From a virus, in the IMG/VR virus record IMGVR_UViG_3300023104_000008, positions 1 to 41,645 of that record: DNA of 41,645 nt; one strand, given 5' to 3'. The notes under the pieces were generated by a model. That model was not told the DNA's origin, did no database searches, and worked only from the letters and a program-made list of their open reading frames with translations. The stretch's first letter is position 1. Every line of letters begins with the position of its first letter. Position numbers and translations under genes: made by a program. Positions 1 to 41,645 of this stretch are shown one piece after another.

Positions 1-131
1 AAATGCAACAGATAAGGTTTGGATATTTTTTAGAAGCACACAAGGAAACGGAGCAGTATCAAGAACACGTTTTAATGATTCCTCAATTACAATAACGGCA
101 ACGGCAACGGCATTTAGTTCTGTTTTTGATG
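1..131. repeat. Terminal overlap, left copy
   Basis: These 131 bases recur at 41516-41645. The only difference is one T: this copy has five Ts at 123-127 and the right copy has four. The repeat lies inside a coding region, and only the five-T version keeps the tail gene open across the junction. It is best read as assembly overlap of a circular or circularly permuted genome, with a homopolymer error in the right copy. Confidence 0.9.
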
Positions 132-1720
132 TAGTACGTATTTATGATGCAATGGCTTATGTGTCTAAATACATTGGCGGTAACGCTATAAACGCACCAC
201 GCTGGGATTCAGGTGGAGAGTTTTATAATGTATTCATTACAACAGCTCAATTGATGCGACACTTAAACGATAAACCGTTTAATATTACACAAAAATACAT
301 TACAGAGAAATATTTACCTCAAGTTTTTGGCGGTGTTCAAATTGATGATGAAGAGGAAGTGTTTTATGGTCGTTATCCAGACTTTTACCGTAATTATGAA
401 ATAGGTGCTTTCCTTGTTGAACCTACAGATTATAAAGATACTTGTTCTCATTTGTATTACTGTAACCTGATGGATGTGAAGTATGAAAACTACCAATCAC
501 AAAAGGAAACAGAAAAAGATTATACTAATGATATAGTGCATGGAGAGGCGCAATATGCTTATCCAAATATAAAAGGTCAAAACACAAAAGATGTTTCAAT
601 AGGAGTTATATTTGATAATCAGCTTATAGAAACAACACGTATTAAAGCGTTAAGCCTTTCTGATACATCAGCAACACAAGATGATAACAAGATATTCGGT
701 ATTGATTGTATAGTAAATACAGGTGGATTAATATCCGAAACGCAAACAGCATTCTTACAGCATACTGTTGAAGATGGGAAACTGATATTGCGTAACCAAT
801 CTGAATTTGATTGGTCTATACTGGGTATAGTTCCCGGAAATCCATTTACAATTAATTCAGGTGTAAACAACTATCCTGTAAATTACACCGTTGTGTCGGT
901 GGTTAAAAACGCAATAACTCTTGAAATAAACCCATCTTTTACGTTAGTAGGTAACACAGGAATAAACACACGTTTCACATACTTTGCAACTGCTGATTTA
1001 ATAAACAGAACCAACGAAGGGTTTAACCTTGTTAGTGGGTTAAATAGCAACGATAAGACAGGTAATTTAAGGTTTACAGTAAGTAGATTAGTAAGAACTT
1101 ATTATAATGAGTTTAACGCTACTATTTGCCTTAATACAACAGCCAACATAAAGGTTACAAAGTACGACAACAACCCGAATTTGATTACATCAATGGGTTC
1201 AGGTACAAGTAAGCAAATACCAATCAAAGAAGGTGGAGAATTTAGACCTTCAAACCCTATACTAACGCAGCGTATAATATCCACCAAAATTACCTGTTCA
1301 TTAAAAGAATGGTTTGATTTAGGTAGGGGATTAAAACAATACAGGGGATTTGTTAGATTGATAGATCCAAATGGTTTACCTGTACGTGTATTTATACAAA
1401 GCGGTAAGTTTAATATTGAAACAGCAGGCGTATATGGGGATGATGTTTTATATGGTAGTGCTGATATAGTAGGAGAAGAAATGTATGATACAGGAGTGCT
1501 TGAAATATTCCACACTAACGGTTTAATAATAGTTAACAATGAGAATATGCCCTCAGAGCATAAATTTGAAGTTGACGAATACGGAAAATTAAGTATCTTT
1601 GATGGCACGGGTTATTTAATATTTCCACCTACATTATTTAATTCAGTTACTATAAACGGCAGGGGATATAAAAGTAAAGTAGAGCTTATAAAAGCGATAC
1701 AGGCAATAACACCAAATTAA
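1..1720 (+). CDS. Tail protein, 3' part of the junction-spanning gene
   Basis: This is the C-terminal part of the gene that starts at 40605. The frame is open from base 2 and agrees with the frame of the right-end segment once the 131-base overlap is collapsed. The joined product is 876 aa (911 + 1720 nt including the stop). The ATG at 152 is internal, not a true start. I recognise no named domain. The product is long, beta-rich and Asn/Thr-rich, with no signal peptide or membrane segment, and it lies after the tape measure and before the fibre genes. That position suggests a distal tail or tail-tip protein. The next gene starts 5 bases after the stop. The tail role is inferred from position. 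Confidence 0.75.
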   Translation, partial: NATDKVWIFFRSTQGNGAVSRTRFNDSSITITATATAFSSVFDVVRIYDAMAYVSKYIGGNAINAPRWDSGGEFYNVFITTAQLMRHLNDKPFNITQKYITEKYLPQVFGGVQIDDEEEVFYGRYPDFYRNYEIGAFLVEPTDYKDTCSHLYYCNLMDVKYENYQSQKETEKDYTNDIVHGEAQYAYPNIKGQNTKDVSIGVIFDNQLIETTRIKALSLSDTSATQDDNKIFGIDCIVNTGGLISETQTAFLQHTVEDGKLILRNQSEFDWSILGIVPGNPFTINSGVNNYPVNYTVVSVVKNAITLEINPSFTLVGNTGINTRFTYFATADLINRTNEGFNLVSGLNSNDKTGNLRFTVSRLVRTYYNEFNATICLNTTANIKVTKYDNNPNLITSMGSGTSKQIPIKEGGEFRPSNPILTQRIISTKITCSLKEWFDLGRGLKQYRGFVRLIDPNGLPVRVFIQSGKFNIETAGVYGDDVLYGSADIVGEEMYDTGVLEIFHTNGLIIVNNENMPSEHKFEVDEYGKLSIFDGTGYLIFPPTLFNSVTINGRGYKSKVELIKAIQAITPN

Positions 1721-1725
1721 TTATT

Positions 1726-3066
1726 ATGGTTGAGTTTATCAGGATAGAGCATACAATAGAAGAAGCAAAGTACTATAGATATAGCCCTATAGAAAATACT
1801 GATATGCAATATATCGACGGAATACAGCTATTGCCAAATAACCCATTACCATACATACAAAGGACAAATAACAAAGATGGGATAGAATTAGAGGATTTTG
1901 TAGTTTACGTTGTTGATTTATGTGGAAATGAATTAGCTGAAATAACCGATTCTTTTGATATTGTTACAGTATTTCAGGATGCAAACGGAAAACCGCAAGT
2001 TGAATGGTCTTTAAAAAACGTACCTTATGATGCAGGAGGCGATTTAATCCTGCTAAAAATAGTACAGGGTGCTAATGACATAATGTACACAAGCTACTTT
2101 AGGTTAACGGATCAGGACAGCCAATATACAACCCGTTGGGATTATAAACACGATGCAAACGACACTATGCTATCAACACAGTTAAAAGTGTGGTACAGGC
2201 AAAGTAAATCAACTTTTAATAGCCAGTATTATAATAATATTGTTGATGGAGGTATCATAACAGCAAATAAGAGATTATCTAAATACGAAAGATGGTTCAC
2301 TTCAATAGTAGATAAAGACTTCTTTGAGTTATTTAAAGAAATGTTTGTGTCTAGATATATATACGCTAATTCTATGCGTGTAGATATGAATGAGGATATA
2401 GAAACACCAGATATCGATGATATTGAAAACTATTTTGAAACAGAGTTTAATATTTGGGTTAATAAAAAAGACACTTACGACCCGCTATATGTTCCTGTTG
2501 TTCCACCCGATCCTATACCGTCAACGCAAGTTATAGTTTTAGATTCGGTTTCATCAGACAATAATACACAGGTTGAATACAATTTCCATTTTGAAAACTT
2601 TGCACCTTCTTATGTTAGTTTACAATATAGCACATCCCCAACAACGGGATGGACAGGAACGAATACAGGAAGCCCAACAAGCCCACGAATAAATACAGTT
2701 CCTAATCACAGGACTGAAAGTTTATATTACAGGGTCTACCACGAAGGATTAGACATAGCGTCAAACGTATTACAATTACCTGTACCAGCTATTTTGATTA
2801 CAGGTATAACCGCAACACCAAATTACTTTAGTCAATCAGGTAATGCATATACGTTAACTTATAATATCATTGGTTATACAGTTTCTGGTTTCTTAAGCTT
2901 TGAAGGTTCTAAGGATAATGTTGTTTGGCGTAAAATGAATTATACTGATGGAAATGAAAATCCAAAAACCATAAATACACCATTCTCACAAACACAATTC
3001 AGGTTCTTTAGAATCAGAGATAGAGTTGAAGGTAGAGTATCTAACACATTTACAATTATACTATAA
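1726..3066 (+). CDS. Putative tail/baseplate protein with Ig-like C-terminus
   Basis: A 446-aa protein with no recognised enzymatic motif. Residues 1 to about 245 look like a mixed alpha/beta structural domain. A proline-rich linker follows near residues 255-265 (VPVVPPDPIPS). The rest (about 268-446) is beta-rich and resembles two Ig or fibronectin-like repeats, each with aromatic strands and an R-rich strand near its end. The stop codon overlaps the next ATG by one base (TAATG), so the two genes are probably translationally coupled. It sits between the large tail protein and the spike/fibre gene, which fits a linker or adhesin-bearing tail component. The function is inferred from position and composition. 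Confidence 0.6.
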   Translation: MVEFIRIEHTIEEAKYYRYSPIENTDMQYIDGIQLLPNNPLPYIQRTNNKDGIELEDFVVYVVDLCGNELAEITDSFDIVTVFQDANGKPQVEWSLKNVPYDAGGDLILLKIVQGANDIMYTSYFRLTDQDSQYTTRWDYKHDANDTMLSTQLKVWYRQSKSTFNSQYYNNIVDGGIITANKRLSKYERWFTSIVDKDFFELFKEMFVSRYIYANSMRVDMNEDIETPDIDDIENYFETEFNIWVNKKDTYDPLYVPVVPPDPIPSTQVIVLDSVSSDNNTQVEYNFHFENFAPSYVSLQYSTSPTTGWTGTNTGSPTSPRINTVPNHRTESLYYRVYHEGLDIASNVLQLPVPAILITGITATPNYFSQSGNAYTLTYNIIGYTVSGFLSFEGSKDNVVWRKMNYTDGNENPKTINTPFSQTQFRFFRIRDRVEGRVSNTFTIIL

Positions 3067-6000
3067 TGGAATATACATCATTAGAGATTAGAAAAATAGG
3101 CTCAAAATCATGGGCGGTTATTCCAAATGGAATAGATGCAGATTTACGATGGCAAAGTGATTATACTGGCGGTGGCTTTGGTAACTTTATTACAATAAAG
3201 TCTATCAATGGGGCGCAAGAGTGGAAAAACATTCCTTATACTGTAATTAGTTATACCGATGTAGTTACTCCCGCTAATAACAGACCTTCATTCTCTAGCC
3301 CACAAGAATTTCAAATATACGCTAAACAAACAGGTTTTTTCGTAGACGGGGATAGCGGAACAGGCACGGCTACTTCCTTTAATGAATTAACAGATACGCC
3401 TGATACAAAAACAGGAAGCGCAGGAAAGGCTGTTGTAGTTTCTTATGATGAAACACAGTTAGAATATGAGCTTATCCCAATAATAAATGATTCAACTGAT
3501 ATCCCGGATTTCCCACAAGAACTTATAGAAGGTAAATACCTTAAAGTAGTCGGTGGTGTTTATACTTTAGTTGACGCTATTGAAGGCACACAAAACAACA
3601 TAGGTAAAAAGGTAATATTAGGATATACAGATGCCACACCAACAATTAATTTAGCTGTTACAAGAGCTAATCAAATAGGCTTTGTAGTGTCTGAACAAGA
3701 AACACCTGTTTTACTATATTTTAGAAGCATTACAGGAACGTTTCCTATAAAGCAGTATAATTATATATTCTTAGCAGGAAAAGGCACTTACGGAACAGGA
3801 AATACAACAGTAACATCCGGGATGTTGTATGCCCTCCCAACAACATTTGTTACACCTGAAGAAATAGAAGATGATCCAAATTCAGTAACTTTTAATTTAG
3901 ATCCAGTTGTTGATGGGGATTTCGTGACAAAGGCAAATACAACATTTTGGGATTTTAGCGATAGCACTTACCCTGATGATGGTATGAACTTTTATTTCAG
4001 CTATACGGATGATGGTGTATTATATTATGCATTGTTCGTTGGAGATCCAAATTCTGTAGATCCTGTGGGTATTTACGGGACAGGTGGAACACCATTTACT
4101 GAAGATGATTTCGTAACTACTACAAACGACACAGTTCAGCCTATACCCGATCCAAAAGATACATTATGGATTAAGTCAAACGGAGATTTAACTAAAGCAC
4201 AAAGGGTTGGAGATATTTTATATGGGATATTAGACCAATATACTGGGGAGGAAATGACCCTGGAAAAAACTGACCCGGCTGAAGTAAACGGTATAACTGT
4301 TTTTTTAGTTGGAGAAGAATATTTCAAAAGGGTTAACCCTAGGGGTGTTTACAATATAAGATGGTTCGGAGCGAAAGCTGATGGCTCAGATTGCTCTGAA
4401 GCAATATTGCTTTGTATGAACTCCATACCAACTACATCAAGCCTTTATCCTTTATGGGGAAGGTCTACAATATTTTTCCCTAAAGGAGATTGGATAGTCA
4501 ACCAAACAATAAGTCCTGATTATCCAATAGGATTAGTCCTAAGAGGTGTCGGACAGTTTTCAACAAGTATAACAACAACAAATGATAGCGGAGATATCTT
4601 TGATTATACGGCATATGTAAATGTTACAACTGAAGATATAGTTTTTATTCATAAAACAGAATCGGATAGAAGTACATGGACTAATACGCTATTTAATATG
4701 AATGGTACAGGCGGTGGACGAAACTTTGTTGTTAACCGTTGTTACTTCTTTGGATTCAATAAGATACAGAAGTTTAATACTACTCAAAACGAAGACACAA
4801 ACTATTGGTCTAACTGCACTGTTGCTGATTGCAATACATTTATAGACTCAGAAAATCCGCAAGGAGTTTGCAACCATTTTGATAATATAACATGGGGAGG
4901 TGGTATTAAAAATATATTTGATGTTGCAGGTTTCCAAAGTACACTTATAACAAATGCTAATATAGTCATAGATGGATGTGTACTTAAATTTAAAGATATA
5001 GCTTCTAAATATAACGATCAGGGTTTTACCTTTATAAATTGTAGGTCTGAGTGGACTAACGCTCATGCTGTTGCAAATACTCAACCTAAATGGATAGACG
5101 CAGCAGGCTCTAACATTGGGTGTGTGGTAAGGATGATAGACTGTCATAATATACAAGGGGTAGCACCACATTCAGGCGCGCTTTTATTTAATTTAGGGGC
5201 AGGAGGATTGCAGTTGAATATTCATGGAGGAGAACTTGAAGGTGGTTGGATTGTGTCTGAATCTGTTGTAAGCACAGATAGGCTAAATTATATAAACGTT
5301 CAAAATGCTTTTATTAAAGATAGAAGCCTATGGAGTTTCCCAACCTCTACAGGTTTTTATCCTAGCATTACCATATATGAGAATGAGCAGGATAAGACAA
5401 AGACTTACAGTTCCGTTCCTATGCATTACTACGGAGCTAATATGTTTCTTAATGATGGGTTAATGGTTAGCCAGAGAGATGATGTTAACAAAGCGATGAC
5501 CTGGGGAGTACGCTCAGATGGTATAGCCTATGTTCAGACTCAACTTAAATCGGGAGGGGCTGCAAGTTTCTTAATTAACCCCTATTTAGGATCTAAGACA
5601 GGTATAGGTTTAGGTGTCGAGCCTGCTGAAATTTTAGAAGTAGGTGGTCAAGTTAGACTAGAGGCTGCCAATAAAGACGCTAACGCCCCAACATTAGGAC
5701 AGGTTAAGACTCTTGTAAATACAAAATTAACAACACCTACTGGATCTACATCACAATACGTTAACGGTACTGGTGGTTTAAGTGACTATGCTCCATATAC
5801 AGGATTAGTAAGCACAACAGGTACAGGTACATCATTAGTTACAGAATCAACGACTATAGGAACTGCCCTTGTGTTATTGCAGAATCAAATTACTGCTTCT
5901 GCTATAGAAAATACGACTATGACAGCAACGCCAACGCCAACAACTTTAAATTCTGCTTATCCAAGTGTACCAAACTTTTGTAGGGTATATACAACGGGAA

Positions 6001-6071
6001 CTACAGACAATCCATATACTTGCGTTAAAATGCCTAGCGGAACATGGGTTATAACTCCAGGACTATCGTAA
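3066..6071 (+). CDS. Tail fibre/spike with right-handed beta-helix domain
   Basis: A 1001-aa protein with the build of a receptor-binding tail spike. The N-terminal 420 residues are beta-rich and likely attach to the virion. About residue 425 begins a pectate-lyase-3-like opening (GVYNIRWFGAKADG), followed by a repetitive beta-helix region to roughly 760, as in polysaccharide-binding or depolymerising spikes. Near residues 885-900 is the 'ALGQVKTLVN'-type segment (here TLGQVKTLVNTKL) found near the end of many fibres. The last 40 residues carry TLNSAYPSVP (960-969), a motif shared with the C-terminus of the next gene. I cannot assign catalytic residues, so enzyme activity is open. It probably sets host range. 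Confidence 0.75.
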   Translation: MEYTSLEIRKIGSKSWAVIPNGIDADLRWQSDYTGGGFGNFITIKSINGAQEWKNIPYTVISYTDVVTPANNRPSFSSPQEFQIYAKQTGFFVDGDSGTGTATSFNELTDTPDTKTGSAGKAVVVSYDETQLEYELIPIINDSTDIPDFPQELIEGKYLKVVGGVYTLVDAIEGTQNNIGKKVILGYTDATPTINLAVTRANQIGFVVSEQETPVLLYFRSITGTFPIKQYNYIFLAGKGTYGTGNTTVTSGMLYALPTTFVTPEEIEDDPNSVTFNLDPVVDGDFVTKANTTFWDFSDSTYPDDGMNFYFSYTDDGVLYYALFVGDPNSVDPVGIYGTGGTPFTEDDFVTTTNDTVQPIPDPKDTLWIKSNGDLTKAQRVGDILYGILDQYTGEEMTLEKTDPAEVNGITVFLVGEEYFKRVNPRGVYNIRWFGAKADGSDCSEAILLCMNSIPTTSSLYPLWGRSTIFFPKGDWIVNQTISPDYPIGLVLRGVGQFSTSITTTNDSGDIFDYTAYVNVTTEDIVFIHKTESDRSTWTNTLFNMNGTGGGRNFVVNRCYFFGFNKIQKFNTTQNEDTNYWSNCTVADCNTFIDSENPQGVCNHFDNITWGGGIKNIFDVAGFQSTLITNANIVIDGCVLKFKDIASKYNDQGFTFINCRSEWTNAHAVANTQPKWIDAAGSNIGCVVRMIDCHNIQGVAPHSGALLFNLGAGGLQLNIHGGELEGGWIVSESVVSTDRLNYINVQNAFIKDRSLWSFPTSTGFYPSITIYENEQDKTKTYSSVPMHYYGANMFLNDGLMVSQRDDVNKAMTWGVRSDGIAYVQTQLKSGGAASFLINPYLGSKTGIGLGVEPAEILEVGGQVRLEAANKDANAPTLGQVKTLVNTKLTTPTGSTSQYVNGTGGLSDYAPYTGLVSTTGTGTSLVTESTTIGTALVLLQNQITASAIENTTMTATPTPTTLNSAYPSVPNFCRVYTTGTTDNPYTCVKMPSGTWVITPGLS

Positions 6072-6092
6072 CATTTTAAAACTATATAAATA

Positions 6093-6956
6093 ATGAAAAA
6101 TTGGTTAAAAATCGGTATTTGTTTGTTCATCTTAACAGGTTGTTTAATAGGTTGGAGTAGCGCAGACAGAGAAACAAGCAAACCAGGCCCCGAAGGAACA
6201 AATTCAACTTATAATCTTGCTTTTGATGTTCGTTCATGGACTCAAAGAATTAGATGGGTTTCCCCCGGTGTTGATACAGATAGTATTTTAGTACATGCAT
6301 CAGGTAGTTGGGTAAGAAGGATTGCTCCAATATCTACACATTTAGCCCCTTATGCAACAACATCATCAATGAATACAGCCTTATCTGGTTACGCATCTTT
6401 AAGCGGGTCTTATTCAAACCCATCATTTATAAATTCATTAGCTTGGGCTAAAATAAGTGGTGCGCCAATTATACCTACAAATACAAATCAACTTACAAAT
6501 GGTTCTGGATTCATTACTAGTTATACAGAAACAGATCCATTATTTAATAGTAAGTTTTCAAGTAAAACAACTTCTGATTTAATAGAAGGTACAAATCTAT
6601 ATTATACAGATTCTAGATTCGACACAAGATTTAACTCTAAAAGCACAACAAACTTACTTGAAGGCACTAATTTATATTATACGCTATCAAGGGCTAGAGC
6701 TTCTTTTGCAGCAGGCGTAGGTATTGATTTAAGTTCAGGAATAATCACAAACACACAACCTGATCCCGGCAGAATAATAAATACAGCAACAGTAGGCTTA
6801 AGTAAAGCAACATTAAATAGCTCTTATCCTAATGTTCCTGTAGGATATATGGTAATGTGTCCGAATATATTATTAGGGGGTGCTGTTTATATAAAAGCAA
6901 CCGAAGCGGGAACATCAGATGTTTGGCAAACAGTATCTGCTCCACCAACATTATAA
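6093..6956 (+). CDS. Short tail-fibre-like protein with lipoprotein-type N-terminus
   Basis: A 287-aa protein. Residues 1-17 form a positively charged start, a hydrophobic stretch and LTGC, which matches a signal-peptidase-II lipobox. The body is fibre-like. EGTNLYYT occurs twice about 28 residues apart (near 169 and 197), a repeat typical of phage tail fibres. A collagen-like GPEG occurs near residue 32. The C-terminus has TLNSSYPNVP (240-249), matching the end of the preceding spike. A lipobox on a virion fibre is unusual. Either the hydrophobic segment serves assembly, or the protein is placed on the infected cell surface. Start: the first ATG, 22 bases after the upstream stop. Confidence 0.65.
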   Translation: MKNWLKIGICLFILTGCLIGWSSADRETSKPGPEGTNSTYNLAFDVRSWTQRIRWVSPGVDTDSILVHASGSWVRRIAPISTHLAPYATTSSMNTALSGYASLSGSYSNPSFINSLAWAKISGAPIIPTNTNQLTNGSGFITSYTETDPLFNSKFSSKTTSDLIEGTNLYYTDSRFDTRFNSKSTTNLLEGTNLYYTLSRARASFAAGVGIDLSSGIITNTQPDPGRIINTATVGLSKATLNSSYPNVPVGYMVMCPNILLGGAVYIKATEAGTSDVWQTVSAPPTL

Positions 6957-6959
6957 TTT

Positions 6960-7184
6960 ATGAAGTATTTAACCGAAAATATAAAGCCAATTTTAGCATT
7001 ATTAGTAATGGTGTCAGGAATATCGTATATATTTGCAATATCATTTATACCAACAAATAATGATGTAGATCAGGGTATAATTGCAATAACAGCTTTAATG
7101 GCGGGTGTAAGCGGTTATTATTTTGGTTCTTCACAGGGTGCAGCAAAGAAAGACGAAACCATAAACGAAATGAGCAAGAAATAA
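6960..7184 (+). CDS. Small two-helix membrane protein, holin candidate
   Basis: A 74-aa protein with two hydrophobic segments, about residues 9-30 and 40-58, separated by a short polar turn. It ends in a charged lysine-rich tail (KKDETINEMSKK). Two membrane spans plus a charged C-terminus, in a cluster leading to an endolysin, fits a class II holin. The sequence alone does not prove it, and three further membrane proteins follow, so which one is the holin is undecided. It starts 3 bases after the fibre gene's stop. Confidence 0.6.
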   Translation: MKYLTENIKPILALLVMVSGISYIFAISFIPTNNDVDQGIIAITALMAGVSGYYFGSSQGAAKKDETINEMSKK

Positions 7185-7212
7185 TTACGGTCTATTTACG
7201 GTTTAGGTTTAT

Positions 7213-7220
7213 TATATTTG
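7213..7220 (+). promoter_or_regulatory. Bacteroidota-type -7 element TATATTTG
   Basis: TATATTTG matches the Bacteroidota -7 consensus TAnnTTTG exactly. It lies 26 bases before the ATG of the small lipoprotein at 7247, in a 62-base gap. No clear -33 TTTG is visible, so strength is uncertain. It would give the lysis region its own transcript. Confidence 0.55.
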
Positions 7221-7246
7221 TATTAAATCAACCTAACTATATTATA

Positions 7247-7384
7247 ATGACACTTAAAACTTTAGCTAACGGAATTGGAAAGGCAATTATAGTTTTAATT
7301 GTATTCGGATCTTTTGCCGTATGTTGTGGTACAACCCCCAAAAAAGAAATAGTAATTAAACAAAGTAAATTTATAAGAGCATGA
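7247..7384 (+). CDS. Small lipoprotein (45 aa)
   Basis: ATG at 7247, TGA at 7382-7384. A lysine-containing N-terminus is followed by a hydrophobic core (about residues 14-25) and FAVCCG, a lipobox-like site with the cysteine near residue 26. The mature part would be only about 20 residues and lysine-rich (TTPKKEIVIKQ). A tiny lipoprotein in a lysis cassette could be an outer-membrane spanin (Rz1-like), but no partner is adjacent. The stop overlaps the next gene's start (ATGA). Confidence 0.55.
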   Translation: MTLKTLANGIGKAIIVLIVFGSFAVCCGTTPKKEIVIKQSKFIRA

Positions 7385-7614
7385 GTTATTTAGTAGCAGA
7401 AATTGACGAAGCGTTAGCACAATCATTAAACGAAGGTTTGAGCGATGATAATAAGCCGGCATTCAGAAATGAAACGGGAACTAACTTTTACATTAAGCAG
7501 TCATACGCAGAAGATAACGGTATTAAAGATGTAATACAATTTAAACTTGAATTAACACAGGCTGAAGTTGATGGTACTATGCCGGTTGTTAAGACAAAAC
7601 GTATCTACCCTTAA
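7381..7614 (+). CDS. Hypothetical soluble protein (77 aa)
   Basis: Not recognised. It is an acidic, soluble-looking protein with no membrane segment, starting inside the stop of the preceding lipoprotein gene (ATGAG). The middle holds a short beta-like region (TGTNFYIKQSYAED) and the end is basic (VVKTKRIYP). It is the only clearly soluble product between the membrane proteins and the endolysin, so a virion or lysis-control role is possible but not shown. Confidence 0.6.
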   Translation: MSYLVAEIDEALAQSLNEGLSDDNKPAFRNETGTNFYIKQSYAEDNGIKDVIQFKLELTQAEVDGTMPVVKTKRIYP

Positions 7615-7615
7615 T

Positions 7616-8017
7616 ATGAGGATTGAAAACAAACATAAGCAGTATATGGAGTTAATTCCTATACTGCTTTTTTGCTTACACGCATCGCAGTTCTTTTTAT
7701 TCTTTGCTACTTATATAACAGGAACGGTATATTTAACGGGGGAATTTCACGAAGGCGTTAGGCATTTTATAGAGTGTTCTTTGTTTGCATCTCTATTGCC
7801 TTTATTTTATATTAAGAAAATAGATAGGTGGTATGGATTGCCAAATCTATGTTTATGGGGGTTATTGGTATTATGGTTGAATAATCTTCCTTTTATAGTG
7901 CTAAAATATGAGGTTGGGGATTATTTTGTGATATCATCATTTATTATATATGCAGTTGTACTTATCTTTGCCTTAATGATATTGACAAACAGAGTAACAG
8001 GAAATGCTAAAATTTGA
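7616..8017 (+). CDS. Multi-pass membrane protein (133 aa)
   Basis: The ATG at 7616 follows the previous stop by one base. An upstream in-frame start at 7568 would overlap the previous gene and adds a non-hydrophobic stretch, so it is rejected. Four hydrophobic segments are visible (roughly residues 12-32, 47-60, 72-92 and 103-122). No family recognised. It overlaps the next membrane-protein gene by 14 bases. Candidate holin, antiholin or accessory membrane protein. Confidence 0.6.
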   Translation: MRIENKHKQYMELIPILLFCLHASQFFLFFATYITGTVYLTGEFHEGVRHFIECSLFASLLPLFYIKKIDRWYGLPNLCLWGLLVLWLNNLPFIVLKYEVGDYFVISSFIIYAVVLIFALMILTNRVTGNAKI

Positions 8018-8369
8018 TATAAAGCTATTAATTTTTGTAATTTTATTTCTTCAGATAGAACTTTCTGAGGCTGTAGGTTATGTTATGCCTATACTTTGCG
8101 GTTTGTCTATATTTACGGGATCTGAGATTAAGAACAAAACATTAACAGGTAGAGGTTTTTTAGTTAAGATGCTATACATATCAGGATTATGCCCTATGGC
8201 TTTCCATATTTTAAGGGTTTGGCGTCCTAGTTGGGATATAACACTATCTTTATTTATTGTTACTCTTCTTACAGATACTATAGTAACTCATGGATTCCCT
8301 GTATTATCGCAATGGGTATTAGGGCTTATTCAAAAACTAATAAATAATAAAAATAACACAAAAGAATGA
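8004..8369 (+). CDS. Multi-pass membrane protein (121 aa)
   Basis: Three or four hydrophobic segments (about residues 8-24, 26-40, 53-68 and 78-95) and a polar C-terminus ending KLINNKNNTKE. Not recognised. It is coupled to both neighbours (14-base overlap upstream, 4-base ATGA overlap downstream), so the three membrane proteins are very likely co-expressed. Its length and polar tail fit a holin, but so do those of the neighbours. Confidence 0.6.
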   Translation: MLKFDIKLLIFVILFLQIELSEAVGYVMPILCGLSIFTGSEIKNKTLTGRGFLVKMLYISGLCPMAFHILRVWRPSWDITLSLFIVTLLTDTIVTHGFPVLSQWVLGLIQKLINNKNNTKE

Positions 8370-8731
8370 AAGAAGTATTTACATCAATATTAAATGTGAT
8401 AATGATGCTTTGGATTATATTCTTTGCCGGTTATCTATCTGCTGAATTATCAGAACAGAAAATAAGACTATTCAGGCGGTTATTTTGGTGCTTAAAGAAA
8501 AGAACATTAGAACCCCTTAGAAGTATCGATACGAAAAGGATTTACCTATGGTGTTACGCTTTAATACCTATATTGATAATGAATGTTTTGGTTATATCCA
8601 GGCAATTCAAAATAGGTAAAATGTATATACGTGCTGATTTAAGTTTTATTACCGGTGCTTTATTTTGGATAGCGTTTCCCTTGTTTGTAATAGGACTTAT
8701 AAAAAAGAATAAAGAACAACTTAAAAAATAG
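8366..8731 (+). CDS. Membrane protein (121 aa)
   Basis: An N-terminal hydrophobic segment (about residues 8-26), a basic middle (RLFRRLFWCLKKRT) and two more hydrophobic segments (about 62-80 and 94-113), with a lysine-rich end. Not recognised. The start overlaps the upstream stop by 4 bases. It belongs to the membrane-protein run that precedes the endolysin. Confidence 0.6.
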   Translation: MKEVFTSILNVIMMLWIIFFAGYLSAELSEQKIRLFRRLFWCLKKRTLEPLRSIDTKRIYLWCYALIPILIMNVLVISRQFKIGKMYIRADLSFITGALFWIAFPLFVIGLIKKNKEQLKK

Positions 8732-8735
8732 AATT

Positions 8736-8870
8736 ATGATATTTTATTACCATCCAATTATAGGGCTGCAATACGATTTCGAATTGGTTAAGAAGAGAGT
8801 GCCTAAAAAGGATATTTTACACGTAGGGAGTAAATATTTTAAAAAGAGAGAAACAAGGACAGATAACTAA
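8736..8870 (+). CDS. Small basic protein (44 aa)
   Basis: ATG at 8736 in the context GAATTATG, TAA at 8868-8870. The product is rich in Lys, Arg and Tyr (KKRVPKKD, FKKRETRTDN) with no membrane segment. No family recognised. It is kept as a gene for its start context, its fit between genes (4 bases after the upstream stop, 11 before the endolysin) and lack of overlap. Confidence 0.5.
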   Translation: MIFYYHPIIGLQYDFELVKKRVPKKDILHVGSKYFKKRETRTDN

Positions 8871-8881
8871 AAAATATAATT

Positions 8882-9307
8882 ATGCCAGTATTCGGACAAA
8901 GAAGTTTAGATAATTTAAAAGGCGTTCATCCTAATTTAATAAAAGTATTATCACAAGCTATTAGAACAAGCCCTGTAGACTTTACAATTACTGAAGGTGT
9001 AAGAACAGATAAAAGGCAAATTGATCTATATGCACAAGGTAGGACAAAGCCGGGTGTTATAGTTACCAATAAAAATGGAACTACTAATAAATCTAATCAT
9101 CAGCCTAAAAAGGATGGTTTTGGTTACGCTGTTGACCTTTATCCTTTTATTGATGGTTCAGTAAGGGTTAATGAAAAATATGTAATACCTAAGCTAAAAG
9201 AGATAACAGACCATATTAAAAAAGTGGCTGCTGAACTTAAAATAAACATTGTATGCGGTATTGATTGGAAGAACCCATACGATCCACCTCACATTGAGTT
9301 AAAATAA
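8882..9307 (+). CDS. Endolysin, M15-family zinc peptidase
   Basis: A 141-aa cell-wall peptidase of the VanY/L-alanyl-D-glutamate endopeptidase fold. TITEGVRTDKRQ (35-46) is the family's substrate-side region. H73 in SNHQ, D85 in GYAVDLYP and H137 in PHIEL supply the three zinc ligands, and W129 precedes the last. The length matches single-domain phage endolysins such as that of T5. There is no signal peptide, so a holin must release it. It is the last gene of the lysis run and is followed directly by a terminator. It cuts peptide cross-bridges; the exact bond cannot be read from sequence. Confidence 0.9.
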   Translation: MPVFGQRSLDNLKGVHPNLIKVLSQAIRTSPVDFTITEGVRTDKRQIDLYAQGRTKPGVIVTNKNGTTNKSNHQPKKDGFGYAVDLYPFIDGSVRVNEKYVIPKLKEITDHIKKVAAELKINIVCGIDWKNPYDPPHIELK

Positions 9308-9329
9308 TTTGATTGTTTTTTGGTTAAGG

Positions 9330-9360
9330 AAGCGCATTTGTAGTAAGGTGCGCTTTTTTT
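9330..9360 (+). terminator. Rho-independent terminator after the endolysin
   Basis: Stem AAGCGCA (9330-9336) pairs with TGCGCTT (9349-9355), followed by a T run to 9360. It ends rightward transcription from the tail/lysis block. Confidence 0.8.
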
Positions 9361-9366
9361 AATGTA

Positions 9367-9400
9367 AAAAGCCTAAGTGGGATGCTTAGGCTTTTGTTTT
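9367..9400. terminator. Bidirectional terminator between converging operons
   Basis: A perfect 11-bp stem: AAAAGCCTAAG (9367-9377) with CTTAGGCTTTT (9385-9395), loop TGGGATG. T-rich DNA follows on the plus side and the complement of the A run serves on the minus side. It separates the lysis block from the leftward operon ending at 9399. Confidence 0.8.
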
Positions 9401-9533
9401 ATAATTTATTTAAAGGTTTATCAAATACTGGGTCATTTGGATCTACACAAAAATACGCTTCAGGTAATTCGTTATCTATTAAGCCGGACATAAGTTTGTT
9501 GTTATGGTTTTGGAATATCTGTTGTGTTGTCAT
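9399..9533 (-). CDS. Small hypothetical protein (44 aa)
   Basis: ATG on the minus strand at 9533, stop at 9399-9401. The ATG overlaps the stop of the upstream gene (ATGA). The product is soluble and acidic toward its end (DNELPEAYFCVDPNDPVFDK). Not recognised. It is the last gene of the leftward operon, and its stop abuts the bidirectional terminator. Confidence 0.5.
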   Translation of the reverse strand: MTTQQIFQNHNNKLMSGLIDNELPEAYFCVDPNDPVFDKPLNKL

Positions 9534-9736
9534 TTTTGCCATTTTTCACAAATATTTTTAGTTTCTGAAATTAATATTGCCCCGAAAGATATTAAGGCAA
9601 TAAAGTTAAAAAAATGATCTGATGATGATATTTGATTAATTGTATACATATTGTAATTAATATACAGTTTTGATGCCCCTACAAAAAAAATAGCCCATAA
9701 AAAACTAAACAAAAATAGAGTAAAAAATCTTATCAT
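9530..9736 (-). CDS. Small membrane protein (68 aa)
   Basis: The chosen ATG at 9736 shares a base with the upstream stop (TAATG). The longer in-frame start at 9784 would overlap the upstream gene. Two hydrophobic segments (about residues 4-22 and 40-56) and a lysine-containing tail (CEKWQK). No family recognised. It follows two genes with spanin-like layout, so it may belong to a cell-envelope group. Confidence 0.5.
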   Translation of the reverse strand: MIRFFTLFLFSFLWAIFFVGASKLYINYNMYTINQISSSDHFFNFIALISFGAILISETKNICEKWQK

Positions 9737-10092
9737 TACTTTAAAATTAATCCTGTTAATAATCCTATACCACCCCAAAACCAAGCTGATTTATACCATA
9801 TAACAGGCTGTTTTTTAATTGCCTCTTGGTATTGGTAATTAAGGTAGTCTAAATCATATTCTGCTTCTTCTAACCGATGAATACTTAATTGTAAACTATC
9901 GTTTTGTTGTTTAATCACACCGTTAAGCTGATTGGCTACATCAAGGCAGTTATTATAAGATTCCTTGTAATGGTCTTTAGCCTTTAAACCTTTGTATATT
10001 TCAATGTAGGTGTGACGGGGTAAACATATCGTGTCTTGTGAATACATAAACCCGAATATCAACAAAGCTATTAAAGTGATTTTATTCCTCAT
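9736..10092 (-). CDS. Exported coiled-coil protein with C-terminal membrane anchor
   Basis: 118 aa. Residues 1-19 form a Sec signal peptide of flavobacterial style (hydrophobic core then FMYSQ, cleavage likely after Q19). The middle (about 35-90) is helical with heptad-like spacing and polar Q/N/E content. Residues about 99-117 (SAWFWGGIGLLTGLILK) form a membrane anchor. A periplasmic coiled coil fixed to a membrane resembles spanins or other envelope-spanning phage proteins. C23 is not in a lipobox, so it is not an obvious u-spanin. Overlaps the upstream gene by 11 bases. Confidence 0.6.
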   Translation of the reverse strand: MRNKITLIALLIFGFMYSQDTICLPRHTYIEIYKGLKAKDHYKESYNNCLDVANQLNGVIKQQNDSLQLSIHRLEEAEYDLDYLNYQYQEAIKKQPVIWYKSAWFWGGIGLLTGLILK

Positions 10093-10381
10093 CGATGTAG
10101 TTTTTAAGGTAGTTTACAATAGTGCTGTCTTTCATATCTTCCTTACTTAGTTTCCAAGGTTCGTGTTTAAGTAAGTTAACCAATGAATCCCCTTTTTTAA
10201 CCGATTGCTTAGACTGCTCCTTAATATCGGTTGTGATATCCTTTATTTCATGCTTTTTAGCCTCTATACGGGGTTTAAATGTTTCGTAAGGCGCATTGTG
10301 TTCATTATTAAATAATATCCAGTAAAACAGACCAAAACCGATTATAGTAAATAAAGGCCATAAGATGTGTTTTTTATTCAT
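10082..10381 (-). CDS. Membrane-anchored helical protein, i-spanin-like topology
   Basis: 99 aa. An N-terminal transmembrane helix (about residues 8-24) is followed by a long charged, predicted helical region (EAKKHEIKDITTDIKEQ) to the end. That is the layout of inner-membrane spanins (Rz-like). There is no sequence-family match I can name, and the gene lies on the opposite strand to the endolysin, so the assignment is only topological. The start overlaps the YopX gene stop by 8 bases. Confidence 0.5.
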   Translation of the reverse strand: MNKKHILWPLFTIIGFGLFYWILFNNEHNAPYETFKPRIEAKKHEIKDITTDIKEQSKQSVKKGDSLVNLLKHEPWKLSKEDMKDSTIVNYLKNYIDEE

Positions 10382-10718
10382 AGTCCATTTTTGCTAATTC
10401 AGGGTTCATATTAATATTACCTATAACTACAGATAATTCTCTAGACCAATTCCCAAAACTACTATGATCTTCCGCCCATAAAAACCGATAACATTGCATA
10501 TCATCTATAAGCCATAAATCCCCTTCTTCATTTTGAATAAAATCCCCTTCAAATATCTTAGTTCCATTTTTGTCTTTTATCCTTGTATATTGCTCAACAA
10601 TTAAGTGCGGCTTTAAATCGTTTAATTCAGAAATCATTATTGCTGACGATTCAATATCAATATAACCCTTTGTTTCGGTATTATATATTCTAAACTCCAG
10701 TTGTCTATTTTCCATCAT
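10374..10718 (-). CDS. YopX-family protein
   Basis: 114 aa with the hallmarks of the YopX family: a start of the form RQLEFRIYN, the core QYTRIKDKNGTKIFEGDFI (43-61) and the ending VIGNINMNPEL (98-108). The function of YopX proteins is unknown. They are widespread in phages of Firmicutes and Bacteroidota, usually in early operons, as here. Two adjacent ATGs (10718 and 10715) can serve as start. Confidence 0.85.
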   Translation of the reverse strand: MMENRQLEFRIYNTETKGYIDIESSAIMISELNDLKPHLIVEQYTRIKDKNGTKIFEGDFIQNEEGDLWLIDDMQCYRFLWAEDHSSFGNWSRELSVVIGNINMNPELAKMDYE

Positions 10719-10971
10719 TATTCATTTTAGATTCAACATATTCGTATTCAACTTCCAAATCAGCCGTTTTAGTTTGGCTAATTGCTTCCCTATATTGCAT
10801 CTTTTCGTAGTTGTGTATAAACCTTTGTAAAAGTTCATATTCTTTACAATGAACATTACTTTTTGATAGTTCAATATTCAGGTACTCAATAACCTGTTCA
10901 TTTTCTTTAAGAGTTAAAGGCTTTGATTCATGCCTTTGCTTAATGTGTTGTGGCGAATTGTAGTTTAGCAT
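10705..10971 (-). CDS. Hypothetical helical protein (88 aa)
   Basis: Not recognised. It is soluble, mostly helical, rich in Glu, Lys and Tyr, with a central QRFIHNYEKMQYREAI segment. It overlaps the upstream gene by 7 bases and the YopX gene by 14 bases, so it is a firm member of the leftward operon. Confidence 0.6.
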   Translation of the reverse strand: MLNYNSPQHIKQRHESKPLTLKENEQVIEYLNIELSKSNVHCKEYELLQRFIHNYEKMQYREAISQTKTADLEVEYEYVESKMNNDGK

Positions 10972-11273
10972 GGTTTAATGTTTTTAATTTTACGGCCGTA
11001 TTTACCTGTTGCTTTAAAACGTTCGGTGTGTTCTTGTTCAAAAGATTTTATTATACCTTTCGAAGCACTGAATAAAGATTCAAAAATAGCATTTTCTTTA
11101 TCTTCTTTAGATGTACTAACTGTAGGTTGTGATAACATCATATTTACTTGTGATGCACCTATTGCTGAAATCATGCAAGCTAAAGGAACTGCTGAGCTGC
11201 GATAGCCTTTATTTAATCGGTAAATGCTTTTAGGCTTTTTATTTTTGTGTATTGTGAAATAGTTTGGTTTCAT
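10965..11273 (-). CDS. Hypothetical basic protein (102 aa)
   Basis: I chose the ATG at 11273. An upstream ATG at 11372 would overlap the neighbouring gene by 134 bases and yields an unlikely N-terminus. The chosen start still overlaps it by 35 bases. The basic N-terminal third (KNKKPKSIYRLNKG) is followed by a mildly hydrophobic stretch (SSAVPLACMISAIGAS) and a helical C-terminus with basic end. No family recognised. Confidence 0.5.
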   Translation of the reverse strand: MKPNYFTIHKNKKPKSIYRLNKGYRSSAVPLACMISAIGASQVNMMLSQPTVSTSKEDKENAIFESLFSASKGIIKSFEQEHTERFKATGKYGRKIKNIKPC

Positions 11274-11481
11274 AACCTTGTTGTTTATTAATTTGTTGTT
11301 GTTTAATAGCTCTTTCATTCCCTTTGTATAACATAAAGCATACAATACATAGTGCAATACCACAAGCCGCAATTAAAGGCTTAAATAACCATTTATCCAA
11401 CGATCGGTTAAAATCGTACTTTGTTGGATGTAACAACCCCATGTTACGAGGGGTTGTTTTTTGTTTGTATTGCTTAGGCAT
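11239..11481 (-). CDS. Single-pass membrane protein (80 aa)
   Basis: A basic N-terminus (PKQYKQKTTPRN) is followed by a transmembrane helix at about residues 36-53 (AACGIALCIVCFMLY) and a polar Q/K-rich tail. Not recognised. It starts 3 bases after the stop of the single-strand-binding-like gene. Confidence 0.55.
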   Translation of the reverse strand: MPKQYKQKTTPRNMGLLHPTKYDFNRSLDKWLFKPLIAACGIALCIVCFMLYKGNERAIKQQQINKQQGYETKLFHNTQK

Positions 11482-11483
11482 GG

Positions 11484-11843
11484 CTAGAACGGAAGATCAT
11501 CGTGTTCTTCTTCCTTAAAGTTGTTATCAGGCTCAAACCTATCGTTATTAGCAGCCTGTGTTTGATTACCTTCTTTTTCTATTCGCCACGCTTGTATTGA
11601 ATTAAAATACTTTGTTTCTCCTTGTGGGTTAACCCATTCACGGCCTCTCAAATTTATTGAAACCTTTACAGATTCTCCTACGTTATAATTATTAAGTAAA
11701 TCACATTTGTCTTGTGTGAACTCAATAGCGATATGCTGCGGATATTGTTCTTCTGTAGTAACTACCAATTCACGCTTTCTGAAACCATTTGCGCCAAATG
11801 ATGATGTTTCGCCAATTTCTTTTACTCTCCCTGATACTTCCAT
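11484..11843 (-). CDS. DUF3127 single-strand DNA-binding-like protein
   Basis: 119 aa. It matches the DUF3127 family of Bacteroidota and their phages: a start of the form MEVSGRVKEIGETSSFG, EEQYPQHIAIEFTQDKCDLL (31-50), NLRGREWVNPQGE (64-76) and YFNSIQAWRI (79-88). The predicted fold is an OB-type barrel. The C-terminus is acidic and ends DDLPF (115-119), like the protein-interaction tail of bacterial SSB. Together with the ERF gene two positions upstream this makes a recombination/single-strand handling pair. The ssDNA-binding role is inferred, not shown. Confidence 0.85.
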   Translation of the reverse strand: MEVSGRVKEIGETSSFGANGFRKRELVVTTEEQYPQHIAIEFTQDKCDLLNNYNVGESVKVSINLRGREWVNPQGETKYFNSIQAWRIEKEGNQTQAANNDRFEPDNNFKEEEHDDLPF

Positions 11844-11845
11844 TT

Positions 11846-12082
11846 TTATTTGTTTTTACGTTTTTGTTCTCTTAAATAATATTGTCTTTCGTCAAGTTCT
11901 TTCGAAACATACCTTTTTTCTTTGTAAAGCCGTGCGTACATTTCATCTTCCATAAGCTCATTAAAATCATGTGCGCTTTCTGAATAAACCTTATGTCTTA
12001 AATGTGATTCTCTTGTTTCTTCGGGTATATTAAAATATTCTTCTTCGGACATTTTAATAAACAACTCCTTAGATGCTGCCAT
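11846..12082 (-). CDS. Hypothetical charged protein (78 aa)
   Basis: Not recognised. It is highly charged and helical, Glu-rich in the first half (MSEEEYFNIPEETRES) and Lys/Arg-rich at the end (YYLREQKRKNK). It lies between the ERF and DUF3127 genes with 1- and 2-base gaps, which suggests a part in recombination. Confidence 0.6.
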   Translation of the reverse strand: MAASKELFIKMSEEEYFNIPEETRESHLRHKVYSESAHDFNELMEDEMYARLYKEKRYVSKELDERQYYLREQKRKNK

Positions 12083-12083
12083 G

Positions 12084-12617
12084 TTAACTTAATTTAGCTT
12101 TTAATTCGTCTTTTAAAACTGATGTACGCTTTTTATCTTCAGTAGACAGTGTTGTGTATATTTTACCCAATTCATCTAATGATGTAGCTTTATTTAGCTT
12201 TTCTTCAGCCGTTTCTTTTGATTGTGCAGGTGGTGTGTTAGCTTTGTTTGCATCATCATCTTCAGCACCTATACAGACAAATGATTGTAAACCATAACGC
12301 CTTGCATAAGATATACCGCTGCCTTGAGCCTGGGCATCGTTAACTTTACTGTAAACAATCTCAGTGAAGCTTTCCATACTTTCCCCTGTTTCATGTAAAA
12401 GAATGGTTTTAACGTAGTTTTTACCATCTACATTTACTATAGGTTGAAGAACGGCTATACCATGATTATTAAGAACAGGCAAAACAGCTTCACGTATAGA
12501 ATTAAGATCTGCATAACTGGATTTAAAGAAAGGGTTTTTACTTCCTTTTACCGCATTGCTCATTTCAGATTGAGCCTTTACAAAAGCAGTAGATATTTGT
12601 TTTATTGATTCACTCAT
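12084..12617 (-). CDS. erf: ERF-family single-strand annealing protein
   Basis: 177 aa. The ERF core is clear: a helical start with the family's AFVKAQSEM, then NPFFKSSYADL (28-38), VLNNHGIAVLQP (48-59), AQGSGISYARRYGL (97-110) and the acidic DDD at 120-122. ERF proteins anneal complementary single strands in phage recombination. The C-terminal 50 residues are a linker and a small helical domain typical of the family. No exonuclease partner is visible beside it. Confidence 0.93.
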   Translation of the reverse strand: MSESIKQISTAFVKAQSEMSNAVKGSKNPFFKSSYADLNSIREAVLPVLNNHGIAVLQPIVNVDGKNYVKTILLHETGESMESFTEIVYSKVNDAQAQGSGISYARRYGLQSFVCIGAEDDDANKANTPPAQSKETAEEKLNKATSLDELGKIYTTLSTEDKKRTSVLKDELKAKLS

Positions 12618-12620
12618 AAT

Positions 12621-12989
12621 TTAATTTATTTTGTTGTTAGTTCTAAAATGACTATAAATAGAATTGAATAATGGTGTATAGAATTTCATTTCATCTAAAA
12701 CCGTATCTTTTGTAACACATGTTTTATTATATATTTGATTTATAGCTTTAAAGTGATTAACCCATTTATTTTCATCAATTGAATTATCTATTATTTCATA
12801 AATGGGTTTTAAACCATATATGTTAAGTCTGTTTATCCATTCAGATAAAAGAACATTACCGTTCTTAACATTCTTCGCAGCCCATAAATGTTGCTGAAAC
12901 CTTCTTTCACTATAATAAGACCTTCCAACATATCTAATTTTGTAATCGGTAGGGTCTTTTAAAACATATATGTGATAATTTGTTTCCAT
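12621..12989 (-). CDS. GIY-YIG nuclease-like protein
   Basis: 122 aa. HIYVL (6-10) and IRYVGRS (18-24) form the GIY-YIG motif pair, followed by R29/R30 and H34 (RRFQQHL) and a later acidic residue, E73 (DENKWVNHFKA), at the position of the family's metal-binding glutamate. It is a single nuclease domain with little room for a separate DNA-binding domain. It may be a free-standing homing-type or defence-type nuclease, or part of the recombination module. It lies between the regulator and ERF in the same operon (3-base gap to ERF). Confidence 0.8.
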   Translation of the reverse strand: METNYHIYVLKDPTDYKIRYVGRSYYSERRFQQHLWAAKNVKNGNVLLSEWINRLNIYGLKPIYEIIDNSIDENKWVNHFKAINQIYNKTCVTKDTVLDEMKFYTPLFNSIYSHFRTNNKIN

Positions 12990-12990
12990 T

Positions 12991-13242
12991 TTACTCCGTT
13001 AAATCATAAGTTAATGTAATAGTAGATGTAACCAATTTACCGCCTACCTTATATTGTGATTTTATAACACTCGGTATGCCGTTTTCTTCTAAAACCCTTT
13101 GCATTGTTTTCAAAGTAGGGTTTCCAGTTCCGTTTTTCCACCCTTCTAAAGTAGTGCGTGTAACTCCTAAAACCTTGTTTATACTGCCAGTGTGAGAAAC
13201 TAGCATTTTGTAAACTTCTTTTCCTAAATTAATTTTCGCCAT
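12991..13242 (-). CDS. XRE-type helix-turn-helix regulator
   Basis: 83 aa from the ATG at 13242. The open frame extends upstream to 13350 but would cross the promoter region. The HTH is at about residues 17-38 (GSINKVLGVTRTTLEGWKNG), followed by a conserved helix (NPTLKTMQRVLEENG) and a basic beta-rich C-terminus. It heads the leftward operon and sits next to the divergent promoter region, the usual place of a phage early switch regulator (Cro/CI type). It has no dimerisation or protease-sensitive domain like lambda CI. Confidence 0.8.
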   Translation of the reverse strand: MAKINLGKEVYKMLVSHTGSINKVLGVTRTTLEGWKNGTGNPTLKTMQRVLEENGIPSVIKSQYKVGGKLVTSTITLTYDLTE

Positions 13243-13272
13243 ATATTTGTTTATTAGATTATTATAACACTG

Positions 13273-13280
13273 CAAACATA
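13273..13280 (-). promoter_or_regulatory. -7 element TATGTTTG for the leftward operon
   Basis: On the minus strand TATGTTTG matches TAnnTTTG. It lies 31 bases before the regulator's ATG. No clear -33 TTTG, only a TTAAAG-like stretch. Confidence 0.55.
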
Positions 13281-13337
13281 CAATATTAACTTTAAAATAA
13301 AAATTAAAATTATCTTTTTTATTCAATTTCTTTTCCA

Positions 13338-13345
13338 TTACTTTG
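13338..13345 (+). promoter_or_regulatory. Probable divergent early promoter
   Basis: TTACTTTG differs from TAnnTTTG at one base and lies 27 bases before the ATG at 13372. T-rich DNA sits about 20 bases upstream. It would drive the rightward early genes opposite the regulator promoter. Confidence 0.4.
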
Positions 13346-13371
13346 CTCAAAACAATTAAACATTATTTATT

Positions 13372-13653
13372 ATGTCAAAATTTACAAAAGGAAACTGGAA
13401 TCATATTAATATAGGCTTATCTGATTTTCAGCAATCTGCAATAGTTTCAAAATCAGAAAATAGGGTTATATCACATTTATATCTTCCTGATAATGTAATT
13501 AATGAAGAGGATAAAGCCAATGCAAAATTAATATCATCAGCTCCTGAAATGTTAGAAGCCTTAATTGAAATAGTTAATCAATGGGATAAAGATATTATGG
13601 CAGCATCCTACATGATGGAAGTTAGGGAATTAATAAAAAAAATAACCGAATAA
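13372..13653 (+). CDS. Conserved hypothetical phage early protein (93 aa)
   Basis: The first gene of the rightward early block. The core ANAKLISSAPEMLEALIEIV (50-69) is a signature of a widespread family of small phage proteins of unknown function, often with an N-terminal KGNW motif as here (FTKGNW at 4-9). No membrane segment. The stop overlaps the next start (TAATG). Confidence 0.75.
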   Translation: MSKFTKGNWNHINIGLSDFQQSAIVSKSENRVISHLYLPDNVINEEDKANAKLISSAPEMLEALIEIVNQWDKDIMAASYMMEVRELIKKITE

Positions 13654-13778
13654 TGATAAACCTATCCAAATACCCTAAACACCTTCACGCTATATTACTA
13701 CATGCAGAAGGCTTTAAAGAGAGAAACCAAAAATCAATTTATAATTATAATAAAAGTAAAGATGGAAATAAAAACTAA
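13653..13778 (+). CDS. Small hypothetical protein (41 aa)
   Basis: The ATG at 13653 shares a base with the upstream TAA, and the frame runs to a stop at 13776-13778, 17 bases into the next gene. The product is basic (MINLSKYPKHLHAILL then FKERNQKSIYNYNKSK). Not recognised. The start overlap is the main support. Confidence 0.4.
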   Translation: MINLSKYPKHLHAILLHAEGFKERNQKSIYNYNKSKDGNKN

Positions 13779-14025
13779 AGATGATATTTTAAAAATTATA
13801 AAAACTATACAATGCCATCCTGACACAAATTATTTTGATGTTTATAATCCAGTTGATAAATATTGGGATATATATTTTCAAATTACAGGATTTATAGGGG
13901 ATAATTATTTTGGAATAAGTGCAATAAAGTCCTATGATGATTGTGAATTAAATTTTGAAATATTAGAACACGTAACAGATGATATTGAACAGATAAAAAA
14001 AATAATAGGATATGAAAAAATTTAA
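13762..14025 (+). CDS. Hypothetical protein (87 aa)
   Basis: I chose the ATG at 13762 (TAAAGATGG). An upstream in-frame ATG at 13702 adds a basic, unlikely stretch that overlaps another gene. The product is acidic, with aromatic-rich beta segments (YFDVYNPVDKYWDIYFQI) and a helical end. Not recognised. Its end overlaps the lipoprotein gene by 14 bases. Confidence 0.55.
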   Translation: MEIKTKDDILKIIKTIQCHPDTNYFDVYNPVDKYWDIYFQITGFIGDNYFGISAIKSYDDCELNFEILEHVTDDIEQIKKIIGYEKI

Positions 14026-14443
14026 ACTACTTGCTTGCTGCTTAATATTAGCATCATGCTCAATAAACGAAAGTGACGAATTAATAAATGATAAACCTAA
14101 CTTCCCGGATAATTTCGAAAACAAACTACCGGCTAAATTAATTGGTGAATATGTAGCAGCCGACAGAACAGATACAGATCCAGGAACGCTGCGTATAACC
14201 AAAGACAGCATAATTTCAGAAACAACGAACCACAGGCACGCATTTAAGATTACAGACTACCATAACCAATATCAGGAACGCTGTTGGTTTCAAATAAGGG
14301 TAAACGATATAAACTACTATTTAAGTACATCGGATGCACCAAATAGCACTTGGTTTAGGTTTGTAAGGCAGAGTGATGCACAATGGAACGGAGTAGGCAC
14401 TTATGTAAAGAAAACAGAACCACAAGAACCAATTTATAATTAA
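14012..14443 (+). CDS. Lipoprotein, probably surface-exposed
   Basis: 143 aa with a classical lipoprotein signal: KKFKLLACCLILASC, lipobox LASC with the lipidated C16. The residues after it are CSINESDE, a Ser/acidic run like the Bacteroidota lipoprotein export signal that sends lipoproteins to the outer surface. The mature domain is beta-rich with two cysteines and many Trp/Phe residues. It is expressed with early genes, so a role in modifying the infected cell surface, for example superinfection exclusion, is plausible but unproven. Confidence 0.75.
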   Translation: MKKFKLLACCLILASCSINESDELINDKPNFPDNFENKLPAKLIGEYVAADRTDTDPGTLRITKDSIISETTNHRHAFKITDYHNQYQERCWFQIRVNDINYYLSTSDAPNSTWFRFVRQSDAQWNGVGTYVKKTEPQEPIYN

Positions 14444-14447
14444 GATT

Positions 14448-14606
14448 ATGGCAAGCAAAAAACAACTACTTAAAAAAGCACAAGACATAAAGGCAGAAAT
14501 ATATTACCTACAAACAAATGGAGGTGATGATATAGATTCATATGCTCTAATTAGAGCTTACGATGCAATATGTGCTTTCACGAATCAATTAAAAGATAAC
14601 CAATAA
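14448..14606 (+). CDS. Small helical protein (52 aa)
   Basis: ATG at 14448 (AGATTATG), TAA at 14604-14606. A basic helical start (SKKQLLKKAQDIKAEIYYLQ) is followed by an acidic turn and another helix. Not recognised. Start context and tight packing between genes support it. Confidence 0.5.
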   Translation: MASKKQLLKKAQDIKAEIYYLQTNGGDDIDSYALIRAYDAICAFTNQLKDNQ

Positions 14607-14619
14607 ACGAAATGTAATT

Positions 14620-14910
14620 ATGGCAACAATGAAAGGAAAAGATAACGGTTTTGATTTAGAAGTAACCGTATCTGAATTAGCTAAAAAGCAAAAATTAGGA
14701 ATAGGCGATTTACAAGAATTAGAAATTATTTATACCGATACTAAAAATTTAAGCTATTCGGCAGAAGTAACATTACCAAAAGGATTGACAATGGAAGGTT
14801 TAAAAGAAATTATTACCAAAACCTGCCTTATGTGTGACAACCCTGTAAAAAAAATGTGTAGCAGTATTCAAAGGCAAACCAATACTAAATTAACCACTAA
14901 ACAAGACTAA
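14620..14910 (+). CDS. Hypothetical protein with paired cysteines (96 aa)
   Basis: Not recognised. The N-terminal part is soluble and mixed alpha/beta. Near the end, TCLMCDNPVKKMC gives a Cys-x2-Cys plus a later Cys, which could hold a metal. It follows a TAATTATG start and lies in the early block. Confidence 0.6.
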   Translation: MATMKGKDNGFDLEVTVSELAKKQKLGIGDLQELEIIYTDTKNLSYSAEVTLPKGLTMEGLKEIITKTCLMCDNPVKKMCSSIQRQTNTKLTTKQD

Positions 14911-14912
14911 AA

Positions 14913-15482
14913 ATGGCAAATAAACTGAATATATTAAAAACAGAGTATAAAACTATAGGCGGTTACAGCGAAAGAGATCACCAGGCTATTGTGCATTTAA
15001 CAGATGCTAAAGGAAATGAGTTAGCTGTTTTTTATGCTTATTCTCAGGATGTGACAGAATCAGTCGCTAACACTTCTAATATTTCTGCTGACGCTCTCAA
15101 CACATACCAAGCAGCCTCCATTCTTCCTAGCGAGTTGTTACAGCAAAGGAATGAGCTTATTGAAATCATTAAGGATTTTAAAAACAAGGTAGAAACTGGA
15201 AAAGCTAAAAGTGTAAAAACTTATGAAAAGATAAATATGTTTTTATCCAAAATAGAAGATGAAGAAATGCACCCATTAGAAATATTGCTTTATAAAAAAT
15301 TTATTAAAGGAGATAGGTTCTTATGTTTCGGTTCAGGTAATGTAATGACATTTGAAAAGCTTTACTACATTAATAAAATTGATGGTAGAGTTTTTGTTTT
15401 TGCTAAAAATGATAAGGGAGAATCTAATAGTTATGCAATAAGAAATAATAACGGGCAATGGGCTGAAAAATATAACTTATAA
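14913..15482 (+). CDS. Hypothetical protein (189 aa)
   Basis: Not recognised. Two parts are visible: an N-terminal beta-rich domain (YSERDHQAIVHLTDAKGNELAV across the first 40 residues), a helical middle (LLQQRNELIEIIKDFKNKVE) and a beta-rich C-terminus. It starts 2 bases after the upstream stop. Soluble, no signal peptide. Confidence 0.6.
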   Translation: MANKLNILKTEYKTIGGYSERDHQAIVHLTDAKGNELAVFYAYSQDVTESVANTSNISADALNTYQAASILPSELLQQRNELIEIIKDFKNKVETGKAKSVKTYEKINMFLSKIEDEEMHPLEILLYKKFIKGDRFLCFGSGNVMTFEKLYYINKIDGRVFVFAKNDKGESNSYAIRNNNGQWAEKYNL

Positions 15483-15484
15483 TT

Positions 15485-15724
15485 ATGGAAACACAACCAA
15501 GAAGCCTAAACACTTTGTATAAGTTGTTGTGGGAGCAGATAAAGGATAGAAATTATATAGGTAATCTTACTGGCATTACATCACAAATGGAAATATACGG
15601 TTTGATAACAAGAGCGGAAGAAAATATTATAGATTATAATATCTGTGCATTATATTCAGGAGTTGATAACACGCAAAAAGAATTTGTACAAAGAATGATA
15701 AAAGAAACTGAAAATGACAATTAA
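15485..15724 (+). CDS. Hypothetical protein (79 aa)
   Basis: Starts 2 bases after the upstream stop in a TAATTATG context. Mostly helical and soluble, with a Cys near the centre of the C-terminal half and an acidic end. Not recognised. It overlaps the next gene by 11 bases. Confidence 0.55.
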   Translation: METQPRSLNTLYKLLWEQIKDRNYIGNLTGITSQMEIYGLITRAEENIIDYNICALYSGVDNTQKEFVQRMIKETENDN

Positions 15725-15914
15725 AGAACAAATAACCGACTACCTACAAAACTACCCTGAAGGATTAAGCCCTACATCAATTGGCTTGTATTTAGGATAT
15801 GATTATCCTGTTGCATCAGCAAGGGTTAATCTACCTTTATCCGAATTGGTAAAAGATAAAGTACTTGACAAAGTAATTAACGGTAGAAAAGTTTTGTATA
15901 AACTAAAAAAGTAG
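15714..15914 (+). CDS. Small winged-helix-like DNA-binding protein (66 aa)
   Basis: The whole 66-aa chain fits a winged helix: helix 1 (IKEQITDYLQNYP), a 'SPTSIGLYLGYDYPVASARVN' helix-turn-helix, then a two-strand wing (DKVLDKVINGRKVLYKLKK). Such small proteins often regulate phage promoters. It is followed closely by a terminator. Confidence 0.6.
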   Translation: MTIKEQITDYLQNYPEGLSPTSIGLYLGYDYPVASARVNLPLSELVKDKVLDKVINGRKVLYKLKK

Positions 15915-15929
15915 TATATTAGCACTTGT

Positions 15930-15956
15930 AAACCCGGTGGTAATAATCGGGTTTTT
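15930..15956 (+). terminator. Rho-independent terminator
   Basis: Stem AAACCCG (15930-15936) with CGGGTTT (15948-15954), loop of 11 bases, T-rich tail. It ends the first early transcript just before the HTH and replication genes. Confidence 0.75.
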
Positions 15957-15986
15957 GTTTCAGTAAAAAGTTAATTTATTTAACCC

Positions 15987-16142
15987 ATGTTAGAAGTAAA
16001 AAAAGAAATAAGACAGGATCTATACACCCAAACAGAATACGCAAAGAAAATATGTAAATCTGTTCCCTGGGTAAATAAGCTTATAAAAGAGCATAAAGTT
16101 AGTACGGTAACAATAAACGGTGCAGTCTTGATTAAAGGCTAA
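15987..16142 (+). CDS. Small excisionase/MerR-like HTH protein (51 aa)
   Basis: ATG at 15987, TAA at 16140-16142. The sequence YTQTEYAKKICKSVPWVNKL (13-32) followed by a short strand pair (STVTINGAVLIKG) matches the layout of small HTH_17/excisionase-type DNA-binding domains. It lies alone between a terminator and the replication gene, so it may control replication genes. No integrase is present, so an excisionase role is unlikely. Confidence 0.6.
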   Translation: MLEVKKEIRQDLYTQTEYAKKICKSVPWVNKLIKEHKVSTVTINGAVLIKG

Positions 16143-16175
16143 TCCTTTGCATTAAAAAGTAAAAAATATTAACCA

Positions 16176-16943
16176 ATGGCACAAGGAAAAAAATCATTCG
16201 TTGCTTATTCTGACTGGAAAGATATATTCAATGAATTGCCTGATGAAGATGCAGGAAAGCTAATTAAACACGTTTTCGCCTATGTAAACGATGAAAATCC
16301 AGTGTCCGATAGTGTTCTTATAAAAGCAGTATTTGCTACAATTAAATCAACTTTAAAGAGGGATTTAGATAAGTGGGATAAGGAACTTGAACAGCGTAAA
16401 GAAGCGGGTATAAAAAGTGGAATTTCAAGACGAACGAAGACTAACGAGCGTTCAACGGTCGTTAACGAAACTGAACGAAAACGAACTGATAGTGTAAGTG
16501 TTAATGTAAGTGATAGTGTAAGTGTTAATGATTTTCTTTTAGAAAAAGAAACAAAAGAATCTATAGTCATAATTCCTGAAAGAAATATTATTGATTTTGA
16601 ACACATAGTTGATCTATTTAATAAAATATGCATAAGGTTGCCTTCGGTTCAAAAAGTAAGTTTAAAAAGAAAAAATAATTTAAAAGCTAGAATTGATGAA
16701 TATGGATTAGAAGGACTTGGAAATGTTTTTAACTTATGTTCACAAAGCGATTTTTTAAATGGAGCTAATTCAACAGGCTGGACAGCAAATTTCGATTGGA
16801 TTATAAAATCAGAAAACTTTATAAAAATTAAGGAGGGTAATTATAAAAATAAAACAAATGGAGGACAACAGAAATCTACCACAGAGCAATTCACAGATGC
16901 AGTTAACAGTGACGCAGCAAAAAACTTTAGGTTTAGCAACTGA
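16176..16943 (+). CDS. Phage replication protein with central iteron-like linker
   Basis: 255 aa. Residues 1-75 form an N-terminal domain of the type found at the start of many Bacteroidota phage replication proteins (KSFVAYSDWKDIFNELPDEDAGKL). Residues 85-120 are a low-complexity linker (SVSVNVSDSVSVND). The C-terminus (about 140-222) is a conserved replication-protein domain: LFNKICIRLPSVQKVS, then TGWTANFDWIIKSENFIKIKEGNY. Such proteins bind the origin or load the helicase. The DNA coding for the linker carries direct repeats (listed separately). The gene overlaps the next by 86 bases in another frame. Confidence 0.7.
   Translation: MAQGKKSFVAYSDWKDIFNELPDEDAGKLIKHVFAYVNDENPVSDSVLIKAVFATIKSTLKRDLDKWDKELEQRKEAGIKSGISRRTKTNERSTVVNETERKRTDSVSVNVSDSVSVNDFLLEKETKESIVIIPERNIIDFEHIVDLFNKICIRLPSVQKVSLKRKNNLKARIDEYGLEGLGNVFNLCSQSDFLNGANSTGWTANFDWIIKSENFIKIKEGNYKNKTNGGQQKSTTEQFTDAVNSDAAKNFRFSN
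16433..16530 (+). repeat. Iteron-like repeats in the replication gene, candidate origin
   Basis: AACGA occurs five times on the plus strand (starting 16433, 16443, 16464, 16474 and 16480), most spaced by about one or two helical turns. Directly after, the 20-mer TGATAGTGTAAGTGTTAATG occurs twice (16487-16506 and 16511-16530). The cluster sits exactly in the linker-coding part of the replication gene, as in the lambda O origin. Origin function is inferred. Confidence 0.5.
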
Positions 16944-17571
16944 TATAGTAAGCGGTAAAGCAAATATAGCCTTTGTAGAGAACAATTTATCTGTAAACGA
17001 TACAATACACCACTCAAGCATTAGAAGTGTGTTTAAAGAGGACTCAGCGACTTTAGCCTTTGGTGTAGTTAGGATATTAGTAGATAGATTTCTTGGTAGT
17101 TTTGGTTTTAGCACAAAACATACATCAGAACAGGTAGATTTAATTACTGTTGATATTCTTGATAATTTCAAATATGAAAGTATGGAGGATATAATTGTTT
17201 TTCTTAAAATGGCACGTACAGGAAAATTTGGTACATCACACAGGGGTATAGACAGTAATTTAATAATTGGCGATTGGATGCCTAAATATTTAGATTCAAA
17301 AGCCGAAGCAAGGGAAAAAAATCACACTAAAGAAAAACACGATTTACTTAAAATTGAAATAACTCCCGAAGCAATATTAAAGGCTGAAGAAAACAAATTA
17401 CAAGATGCTAAAAGGAAACAGCAACAAAAGATATTTACAGAATATGTTGAAGATATTACCAAAGGCATTACAAGGGAACAATTAGAATTGCTTATTGAAA
17501 AATGCAGTTTAGTTGAAGAAGTAAAACAATTTATGTGGATTTTAAAACTTAAAAGAAGGGATATAAAATGA
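16858..17571 (+). CDS. Replication-associated protein, DUF6633-like
   Basis: 237 aa. I only partly recognise it. The segment MARTGKFGTSHRGIDSNLIIGDWMPKYLD (118-146) resembles a conserved motif in Bacteroidota phage and element proteins annotated as DUF6633. The C-terminal 80 residues are strongly helical and charged (coiled-coil-like). The start lies 86 bases inside the replication gene and the end overlaps the DnaA-like gene (ATGA). This coupling suggests a helicase-loader or accessory role, which is inference only. Confidence 0.55.
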   Translation: MEDNRNLPQSNSQMQLTVTQQKTLGLATDIVSGKANIAFVENNLSVNDTIHHSSIRSVFKEDSATLAFGVVRILVDRFLGSFGFSTKHTSEQVDLITVDILDNFKYESMEDIIVFLKMARTGKFGTSHRGIDSNLIIGDWMPKYLDSKAEAREKNHTKEKHDLLKIEITPEAILKAEENKLQDAKRKQQQKIFTEYVEDITKGITREQLELLIEKCSLVEEVKQFMWILKLKRRDIK

Positions 17572-17924
17572 AAGAAATTATAAAAATAGTTGCTGATTTT
17601 TACGGAATACCTGATATGCTAATTTACTCAAGCATAAGAAAACACGATATAGCATTTGCCAGGCACGTTTCTATTTACTTTTTAAAAGAAATAAAAGGAA
17701 TGAAGTTGGTTGAGATAGGCCGTTTATTGGAGCGTAATCACTCAACTATACAACATTCAACATCAGCAATATACGATCAACTGAAAGTAGACAAAAAACT
17801 ACAGGAAGATATTAAAATAATGAAACGTAAAATCGATAAAATACACGTGCCGGTTATTAAAATGTGTAAAAAATGCATTAACTGGGATATAAAAGAATTA
17901 CCTAAACAACAAATAAAATTTTAG
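17568..17924 (+). CDS. Stand-alone DnaA domain IV protein
   Basis: 118 aa. Residues 5-90 match the C-terminal DNA-binding domain of DnaA: DFYGIPDMLIYSSIRKHDIAFARHVSIYFLKE (10-41), MKLVEIGRLLERNHSTIQHS (45-64). The signature RNHSTIQHS corresponds to DnaA's R-D/N-H-[ST]-T-V-x-H box-recognition helix. There is no AAA+ ATPase domain. The C-terminus adds CKKC (100-103). It should bind DnaA-box-like DNA and could recruit host replication to the phage origin or compete with host DnaA. Confidence 0.88.
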   Translation: MKEIIKIVADFYGIPDMLIYSSIRKHDIAFARHVSIYFLKEIKGMKLVEIGRLLERNHSTIQHSTSAIYDQLKVDKKLQEDIKIMKRKIDKIHVPVIKMCKKCINWDIKELPKQQIKF

Positions 17925-17927
17925 ATT

Positions 17928-18299
17928 ATGGAATACACTGCATCAGAATTGCGACTTGGAAATTTTTTAATGGATGAAAAGACCGGCGACTATTTAACAG
18001 TAGTTGATGTGTCGTATCAAAACATCGGATTCATGCCTCATAAAGGCGAAGCCCTGCCGGAAGGCTGGCAGGCGGTGCCGATTACACTTACTAAAAAATG
18101 GTTCAAATTATTTTCTTTTAAAGCATTTAGACCAGCACATTACACATTGGATTGGTTTATGGTTACTCTAAATGAACGTGAAGATTATGAATTCTATTTT
18201 AGAAATCAAATCTTATATCTAAAGTATGTCCATCAACTACAAAACCTGTATTTCACACTTACTGGTAAAGAACTGAAGCTTAAAGTCTTCCCGGAATAA
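17928..18299 (+). CDS. Conserved Bacteroidota phage protein (123 aa)
   Basis: It belongs to a recurrent but uncharacterised family of Bacteroidota phages: the start SELRLGNFLMDEKTGDYLTV, a middle VPITLTKKWFKLFSF and the signature end KYVHQLQNLYFTLTGKELKL. Soluble and beta-rich. Residues 37-52 are encoded by an unusually GC-rich stretch (18045-18080). Function unknown. Starts 3 bases after the DnaA-like gene's stop. Confidence 0.7.
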   Translation: MEYTASELRLGNFLMDEKTGDYLTVVDVSYQNIGFMPHKGEALPEGWQAVPITLTKKWFKLFSFKAFRPAHYTLDWFMVTLNEREDYEFYFRNQILYLKYVHQLQNLYFTLTGKELKLKVFPE

Positions 18300-18388
18300 A
18301 ACATGATCGTCCCCTAAAAACCATTACCAACGAATCCAAATATAACGACCCTAACGAAGAAATATTTATATAACCTAACTAATTTATT

Positions 18389-18949
18389 ATGGAAAAACTA
18401 ACATTAGAACACATTGCGCCTTACTTGCCTTATGGGTTGAAAGCACTAAAAATGGCGGCAGAAAAACCTTATTTGGTAAATATTACCGGAGGAACGAAAG
18501 AAGATAACAGTAAAGAATACTTGTTTTATTCTGAACCAAAAAATAAAGAGGTTGGAAACTATGAAACGATATATTTCAAGCCAATATTACGCCCTACGGA
18601 CTTAACCAAGCCTATCACAATAGAAGGTAAAGAGGTTATTCCTATTGTGGAACTGGCTAAAATATCTTTTGGCAAAATAGGAACTTATGAGTTAAATTCA
18701 AATACGAATGAACTTATTACAAAAATTAACTCTTTAATGGATTTGAAATATAAGGCACTTAGTTACAGACAAGGAAGCTTTACACATTCTAATTATAATA
18801 GCAAACTGGAAATAACTCATTACTTTTCTGCTAAAAACCAACTTGGTTTATTCAAATGGCTATACGCTAACAAATTCGATTTGGAAGGTTTGATTGATGC
18901 CGGCCTTGTGATTGATGTTAACACTTTAGAAACTAATCCTTATGAATAA
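18389..18949 (+). CDS. Conserved Bacteroidota phage protein (186 aa)
   Basis: Start KLTLEHIAPYLPYGLKALK is typical of a family seen in many Bacteroidota phages and prophages, with a C-terminal YFSAKNQLGLFKWLYANKFD and GLIDAGLVID segment. Function unknown. No membrane segment. Preceded by an 89-base gap with A/T-rich DNA, where I see no clear promoter. Confidence 0.65.
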   Translation: MEKLTLEHIAPYLPYGLKALKMAAEKPYLVNITGGTKEDNSKEYLFYSEPKNKEVGNYETIYFKPILRPTDLTKPITIEGKEVIPIVELAKISFGKIGTYELNSNTNELITKINSLMDLKYKALSYRQGSFTHSNYNSKLEITHYFSAKNQLGLFKWLYANKFDLEGLIDAGLVIDVNTLETNPYE

Positions 18950-19210
18950 ATGCTACCAAAACCAATAAACCAAAGGCAGGAAATACTTTTAACCTTAATT
19001 GAAAAGGGAAAAGTATCAATAGAAGATTACTACTGGATGTGTGGATTCAGAACAAGAATATCCGAACTTTCAAAGGTTTTAAACTTCGATAACAAAACCG
19101 AAACAAAAGTAAATAAGCACGGTAATACATATAGCTACGTAGTACACAGCTTATCGATTAAAGAAATATGTAAAGCAATTAAATTATATAAAAATGGAAA
19201 AAATAACTAA
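18950..19210 (+). CDS. Helix-turn-helix-like protein (86 aa)
   Basis: ATG immediately follows the upstream stop. Residues 6-45 look like a winged-helix HTH (NQRQEILLTLIEKGKVSIED then GFRTRISELSKVLNF), followed by a beta pair with SYVVHSL. Probably binds DNA. Overlaps the next gene by 17 bases. Confidence 0.6.
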   Translation: MLPKPINQRQEILLTLIEKGKVSIEDYYWMCGFRTRISELSKVLNFDNKTETKVNKHGNTYSYVVHSLSIKEICKAIKLYKNGKNN

Positions 19211-19673
19211 ATTAATTTCACTAAGCGATTTTGTAGACCATATAGACAAACAGCCAATAGATGATGAAACAGCTTTGTTTTATATTAAGGTTTATAATAA
19301 CTTTTTAAAACAACCGCTTACACTTGGAATGTTTGTTACTACTTCCAAAACAGGAAAATATATTGAAGAACCTGAAGCATATGGTTGGATTCAAAACTGT
19401 GGAGGTATAGATTCTCATCTTACTGAAGATGATTATGTTGAATGTGAAAAATACCATGAGTGTAAATTTAAAGTTTTATTTGAAGGATTCTTTACAAGTG
19501 AAATATTTGCTCCTAGCGAATCTTTTGAGTTGATACAAGAAGGAAAAAGGAATCAGATATGTATTTATAAAGCCAGGCCTGACTACTTCGTTTGGAACTA
19601 CAAAACTATAGAAGATTTGGCGAGAAAAGATTTAATTCTTACCGAATCAGCCTTAAAAAAAATTTACGGATGA
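19194..19673 (+). CDS. Hypothetical protein (159 aa)
   Basis: Not recognised. Soluble, acidic, with several Cys (QNCGGIDSH, VECEKYHECKF) and aromatic-rich beta segments. It lies in the recombination-gene run, overlapping the previous gene by 17 bases and the next by 4 (ATGA). Confidence 0.55.
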   Translation: MEKITKLISLSDFVDHIDKQPIDDETALFYIKVYNNFLKQPLTLGMFVTTSKTGKYIEEPEAYGWIQNCGGIDSHLTEDDYVECEKYHECKFKVLFEGFFTSEIFAPSESFELIQEGKRNQICIYKARPDYFVWNYKTIEDLARKDLILTESALKKIYG

Positions 19674-20098
19674 AAATTACGATAACATCAGAGGTAACCA
19701 ACGGAAAGCTAACCCGTAATAGAAACCAACTAACAGAAGCAATAAAAAGCTTTGAGGGAAAGACAATAACAATAACCATAGATAAGGCTAAAAAGAAAAG
19801 GAGTAACCCACAAAACGCATATTATTTTGGAATTGTAATTCCGATAATTAAAGATACTTTAAAAGAAGCCGGCTATACAATGACAAATTACGATGTACAT
19901 GAACTTCTAAAATTAAAGTTTTTAAAGGAAACTATTTTAACCGATGAAAATACAGGCGAATGTATAGAGAGAATAAAATCAACAACAGAATTAAGCACTA
20001 CGGGTTTTATGGAATACATTTTAGAAATACAGCAATGGTGTAGTGAGTTTTTTGGAATTGTTATTCCTGATCCTAACGAACAATTAAAAATAGAATAA
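19670..20098 (+). CDS. ninB: NinB/Orf-like recombination mediator
   Basis: 142 aa from the ATG at 19670 (ATGA overlap). An in-frame start at 19592 lies deep inside the upstream gene and is rejected. KKKRSNPQNAYYFGIVIPII (41-60) and the later NYDVHELLKLKFL, TTELSTTGFMEYI and GIVIPDP segments follow the layout of phage NinB/Orf proteins, which bind single strands and help load recombinase. With NinG two genes on, this forms a nin-like module. Confidence 0.6.
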   Translation: MKITITSEVTNGKLTRNRNQLTEAIKSFEGKTITITIDKAKKKRSNPQNAYYFGIVIPIIKDTLKEAGYTMTNYDVHELLKLKFLKETILTDENTGECIERIKSTTELSTTGFMEYILEIQQWCSEFFGIVIPDPNEQLKIE

Positions 20099-20108
20099 AT
20101 GATAAATT

Positions 20109-20804
20109 ATGTTTAGTTATTACGGATCAAAAACAAAAATAGCTGCTTTATACCCAAAGCCTATTTATAATAAAATAATTGAACCATTCGCAGGAGCAGC
20201 TAAATATTCTCTTTTGCATTTTGAAAACGACATAACACTTGTTGATAAATATCAAGATATAATTGATATATGGTACTGGTTACAAAATTGTTCTAAAAAG
20301 GACATTCTTTCACTACCTAAATATAAGATAGGAGATTCAATAAAAGGAATTGATTTTGGTTGTAACGGCGCTAATAAATTTATGGGCTTTATGGTTGGAA
20401 GGGGTTTGAGCAGACCTCAATATAAAATATCCCCATTTGTTGGTTCAGAAAAACAATATCATTTTGAATATACCTATAAGCGAATATCAGAAGATCTTTT
20501 TAAAATAAAACATTGGAAGTTTATTTGTGATGATTATGAGAATATAGAAAACACAAATGCAACATGGTTTATAGATCCTCCATATGAATATGGAGGTAAA
20601 AATTATAAACATTCATCTAAAAAAATAGATTTCTTAAAATTGTCTGATTGGTGCTTAGGTAGAAAAGGTCAAGCTATAGTTTGCGAAAATACAAAAGCGA
20701 GTTGGCTTCCATTTGTTCCATTAAAAAACATACAAGGCTCAATACATAAATCTACGGAGGCTATTTGGTGCAATAAATTAAATAATCAACTAACTATGTT
20801 CTAA
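20109..20804 (+). CDS. D12-class DNA N6-adenine methyltransferase
   Basis: 231 aa. EPFAGAAKYSL (25-35) is the SAM-binding motif I and DPPY (156-159, in TWFIDPPYEYGG) the catalytic motif IV of N6-adenine methylases of the D12 class. The N-terminal YYGSKTKIAALYPKP is the conserved opening of this subgroup. No restriction partner is nearby, so it is an orphan methylase. It is distinct from the methylase at 39136-39873. The last codon overlaps the NinG start (TAATG). Confidence 0.88.
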   Translation: MFSYYGSKTKIAALYPKPIYNKIIEPFAGAAKYSLLHFENDITLVDKYQDIIDIWYWLQNCSKKDILSLPKYKIGDSIKGIDFGCNGANKFMGFMVGRGLSRPQYKISPFVGSEKQYHFEYTYKRISEDLFKIKHWKFICDDYENIENTNATWFIDPPYEYGGKNYKHSSKKIDFLKLSDWCLGRKGQAIVCENTKASWLPFVPLKNIQGSIHKSTEAIWCNKLNNQLTMF

Positions 20805-21493
20805 TGGAAAATAAACCTAAAAAATGCAAAGGAATCGGTAAGGCAATATCAGTAAAAGGATGCGGTAATTTAACCTTATGGCGTAAATACGGACTTTGCG
20901 CCAATTGTGCCGCTGATTTTTTTTACGGAACTGATGCCGGTAAAATGATAATGTATACTCACATTATGCCGAAAGCTAAAAACAAAGTAATTGCAAATGA
21001 AAAAGAAAAGACAAAAAAGCTAAAGGAAAAAATAACTGAATGGGATTTGAAACTTAGAACTCAACTTCAAAAAATATCCAGGCTTATTGATTATAATCTT
21101 CCATGTTTAGCACGAGGTGTGTACGGGCAAATTCATGGAGGGCATATACTGGCTGCGGGCGGTAACAAAACAATTTCATACAACTTGCACAATATACACA
21201 GGCAATCAGCGCATTCAAATCATTTCCAAAATGATGATGGTTTATTACGTGAAGGACTTAAAAAAGAGTATGGGGAAGAGTATTTAAACTTTATTATGGA
21301 TTTAAGGCGAACAGAGTCTTTAAATTATAAAAACGAAGTGTACCATGCCTTTTATTTAAAAGCCCGTAAAATATCCTTAGAACTTGAAAAAAAAGCATTA
21401 GAGTACTCTTTACCTGAAAGAATAAGTTTAAGAAATGAAATAAACCTTAAAATGAATATTTACAAAGAAGAATATTGCGTTTATAATGGCTAA
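20804..21493 (+). CDS. ninG: NinG-like (Rap) recombination nuclease
   Basis: 229 aa. It carries the NinG signature CLARGVYGQIHGGHILAAGG followed by SYNLHNIHRQSAHSNH (101-140). The N-terminus has a cysteine cluster (C8, C20, C32, C35) that can form a zinc ribbon. The middle is a charged coiled coil (64-90). Lambda NinG/Rap resolves recombination intermediates. Placement after NinB-like and methylase genes fits. Confidence 0.8.
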   Translation: MENKPKKCKGIGKAISVKGCGNLTLWRKYGLCANCAADFFYGTDAGKMIMYTHIMPKAKNKVIANEKEKTKKLKEKITEWDLKLRTQLQKISRLIDYNLPCLARGVYGQIHGGHILAAGGNKTISYNLHNIHRQSAHSNHFQNDDGLLREGLKKEYGEEYLNFIMDLRRTESLNYKNEVYHAFYLKARKISLELEKKALEYSLPERISLRNEINLKMNIYKEEYCVYNG

Positions 21494-21626
21494 ACAAAAA
21501 CAAAAACAGCCTACAATAGAAGAATTACGTAAAGAGCAAAGAGAACTTTTAGTATCTCGTGAAAACCCGAAACGATTAGCCGAATTAACCGATAAACTAA
21601 ATTATTTTGACTGGGGGATAAAATAA
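21486..21626 (+). CDS. Small helical protein (46 aa)
   Basis: ATG at 21486 lies inside the last codons of NinG; TAA at 21624-21626. The product is charged and helical (QPTIEELRKEQRELLVSRE, ending LNYFDWGIK). Not recognised. Its overlap with NinG suggests coupled translation. Confidence 0.5.
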   Translation: MAKQKQKQPTIEELRKEQRELLVSRENPKRLAELTDKLNYFDWGIK

Positions 21627-21661
21627 ATTAATAAAGTATGCTTTATTTAAAAAGAATGCTT

Positions 21662-21669
21662 TATATTTG
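21662..21669 (+). promoter_or_regulatory. Bacteroidota -7 element TATATTTG
   Basis: An exact TAnnTTTG match, 51 bases before the ATG at 21720, in a 93-base gap. About 20 bases upstream is CTTTAT rather than TTTG. It would start a transcript that carries the hammerhead-like element at 21909-21972. Confidence 0.6.
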
Positions 21670-21719
21670 TATCAGAAATAACAAAGAAACTCAAAAAAAT
21701 AACATTAAACAATAATATC

Positions 21720-21914
21720 ATGACTACAGGCAAAAACATCCACCAAAAAATTAACGCACGTTCTAACGCTTCATTAAACAGGATTAAAGACGGCAGACCA
21801 GCAAGTAACAGGCTTGTGCAGCTTGTTTACACTCGGGATCTTGATTACTGGAAAACAGCCCCATATATCGCCCTATTGAATAGCAGGAATTATTTAAGAG
21901 AGGATATAAACTAA
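21720..21914 (+). CDS. Small basic protein (64 aa)
   Basis: Arg/Asn-rich, soluble, not recognised (NIHQKINARSNASLNRIKDG, then DYWKTAPYIALLNSRNYLRED). It has its own promoter. Its stop codon (21912-21914) lies within the outer part of the ribozyme-like fold that follows, so translation to the stop would compete with folding of stem II. Confidence 0.6.
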   Translation: MTTGKNIHQKINARSNASLNRIKDGRPASNRLVQLVYTRDLDYWKTAPYIALLNSRNYLREDIN

Positions 21915-21972
21915 CCGAAACGGGCGCAGCCCGTCAATACACAGCCTTTAAGTGTATTCTGAAGAGATAGGT
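21909..21972 (+). ncRNA. Candidate hammerhead ribozyme (open stem II, type II layout)
   Basis: In order: GAAA (21917-21920), stem III ACGGGC/GCCCGT (21920-21925 with 21929-21934, triloop GCA), C17 at 21935, stem I AATACAC/GTGTATT (21936-21942 with 21952-21958, 9-base loop) and CTGAAGA (21959-21965). These match the invariant hammerhead core CUGANGA, GAA, A15.1-U16.1 and H17. G21966 and C21916 supply the conserved G10.1-C11.1 pair. Beyond that stem II is weak: UAG (21968-21970) may pair with CUA (21911-21913) across an internal loop. Predicted self-cleavage is between 21935 and 21936. No T run follows, so this is not a terminator. Activity is not shown by sequence alone. Confidence 0.65.
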
Positions 21973-22003
21973 AAAAAATAAAAATAACTAATTATTAAAA
22001 ATT

Positions 22004-22153
22004 ATGCCAAAAGGAAAAAAAGTATTCTCGAAAGGTGGAGTTACGGAAAGGGTTTGTATAACCCGTAACCTACCGGTAAAAGGAAAAGATGAAATAATCG
22101 AAGCCTTTAATAAAATGATAAAAGAACAATTCGCTGATAGGGATTGGACTTAA
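22004..22153 (+). CDS. Small basic protein (49 aa)
   Basis: ATG at 22004 in the context AAATTATG, TAA at 22151-22153. A lysine-rich start (PKGKKVFSKGGVTERVC) is followed by a helical segment (GKDEIIEAFNKMIKEQF). Not recognised. It is the first gene downstream of the ribozyme-like element, so it would be translated from the 3' cleavage product. Confidence 0.55.
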   Translation: MPKGKKVFSKGGVTERVCITRNLPVKGKDEIIEAFNKMIKEQFADRDWT

Positions 22154-22175
22154 TTAACCACCTAAACACTAAACC

Positions 22176-22322
22176 ATGAAAACAACACAAAACAGCATTC
22201 TTCTTGGTGTATTTGAAAAGCATAAAGGATATTCATCCAGTGTTTTTAATAATGAAGAATGGAAAGAATTTGATGCTTTTATAGCAGGATTTGAGTGCGC
22301 AATGGCATTTAAACCAGAATAA
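22176..22322 (+). CDS. Small hypothetical protein (48 aa)
   Basis: ATG at 22176, TAA at 22320-22322. Helical with a conserved-looking EWKEFDAFIAGFECAMAF segment. Not recognised. It precedes a gene that shares motifs with the minus-strand gene at 38313-38600. Confidence 0.5.
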   Translation: MKTTQNSILLGVFEKHKGYSSSVFNNEEWKEFDAFIAGFECAMAFKPE

Positions 22323-22325
22323 CCT

Positions 22326-22613
22326 ATGAAAACAATTGAAGAAATTAAAAACGAGGTTGCTGTAAAGCATGGGTGTACTAATTGGATTATTTTAGTCCGT
22401 AAAGTAAATTGCGGAATATCATATACTGATTTTATTAATATTGAAAACGAAGTCGCAACCAAGTACGCCAAACAATGCTGCGATGAACAGATAAAGGCGT
22501 GTGCTGAAAACGTAGCGATACGAGATGAAGAACTAAATCCAAGCTATGAATTAGCCGAGTTTTCAATCCTAAACACCCCTAACGTAGTAACAACAAAGCC
22601 ATGCCAAGAATAA
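22326..22613 (+). CDS. Hypothetical protein, CDEQI / SILNTPNVVT family (95 aa)
   Basis: Not functionally recognised. It has A-K-x-C-C-DEQI (CDEQI at 52-56) followed by a further Cys, and ends SILNTPNVVT (80-89). Both motifs recur in the minus-strand protein at 38313-38600 with the same order and similar spacing, so the two are relatives. Overlaps the next gene by 13 bases. Confidence 0.65.
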   Translation: MKTIEEIKNEVAVKHGCTNWIILVRKVNCGISYTDFINIENEVATKYAKQCCDEQIKACAENVAIRDEELNPSYELAEFSILNTPNVVTTKPCQE

Positions 22614-22888
22614 CAAGAAAAACAGTAATTCCGTTTATTGATGAGATTGTAAAGGAATTAGGTTACGAGGTAAAAGAAAACGGCATAGTGCCTACACGAT
22701 TTACGGCTGATCAATATCAGGGAGGAGCTACAAAAATGTATATATGCGTTAAAGGTATTAAGAACCCTGAACACGAATGGACTATATATAGTGTTTATGG
22801 ATTGGGAGAACTTAATAATGTTCTTAATGACGGTTTTAAATTACGTCTCATCAAAGATAATATTAATCAGATGTGGTTAACAGTTTAA
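22601..22888 (+). CDS. Hypothetical protein (95 aa)
   Basis: Basic helical N-terminus (ITRKTVIPFIDEIVKELGY) and a beta-rich middle (KMYICVKGIKNPEHEWTIYSVYGL). Not recognised; soluble. Start overlaps the preceding gene by 13 bases. Confidence 0.55.
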   Translation: MPRITRKTVIPFIDEIVKELGYEVKENGIVPTRFTADQYQGGATKMYICVKGIKNPEHEWTIYSVYGLGELNNVLNDGFKLRLIKDNINQMWLTV

Positions 22889-22901
22889 AGTATTTTGAAG
22901 T

Positions 22902-23045
22902 ATGGAAAATTACGAAATATCAGACGATGAAATAAAATTAGGGGATTACGCAATTAATACAGAATACCCTAAATCTGAACCTAAATTAGTAGAAATAAAT
23001 TCTTATGGTTACTTGGGTTTTAATCAAAAAGGGTGGTTCTCATAG
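22902..23045 (+). CDS. Small acidic protein (47 aa)
   Basis: ATG at 22902, TAG at 23043-23045. It begins with an acidic run (ENYEISDDEIKLGDYAINTE) and ends aromatic (YLGFNQKGWFS). Not recognised. The 77-base gap after it holds only a possible 17-codon frame from 23046 and a weak GCTATT/AATAGC hairpin near 23092-23110. Confidence 0.45.
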   Translation: MENYEISDDEIKLGDYAINTEYPKSEPKLVEINSYGYLGFNQKGWFS

Positions 23046-23122
23046 ATGCCCTTAGGTAAAAGACACAAGAAAGTTATATTTAACCAACCCGCTATTTAAG
23101 ATAATAGCTAAAAAATAAAATT

Positions 23123-23479
23123 ATGATAACAACAATAGATGGAAAAGAACTTAAAAGAGGCGATAGAGCTTGGATAATAGGTAAAGAAATAGGTACATGG
23201 CTTTACAAACCAGGAATACATAGAATTCATATAGACCAAACTGTAAGTGATATTTATTCAACCTATGAATCCGCTAAATTAGAATGCTATAATCTAAATA
23301 TAAGCAGGCTAAAACAACTCCAATCAGAGTTAGACGAATGTAACGAATCATGTGATATAATAACACAAACTTACTTTGGTAAAGAAGAACCGGTAAAAGC
23401 AAAAGAATCATACGCTAAATACAGTTTAAGGAGTATTGAGATACAAAAGGAAATGAAACTAATAATTGAAGGGTTATGA
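23123..23479 (+). CDS. Hypothetical protein (118 aa)
   Basis: The N-terminal half is beta-like (TTIDGKELKRGDRAWIIGKE). The C-terminal half is a predicted coiled coil (LKQLQSELDECNESCD onward) ending in helix. Not recognised. It starts in AAAATTATG context and overlaps the methylase gene by 4 bases, so the two are probably coupled. Confidence 0.6.
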   Translation: MITTIDGKELKRGDRAWIIGKEIGTWLYKPGIHRIHIDQTVSDIYSTYESAKLECYNLNISRLKQLQSELDECNESCDIITQTYFGKEEPVKAKESYAKYSLRSIEIQKEMKLIIEGL

Positions 23480-24159
23480 TTAAGCGTAAAAAATTATTAA
23501 ATTTATATTCTGGATTAGGTGGTAATGTCAACCTTCTTTCAAGTGAACTATACGAAATAACATCAGTTGAGTTAGAGCCAAATATAGCAGAAGTTTATTC
23601 TAAGCTATACCCGGAACATAATTTAATAATCGGGGATGCTCACCAATACCTTATTAACCATTTTAAAGAATATGATATAATTTGGAGCAGTCCACCGTGC
23701 CAAACACATAGCAAAATGGCAAAGGCTACAAGGCATGATTTAAAAAGATATACGGATATGTCGTTATATCAGGAAATATTGCTTTTAATGCATTTCTTTA
23801 AAGGTAAATGGGTAGTTGAAAATGTAAAGCCATACTATGATCCGCTAATAAAACCATCTATAGAGATGGGTAGGCATTTGATATGGTCTAATTTTGATAT
23901 ATCAAACTTTGAAATTAAAACACCTGGTAACTTCATTAACACAGCTACAGTAAAAGGAAGCCAACAATTAAAAGATTGGCTAGGTATACAATATGAAGTA
24001 AATCTATACTATAAAGGTAATCATTGCCCGGCACAAGTCTTAAGGAACTGTGTACACCCTGAAATGGGATTGCATATTATGAATTGCTTAGAAGGAATAA
24101 ATGTTCCTGTCATAAAAAACCAAATAGATATATTCGATGTTATAAATAACGAAGTATGA
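23476..24159 (+). CDS. DNA cytosine-C5 methyltransferase
   Basis: 227 aa. Motif I is LNLYSGLGGN (8-17), a variant of the usual FxGxG opening. Motif IV SSPPCQTHSKM (71-81) holds the catalytic cysteine C75. Motif VI VVENVKP (113-119) gives the ENV triad. The chain is shorter than most stand-alone bacterial C5 methylases, so the target-recognition part must be small. No restriction enzyme is near. It would mark phage DNA, probably to avoid host restriction. Confidence 0.88.
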   Translation: MIKRKKLLNLYSGLGGNVNLLSSELYEITSVELEPNIAEVYSKLYPEHNLIIGDAHQYLINHFKEYDIIWSSPPCQTHSKMAKATRHDLKRYTDMSLYQEILLLMHFFKGKWVVENVKPYYDPLIKPSIEMGRHLIWSNFDISNFEIKTPGNFINTATVKGSQQLKDWLGIQYEVNLYYKGNHCPAQVLRNCVHPEMGLHIMNCLEGINVPVIKNQIDIFDVINNEV

Positions 24160-24374
24160 AAACAAAAGTAACACTTAGACAATCAATAGAAAACCTATCC
24201 AGGTTAAACATTCACGGAAGCTATACAGAGCAAATAAGACAACTTTGGAATGAATACGATGCTTTAATGAATGTTAAAACAAAAACAACAAGGGTAGATG
24301 TAAAAGATACCCCTGAAGAGGTAGAAGCCATTACACATTTCTATTTAGACCCTAATTTTAATACTAAAGACTGA
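24156..24374 (+). CDS. Small hypothetical protein (72 aa)
   Basis: Starts in the stop of the methylase gene (ATGA). Helical N-terminus (LRQSIENLSRLNI, QIRQLWNEYDALM) and an acidic C-terminal half (DTPEEVEAITHFYLDP). Not recognised. Confidence 0.55.
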   Translation: MKTKVTLRQSIENLSRLNIHGSYTEQIRQLWNEYDALMNVKTKTTRVDVKDTPEEVEAITHFYLDPNFNTKD

Positions 24375-24523
24375 TGGCAAAACCAATAAATAAACTTATA
24401 ACAAACAATGTTGGATGCGTTAAATGTGGTGCTAAATACGGTAAATGTGATTGTTGGGTAAAATGCAGTTGCGGATGGTTGTATGAGTCAAAAGGCAAGT
24501 GCAATAATCCTAAACATAAATAA
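24374..24523 (+). CDS. Cysteine-rich zinc-ribbon-like protein (49 aa)
   Basis: ATG at 24374 touches the upstream stop (TGATG); TAA at 24521-24523. Cysteines occur as CVKC, CDC, CSC and a final C with a late His (NNPKHK), which could bind one or two zinc ions. Small zinc ribbons like this often bind nucleic acid or a polymerase. Last gene before the packaging block. Confidence 0.55.
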   Translation: MAKPINKLITNNVGCVKCGAKYGKCDCWVKCSCGWLYESKGKCNNPKHK

Positions 24524-24548
24524 GATTTAATATTTAATTAATTTTATA

Positions 24549-24556
24549 TACCTTTG
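24549..24556 (+). promoter_or_regulatory. Late/structural promoter with TACCTTTG -7 box
   Basis: TACCTTTG matches TAnnTTTG. TTTA at 24526-24529 lies 19 bases upstream as a weak -33. The next ATG (24563) is only 7 bases after the box, so the transcript would have almost no leader. Confidence 0.55.
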
Positions 24557-24562
24557 GTTATT

Positions 24563-24976
24563 ATGGCAAGACCTTCAGAATATAACTTCGAAATGTGTAA
24601 AGAGATTTGTGCCGAGGTGGCAAATGGATTTACTATAAAATCTGTTTTAGGGTCTAAGGATGAATACCCAACATTTCAAACATGGTGCAACTGGAAAAGG
24701 GAACACAATGAGTTGTTTGACCTGTACACACGAAGCATACAAGACAAAGCCGATTCAGTAGAGGAAGAAATGGAGCATATATATGATAAAGTTAAGGCAG
24801 GAGATATGGATGCGCCTACAGGCAGATTACTTATAGATACCCTAAAGTGGAAAGCCGCTAAATACTACCCTAAAATGTTTGGCGATAAAATAGACCACAC
24901 TACAGGAGGCGAAAAGATAAACACTACGCCTGCACCGATTACCGTTACAATAATACCACCACCAACGGATGATTGA
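24563..24976 (+). CDS. terS: Terminase small subunit
   Basis: 137 aa from the ATG at 24563; an in-frame TTG at 24554 overlaps the promoter. The pattern matches DNA-recognition small terminases: MARPSEYNFEMCKEICAEV with a helix-turn-helix (FTIKSVLGSKDEYPTFQTWCNWK), a helical oligomerisation segment (YTRSIQDKADSVEEEM) and the conserved RLLIDTLKWKAAKYYPKMFGDK. It binds the packaging start site and hands DNA to the large subunit, whose gene overlaps by 8 bases. Confidence 0.85.
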   Translation: MARPSEYNFEMCKEICAEVANGFTIKSVLGSKDEYPTFQTWCNWKREHNELFDLYTRSIQDKADSVEEEMEHIYDKVKAGDMDAPTGRLLIDTLKWKAAKYYPKMFGDKIDHTTGGEKINTTPAPITVTIIPPPTDD

Positions 24977-26390
24977 TTTTAAAGCCTCTATAGTTTTTCA
25001 TAACGTATGGGCGGCTATAAATAAAAAGACAATAGGAATAACAGGACAGCCTGAACACTTTTATAATTTAATTATAGAAGAAGGAAGTTCAAGAAGCACA
25101 AAGACTTGGAGTAATTTCCAAGTTTTGTTTTTATACCTATACGAAACACCATTATCAACAGCTACCGTATTAAGAGATACCCAAAAGAGTTGTAGGGACA
25201 TAGTAGAAGAAGATTGGAAGAAATGGATAGCCGATCCTATGTGTCGAAAACAGCAATATGAAAAAGGCGAAATAACAATACAACAATTTGATGCTTTAAC
25301 CGAAAAGGAAAACTTAAAGCAATACTTCATAGAGAATAAGACAAACCACAAGTGGACTTTCAAACATAATAACAACTTCATAAGATTTACAGGCTTAGAT
25401 GATGAAGATGATGCGATGGGTATGACGCAAACACTTTGTTGGATAAATGAGCCGTATAATTTTGGGAAAGAGGTTTATCTACAGTTGAAGCAAAGATCTA
25501 AAGTAATAGTGTTTGACTGGAATCCAAAACAACGACATTGGGTAGAAGAAGAAAAGAAACAGGATTCTACATTTGTAAATCATTCTACCTTTAGGGATAA
25601 CCCCTTTATAAACCCGGAATCTAAAAAACAAATCCTTTCTTATCAATCTGTATCGCATAGTAAGGCAGTAATAGAAAAACACATATCTTATTTTAATGCT
25701 GTTAACTATAACTGTAGTGTTAATGCTCTTGAATTACCCAACAATGTATGTAATGAATTAGCAAGATGCCAGTATAACGAAGCTACCGGAAGTGCATCAG
25801 AATACCATTGGCAGGTATTCGGATTAGGACTTAAATCTGAAAAGCCAAACAGGATATTTAAAGGATGGGGTAAAATAACATTAGAGGAATGGAATAACCT
25901 ACCCTACAACTCTTATTACGGAATGGACTTTGGAACTACAAACCCTAGTTCATTAGTTGAATTGAAATATGCTGATGGCTGTTTCTTTATGAGGAAACTA
26001 ATGTATAAGCCCATGAGCCAAATGCAGCAGGGAAGTGATAGCAATCCAGGAGGAATAACAAAAGAGTTAGAGCTACTTAACATTAAAAAGAACGATATTA
26101 TAATAGCAGATAGTGCAGATAAGAATAACAGGCAGGATATACAGCGCAATGGATATAACATATTACCGGCTAAAAAAGGCCCCGATTCTGTTGTTGCCGG
26201 TATAAACTTAATCAATAAATTCAAAGTCTATTACGTAGAAGATGAAGAACTCGAATATGAATATGAAAACTACGAATGGGAGGTAGTAAACGGGGTTAAC
26301 CTAGACCGCCCTATTAAGAAAGATGATCACATTTTAGATGGCTTCAGGTACATACATACATGGCTATGTAATTATTTATCTATTAAATAA
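24969..26390 (+). CDS. terL: Terminase large subunit
   Basis: 473 aa. The ATPase domain has the deviant Walker A GSSRSTKT (39-46) and Walker B TLCWINE (155-161, catalytic E161). VIVFDWNP (179-186) is the coupling region. The nuclease domain has acidic residues in YGMDFGTTNPSS (D320), IIIADSAD (D381) and DHILDGFRY (D457). The length fits the Terminase_3/PBSX-like family of siphoviruses. It pumps DNA into the prohead and cuts it. The packaging type (headful or cos) cannot be told with certainty from this. Confidence 0.93.
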   Translation: MIDFKASIVFHNVWAAINKKTIGITGQPEHFYNLIIEEGSSRSTKTWSNFQVLFLYLYETPLSTATVLRDTQKSCRDIVEEDWKKWIADPMCRKQQYEKGEITIQQFDALTEKENLKQYFIENKTNHKWTFKHNNNFIRFTGLDDEDDAMGMTQTLCWINEPYNFGKEVYLQLKQRSKVIVFDWNPKQRHWVEEEKKQDSTFVNHSTFRDNPFINPESKKQILSYQSVSHSKAVIEKHISYFNAVNYNCSVNALELPNNVCNELARCQYNEATGSASEYHWQVFGLGLKSEKPNRIFKGWGKITLEEWNNLPYNSYYGMDFGTTNPSSLVELKYADGCFFMRKLMYKPMSQMQQGSDSNPGGITKELELLNIKKNDIIIADSADKNNRQDIQRNGYNILPAKKGPDSVVAGINLINKFKVYYVEDEELEYEYENYEWEVVNGVNLDRPIKKDDHILDGFRYIHTWLCNYLSIK

Positions 26391-26428
26391 AAAATAATTA
26401 ACTATATTTACACCAAACTTTTGAATAA

Positions 26429-27631
26429 ATGAATATAGGAAGTTGGCTTTCAGGATTTTTAAGGGTAGAAAGAAACAAGCTAGGCGGCTTTTCGTATTGG
26501 TTTGGAGATAGTGCCTTCGGTAATGAAAAAGACTTCCTTAAATGGTCTTTATCCAATCCTGTATTAATGACTGTTATTGCATTAAGAGCTAAACTATATA
26601 GCCAAATGGAAATAACAGCCAGAGATTCAAAAGGAGAAATAGTAGAGAATCTACCTGAAGTTAAACTACTATACAAACCAAACTACTTTCAGTCAAAGCA
26701 AGACTTCTTTTTTCAGCAGATGTGGTATCTATCCGCTGTTGGGGATTGCTTCACATATCAGAAAAGACCATTCACAACAGAAGTACCTACATCAATATTC
26801 AACCTTATCCCGGATAAGACCAACTTCGATGATATATTTAAGCTAGATTCATTTATAAGCAGCAATGCTGATATAAAAGCATTCGAGAAAAAAACGGTTG
26901 AATATACTTTACACAAAACACGCCACAACTTACTATTAAGGGATATTATCCCTTTTTACGATCTAGCTAATGGTTTAGTCTGTGATGCATGGATGCGATC
27001 CAACTCAAGGGTTGAAAGCATTAAGGGGGTTCTTCAGAATATAGAGGAAAACATAAAGTCTAAAAGCATAAACCTTAAGATGTCACAGAAGTATTTGGCA
27101 TCTAACAAAGCACCTACGGATGGACAGCCACAAATACAGGATGCAGACAGAAAAGATATAGAGGATAAGCTAAGGGTTAATTCACTTCACATAACAAATG
27201 CTAATGTAGAAGTATCACACTTAGTAAAAGACCTTAAAAACCTTTACTTAGATCCTACGTACAGGCAGGACGCAATAACAGTAATGTTAGCCTTCGATAT
27301 GAACAAAGAAGTGATGAACTATTCGGAAAGCGGTGCGTCTACTTACGATAACTTTTCAAGCGGATTGATAGCCGTAATACAGAATAGCATACAAGCATCA
27401 GCAGACAACACAATGAATTCTTTTACCAATAGTTGGAAACTTGACGAAAAAGGTATTAAATTAGTAGCGAGTTTCAACCATTTACCTATAATGCAGACAC
27501 TTGTAAAGTCAAAGGTTGATACTTTAAGTAGCCTAACACAATCATTAAATGATGCTGTTGTAGGTGGACTGATAACACAAAAAGAAGCACAAGACCAGTA
27601 TAGTAAAACTAAAAAAGACCTGGGATTATGA
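26429..27631 (+). CDS. Portal protein
   Basis: 400 aa. It fits HK97-type portal proteins: an N-terminal segment with WSLSNPVLMTVIALRAKLYSQM, PNYFQSKQDFFFQQMWYLSAVGDCFTY (86-112), a stem region with RSNSRVESIKGVLQN, and a C-terminal helical crown (SGASTYDNFSSGL to KEAQDQYSK). It forms the dodecameric ring that the terminase docks on. A weak -7-like TATATTTA occurs at 26403-26410, so it may also be transcribed separately. Confidence 0.85.
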   Translation: MNIGSWLSGFLRVERNKLGGFSYWFGDSAFGNEKDFLKWSLSNPVLMTVIALRAKLYSQMEITARDSKGEIVENLPEVKLLYKPNYFQSKQDFFFQQMWYLSAVGDCFTYQKRPFTTEVPTSIFNLIPDKTNFDDIFKLDSFISSNADIKAFEKKTVEYTLHKTRHNLLLRDIIPFYDLANGLVCDAWMRSNSRVESIKGVLQNIEENIKSKSINLKMSQKYLASNKAPTDGQPQIQDADRKDIEDKLRVNSLHITNANVEVSHLVKDLKNLYLDPTYRQDAITVMLAFDMNKEVMNYSESGASTYDNFSSGLIAVIQNSIQASADNTMNSFTNSWKLDEKGIKLVASFNHLPIMQTLVKSKVDTLSSLTQSLNDAVVGGLITQKEAQDQYSKTKKDLGL

Positions 27632-27753
27632 AAACAGAGAAAACAATACAAATGCTTAAAGAGGTTCGTAAGAATACTACAGAACCTAAGATGCAAAAAG
27701 ATATAGAAGCAAAGATTAACAAGCTTGAAAGCGGTAAAATGATACAAAAATGA
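27628..27753 (+). CDS. Small helical protein (41 aa)
   Basis: ATG at 27628 overlaps the portal stop (ATGA); the stop at 27751-27753 overlaps the protease start. Very charged and helical (KTIQMLKEVRKNTTEPK). Not recognised. Position between portal and protease suggests a head assembly accessory. Confidence 0.5.
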   Translation: MKTEKTIQMLKEVRKNTTEPKMQKDIEAKINKLESGKMIQK

Positions 27754-28583
27754 TAGTATGTAAAGAGTTGCCTAATAGAGATTTTGCATCAAAAGAAGAT
27801 ATGTTTAAGGCTTTGGTTGAAAACAAATCAGCTATTGTGGCTCTTAAGAAAGCTGCTGTTAAATTCTCCGATGGTTTTAGCTTTGGTTATGTTGAAAGCA
27901 CCGAAAAGGAAGAAGTGGTAAAAGCTAACATGCCGGTTCTTAATCCTGATCTAAGCGAAGTAAAGGTTAAGGTTGTAATGAACACTATCGGCCTACTTGA
28001 CAGTCATGGAGATGTCCATGTCAAAGATATTTGGAAACGCACATTAAGCCACTCTAACAAGAAACTACACCTTCAGGAACATAAGCGTTCATTTGAGGCA
28101 GTAATAAGTAATGATGCAGAAGCCTACGTTAAAACAGTATCATGGAAATCACTTGGTGCGGAATACGAAGGTAGTACGCAGGCTTTGATATTTGAAAGTG
28201 TTGTAAAGGCTTCACGTAACCCCATTATGTTTGAACAATATAAAAATGGATGGGTTAATAATCATTCAGTAGGAATGCAATATGTAGATTTACACATGTG
28301 CATTAATTCTGAAGAAAGATGGGCAGAAGACTATAAAAAAAACTGGGATAAATATATTGACTTTGTAGCTAATAAAGAAGATGCAGAAGCAACAGGTTAC
28401 TTTTGGGCTGTAACAGAGGCTAAATTAGTTGAAGGCTCTGCGGTATTATTCGGTAGCAACTACGTAACCCCAACATTAGACAATAACATGAAGAACGCAC
28501 CTGATGCACCTTCTGAAGATAACGATCCGCTACAAGGCACTCAAGAGGAACAAAAAGAAATAATTAATTTAAATTACTACTAA
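27750..28583 (+). CDS. Prohead protease
   Basis: 277 aa. It has the HK97-type prohead protease layout: the LLDSHGDVHVKDIW segment (about 83-96), the HLQEHKRSFEAVI segment with a candidate catalytic histidine (about 107-120), and NGWVNNHSVGMQ (about 168-179) with a candidate serine at HSVG. The C-terminal 40 residues are acidic, as in fused scaffolds (PSEDNDPLQGTQEEQKE). It cleaves the capsid N-terminal delta region. The catalytic assignment is by pattern only. It abuts the capsid gene (TAATG). Confidence 0.7.
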   Translation: MIVCKELPNRDFASKEDMFKALVENKSAIVALKKAAVKFSDGFSFGYVESTEKEEVVKANMPVLNPDLSEVKVKVVMNTIGLLDSHGDVHVKDIWKRTLSHSNKKLHLQEHKRSFEAVISNDAEAYVKTVSWKSLGAEYEGSTQALIFESVVKASRNPIMFEQYKNGWVNNHSVGMQYVDLHMCINSEERWAEDYKKNWDKYIDFVANKEDAEATGYFWAVTEAKLVEGSAVLFGSNYVTPTLDNNMKNAPDAPSEDNDPLQGTQEEQKEIINLNYY

Positions 28584-29860
28584 TGTTTACATACAAAACA
28601 GAAGAGGAATTGAAAGCAATGACTTCTGCTGAAAGAGAGCAGTATCTTGTGGACAAAAGAGCGCATGAATCAGACGTGCAAAACAAGGCTATTCTAACGG
28701 CTGTTAAAGCCGCTACAGAGCCAATTACTAACGAGCTTAAAGAAGCTAAAGATTCTGCTGAAAAAGCCAACAAAAGGGCTGAAGAGCTTGCAGAGCGATT
28801 GGTTACAGTTGAAACAAAAGGCGGTAATGCTGTTGAAAAAGGTTCTTTCGTTGTTTTCGTTGAGAAAAACATTGAGGAATCAGGACTTACAGCAAAAAAC
28901 TACGCACCGGCTTCAAGGTCTTACACATCACAAACAGAAGTTAAGGCAGCAGCCTTAATGACTACGGCTAGCGTTATACCAAATGTAACAGGCGGCTTTA
29001 GCCCATTATTCGGTAACTATATTGATACTGAAATAGGACACACTCCAAAACCTGAACCTATTTTCATGGATTTAGTAACAGTTAAGTTTCAGCCTGGAAC
29101 TGAAAACATTTACTACAGTGATAGGATTAACGAAGAAGGCGTGCCGTTGTTCATAGCAGAGGGAGCTACTAAGCCGCTTATTGATGCTGAATATAGAACA
29201 TCTTCACTTACTACTAAAGAGCTTGCAGAGCGTTGGAAAATGACTACACGCTTAATGTATCATGCACCGGCTGTTGTTGAGGATTTCAGGGAACATGCAA
29301 ATGAACTTATTGAGAAGGTTCTTGATGATAACATTCTTACAGGTGTAGGTACTGGCAATGAAATGTCTGGAATTGTTTCTTATGCATCAGCATTTGTTGT
29401 ACCTACAGCACTTGCCGGTCAATATGGAGAAGCTAACATTTATGATGTTATCATGGCTGCTGCAACTCAAATAAGGCTTGCTAACTTTAACGGTAAGATT
29501 ACCGCTGTACTTAATACAGCATGGATGGCTCTTATGTGGGCTGTTAAAGACACTGAAGGTCGTTACATTGTTCCGCCATTCAGAAGCCCGGACGGTAGGA
29601 TGATTGGAGAGGTTGAAATCAGGTTTACTAATAAAATAAACGCTGCTAACATCCTTATTGGAGATCTTAAGAAATACAAATTTGTACTTTCAGAAGATGC
29701 TATTTACAACGAAGGTTACGAAAACGACGATTTCTCTAAAAACCTTGTGTCTAAGAAGATTGAAACGTTTGCAAACGGATATGTTAAACAGACTGAAAGA
29801 GGCGCAATCATCTATGATGAAATTGCAAGCATACTAACTGATATTGAAGTAACACCATAA
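28583..29860 (+). CDS. Major capsid protein, HK97 fold
   Basis: 425 aa. Residues 1-90 form a charged coiled coil (KTEEELKAMTSAEREQYLVD onward), the delta/scaffold domain. The mature part starts near residue 110-140 (LMTTASVIPNVTGGFSPLF) and shows HK97-fold features: EGVPLFIAEGATKPLIDAEY (E-loop/spine), the ERWKMTTRLMYHAPAVVEDF helix, RYIVPPFRSPDGRMIGEVEI (P-domain) and RGAIIYDEI at the end. It lies directly after the protease. Confidence 0.92.
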   Translation: MFTYKTEEELKAMTSAEREQYLVDKRAHESDVQNKAILTAVKAATEPITNELKEAKDSAEKANKRAEELAERLVTVETKGGNAVEKGSFVVFVEKNIEESGLTAKNYAPASRSYTSQTEVKAAALMTTASVIPNVTGGFSPLFGNYIDTEIGHTPKPEPIFMDLVTVKFQPGTENIYYSDRINEEGVPLFIAEGATKPLIDAEYRTSSLTTKELAERWKMTTRLMYHAPAVVEDFREHANELIEKVLDDNILTGVGTGNEMSGIVSYASAFVVPTALAGQYGEANIYDVIMAAATQIRLANFNGKITAVLNTAWMALMWAVKDTEGRYIVPPFRSPDGRMIGEVEIRFTNKINAANILIGDLKKYKFVLSEDAIYNEGYENDDFSKNLVSKKIETFANGYVKQTERGAIIYDEIASILTDIEVTP

Positions 29861-29870
29861 TATTATAATC

Positions 29871-30098
29871 ATGGCAAAAGAAACATCACAAGAAAACGAG
29901 GCGGCATTTGATGCTAAACAAATGGTTGAAGAACATGTTGAGAAGGGAACTTTAGGACAATACTTTGACCGTAAAAAGGTAGTTATTGTAAAAGCTACAA
30001 AGCACTACAAGGAAGGAATGGTAATAAACCCTCATAAGCTAAAGGCATTGGCTCTTATTGAGCAGAAGATTGCAAAAGAATATAAAGAAAAAGAGTAA
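29871..30098 (+). CDS. Small head-associated protein (75 aa)
   Basis: Highly charged, with a short beta segment (KKVVIVKATKHYKEGMVI) and a helix ending in KEKE. Not recognised. Such small genes follow the capsid gene in many Bacteroidota phages, possibly decoration or head completion proteins. Starts 10 bases after the capsid stop in CATGG context. Confidence 0.6.
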   Translation: MAKETSQENEAAFDAKQMVEEHVEKGTLGQYFDRKKVVIVKATKHYKEGMVINPHKLKALALIEQKIAKEYKEKE

Positions 30099-30104
30099 AC
30101 CATT

Positions 30105-30737
30105 ATGGCACAAATAGTAACAAACACCTTTTTTATTAACGACCTTCACGTACCAAATAGTCAGAACAATGACGATATTGGGTTACCAAGTGAAGGAAAT
30201 ACAACTATAGATAATCTTAACGATTGCTGTGTAGTTGTAGAAAAGGATTTGTTATTGAATGCCTTAGGTTTAACCTTATACAATTCTTTGCAAACGGCAT
30301 TGATTAATTTGCCTTCTGCTGAACAGAAATGGAAAGATTTGGTAAACGGTGTAGAATATGATGGTAAAATATGGGAAGGACTAAACAACCCTAAAAGCCT
30401 TATAGCCTATGCTGTTTACTATAACTTTCTTAATATGGATTCTGAATACTGGTCTACATTTGGTACAGTTAAAGGAAATGCAGTTAATGCGGAAAATGTA
30501 AGCCCTTTTTACAAGCTTACAAGCGCATGGACAACATTCCTTAAAAAGTATCAAGTAGGAGCATGCTCAAGCCCGGATTATTATTCAGGCGTTGGATGGG
30601 AGTATGTAGACTATTACGGTATGCATAATTCAGTAAATGTTTCCCTTTATGAGTTCTTGAGGGATAAGGCAGATGTTTACAACTGGACACCCGATAAATT
30701 CAGGTATTATAATCATGTAAACACATTCGGATTATGA
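30105..30737 (+). CDS. Head-tail connector protein
   Basis: 210 aa. Its place two genes after capsid and features (helical bundle with LLLNALGLTLYNSLQTAL and GLNNPKSLIAYAVYYNFLNMD) fit an adaptor protein that docks under the portal. The aromatic-rich C-terminus (YVDYYGMHNSVN, WTPDKFRYYNHV) is typical of this phage group. Function inferred from position. Confidence 0.65.
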   Translation: MAQIVTNTFFINDLHVPNSQNNDDIGLPSEGNTTIDNLNDCCVVVEKDLLLNALGLTLYNSLQTALINLPSAEQKWKDLVNGVEYDGKIWEGLNNPKSLIAYAVYYNFLNMDSEYWSTFGTVKGNAVNAENVSPFYKLTSAWTTFLKKYQVGACSSPDYYSGVGWEYVDYYGMHNSVNVSLYEFLRDKADVYNWTPDKFRYYNHVNTFGL

Positions 30738-31273
30738 GTGCTATTGTTATTGAGGATAAGTTAGAGGCTATTTTTGGTTTAATTCCTTCATGGACTTTCA
30801 CTAAGCCTGATAATACCGTTGTAACTGTTAATAAGCCAACGTATGATTACGGAGGTTTTGAAGAATACAACGCTTTATTAAAGGAAAAAAAAGATTCTAT
30901 ATACCCGCTTATATTCCAAAGGCTAACTACAGAAAATCAAGACTATAAAGCAAAAGATGGATCTATTGAGATTGAACTTATATTAGCTAAAAACAATAAA
31001 CGTACTGAATTAAGAAACCCTACAAGGTGGAAAACTTCATACAAAAACATATTGATGCCTTTAGTTGATTATGTGGTTCAAACCTTAAGTAAATCAAGAA
31101 TCATATCATGGGATAATACTTATACACTTGATAAATACCCTAACTACTCGGTAAACAACGATACAAAGGACACTAATCAGGTTATAGATATTATTGATGT
31201 TGTGGTTTTTAAAGCAACTATTAAGATAACGGGCAATGTCTGTGTCGACAAACAAATAATTTACAAAACATAA
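30734..31273 (+). CDS. Putative neck/tail-terminator protein
   Basis: 179 aa, overlapping the connector gene by 4 bases. The SIYPLIFQRLTTENQDYKAKDGSIEIELIL segment and a C-terminal beta sandwich with DVVVFKATIKITG resemble tail completion/terminator proteins, which cap the tail tube between connector and tube genes. Sequence support is weak; assigned by order. Confidence 0.55.
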   Translation: MSAIVIEDKLEAIFGLIPSWTFTKPDNTVVTVNKPTYDYGGFEEYNALLKEKKDSIYPLIFQRLTTENQDYKAKDGSIEIELILAKNNKRTELRNPTRWKTSYKNILMPLVDYVVQTLSKSRIISWDNTYTLDKYPNYSVNNDTKDTNQVIDIIDVVVFKATIKITGNVCVDKQIIYKT

Positions 31274-31279
31274 AATATT

Positions 31280-32221
31280 ATGGGACTAATAAACGCAGTT
31301 AACTGCAATAAAGAAGATTTAGGACTAGGACTAGGCGAATGCCTTTTAAAGTTCGGTACTCCCAACATGCCAATACTTGTAAAAAAAGGTTGGAGAATGC
31401 TTGTAACGGAGTTCGAGGCATTAGATGCTGATGGGTTTAATGATCTTGTACAACAAGGTATATTTATTCCAATTCCAGGCGCAAATGAGTTCGTGCTTAA
31501 TACGCCAGATGTAACAACACAGGACAGAGCAGGCGGAATTGTAACTGTATCAAGAAATGCAAAACCACAATTGCAGTTCAATTATGATATGGGTATAGGA
31601 TTTCATAAAGCTTTGTATTCAAAGAATAGCTTCAATAAGTATGATATGAGCCTAACTGATGATAATGGGTCATTTATGGGTGCTATATCTGCTGATGGGC
31701 TGTATGTTACAGCAGTAACTACAGGTATGGTTAATACCGGCACATATCAGTTTAAAAACGGAGATACCGACGCAAACACGCCTTTTACATTCCAGTTCAC
31801 AAACGAGGAGCAATTCAATAAAAGAATGTTCGTTTATACAACGGATCAATCAGGAATTGATTTTAACGAAACACTTTATCCTATCACATCTGCTGATGTT
31901 AATATTGTCAGCGCAGTTGGTACGCTTGTAAAAGTAGCTGTTAACTTTACTTCAAATGCTTCTGAAGGTGTAGAGGCTTTAGATGCACCTAACTTCAGGG
32001 TTGTAAATGTTACATCAAACACAGTCCTTACAATATCAACAGTTACTAACGGTGTGAATCCAGGAGAATACAATATCACACTATCAGCAGCACCAACATC
32101 AGGAAACTTGCTAAGAGTTGAATTGTATGACGCAACGGCAACACCGCCTGTAGCAGTAGCAAAAGAAGATGTATCAGGAAGGTATTACAAAGGAGTATCA
32201 GCTAATTCAGCAGCAGCGTAA
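31280..32221 (+). CDS. Major tail tube protein with C-terminal Ig-like domain
   Basis: 313 aa. The start GLINAVNCNKEDLGLGLGEC is typical of tube proteins in this phage group. The middle (about 90-190) is beta-rich. The C-terminal 100 residues look like a Big/Ig-like domain (ITSADVNIVSAVGTLVKVAV through LRVELYDATA). Ig-like decoration of tail tube proteins is common. Last gene of the neck-tube group. Confidence 0.7.
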   Translation: MGLINAVNCNKEDLGLGLGECLLKFGTPNMPILVKKGWRMLVTEFEALDADGFNDLVQQGIFIPIPGANEFVLNTPDVTTQDRAGGIVTVSRNAKPQLQFNYDMGIGFHKALYSKNSFNKYDMSLTDDNGSFMGAISADGLYVTAVTTGMVNTGTYQFKNGDTDANTPFTFQFTNEEQFNKRMFVYTTDQSGIDFNETLYPITSADVNIVSAVGTLVKVAVNFTSNASEGVEALDAPNFRVVNVTSNTVLTISTVTNGVNPGEYNITLSAAPTSGNLLRVELYDATATPPVAVAKEDVSGRYYKGVSANSAAA

Positions 32222-32236
32222 TCTAATACTATAACT

Positions 32237-32530
32237 ATGGGAAAGACAAAAGCAGAAAGGCTAAAAGTAGGCGGTATTAGTTTTACGCAGGAAGGTTACG
32301 AAAATTTTGTAACTTTAACACGTAAAGAACAGTTTGACCAGGTTTACAACAGCTTAAATCCTCGTGATGAAGTTGTTGCTGAAAAAGCACTTAAAAACGT
32401 ACCAAATGGCGATAATATCAATAAGGGAAGCAAAGAACAGGATAAGCTCGATAACACTTCAGATGTTACAGTCGGAAGTGAGGCTAATGGTTCTAAGGGA
32501 TCCAAAATTGATACAGGAAAAGGTAAGTGA
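32237..32530 (+). CDS. Small tail-region protein (97 aa)
   Basis: The N-terminal half (KVGGISFTQEGYENFVTLTRKEQFDQVY) is structured. The C-terminal half is a low-complexity Ser/Gly/Lys/Asp tail (SKEQDKLDNTSDVTVG and onward). Not recognised. It overlaps the next gene in another frame. Confidence 0.6.
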   Translation: MGKTKAERLKVGGISFTQEGYENFVTLTRKEQFDQVYNSLNPRDEVVAEKALKNVPNGDNINKGSKEQDKLDNTSDVTVGSEANGSKGSKIDTGKGK

Positions 32531-32852
32531 ATTTAAGTCCGGAGAATTACCTGATGGCAGCCGAATAGGTTACTATCGAAGTGTAGGTTACAGAAATTAC
32601 AAAAAACTACTCAACCCTTCAGCAAGCGGAACAGTAGATTTAATACTAACAGGGTCTTTTACTCGTCAGCTATTTGTTGACGATATTAGACCCTCTTTGT
32701 TTAAATTCGATAGCAGGGATGATAAATCAAATCTACTTGAAAATAAATATAGTAAAGATATTTGGGGAATCTCAGAAAGGCGATGGATAGAAAGACAAAA
32801 GGAATATGCTAAAGAATTGGTTAAGTTTCAAAAGGATAAATTAAGATTATGA
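32487..32852 (+). CDS. Tail-associated hypothetical protein (121 aa)
   Basis: The conserved part starts at KLIQEKVSEFKSGELPDGSR and continues with YRSVGYRNYKKLLNPSAS, VDLILTGSF and a C-terminal RRWIERQKEYAKEL. It is a family I know only from Bacteroidota phages. The frame is open back to 32364, but the ATG at 32487 gives the best fit and the smallest overlap (44 bases) with the previous gene. A TTG at 32508 is an alternative. Function unknown; lies just before the tape measure region. Confidence 0.6.
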   Translation: MVLRDPKLIQEKVSEFKSGELPDGSRIGYYRSVGYRNYKKLLNPSASGTVDLILTGSFTRQLFVDDIRPSLFKFDSRDDKSNLLENKYSKDIWGISERRWIERQKEYAKELVKFQKDKLRL

Positions 32853-33460
32853 TAAAATCAAAGAGAAAGATTTTAAGCAGAAGCAATATTAAATACAATA
32901 ACTGCGATATACCGGCTAAACTATTCTTTAACCAACTTATACAGGGAGATTCTTCCGTATTAGGGATTGGAACACCTGAAGAACTGCACAAAGCCTACTT
33001 TGATATTATCGATGAATATTGTGAGTTAGACAACAATAAAAAACTACTTGAACTCTTCACTACACAGGAAAAGATATCAAGAATGCAGAACACGCAAATC
33101 CATATTAAAAGCCAAATATATAACCTTAAATACTTATGTGAAACCAAAGAACACGTATTAAAGGTTAAAGAAGTATTAGACGAAATACAACGGCCGGTAA
33201 TAAAGTTTGACCCTGATAAGGGTATTGAATTTAATATAAAAAGGCTTGAAATGATAATAGGCAGTTTAAATAACAACATTAAAATGCTTATACCTACAGA
33301 AAAAATACAAAAGAAACAAGTTAAAACTGATTTCAATAAAAGACTCGTTAATGTAGAGAATGCATTAAACAGGGAGATAAACGAAGATGTAACACTTAGA
33401 AAGTTTATATATTTAGAAAAATCAGCTATAGAACGCAATAAACAGAAAACAAATGGCTAA
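32849..33460 (+). CDS. Putative tail assembly protein upstream of tape measure
   Basis: 203 aa, helical. The DIPAKLFFNQLIQGDSSVLG and GTPEELHKAYFDIIDEY segments recur in proteins that precede the tape measure gene in Bacteroidota phages. The position fits a tail assembly chaperone, but there is no visible frameshift product as in lambda G/GT. Overlaps both neighbours by 4 and 8 bases. Confidence 0.55.
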   Translation: MIKSKRKILSRSNIKYNNCDIPAKLFFNQLIQGDSSVLGIGTPEELHKAYFDIIDEYCELDNNKKLLELFTTQEKISRMQNTQIHIKSQIYNLKYLCETKEHVLKVKEVLDEIQRPVIKFDPDKGIEFNIKRLEMIIGSLNNNIKMLIPTEKIQKKQVKTDFNKRLVNVENALNREINEDVTLRKFIYLEKSAIERNKQKTNG

Positions 33461-36400
33461 TCAGGATTTTGCTACCATATTGCCGGAACAGGAATTTCAA
33501 CGACTGCAAAGAGCTTTGCCTTTACTGGATGAAATTATTAATAAGCAAAAGATATTGGTAGCTAATGCCAATAAAATAAATGCTAATTCGCCATCTTCAG
33601 GATCTGCAAGGCCGAGCCAGGCAAATGCTAACACTACATCAAATAACGCTAATACACAACAGGCTAACGGTCTTTTACGTGAGCAGGAAAGGCTTATACA
33701 AAAAATAGCAGATGCAAGAAAATCAGAAGCTTTAGAGAATGCTAAATTACGTATTGAATTAGCTAACCTAAACAAAGAACAAAAGAAACAAGCGCAGGAA
33801 GCGTTGGGCGTTCTTAATGCCTATCAAAAGTTAGATGCAGAATTAGGTCAAGTAAGGTTACAGGCAAAAGGTCTTGCTGCTGATATGTTTAATTTAGAGC
33901 AAGCCGGGCAAAGAAACACACAAGAATACAGGGATTTAGAAGCAACATATACTAATGTAGCTGCAAGGGTTAACCTTTTAGATACTAATCTTAGAAGGAT
34001 TGATTCAAGTTTAGGGCAAAACCAAAGAAATGTAGGTAATTATGCAAGCGGATGGAATGGTTTAGGAAACTCTATAAACCAAATTACCCGTGAGTTCCCG
34101 GCATTTACATATTCGGTGCAAACAGGTTTTTTAGCTCTATCTAATAATATACCTATACTGGCTGATGAATTATCACGGCTTGTAGCACAAAATCAGGCTT
34201 TAATAGCACAAGGGCAGCCAACAGTAAGCGTATTTAAGCAGATATTAGGAGCATTATTATCATGGCAAACATCTTTATCAGTAGGTGTTACGCTTCTTAC
34301 TATATACGCTAAAGATTTAAGTAATTTTGCTGCTAATTTATTCAAAACACAGCAAGCACTTAACGCTGTAACCCGAAGCCAGGAGGTTTTAAATGCTGTT
34401 AGAAACCAATCACAAAAAGATATTGTAGATGAAATAACTACATATCAACTTTATTTGCAAACAGCAAGGGATGAAGAAAAAAGTTTAGTTGAAAGGCAAA
34501 TTGCTGTTAAAAAACTACAATCAGAATATGCGTTTTATTTTGGTAAACTAAGCGAACAGCAAATATTAGCAGGAGAAACAGCAAAAGCCGAATCAGATGT
34601 AAATAAGGCATTAGAAGCAAGGGCAAATACCGTTGGCATATCAAAACAATATAACGATGTTCAGGTAGCGTTGGTTACAATTAACCAAAACCTGATAAAA
34701 TCACGTAAAGAAATAAACGCAGAGGAAGCAACACAGGCAAGATTAAGAAAAGCAGGCCGTGATGGTTCATTGAATGCGTTACAGGTTACCGGTCAGTTGT
34801 TGGAAAGCTATGATAGAGAAACAAAAGCTAAGGGTGTTATAAAAACACTCCTTACTTCGGAAAACTATTACAGAGCCATAAACAATAAGCTTATTGAAGA
34901 AGCTATACAAAACAAAAAGGACTCTATAGGTTTAGAGTATCAGGAAACAGAAGCTAAGAAACTAAATACAGAGGCTTCAGTAGACTTTATAGCAAGCCAG
35001 TATGAATTAATTAAGACAAGATTAGATAATGAAGCAAGTCTTAATAAAAGGGTATTTGAAGATGAAGAGGTAAACTACGAGCGCAGGGAAGTTGCCGCCA
35101 ATAGGTATAATGAAATATTACGTGAATTAGCAGATAGGCGTTTAGAAGAGGAATTAAGGCTTATTAAGCGTTCAAGTGATGAAGATGTAAAATCTATTCA
35201 AGAACGTATAAGAAATGAAGAGGTTACAGAATCAAGCGGCAGGAAGGCTATATATAGCATACAGAAGCAAGCGCAATATGATTCATTAACTGCATACGAG
35301 AACTATGCAGAAGATTTAAGACAGGTAGATATATCAATAGAGGAATCTTTAAAAGGGGTCTGGAATGCTATTAACTTTCAAAAGGCATCAAACTTAATAA
35401 GCGAAAGAGATTTACAGAACACTAAAGATTATGCCGATGTACTTTCTAAAATGTCTGCTTCTGATGATTATAGGAAGTTAGAAGAAGCCGAAAGAGATTA
35501 TTTTATTGCTAACAGGCAAATAACAAAGGCTAATATACAGGTAGATATTGATAAAATAAATACCGATTTAAGGGCTTTAAAAGATACTGAAGCAAACGTA
35601 CAAAAAAGGCTAGAGTTACAGAATCACCTTATAACTAAAGAAAAGGAATTAACAAGTGTAACAGCTCAGGAAAGCAAAGAGAGGGCAGAAGCCTATAAAG
35701 TACTACAAACAGCAACAGAGACATATTTAAAAACGTTTCAAGATGGTTTCTTTGATACAGCCGGCTTATCATCATTGCAAAGCTTTTTCGATCAGGTAAC
35801 ATACACTGTTGTAAATAAATTAGGAGAATTAGAAACGAAAACAGGAAGCACATTTCAGAAGTTATTGGATGGGGCTAATACTACAGGCGAAAAGTTCGCA
35901 GTTACATTTAACGCTATTGGGAATGTTGCTAAAGAAGCATTTGCATTTATAAACCAAAATTCACAGGCATATTTCGATAACGAAGCATCCAGGCTGCAAA
36001 GAATGTATGACCTTGAAATTAGCTTTAACGAAGGAAGCGAAACGGCAAAAGCAGAGATTAAACGACAGTACGATGAAAAGCAAAGGGAACTTAGAAGAAG
36101 GGAATCACAAGCACAAAAAGAACAGGCATTATTTAACATAGCCATAAATACTGCTCAGGGTATCACAGCAGCCCTTACATCAACCCCGCCAAACGTTCCG
36201 CTATCTATTATCATCGGAGCTATTGGAGTGGCTCAAGCGGCTTTAGTTGCAGGAAGGGAAATACCACAATATAGAACAGGTACAGATAACCACAAAGGCG
36301 GTTTAGCTATTGTTGGAGATGGTGGTAAACATGAGTTAGTACATCAGCCTACATTGGGTTGGAGTGTTAGCCCGGATAAAAGTACTATGGTAAACCTAGA

Positions 36401-36662
36401 AAAAGGATCTAAAGTATTCCCTGATTTAAGCAAGGTCGGTTTATTTGATAGTGGTTTACCCGATATGATTAAATTACAAGGCGGTGGACTTACAGAAAGC
36501 CAAATGGATGGCATAGCTTCCCGTTTTGCTAAGAAGATGCCTAAGCCTATAATGCCTATAATTGGATTTGATAAAAAAGGGGCTTATTCTTACATGGCTA
36601 CAGCTGCGGGTAAAGAAGAAAACAGGAATAATATATTCACATTTAAAGGTACAAGAACATAA
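33453..36662 (+). CDS. Tail tape measure protein
   Basis: 1069 aa, the longest gene. Long coiled coils dominate (residues about 75-190, 430-560, 590-740). Hydrophobic segments near 265-295 and 890-935 fit the usual membrane-active parts. The C-terminal section YRTGTDNHKGGLAIVGDGGKHELV (around 943) is the recurring end motif of tape measures in this phage group. It fixes tail length and helps DNA ejection. Confidence 0.9.
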   Translation: MANQDFATILPEQEFQRLQRALPLLDEIINKQKILVANANKINANSPSSGSARPSQANANTTSNNANTQQANGLLREQERLIQKIADARKSEALENAKLRIELANLNKEQKKQAQEALGVLNAYQKLDAELGQVRLQAKGLAADMFNLEQAGQRNTQEYRDLEATYTNVAARVNLLDTNLRRIDSSLGQNQRNVGNYASGWNGLGNSINQITREFPAFTYSVQTGFLALSNNIPILADELSRLVAQNQALIAQGQPTVSVFKQILGALLSWQTSLSVGVTLLTIYAKDLSNFAANLFKTQQALNAVTRSQEVLNAVRNQSQKDIVDEITTYQLYLQTARDEEKSLVERQIAVKKLQSEYAFYFGKLSEQQILAGETAKAESDVNKALEARANTVGISKQYNDVQVALVTINQNLIKSRKEINAEEATQARLRKAGRDGSLNALQVTGQLLESYDRETKAKGVIKTLLTSENYYRAINNKLIEEAIQNKKDSIGLEYQETEAKKLNTEASVDFIASQYELIKTRLDNEASLNKRVFEDEEVNYERREVAANRYNEILRELADRRLEEELRLIKRSSDEDVKSIQERIRNEEVTESSGRKAIYSIQKQAQYDSLTAYENYAEDLRQVDISIEESLKGVWNAINFQKASNLISERDLQNTKDYADVLSKMSASDDYRKLEEAERDYFIANRQITKANIQVDIDKINTDLRALKDTEANVQKRLELQNHLITKEKELTSVTAQESKERAEAYKVLQTATETYLKTFQDGFFDTAGLSSLQSFFDQVTYTVVNKLGELETKTGSTFQKLLDGANTTGEKFAVTFNAIGNVAKEAFAFINQNSQAYFDNEASRLQRMYDLEISFNEGSETAKAEIKRQYDEKQRELRRRESQAQKEQALFNIAINTAQGITAALTSTPPNVPLSIIIGAIGVAQAALVAGREIPQYRTGTDNHKGGLAIVGDGGKHELVHQPTLGWSVSPDKSTMVNLEKGSKVFPDLSKVGLFDSGLPDMIKLQGGGLTESQMDGIASRFAKKMPKPIMPIIGFDKKGAYSYMATAAGKEENRNNIFTFKGTRT

Positions 36663-36745
36663 TTCAATTTAAAGTATTTTAATTTTATTTTACATTGGTT
36701 TGTATGCATTTAAAGTTTATACTGTTTTCTTTACATAAGAAAAAA

Positions 36746-36773
36746 AGCCGTTACACTGGGGGATGTAACGGCT
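36746..36773. terminator. Terminator between converging tail and accessory genes
   Basis: A perfect 10-bp stem AGCCGTTACA/TGTAACGGCT (loop 36756-36763). The run of six As before it gives a U tract on the minus strand, so it mainly ends the leftward accessory operon. On the plus strand no T run follows. The rest of 36663-36797 shows no gene. Confidence 0.75.
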
Positions 36774-36797
36774 AACCAACCAACCAAAAAACCCAAC

Positions 36798-37007
36798 CTA
36801 ATCTATATCATAAATAGAATGTGCATCTTCTTTACATTTTTCTAATTTATAACTATCAATGAAAAATATAACATCATTATATTCAACTTTAGCTAGATAT
36901 CCTGATGAGCAATTAATACTTTCATTAACCTGTAATACATCCAAACACTCTCCTTTTGGTATTTTTAAAAACCCTAATGAAATTGTTTCTTTTAATAATG
37001 CTTTCAT
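36798..37007 (-). CDS. Small hypothetical protein (69 aa)
   Basis: Not recognised. Beta-rich (FLKIPKGECLDVLQV, GYLAKVEYNDVIFFIDS) with three cysteines. Last gene of the leftward accessory cassette, 3 bases after the DUF551 gene. Confidence 0.55.
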   Translation of the reverse strand: MKALLKETISLGFLKIPKGECLDVLQVNESINCSSGYLAKVEYNDVIFFIDSYKLEKCKEDAHSIYDID

Positions 37008-37010
37008 AAT

Positions 37011-37211
37011 TTATTGTTTAGGGGGTTCAGGAAGTTCCATCCAATAAATTACATCTGATGTATTCCAAAAATCAACTATTATTCCTGATTCGTTTTGTGT
37101 TATCTCCTTTAATGTATCTACATTATAGATTTTATAATCTTTTCTGTCACTAAAAACAATAACGTCTTTACCGAATTCAGGCAGCATATCTTCAACTTTT
37201 ATCCATTCCAT
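37011..37211 (-). CDS. DUF551-family protein (66 aa)
   Basis: Start EWIKVEDMLPEFGKDVIVFSD and end VIYWMELPEPPKQ match the DUF551 pattern of a W-x-x-V-x-x-x-LP opening and a WxxLPxPP ending. Function unknown; common in phage accessory regions. Confidence 0.8.
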   Translation of the reverse strand: MEWIKVEDMLPEFGKDVIVFSDRKDYKIYNVDTLKEITQNESGIIVDFWNTSDVIYWMELPEPPKQ

Positions 37212-37212
37212 A

Positions 37213-38310
37213 CTAATCGTTTTTTAATGTTATTGTTTCAGTGTACAGGGTGTATGATTCCTTAGTGCATCCTTTAGATACGCATCCTAATGTAAAAGAA
37301 GGAGTCGCTACACCATCTTTTATATATATACCTGTAAATGAATCTTCTTCATGCTTTCCAGTAGTCATCCATACATAACCGCTTTCATTAATAACCAATT
37401 GCCCGGGCTTACTAAAATCAATTTCCTCTTTAGGTTCTTTTACTATTGAAGCCCATTTACCGTTTTGCATAATTGCATATCCTGATTTATCAAACAATCC
37501 TGGAGCACCATCATTATTAGAATAATAAAAGTCTCCTAAACATTTAAAAATAACACCTTCATTGAAAAGCCTTTTTATTTTAAGCTCGGCTTTAAACCCT
37601 CTCCTTTTAGCTTCTTCAATCAAAGCTGTTTCAACTTCTTCGTGGGTGGCTAGTATATAATCACATCTTAAAGTTATAATGAAAGAAAAAAAATCCTCCC
37701 ATAAACCATTTCCTAACCCGCATCCAACAGCTTTATTACCATCTAAATCTTTTATATAAACAAGTATAGATTTGTATTTATACCATTTGCCAACCTCAAG
37801 TTTAGCGCTTGTTACCGGCTCAGTAATAGCCTTTAATGTTTCAGGTGTTAGAGTTTTAATAGAAGGCTTTAAAGTTGTTGATTCAGATGATAATTGTAGT
37901 TTTTTAAATTCTTTATAGTCTTGTTTGCTATAAAAAGCTTTTAAATCTTCAATATCAATACCAAAAGAATTTAATTCAAAAGCCGAAAGCCTTATCGATA
38001 AATCATTTGTTAAGTTATCAAGCCTTGCAAGTTCTTGGTTAACATCTTTCTTAAACTTTGATTTTTTAGGAAGGAAGTCTTTAACAGTGTATTCTGTTTT
38101 ATAAACACCGTATCCATAGGAAAACCAAAGTTTATTTGAATGAGATAAAATACAAATACATTTATGATTTGCAGCTTCATTAATACAAAATCCAGATGAA
38201 TTCACATTACTTTTTACGTTTTCTTTCTTAAGCAGCTTCCTCAACTGCTTTGCTTCTTTCCTTGAGTTTATTACAATACACTCGTTTGGTTTTAGGTCTT
38301 TTAGTTTCAT
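37213..38310 (-). CDS. Large accessory protein (365 aa)
   Basis: Not functionally known. The N-terminal part is basic and helical (INSRKEAKQLRKLLKKENV). A central segment ATHEEVETALIEEAKRRGFK (about 222-241) recurs in accessory proteins of Bacteroidota phages. The C-terminal half is beta-rich (FYYSNNDGAPGLFDKSGYAI). Soluble. 2 bases from both neighbours, so firmly in the operon. Confidence 0.6.
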   Translation of the reverse strand: MKLKDLKPNECIVINSRKEAKQLRKLLKKENVKSNVNSSGFCINEAANHKCICILSHSNKLWFSYGYGVYKTEYTVKDFLPKKSKFKKDVNQELARLDNLTNDLSIRLSAFELNSFGIDIEDLKAFYSKQDYKEFKKLQLSSESTTLKPSIKTLTPETLKAITEPVTSAKLEVGKWYKYKSILVYIKDLDGNKAVGCGLGNGLWEDFFSFIITLRCDYILATHEEVETALIEEAKRRGFKAELKIKRLFNEGVIFKCLGDFYYSNNDGAPGLFDKSGYAIMQNGKWASIVKEPKEEIDFSKPGQLVINESGYVWMTTGKHEEDSFTGIYIKDGVATPSFTLGCVSKGCTKESYTLYTETITLKND

Positions 38311-38312
38311 GG

Positions 38313-38600
38313 TTATTGGTTTTTAATGGTTACTACATTTGGAGTGTTTAAAATAGAATATTTATCTATTGCAACGCAGTCAGTTCTTATATAGCCATCC
38401 ATAAATCCTGATTCATCAAAATGAATATCGGCACTTTTATAGCAAGATTCGATTTGTTCATCGCATGACAACTTAGCAAAGTTATACATAGCTGTTATAG
38501 TACATAGGTGATAATCGGAATTACTCATTTCGCTTGGTTTATGATTTTCAAAACCCAAATCTTTTAATGTTTCTCTAAAAACCTCATGTGGTGTTTTCAT
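38313..38600 (-). CDS. Hypothetical protein, relative of 22326-22613 (95 aa)
   Basis: I chose the ATG at 38600. A start at 38642 would include the terminator hairpin region and a hydrophobic stretch. NFAKLSCDEQIESC (CDEQI at 46-50) and SILNTPNVVT (82-91) match the protein at 22326-22613 in the same order. Both are 95 aa. Function unknown. Confidence 0.65.
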   Translation of the reverse strand: MKTPHEVFRETLKDLGFENHKPSEMSNSDYHLCTITAMYNFAKLSCDEQIESCYKSADIHFDESGFMDGYIRTDCVAIDKYSILNTPNVVTIKNQ

Positions 38601-38613
38601 AATAATAGGTATA

Positions 38614-38649
38614 AATAAAAATCCCTCAAAGCCGTGACGCAATGAGGGG
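38614..38649 (-). terminator. Minus-strand hairpin with U tract
   Basis: TGAGGG (38643-38648) pairs with CCCTCA (38623-38628). On the minus strand it is followed by ATTTTTATTT. It follows the gene at 38661 and precedes that at 38600. Its loop (GUCACGGCUU) resembles the loop of the leader hairpin at 39001-39036. Confidence 0.65.
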
Positions 38650-38660
38650 CTTTTGTAATG

Positions 38661-38978
38661 TTATTGGTTTAGTAATTTAGAGACTGCGCTTTTAGTAAAG
38701 GCGGGTACTGTGCTATCAAAATAAATAAAAGCACACCCGGGTTTATCTTCTTCAATAGCATCAGATGCTGATATAAGTCCTAAAGGCTCGTTTTTATCCC
38801 ACGCTTTGTTATCAAACCAATAGTATTCCGGTTCTTCTATTATTCCGTGTTTACTTTCTACTTCCTTGCAGTATTCATAACTTGCAAGGGTGTCTATAAG
38901 CTCTTGTGAAGCATAAATCTTTTTTAAACCTAATTCGGTTCTTTCATTTCTGTTTGTTGGGATGTTTGAATATTCCAT
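38661..38978 (-). CDS. Hypothetical protein (105 aa)
   Basis: Not recognised. A polar N-terminus (PTNRNERTELGLKKIYASQE) is followed by an aromatic/acidic region (EEPEYYWFDNKAWDKNEP) and a beta-like FIYFDSTVPAF. Preceded by the structured leader and promoter at 38979-39101. Confidence 0.55.
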   Translation of the reverse strand: MEYSNIPTNRNERTELGLKKIYASQELIDTLASYEYCKEVESKHGIIEEPEYYWFDNKAWDKNEPLGLISASDAIEEDKPGCAFIYFDSTVPAFTKSAVSKLLNQ

Positions 38979-39093
38979 AATAAATAAAATTATAAAAAGA
39001 AACCCTTAATAAGCCGCGACAGCATTATTAAGGGTTCTTTGTGAGTAATTGTTTAGATTACTTATATTGTTAGTAGGTCGCGGTCTACAGGTA
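38979..39093 (-). promoter_or_regulatory. Structured 5' leader with terminator hairpin and complementary loops
   Basis: On the minus strand the leader holds three hairpins. H1 is GUAG/CUAC (39073-39088) with loop ACCGCGAC. H2 is AGUAAU/AUUACU (39044-39062). H3 is a perfect 12-bp stem AACCCUUAAUAA/UUAUUAAGGGUU (39001-39036) with GUCGCGG in its loop, followed by UUUCUUUUU. The loops of H1 (CCGCGAC) and H3 (GUCGCGG) are complementary over 7 bases. H3 alone would terminate transcription before the gene. Confidence 0.55.
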
Positions 39094-39101
39094 CAAATGT
39101 A
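39094..39101 (-). promoter_or_regulatory. -7 element TACATTTG for the accessory operon
   Basis: An exact TAnnTTTG match on the minus strand. TTG lies 18 bases upstream in the sequence CCATTGCC, near the usual -33 position. It would start a transcript at about 39089 that reads through the leader into 38978-36798. Confidence 0.65.
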
Positions 39102-39135
39102 GTAATTAATTTTAAATGGCAATGGATTAAGAGAG

Positions 39136-39873
39136 TTATTTTGTAATAATTATTTCTTTAGAGTTTTTATCTTTACTCATTCCATATTTCCAATCAGGAT
39201 AATAAAAATTACATCCCGAATACAAATCCTTTATTTCTTCACAATTATTATAAGTTAGTAAAAAGTTTCCTTTATCTTTCAATATATTAGATAGTCTTAA
39301 GTGGTCAAATCCTTTGTGCAGATCTCCTTTTTTACCATATAATACAGGATTTACTAAATAAGGTGGATCTGCAAACACAAAGCAATCGTGTCTTTTAAGG
39401 CTTTGTTCAAAAGACATTTTTTCTATTTTAAATGACTCTTCAAAACTCTCAATTCTTTTTATTGATGAAGTATTAAACCTAGGATGATTAGGAGACATCC
39501 CGCCACTAAGCCCTGTGCCTGAAAATGAAGCTCTATTTAATACAAAATATATAGCGCCTAAATATGCAGGGTCTTTTATTTCATCAATACTATCTTGTAG
39601 TCTATAAAAGTTATCTTTACTTATTGGATAATAACCTTTTATAATATCTATTAACCTTTCTCTTTCATTCATTACTGAGTACCAAAAACAAACCAACGGA
39701 TTGAAGTTGTCATAAGCATGAACATTTATTCCTTTTTTAATTAATGATATTTCAAAACTTCCTCCTCCAAAAAAAGGTGACACTACTTCTTTTGTTGACT
39801 CAGGCACATATTTAGATAAAATATCTACAGCTCTAGTTTTACCACCTGGGTATCTTAATAAAGAATAATTCAT
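39136..39873 (-). CDS. dam: Dam-type DNA adenine methyltransferase
   Basis: 245 aa. LLRYPGGKTRAVD (5-17) is the typical Dam N-terminus. SPFFGGGSFE (32-41) is SAM motif I and DPPY (169-172, FVFADPPYLV) is the catalytic motif. NRASFSGTGLSGGMSP (113-128) belongs to the target-recognition region of M.DpnII/Dam-like enzymes. It heads the leftward accessory cassette and has no restriction partner. It is unrelated in detail to the D12 methylase at 20109. Confidence 0.9.
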   Translation of the reverse strand: MNYSLLRYPGGKTRAVDILSKYVPESTKEVVSPFFGGGSFEISLIKKGINVHAYDNFNPLVCFWYSVMNERERLIDIIKGYYPISKDNFYRLQDSIDEIKDPAYLGAIYFVLNRASFSGTGLSGGMSPNHPRFNTSSIKRIESFEESFKIEKMSFEQSLKRHDCFVFADPPYLVNPVLYGKKGDLHKGFDHLRLSNILKDKGNFLLTYNNCEEIKDLYSGCNFYYPDWKYGMSKDKNSKEIIITK

Positions 39874-39907
39874 AATTTTATTATTTTAATTTAAAAGTAA
39901 ACCATTA

Positions 39908-40142
39908 TGCTGCACCTACCCACTAAGGCACATTAAGCATTTATAGACAAAACCCACAAAACCTATCAAGCAACAACAGCAATTCCGTGCTGCACCCTTT
40001 CTTATTTACTTCAATATTTCGATTTGGGCTGTTTCGTTCAGTAATATCCTGTTACCTTTAGGTTGTGCAGCACTCGTTGTCAGGTTGGGACATTGCGAGA
40101 TTTTTTATTACTGTATGTTATTACTTTTTGCATTGCTGCACC
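39908..40142. repeat. TGCTGCAC repeat set
   Basis: TGCTGCACC occurs at 39908-39916, 39988-39996 and 40134-40142, and the inverse GTGCAGCA at 40065-40072. Spacing is 70-80 bases. In AT-rich DNA this GC-rich word repeating in one gap is unlikely to be chance and suggests protein-binding sites or paired RNA elements. Confidence 0.5.
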
Positions 40143-40207
40143 GACTTATACGGATTCTAATTTTATTCGGTTCAGAAGTATAACCTGTATGGTATAAAAA
40201 TAAAATA

Positions 40208-40246
40208 CCCTCAAATACAGGGCTCGACTTCTGTATTGAGGGTTTT
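40208..40246 (+). terminator. Terminator with overlapping alternative hairpin
   Basis: CCCTCAAATACAG (40208-40220) pairs with CTGTATTGAGGG (40231-40242) with one bulged A, then TTTT. The left arm can instead pair with upstream CCTGTAT and GGTAT (40184-40195 with 40205-40209 and 40215-40221), which would block the terminator. Confidence 0.55.
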
Positions 40247-40319
40247 ATGTATTGGTGTTAGACACCTGAAAAATAATATCTTGCTATGTCTTGTAATCAA
40301 ATACTTGGTGTCGAGCCCT
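40219..40319. repeat. 10-bp inverted repeat bounding a 101-base element
   Basis: AGGGCTCGAC (40219-40228) and GTCGAGCCCT (40310-40319) are perfect inverse copies. TCAAATAC precedes each side (40211-40218 and 40297-40304) as a direct repeat, and a small GGTGT/ACACC hairpin lies between (40254-40266). Confidence 0.5.
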
Positions 40320-40384
40320 AAATGATTAATGCAAACTTACAACTATTTTTTAAAACACAAGCAAAATTTCACTAAATTTACGCC

Positions 40385-40597
40385 ATGAGATATATAACAC
40401 TAATTTATTTCGCCTGTTTACTGGCTGTTGGGTGTCAATCAAACGATGATAAGCCCGAATGTACGTGTGCAATGGGTGTTTATGCAAAGCCTGGTATTGA
40501 AGGTAATTACTACGTGCCAAATGTGGCTTTAGATTGCGAAACAAAACAGCCAATTAATCAAAACATAGGCGGTGGTTACTATGTAGGATGTCAATAA
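40385..40597 (+). CDS. Small surface lipoprotein (70 aa)
   Basis: A lipoprotein signal ending in AVGC (lipidated C17), followed by QSNDDK, an acidic run like the Bacteroidota signal for export to the cell surface. The mature 54 residues hold five more cysteines (PECTC, LDCE, YVGCQ and so on) and Gly-rich turns. It lies 7 bases before the large tail gene. A -7-like TAAATTTA at 40374-40381 would give a nearly leaderless transcript. Confidence 0.65.
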   Translation: MRYITLIYFACLLAVGCQSNDDKPECTCAMGVYAKPGIEGNYYVPNVALDCETKQPINQNIGGGYYVGCQ

Positions 40598-40604
40598 CAA
40601 CACT

Positions 40605-41645
40605 ATGCCAATAACCTTTACACTTGACTTTGTTACATCACAACACGGAATCTTAGAAATAGGGTGTATGGAAGGCGTTGATAGCGCAGATTTTGCGTTA
40701 GGTAAAGATGATGTATCTAAGTTAGGCCGTGATGTATCATTTGCCGGTGGCGAAAAAACATTTAGAATATACAAAAACTCATCAGCATTAAACCACGATA
40801 GGGCTTTTCAGTTGATATTGTACAATATTGATGTATTAGGTTACAATTCTGTTATAAAGTATGCAATTAATTTTAGTGATGATATTATTGAAGTAGGGGA
40901 ATTGGAATTGGGCCCCACTTTTGAAACAGATAGGGCTAATTACGTTCAATTCAATATTGTTCAGGGCGGTAAAATACAGCTTTGGAAAAACAGACAGGAT
41001 GTCAATGTTGATTTATTTTCAAAAAAGACTTTAGATGGGGATGATATAGCCCCAGTACAAACGTATAAACTATTTCAAAGGGCTTTACCATCAATAAAGC
41101 GTAGTAAATGGACTAATCCAGTTATACCTACTGAAATAGTAAACGATAACCCTGCACCAAGCCCCGATGTTTTTAATGTTATTAGGAGTAACATAGAGTA
41201 TGATATAAATAATAGTCTATCCTATTACGAACAGCATCAGGAAGGCGACGCAAGCACATTTATTTATCTTGACCTAAAGCAAAATACAACCAACATAAAT
41301 ATAGCATTTGATTTAGATGTCTTGTTTAAATACCGACCACAAGAGCGTAATAGCTTAACTAATGGTAAGAACGCAGAAATATCTTTACGTGTTAGATACG
41401 GTAATAGTTACGATACATCAACATTAGTAACTGTATGGCAGGGTAACAGATTAGAAGGCACATCAGATCAAGAATATCAGCTACCTAAAAACCTATCAAT
41501 GCAAATAGATCAACTAAATGCAACAGATAAGGTTTGGATATTTTTTAGAAGCACACAAGGAAACGGAGCAGTATCAAGAACACGTTTTAATGATTCCTCA
41601 ATTACAATAACGGCAACGGCAACGGCATTTAGTTCTGTTTTGATG
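40605..41645 (+). CDS. Tail protein, 5' part of the junction-spanning gene
   Basis: ATG at 40605. The frame stays open to the window end and continues at bases 1-1720 once the duplicate 131 bases are removed, giving 876 aa. The N-terminal part (about 1-120) is beta-rich (PITFTLDFVTSQHGILEI). The last bases of the window (four Ts instead of five) would shift the frame, which argues that the right-end copy carries a one-base error. No named domain recognised; distal tail role inferred from order. Confidence 0.75.
   Translation, partial: MPITFTLDFVTSQHGILEIGCMEGVDSADFALGKDDVSKLGRDVSFAGGEKTFRIYKNSSALNHDRAFQLILYNIDVLGYNSVIKYAINFSDDIIEVGELELGPTFETDRANYVQFNIVQGGKIQLWKNRQDVNVDLFSKKTLDGDDIAPVQTYKLFQRALPSIKRSKWTNPVIPTEIVNDNPAPSPDVFNVIRSNIEYDINNSLSYYEQHQEGDASTFIYLDLKQNTTNINIAFDLDVLFKYRPQERNSLTNGKNAEISLRVRYGNSYDTSTLVTVWQGNRLEGTSDQEYQLPKNLSMQIDQLNATDKVWIFFRSTQGNGAVSRTRFNDSSITITATATAFSSVLM
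41516..41645. repeat. Terminal overlap, right copy
   Basis: Matches 1-131 apart from one missing T near 41637-41641. It marks the circular join. It is not a typical direct terminal repeat because it lies inside an open gene and is only 130 bases long. Confidence 0.9.

Follow-up and report, generated by a model that had tools for sequence, protein, structure and literature searches.

Does the gap between two very small genes of a phage carry an RNA that cuts itself? The window studied here is the whole 41,645-nucleotide stretch of IMG/VR record IMGVR_UViG_3300023104_000008, and on its plus strand, at 21914-21972, a candidate type II hammerhead sits between two tiny ORFs of a flavobacterial-type phage. 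Hammerheads of type II, known in phages since 2011, are abundant there; published type II examples cleave in vitro, and hammerhead arrays do so when expressed in E. coli (PMC3088659). The role of hammerheads in bacteria and phages is listed as an open question in a review of the field (PMC6155905). Judging from its sequence, we consider the element very probably a true self-cleaving ribozyme, a type II hammerhead like those known from phages, with predicted activity.

Architecture of the element

Read in order, the plus-strand letters of 21914-21972 are ACC, GAA, ACGGGC, GCA, GCCCGU, C, AAUACAC, AGCCUUUAA, GUGUAUU, CUGAAGA, GAU and AGGU. Together with the neighboring genes, they are assigned to the following features, in which R2 is a covariance model described below.

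21662..21669, plus strand: TATATTTG, possible Bacteroidota -7 promoter element, weak (motif at chance frequency)
21720..21914, plus strand: upstream 64-aa ORF; its UAA stop (21912-21914) shares A21914 (11.3) with the 5' strand of stem II
21914..21916, plus strand: putative 5' strand of stem II (A11.3, C11.2, C11.1), from the sequence reading and R2
21917..21919, plus strand: core G12 A13 A14 (GAA), from the sequence reading
21920..21934, plus strand: hairpin of stem III, with 6 bp, a GCA loop and A15.1-U16.1 as the closing pair, from sequence and fold
21935, plus strand: C17, with predicted cleavage between 21935 and 21936, a position taken from the hammerhead consensus
21936..21958, plus strand: stem I hairpin, 7 bp, 9-nt loop, from sequence and fold
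21944..21947, plus strand: loop I GCC(U), putative 5' strand of the pseudoknot, by the register of the family pseudoknot
21959..21965, plus strand: core CUGAAGA, C3 to A9, with N7 = A and G8 = 21964, from sequence
21966..21968, plus strand: putative 3' strand of stem II (G10.1, A10.2, U10.3), A10.2 being mismatched with C11.2, from sequence and R2
21969..21972, plus strand: tail (A)GGU, putative 3' strand of the pseudoknot, by the family register
22004..22153, plus strand: downstream 49-aa ORF, with an A-rich leader lacking a Shine-Dalgarno sequence

Stem III pairs ACGGGC (21920-21925) with GCCCGU (21929-21934), placing A15.1 at 21920 and U16.1 at 21934, and the A+U-rich stem I pairs AAUACAC (21936-21942) with GUGUAUU (21952-21958). 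Several hallmarks of type II are present, namely the CUGANGA and GAA core, A15.1-U16.1, H17, closed stems I and III, and an open stem II. The initial annotation had reported the core, stem III, stem I and the C11.1-G10.1 pair at these coordinates, and direct re-reading of the letters agreed on every one; the type II layout that it described is likewise there, with stems I and III closed as 7-bp and 6-bp hairpins and stem II open. Adenine at N7 of the CUGANGA core occurs in 14 of 305 type II relatives among the matches listed, and the CUGAAGA core is also found in the Rfam-accepted elements of L062, L018 and L075.

Stem II had been described as having few pairs. It is indeed weak, and its composition can be given more exactly: C21916-G21966 form a pair, C21915 and A21967 a central C.A mismatch, and A21914-U21968 a further pair, for two standard pairs of three. 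The family pattern is a G10.1-C11.1 start and usually 2-4 bp; the window has the 10.1-11.1 pair, followed by A.C and then U-A. The same mismatch at 10.2/11.2 is shared by L003 and L124, both accepted by Rfam (38.9 and 44.9 bits, respectively) and otherwise intact in structure.

A loop I-tail pseudoknot, overlooked in that earlier description, would join C21946-G21970, C21945-G21971 and G21944.U21972, with a possible fourth pair, U21947-A21969. Its register is that of columns 38-40 with 60-62 in the family alignment A2 (see below). The window offers three pairs in register and four at best (two G-C and one G.U, perhaps also an A-U), and its loop and tail keep the near-invariant CC/GG pairs of the family pseudoknot. 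Most type II relatives among the matches listed have 4-6 pairs, and 48 of the 222 long-loop relatives among those matches have four or fewer. In the modeled minimum-energy fold, stem II is open, or ACC (21914-21916) pairs with GGU (21970-21972) and the core is disrupted; this ACC/GGU pairing is the main competing fold. An energy gap at least as large as the window's is seen in 27 of 306 elements, window included, among the matches listed.

Covariance models and the phage type II family

Rfam reported no hammerhead in the window, either at the gathering threshold or at E-values up to 10. The sole weak Rfam match, to a lncRNA model on the other strand, was judged a chance hit. The cut-off of the relevant model, Hammerhead_II (RF02276), is 37 bits, and the window element stays below it. 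So does L029 (36.6 bits), an element whose three stems are perfect and whose loop I is complementary to its tail; beyond what L029 shows, the window element also has an A+U-rich stem I, the CUGAAGA core and the stem II mismatch. Among the Rfam-scanned loci, 4 of 19 descriptor-positive elements went unreported by Rfam (L014, L029, L034 and L080). Well-formed elements are missed by the model or its cut-off, among them those in which loop I has 3-5 nt and stem II has 4 bp. Because RF02276 misses genuine members, the silence of Rfam is weak evidence against the element.

Two family-specific models gave a different result. R1, built from 22 elements, most of which share or were collected with the window's own stem III sequence, matched the site at 46 bits (E 2e-10). 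Since this score is partly circular, R2 was built as a control from 23 other phage type II hammerheads, with stem III ACGGGC excluded, and gave the site 35.2 bits (E 1.2e-7), with nothing else in the window reaching significance; the E-values of both models are rough, as their calibrations were short. The next-best R2 site in the window scores 9.9 bits. Elements entered R2 for having GTC/GAC as stem II and CAGG in the tail, or for lying next to an element that does, a selection by which the window is penalized for its mismatch and credited for its AGG. The covariance check proposed in the initial annotation was thus negative for Rfam and positive for R1 and R2, and its hammerhead interpretation is supported by the architecture, by the independently selected R2, and by the gene context.

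Only a single site in the window matches a strict descriptor (full core, A15.1-U16.1, H17 and perfect stems of 4 bp or more). When both strands of the window were searched after dinucleotide shuffling, 5,317 shuffles yielded 38 sites in all, only one of which combines at least 13 pairs in P1+P3 with the 10.1-11.1 pair. Sequence comparison shows the architecture and the type II family assignment.

The element belongs to a large group. The stem III pattern CGAAACGGGC-N3..8-GCCCGTC matches at least 120 IMG/VR stretches, and 104 of the 128 matches read back among those listed (window's copy included) have CTGANGA nearby, at most 80 nt downstream or 60 nt upstream. Many of these loci are Hammerhead_II according to Rfam. 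With a second IMG/VR scan, chosen regardless of stem III and again counted among the matches listed, a descriptor pass over all collected loci gave at least 306 distinct type II elements, the window included. One candidate picked up by the mismatch pattern, L123, was set aside as a chance match within a long ORF. Covariation is strong in all four helices of two alignments, A1 and A2, the loop I-tail pseudoknot as well as stems I, II and III; in A2 the share of paired cells is 97.6%, both sides have changed in 17 of 20 pairs, and not one of 500 shuffles attains any of five measures.

Several features of this group can be recorded in their own right. Type II elements form arrays on one strand of single phage contigs, with at least 10 copies in L249, at least seven each in L007 and L055, and at least six each in L112, L157 and L224. 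At least 44 elements (e.g., L055, L120, L004 and L018) have a single additional base separating A9 from the first stem II pair; this subclass, common among phage type II hammerheads, reads CUGAUGA-U-GGC or CUGAUGA-U-GAC.

The window element resembles the published RF02276 family (Perreault et al. 2011, PMC3088659) in element order, invariant core, A15.1-U16.1, C17 site, closed stems I and III, open stem II, loop I-tail pseudoknot and its seat between small phage genes. It differs in falling below Rfam detection, in the central C.A mismatch of stem II, the A+U-rich stem I, a pseudoknot of only 3-4 bp, A instead of U at N7, and a single copy rather than the several found in many phages. Individual IMG/VR elements are also close: L029 has the same ACGGGC/GCCCGU stem III and the same GAUAGG after the core, L146 has CUGAAGA GAUAG and a possible AGGC/GCCU pseudoknot, and L124 and L003 have the stem II mismatch. 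In most of these four, stem I is longer or more G+C-rich than in the window and the pseudoknot is stronger, and no flanking genes common to them and the window were detected. Type I hammerheads in phage contigs L040, L073, L084, L086 and L109 share the core and the ACGGGC stem III; unlike the window element, they have an open stem I and closed stems II and III. In these type I elements (two copies in L086), stem I reads GGTTAA...TTAACC or similar, and they lie directly before an ATG without an evident Shine-Dalgarno sequence.

Gene context and phage lineage

Placement between a 64-aa and a 49-aa gene, as originally proposed, is borne out by the ORF coordinates. The upstream UAA ends 2 nt before GAAA, and the ATG of the 49-aa ORF lies 38 nt past the core and 68 nt past the predicted cleavage end. 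Among the matches listed, a stop-to-GAAA distance of 2 nt is the commonest (94 of 305), and one of 3 nt occurs in 57 of 305. Stops 2-3 nt before GAAA accordingly characterize 151 of the 305 type II elements among those matches, from loci L003-L249. An upstream stop within 12 nt of GAAA is found in 254 of 305 relatives among the matches listed, versus 6.7% of random positions, and a downstream ATG within 60 nt in 264 of 305 of them. Both the stop and the ATG are found in 219 of 305 relatives among the matches listed; random positions show both in 2.8% of cases within those loci, and in 0.7% when drawn from the plus strand of the window. Such a placement fits a published proposal in which phage hammerheads divide long transcripts into mRNAs the length of an operon or a gene (PMC3088659).

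Other parts of the proposed context fared less well. The TAnnTTTG promoter motif does exist upstream, as TATATTTG at 21662-21669, but the motif is no commoner in the window than chance predicts (69 seen versus 69.8 expected). The description of the flanking genes as early is unproven; the site lies between recombination/methylase genes and terminase genes. A terminator reading was rejected for want of a U-run, and no terminator-like site was found in 21400-22400.

By its terminase and portal, the phage falls close to Chryseobacterium prophages and to phages of Flavobacterium and Cellulophaga. Searches of 98 related loci (1.18 Mb) gathered through terminase and NinG found no hammerhead, and there is no evidence for conservation of the element in the phage lineage of the window. 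Neither the 64-aa nor the 49-aa protein had relatives in anything searched, a 500-bp region gave only chance matches to phage DNA, and a portal alignment search of genome contigs returned no loci. R2 found nothing in 296 genomes of a family-level set around a Chryseobacterium genome. RF02276 matches 3 of 395 genomes in that genus's phylum, where type II hammerheads are therefore present but rare. Upstream of the element region, a 46-aa ORF (21486-21626) is kept in related flavobacterial phages at 45-61% identity. In L251, this gene lies about 0.4 kb before the small terminase gene, whereas the window has unrelated small genes in between. Because the 46-aa gene is kept in relatives and the proteins flanking the element have none, the element lies in a variable gene-cargo stretch.

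Expected activity and alternative readings

As we picture it, stems III and I would fold as hairpins while the polycistronic phage RNA is being transcribed, the short stem II (C-G, C.A, A-U) would close the core, loop I would dock onto the tail through the 3-4 bp pseudoknot, and the RNA would cut itself after C21935. The upstream 64-aa message would then end in a stable 3' hairpin with a 2',3'-cyclic phosphate just past its stop codon, and the downstream 49-aa message would begin 68 nt ahead of its ATG, with a 5'-OH and the hairpin of stem I. Such cleavage would probably separate the two messages and make them differ in stability.

How fast such cutting might be depends on the two weak contacts. 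In one published type II ribozyme, the native stem II is a single base pair and cleavage is nevertheless fast, so a very short stem II alone should be tolerable; shortening the pseudoknot of that ribozyme from 6 to 4 bp slowed cleavage about 20-fold, and another two-base loss slowed it more than 100-fold (PMC3088659), from which a short pseudoknot would be expected to cost speed. With both its stem II and its pseudoknot weak, the window element should cleave more slowly than well-paired relatives, and the combination plausibly makes a slow ribozyme. Detectable cleavage in vitro at 10 mM Mg2+ is likely; fast cleavage under cell-like Mg2+ is a prospect that we lean slightly against.

Two readings would deny the element a useful ribozyme function. 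Chance convergence, in which two unrelated hairpins (e.g., an mRNA-stabilizing pair or the remnant of a terminator) mimic the hammerhead consensus, could draw on the presence of a stable G+C-rich hairpin in an AT-rich genome and on the missing Rfam match. It is very improbable given the single comparable site in 5,317 shuffles, the R2 match, the in-register pseudoknot, the gene context and the lack of any terminator-like site nearby. Decay is the more serious proposal: an active type II ancestor may have acquired the C11.2.A10.2 mismatch and an eroded pseudoknot, leaving no useful cleavage and two hairpins whose only present role may be to form mRNA ends or spacers. The mismatch itself, a pseudoknot that, with 4 bp at best, is among the shorter ones of the family, a modeled energy that favors the inactive alternative fold, and the absence of a hammerhead from the 98 related loci all point this way. 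Drift, however, would be expected to strike the catalytic core letters and the two perfect hairpins as well, and these are all intact; moreover, L003 and L124 carry the same mismatch in otherwise intact structures, and the published 1-bp stem II is fast. We therefore regard decay, including a residual role for the hairpins, as rather unlikely.

A further proposal refines the preferred reading of a genuine hammerhead and is not exclusive of it. Ribosomes terminating on the 64-aa gene could cover stem II and GAAA, such that cutting would fall mainly on RNA untranslated there and message cutting would be coupled to translation of the upstream gene. The stop ending 2 nt before GAAA, here as in the commonest class of relatives, and the excess of nearby stops over random positions are consistent with this gating, but tight packing of phage genes alone would give the same spacing, and we consider it quite unlikely. 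Slightly more doubtful again is its general form, in which the stop-abutting placement is functional in the window and in most phage type II hammerheads through ribosome-gated cleavage, the weak stem II of the window element making a more sensitive gate.

Read as a genuine type II hammerhead, the element is a further case, from a flavobacterial-type phage, that escapes the standard database model, and shows that Rfam-based surveys undercount A+U-rich or weakly paired type II members. In compact natural form, it would also allow one to test how far the pairing of stem II and pseudoknot can be reduced in a hammerhead. Finally, the strict post-stop placement seen across the 305 elements among the matches listed makes the translation-coupling hypothesis testable.
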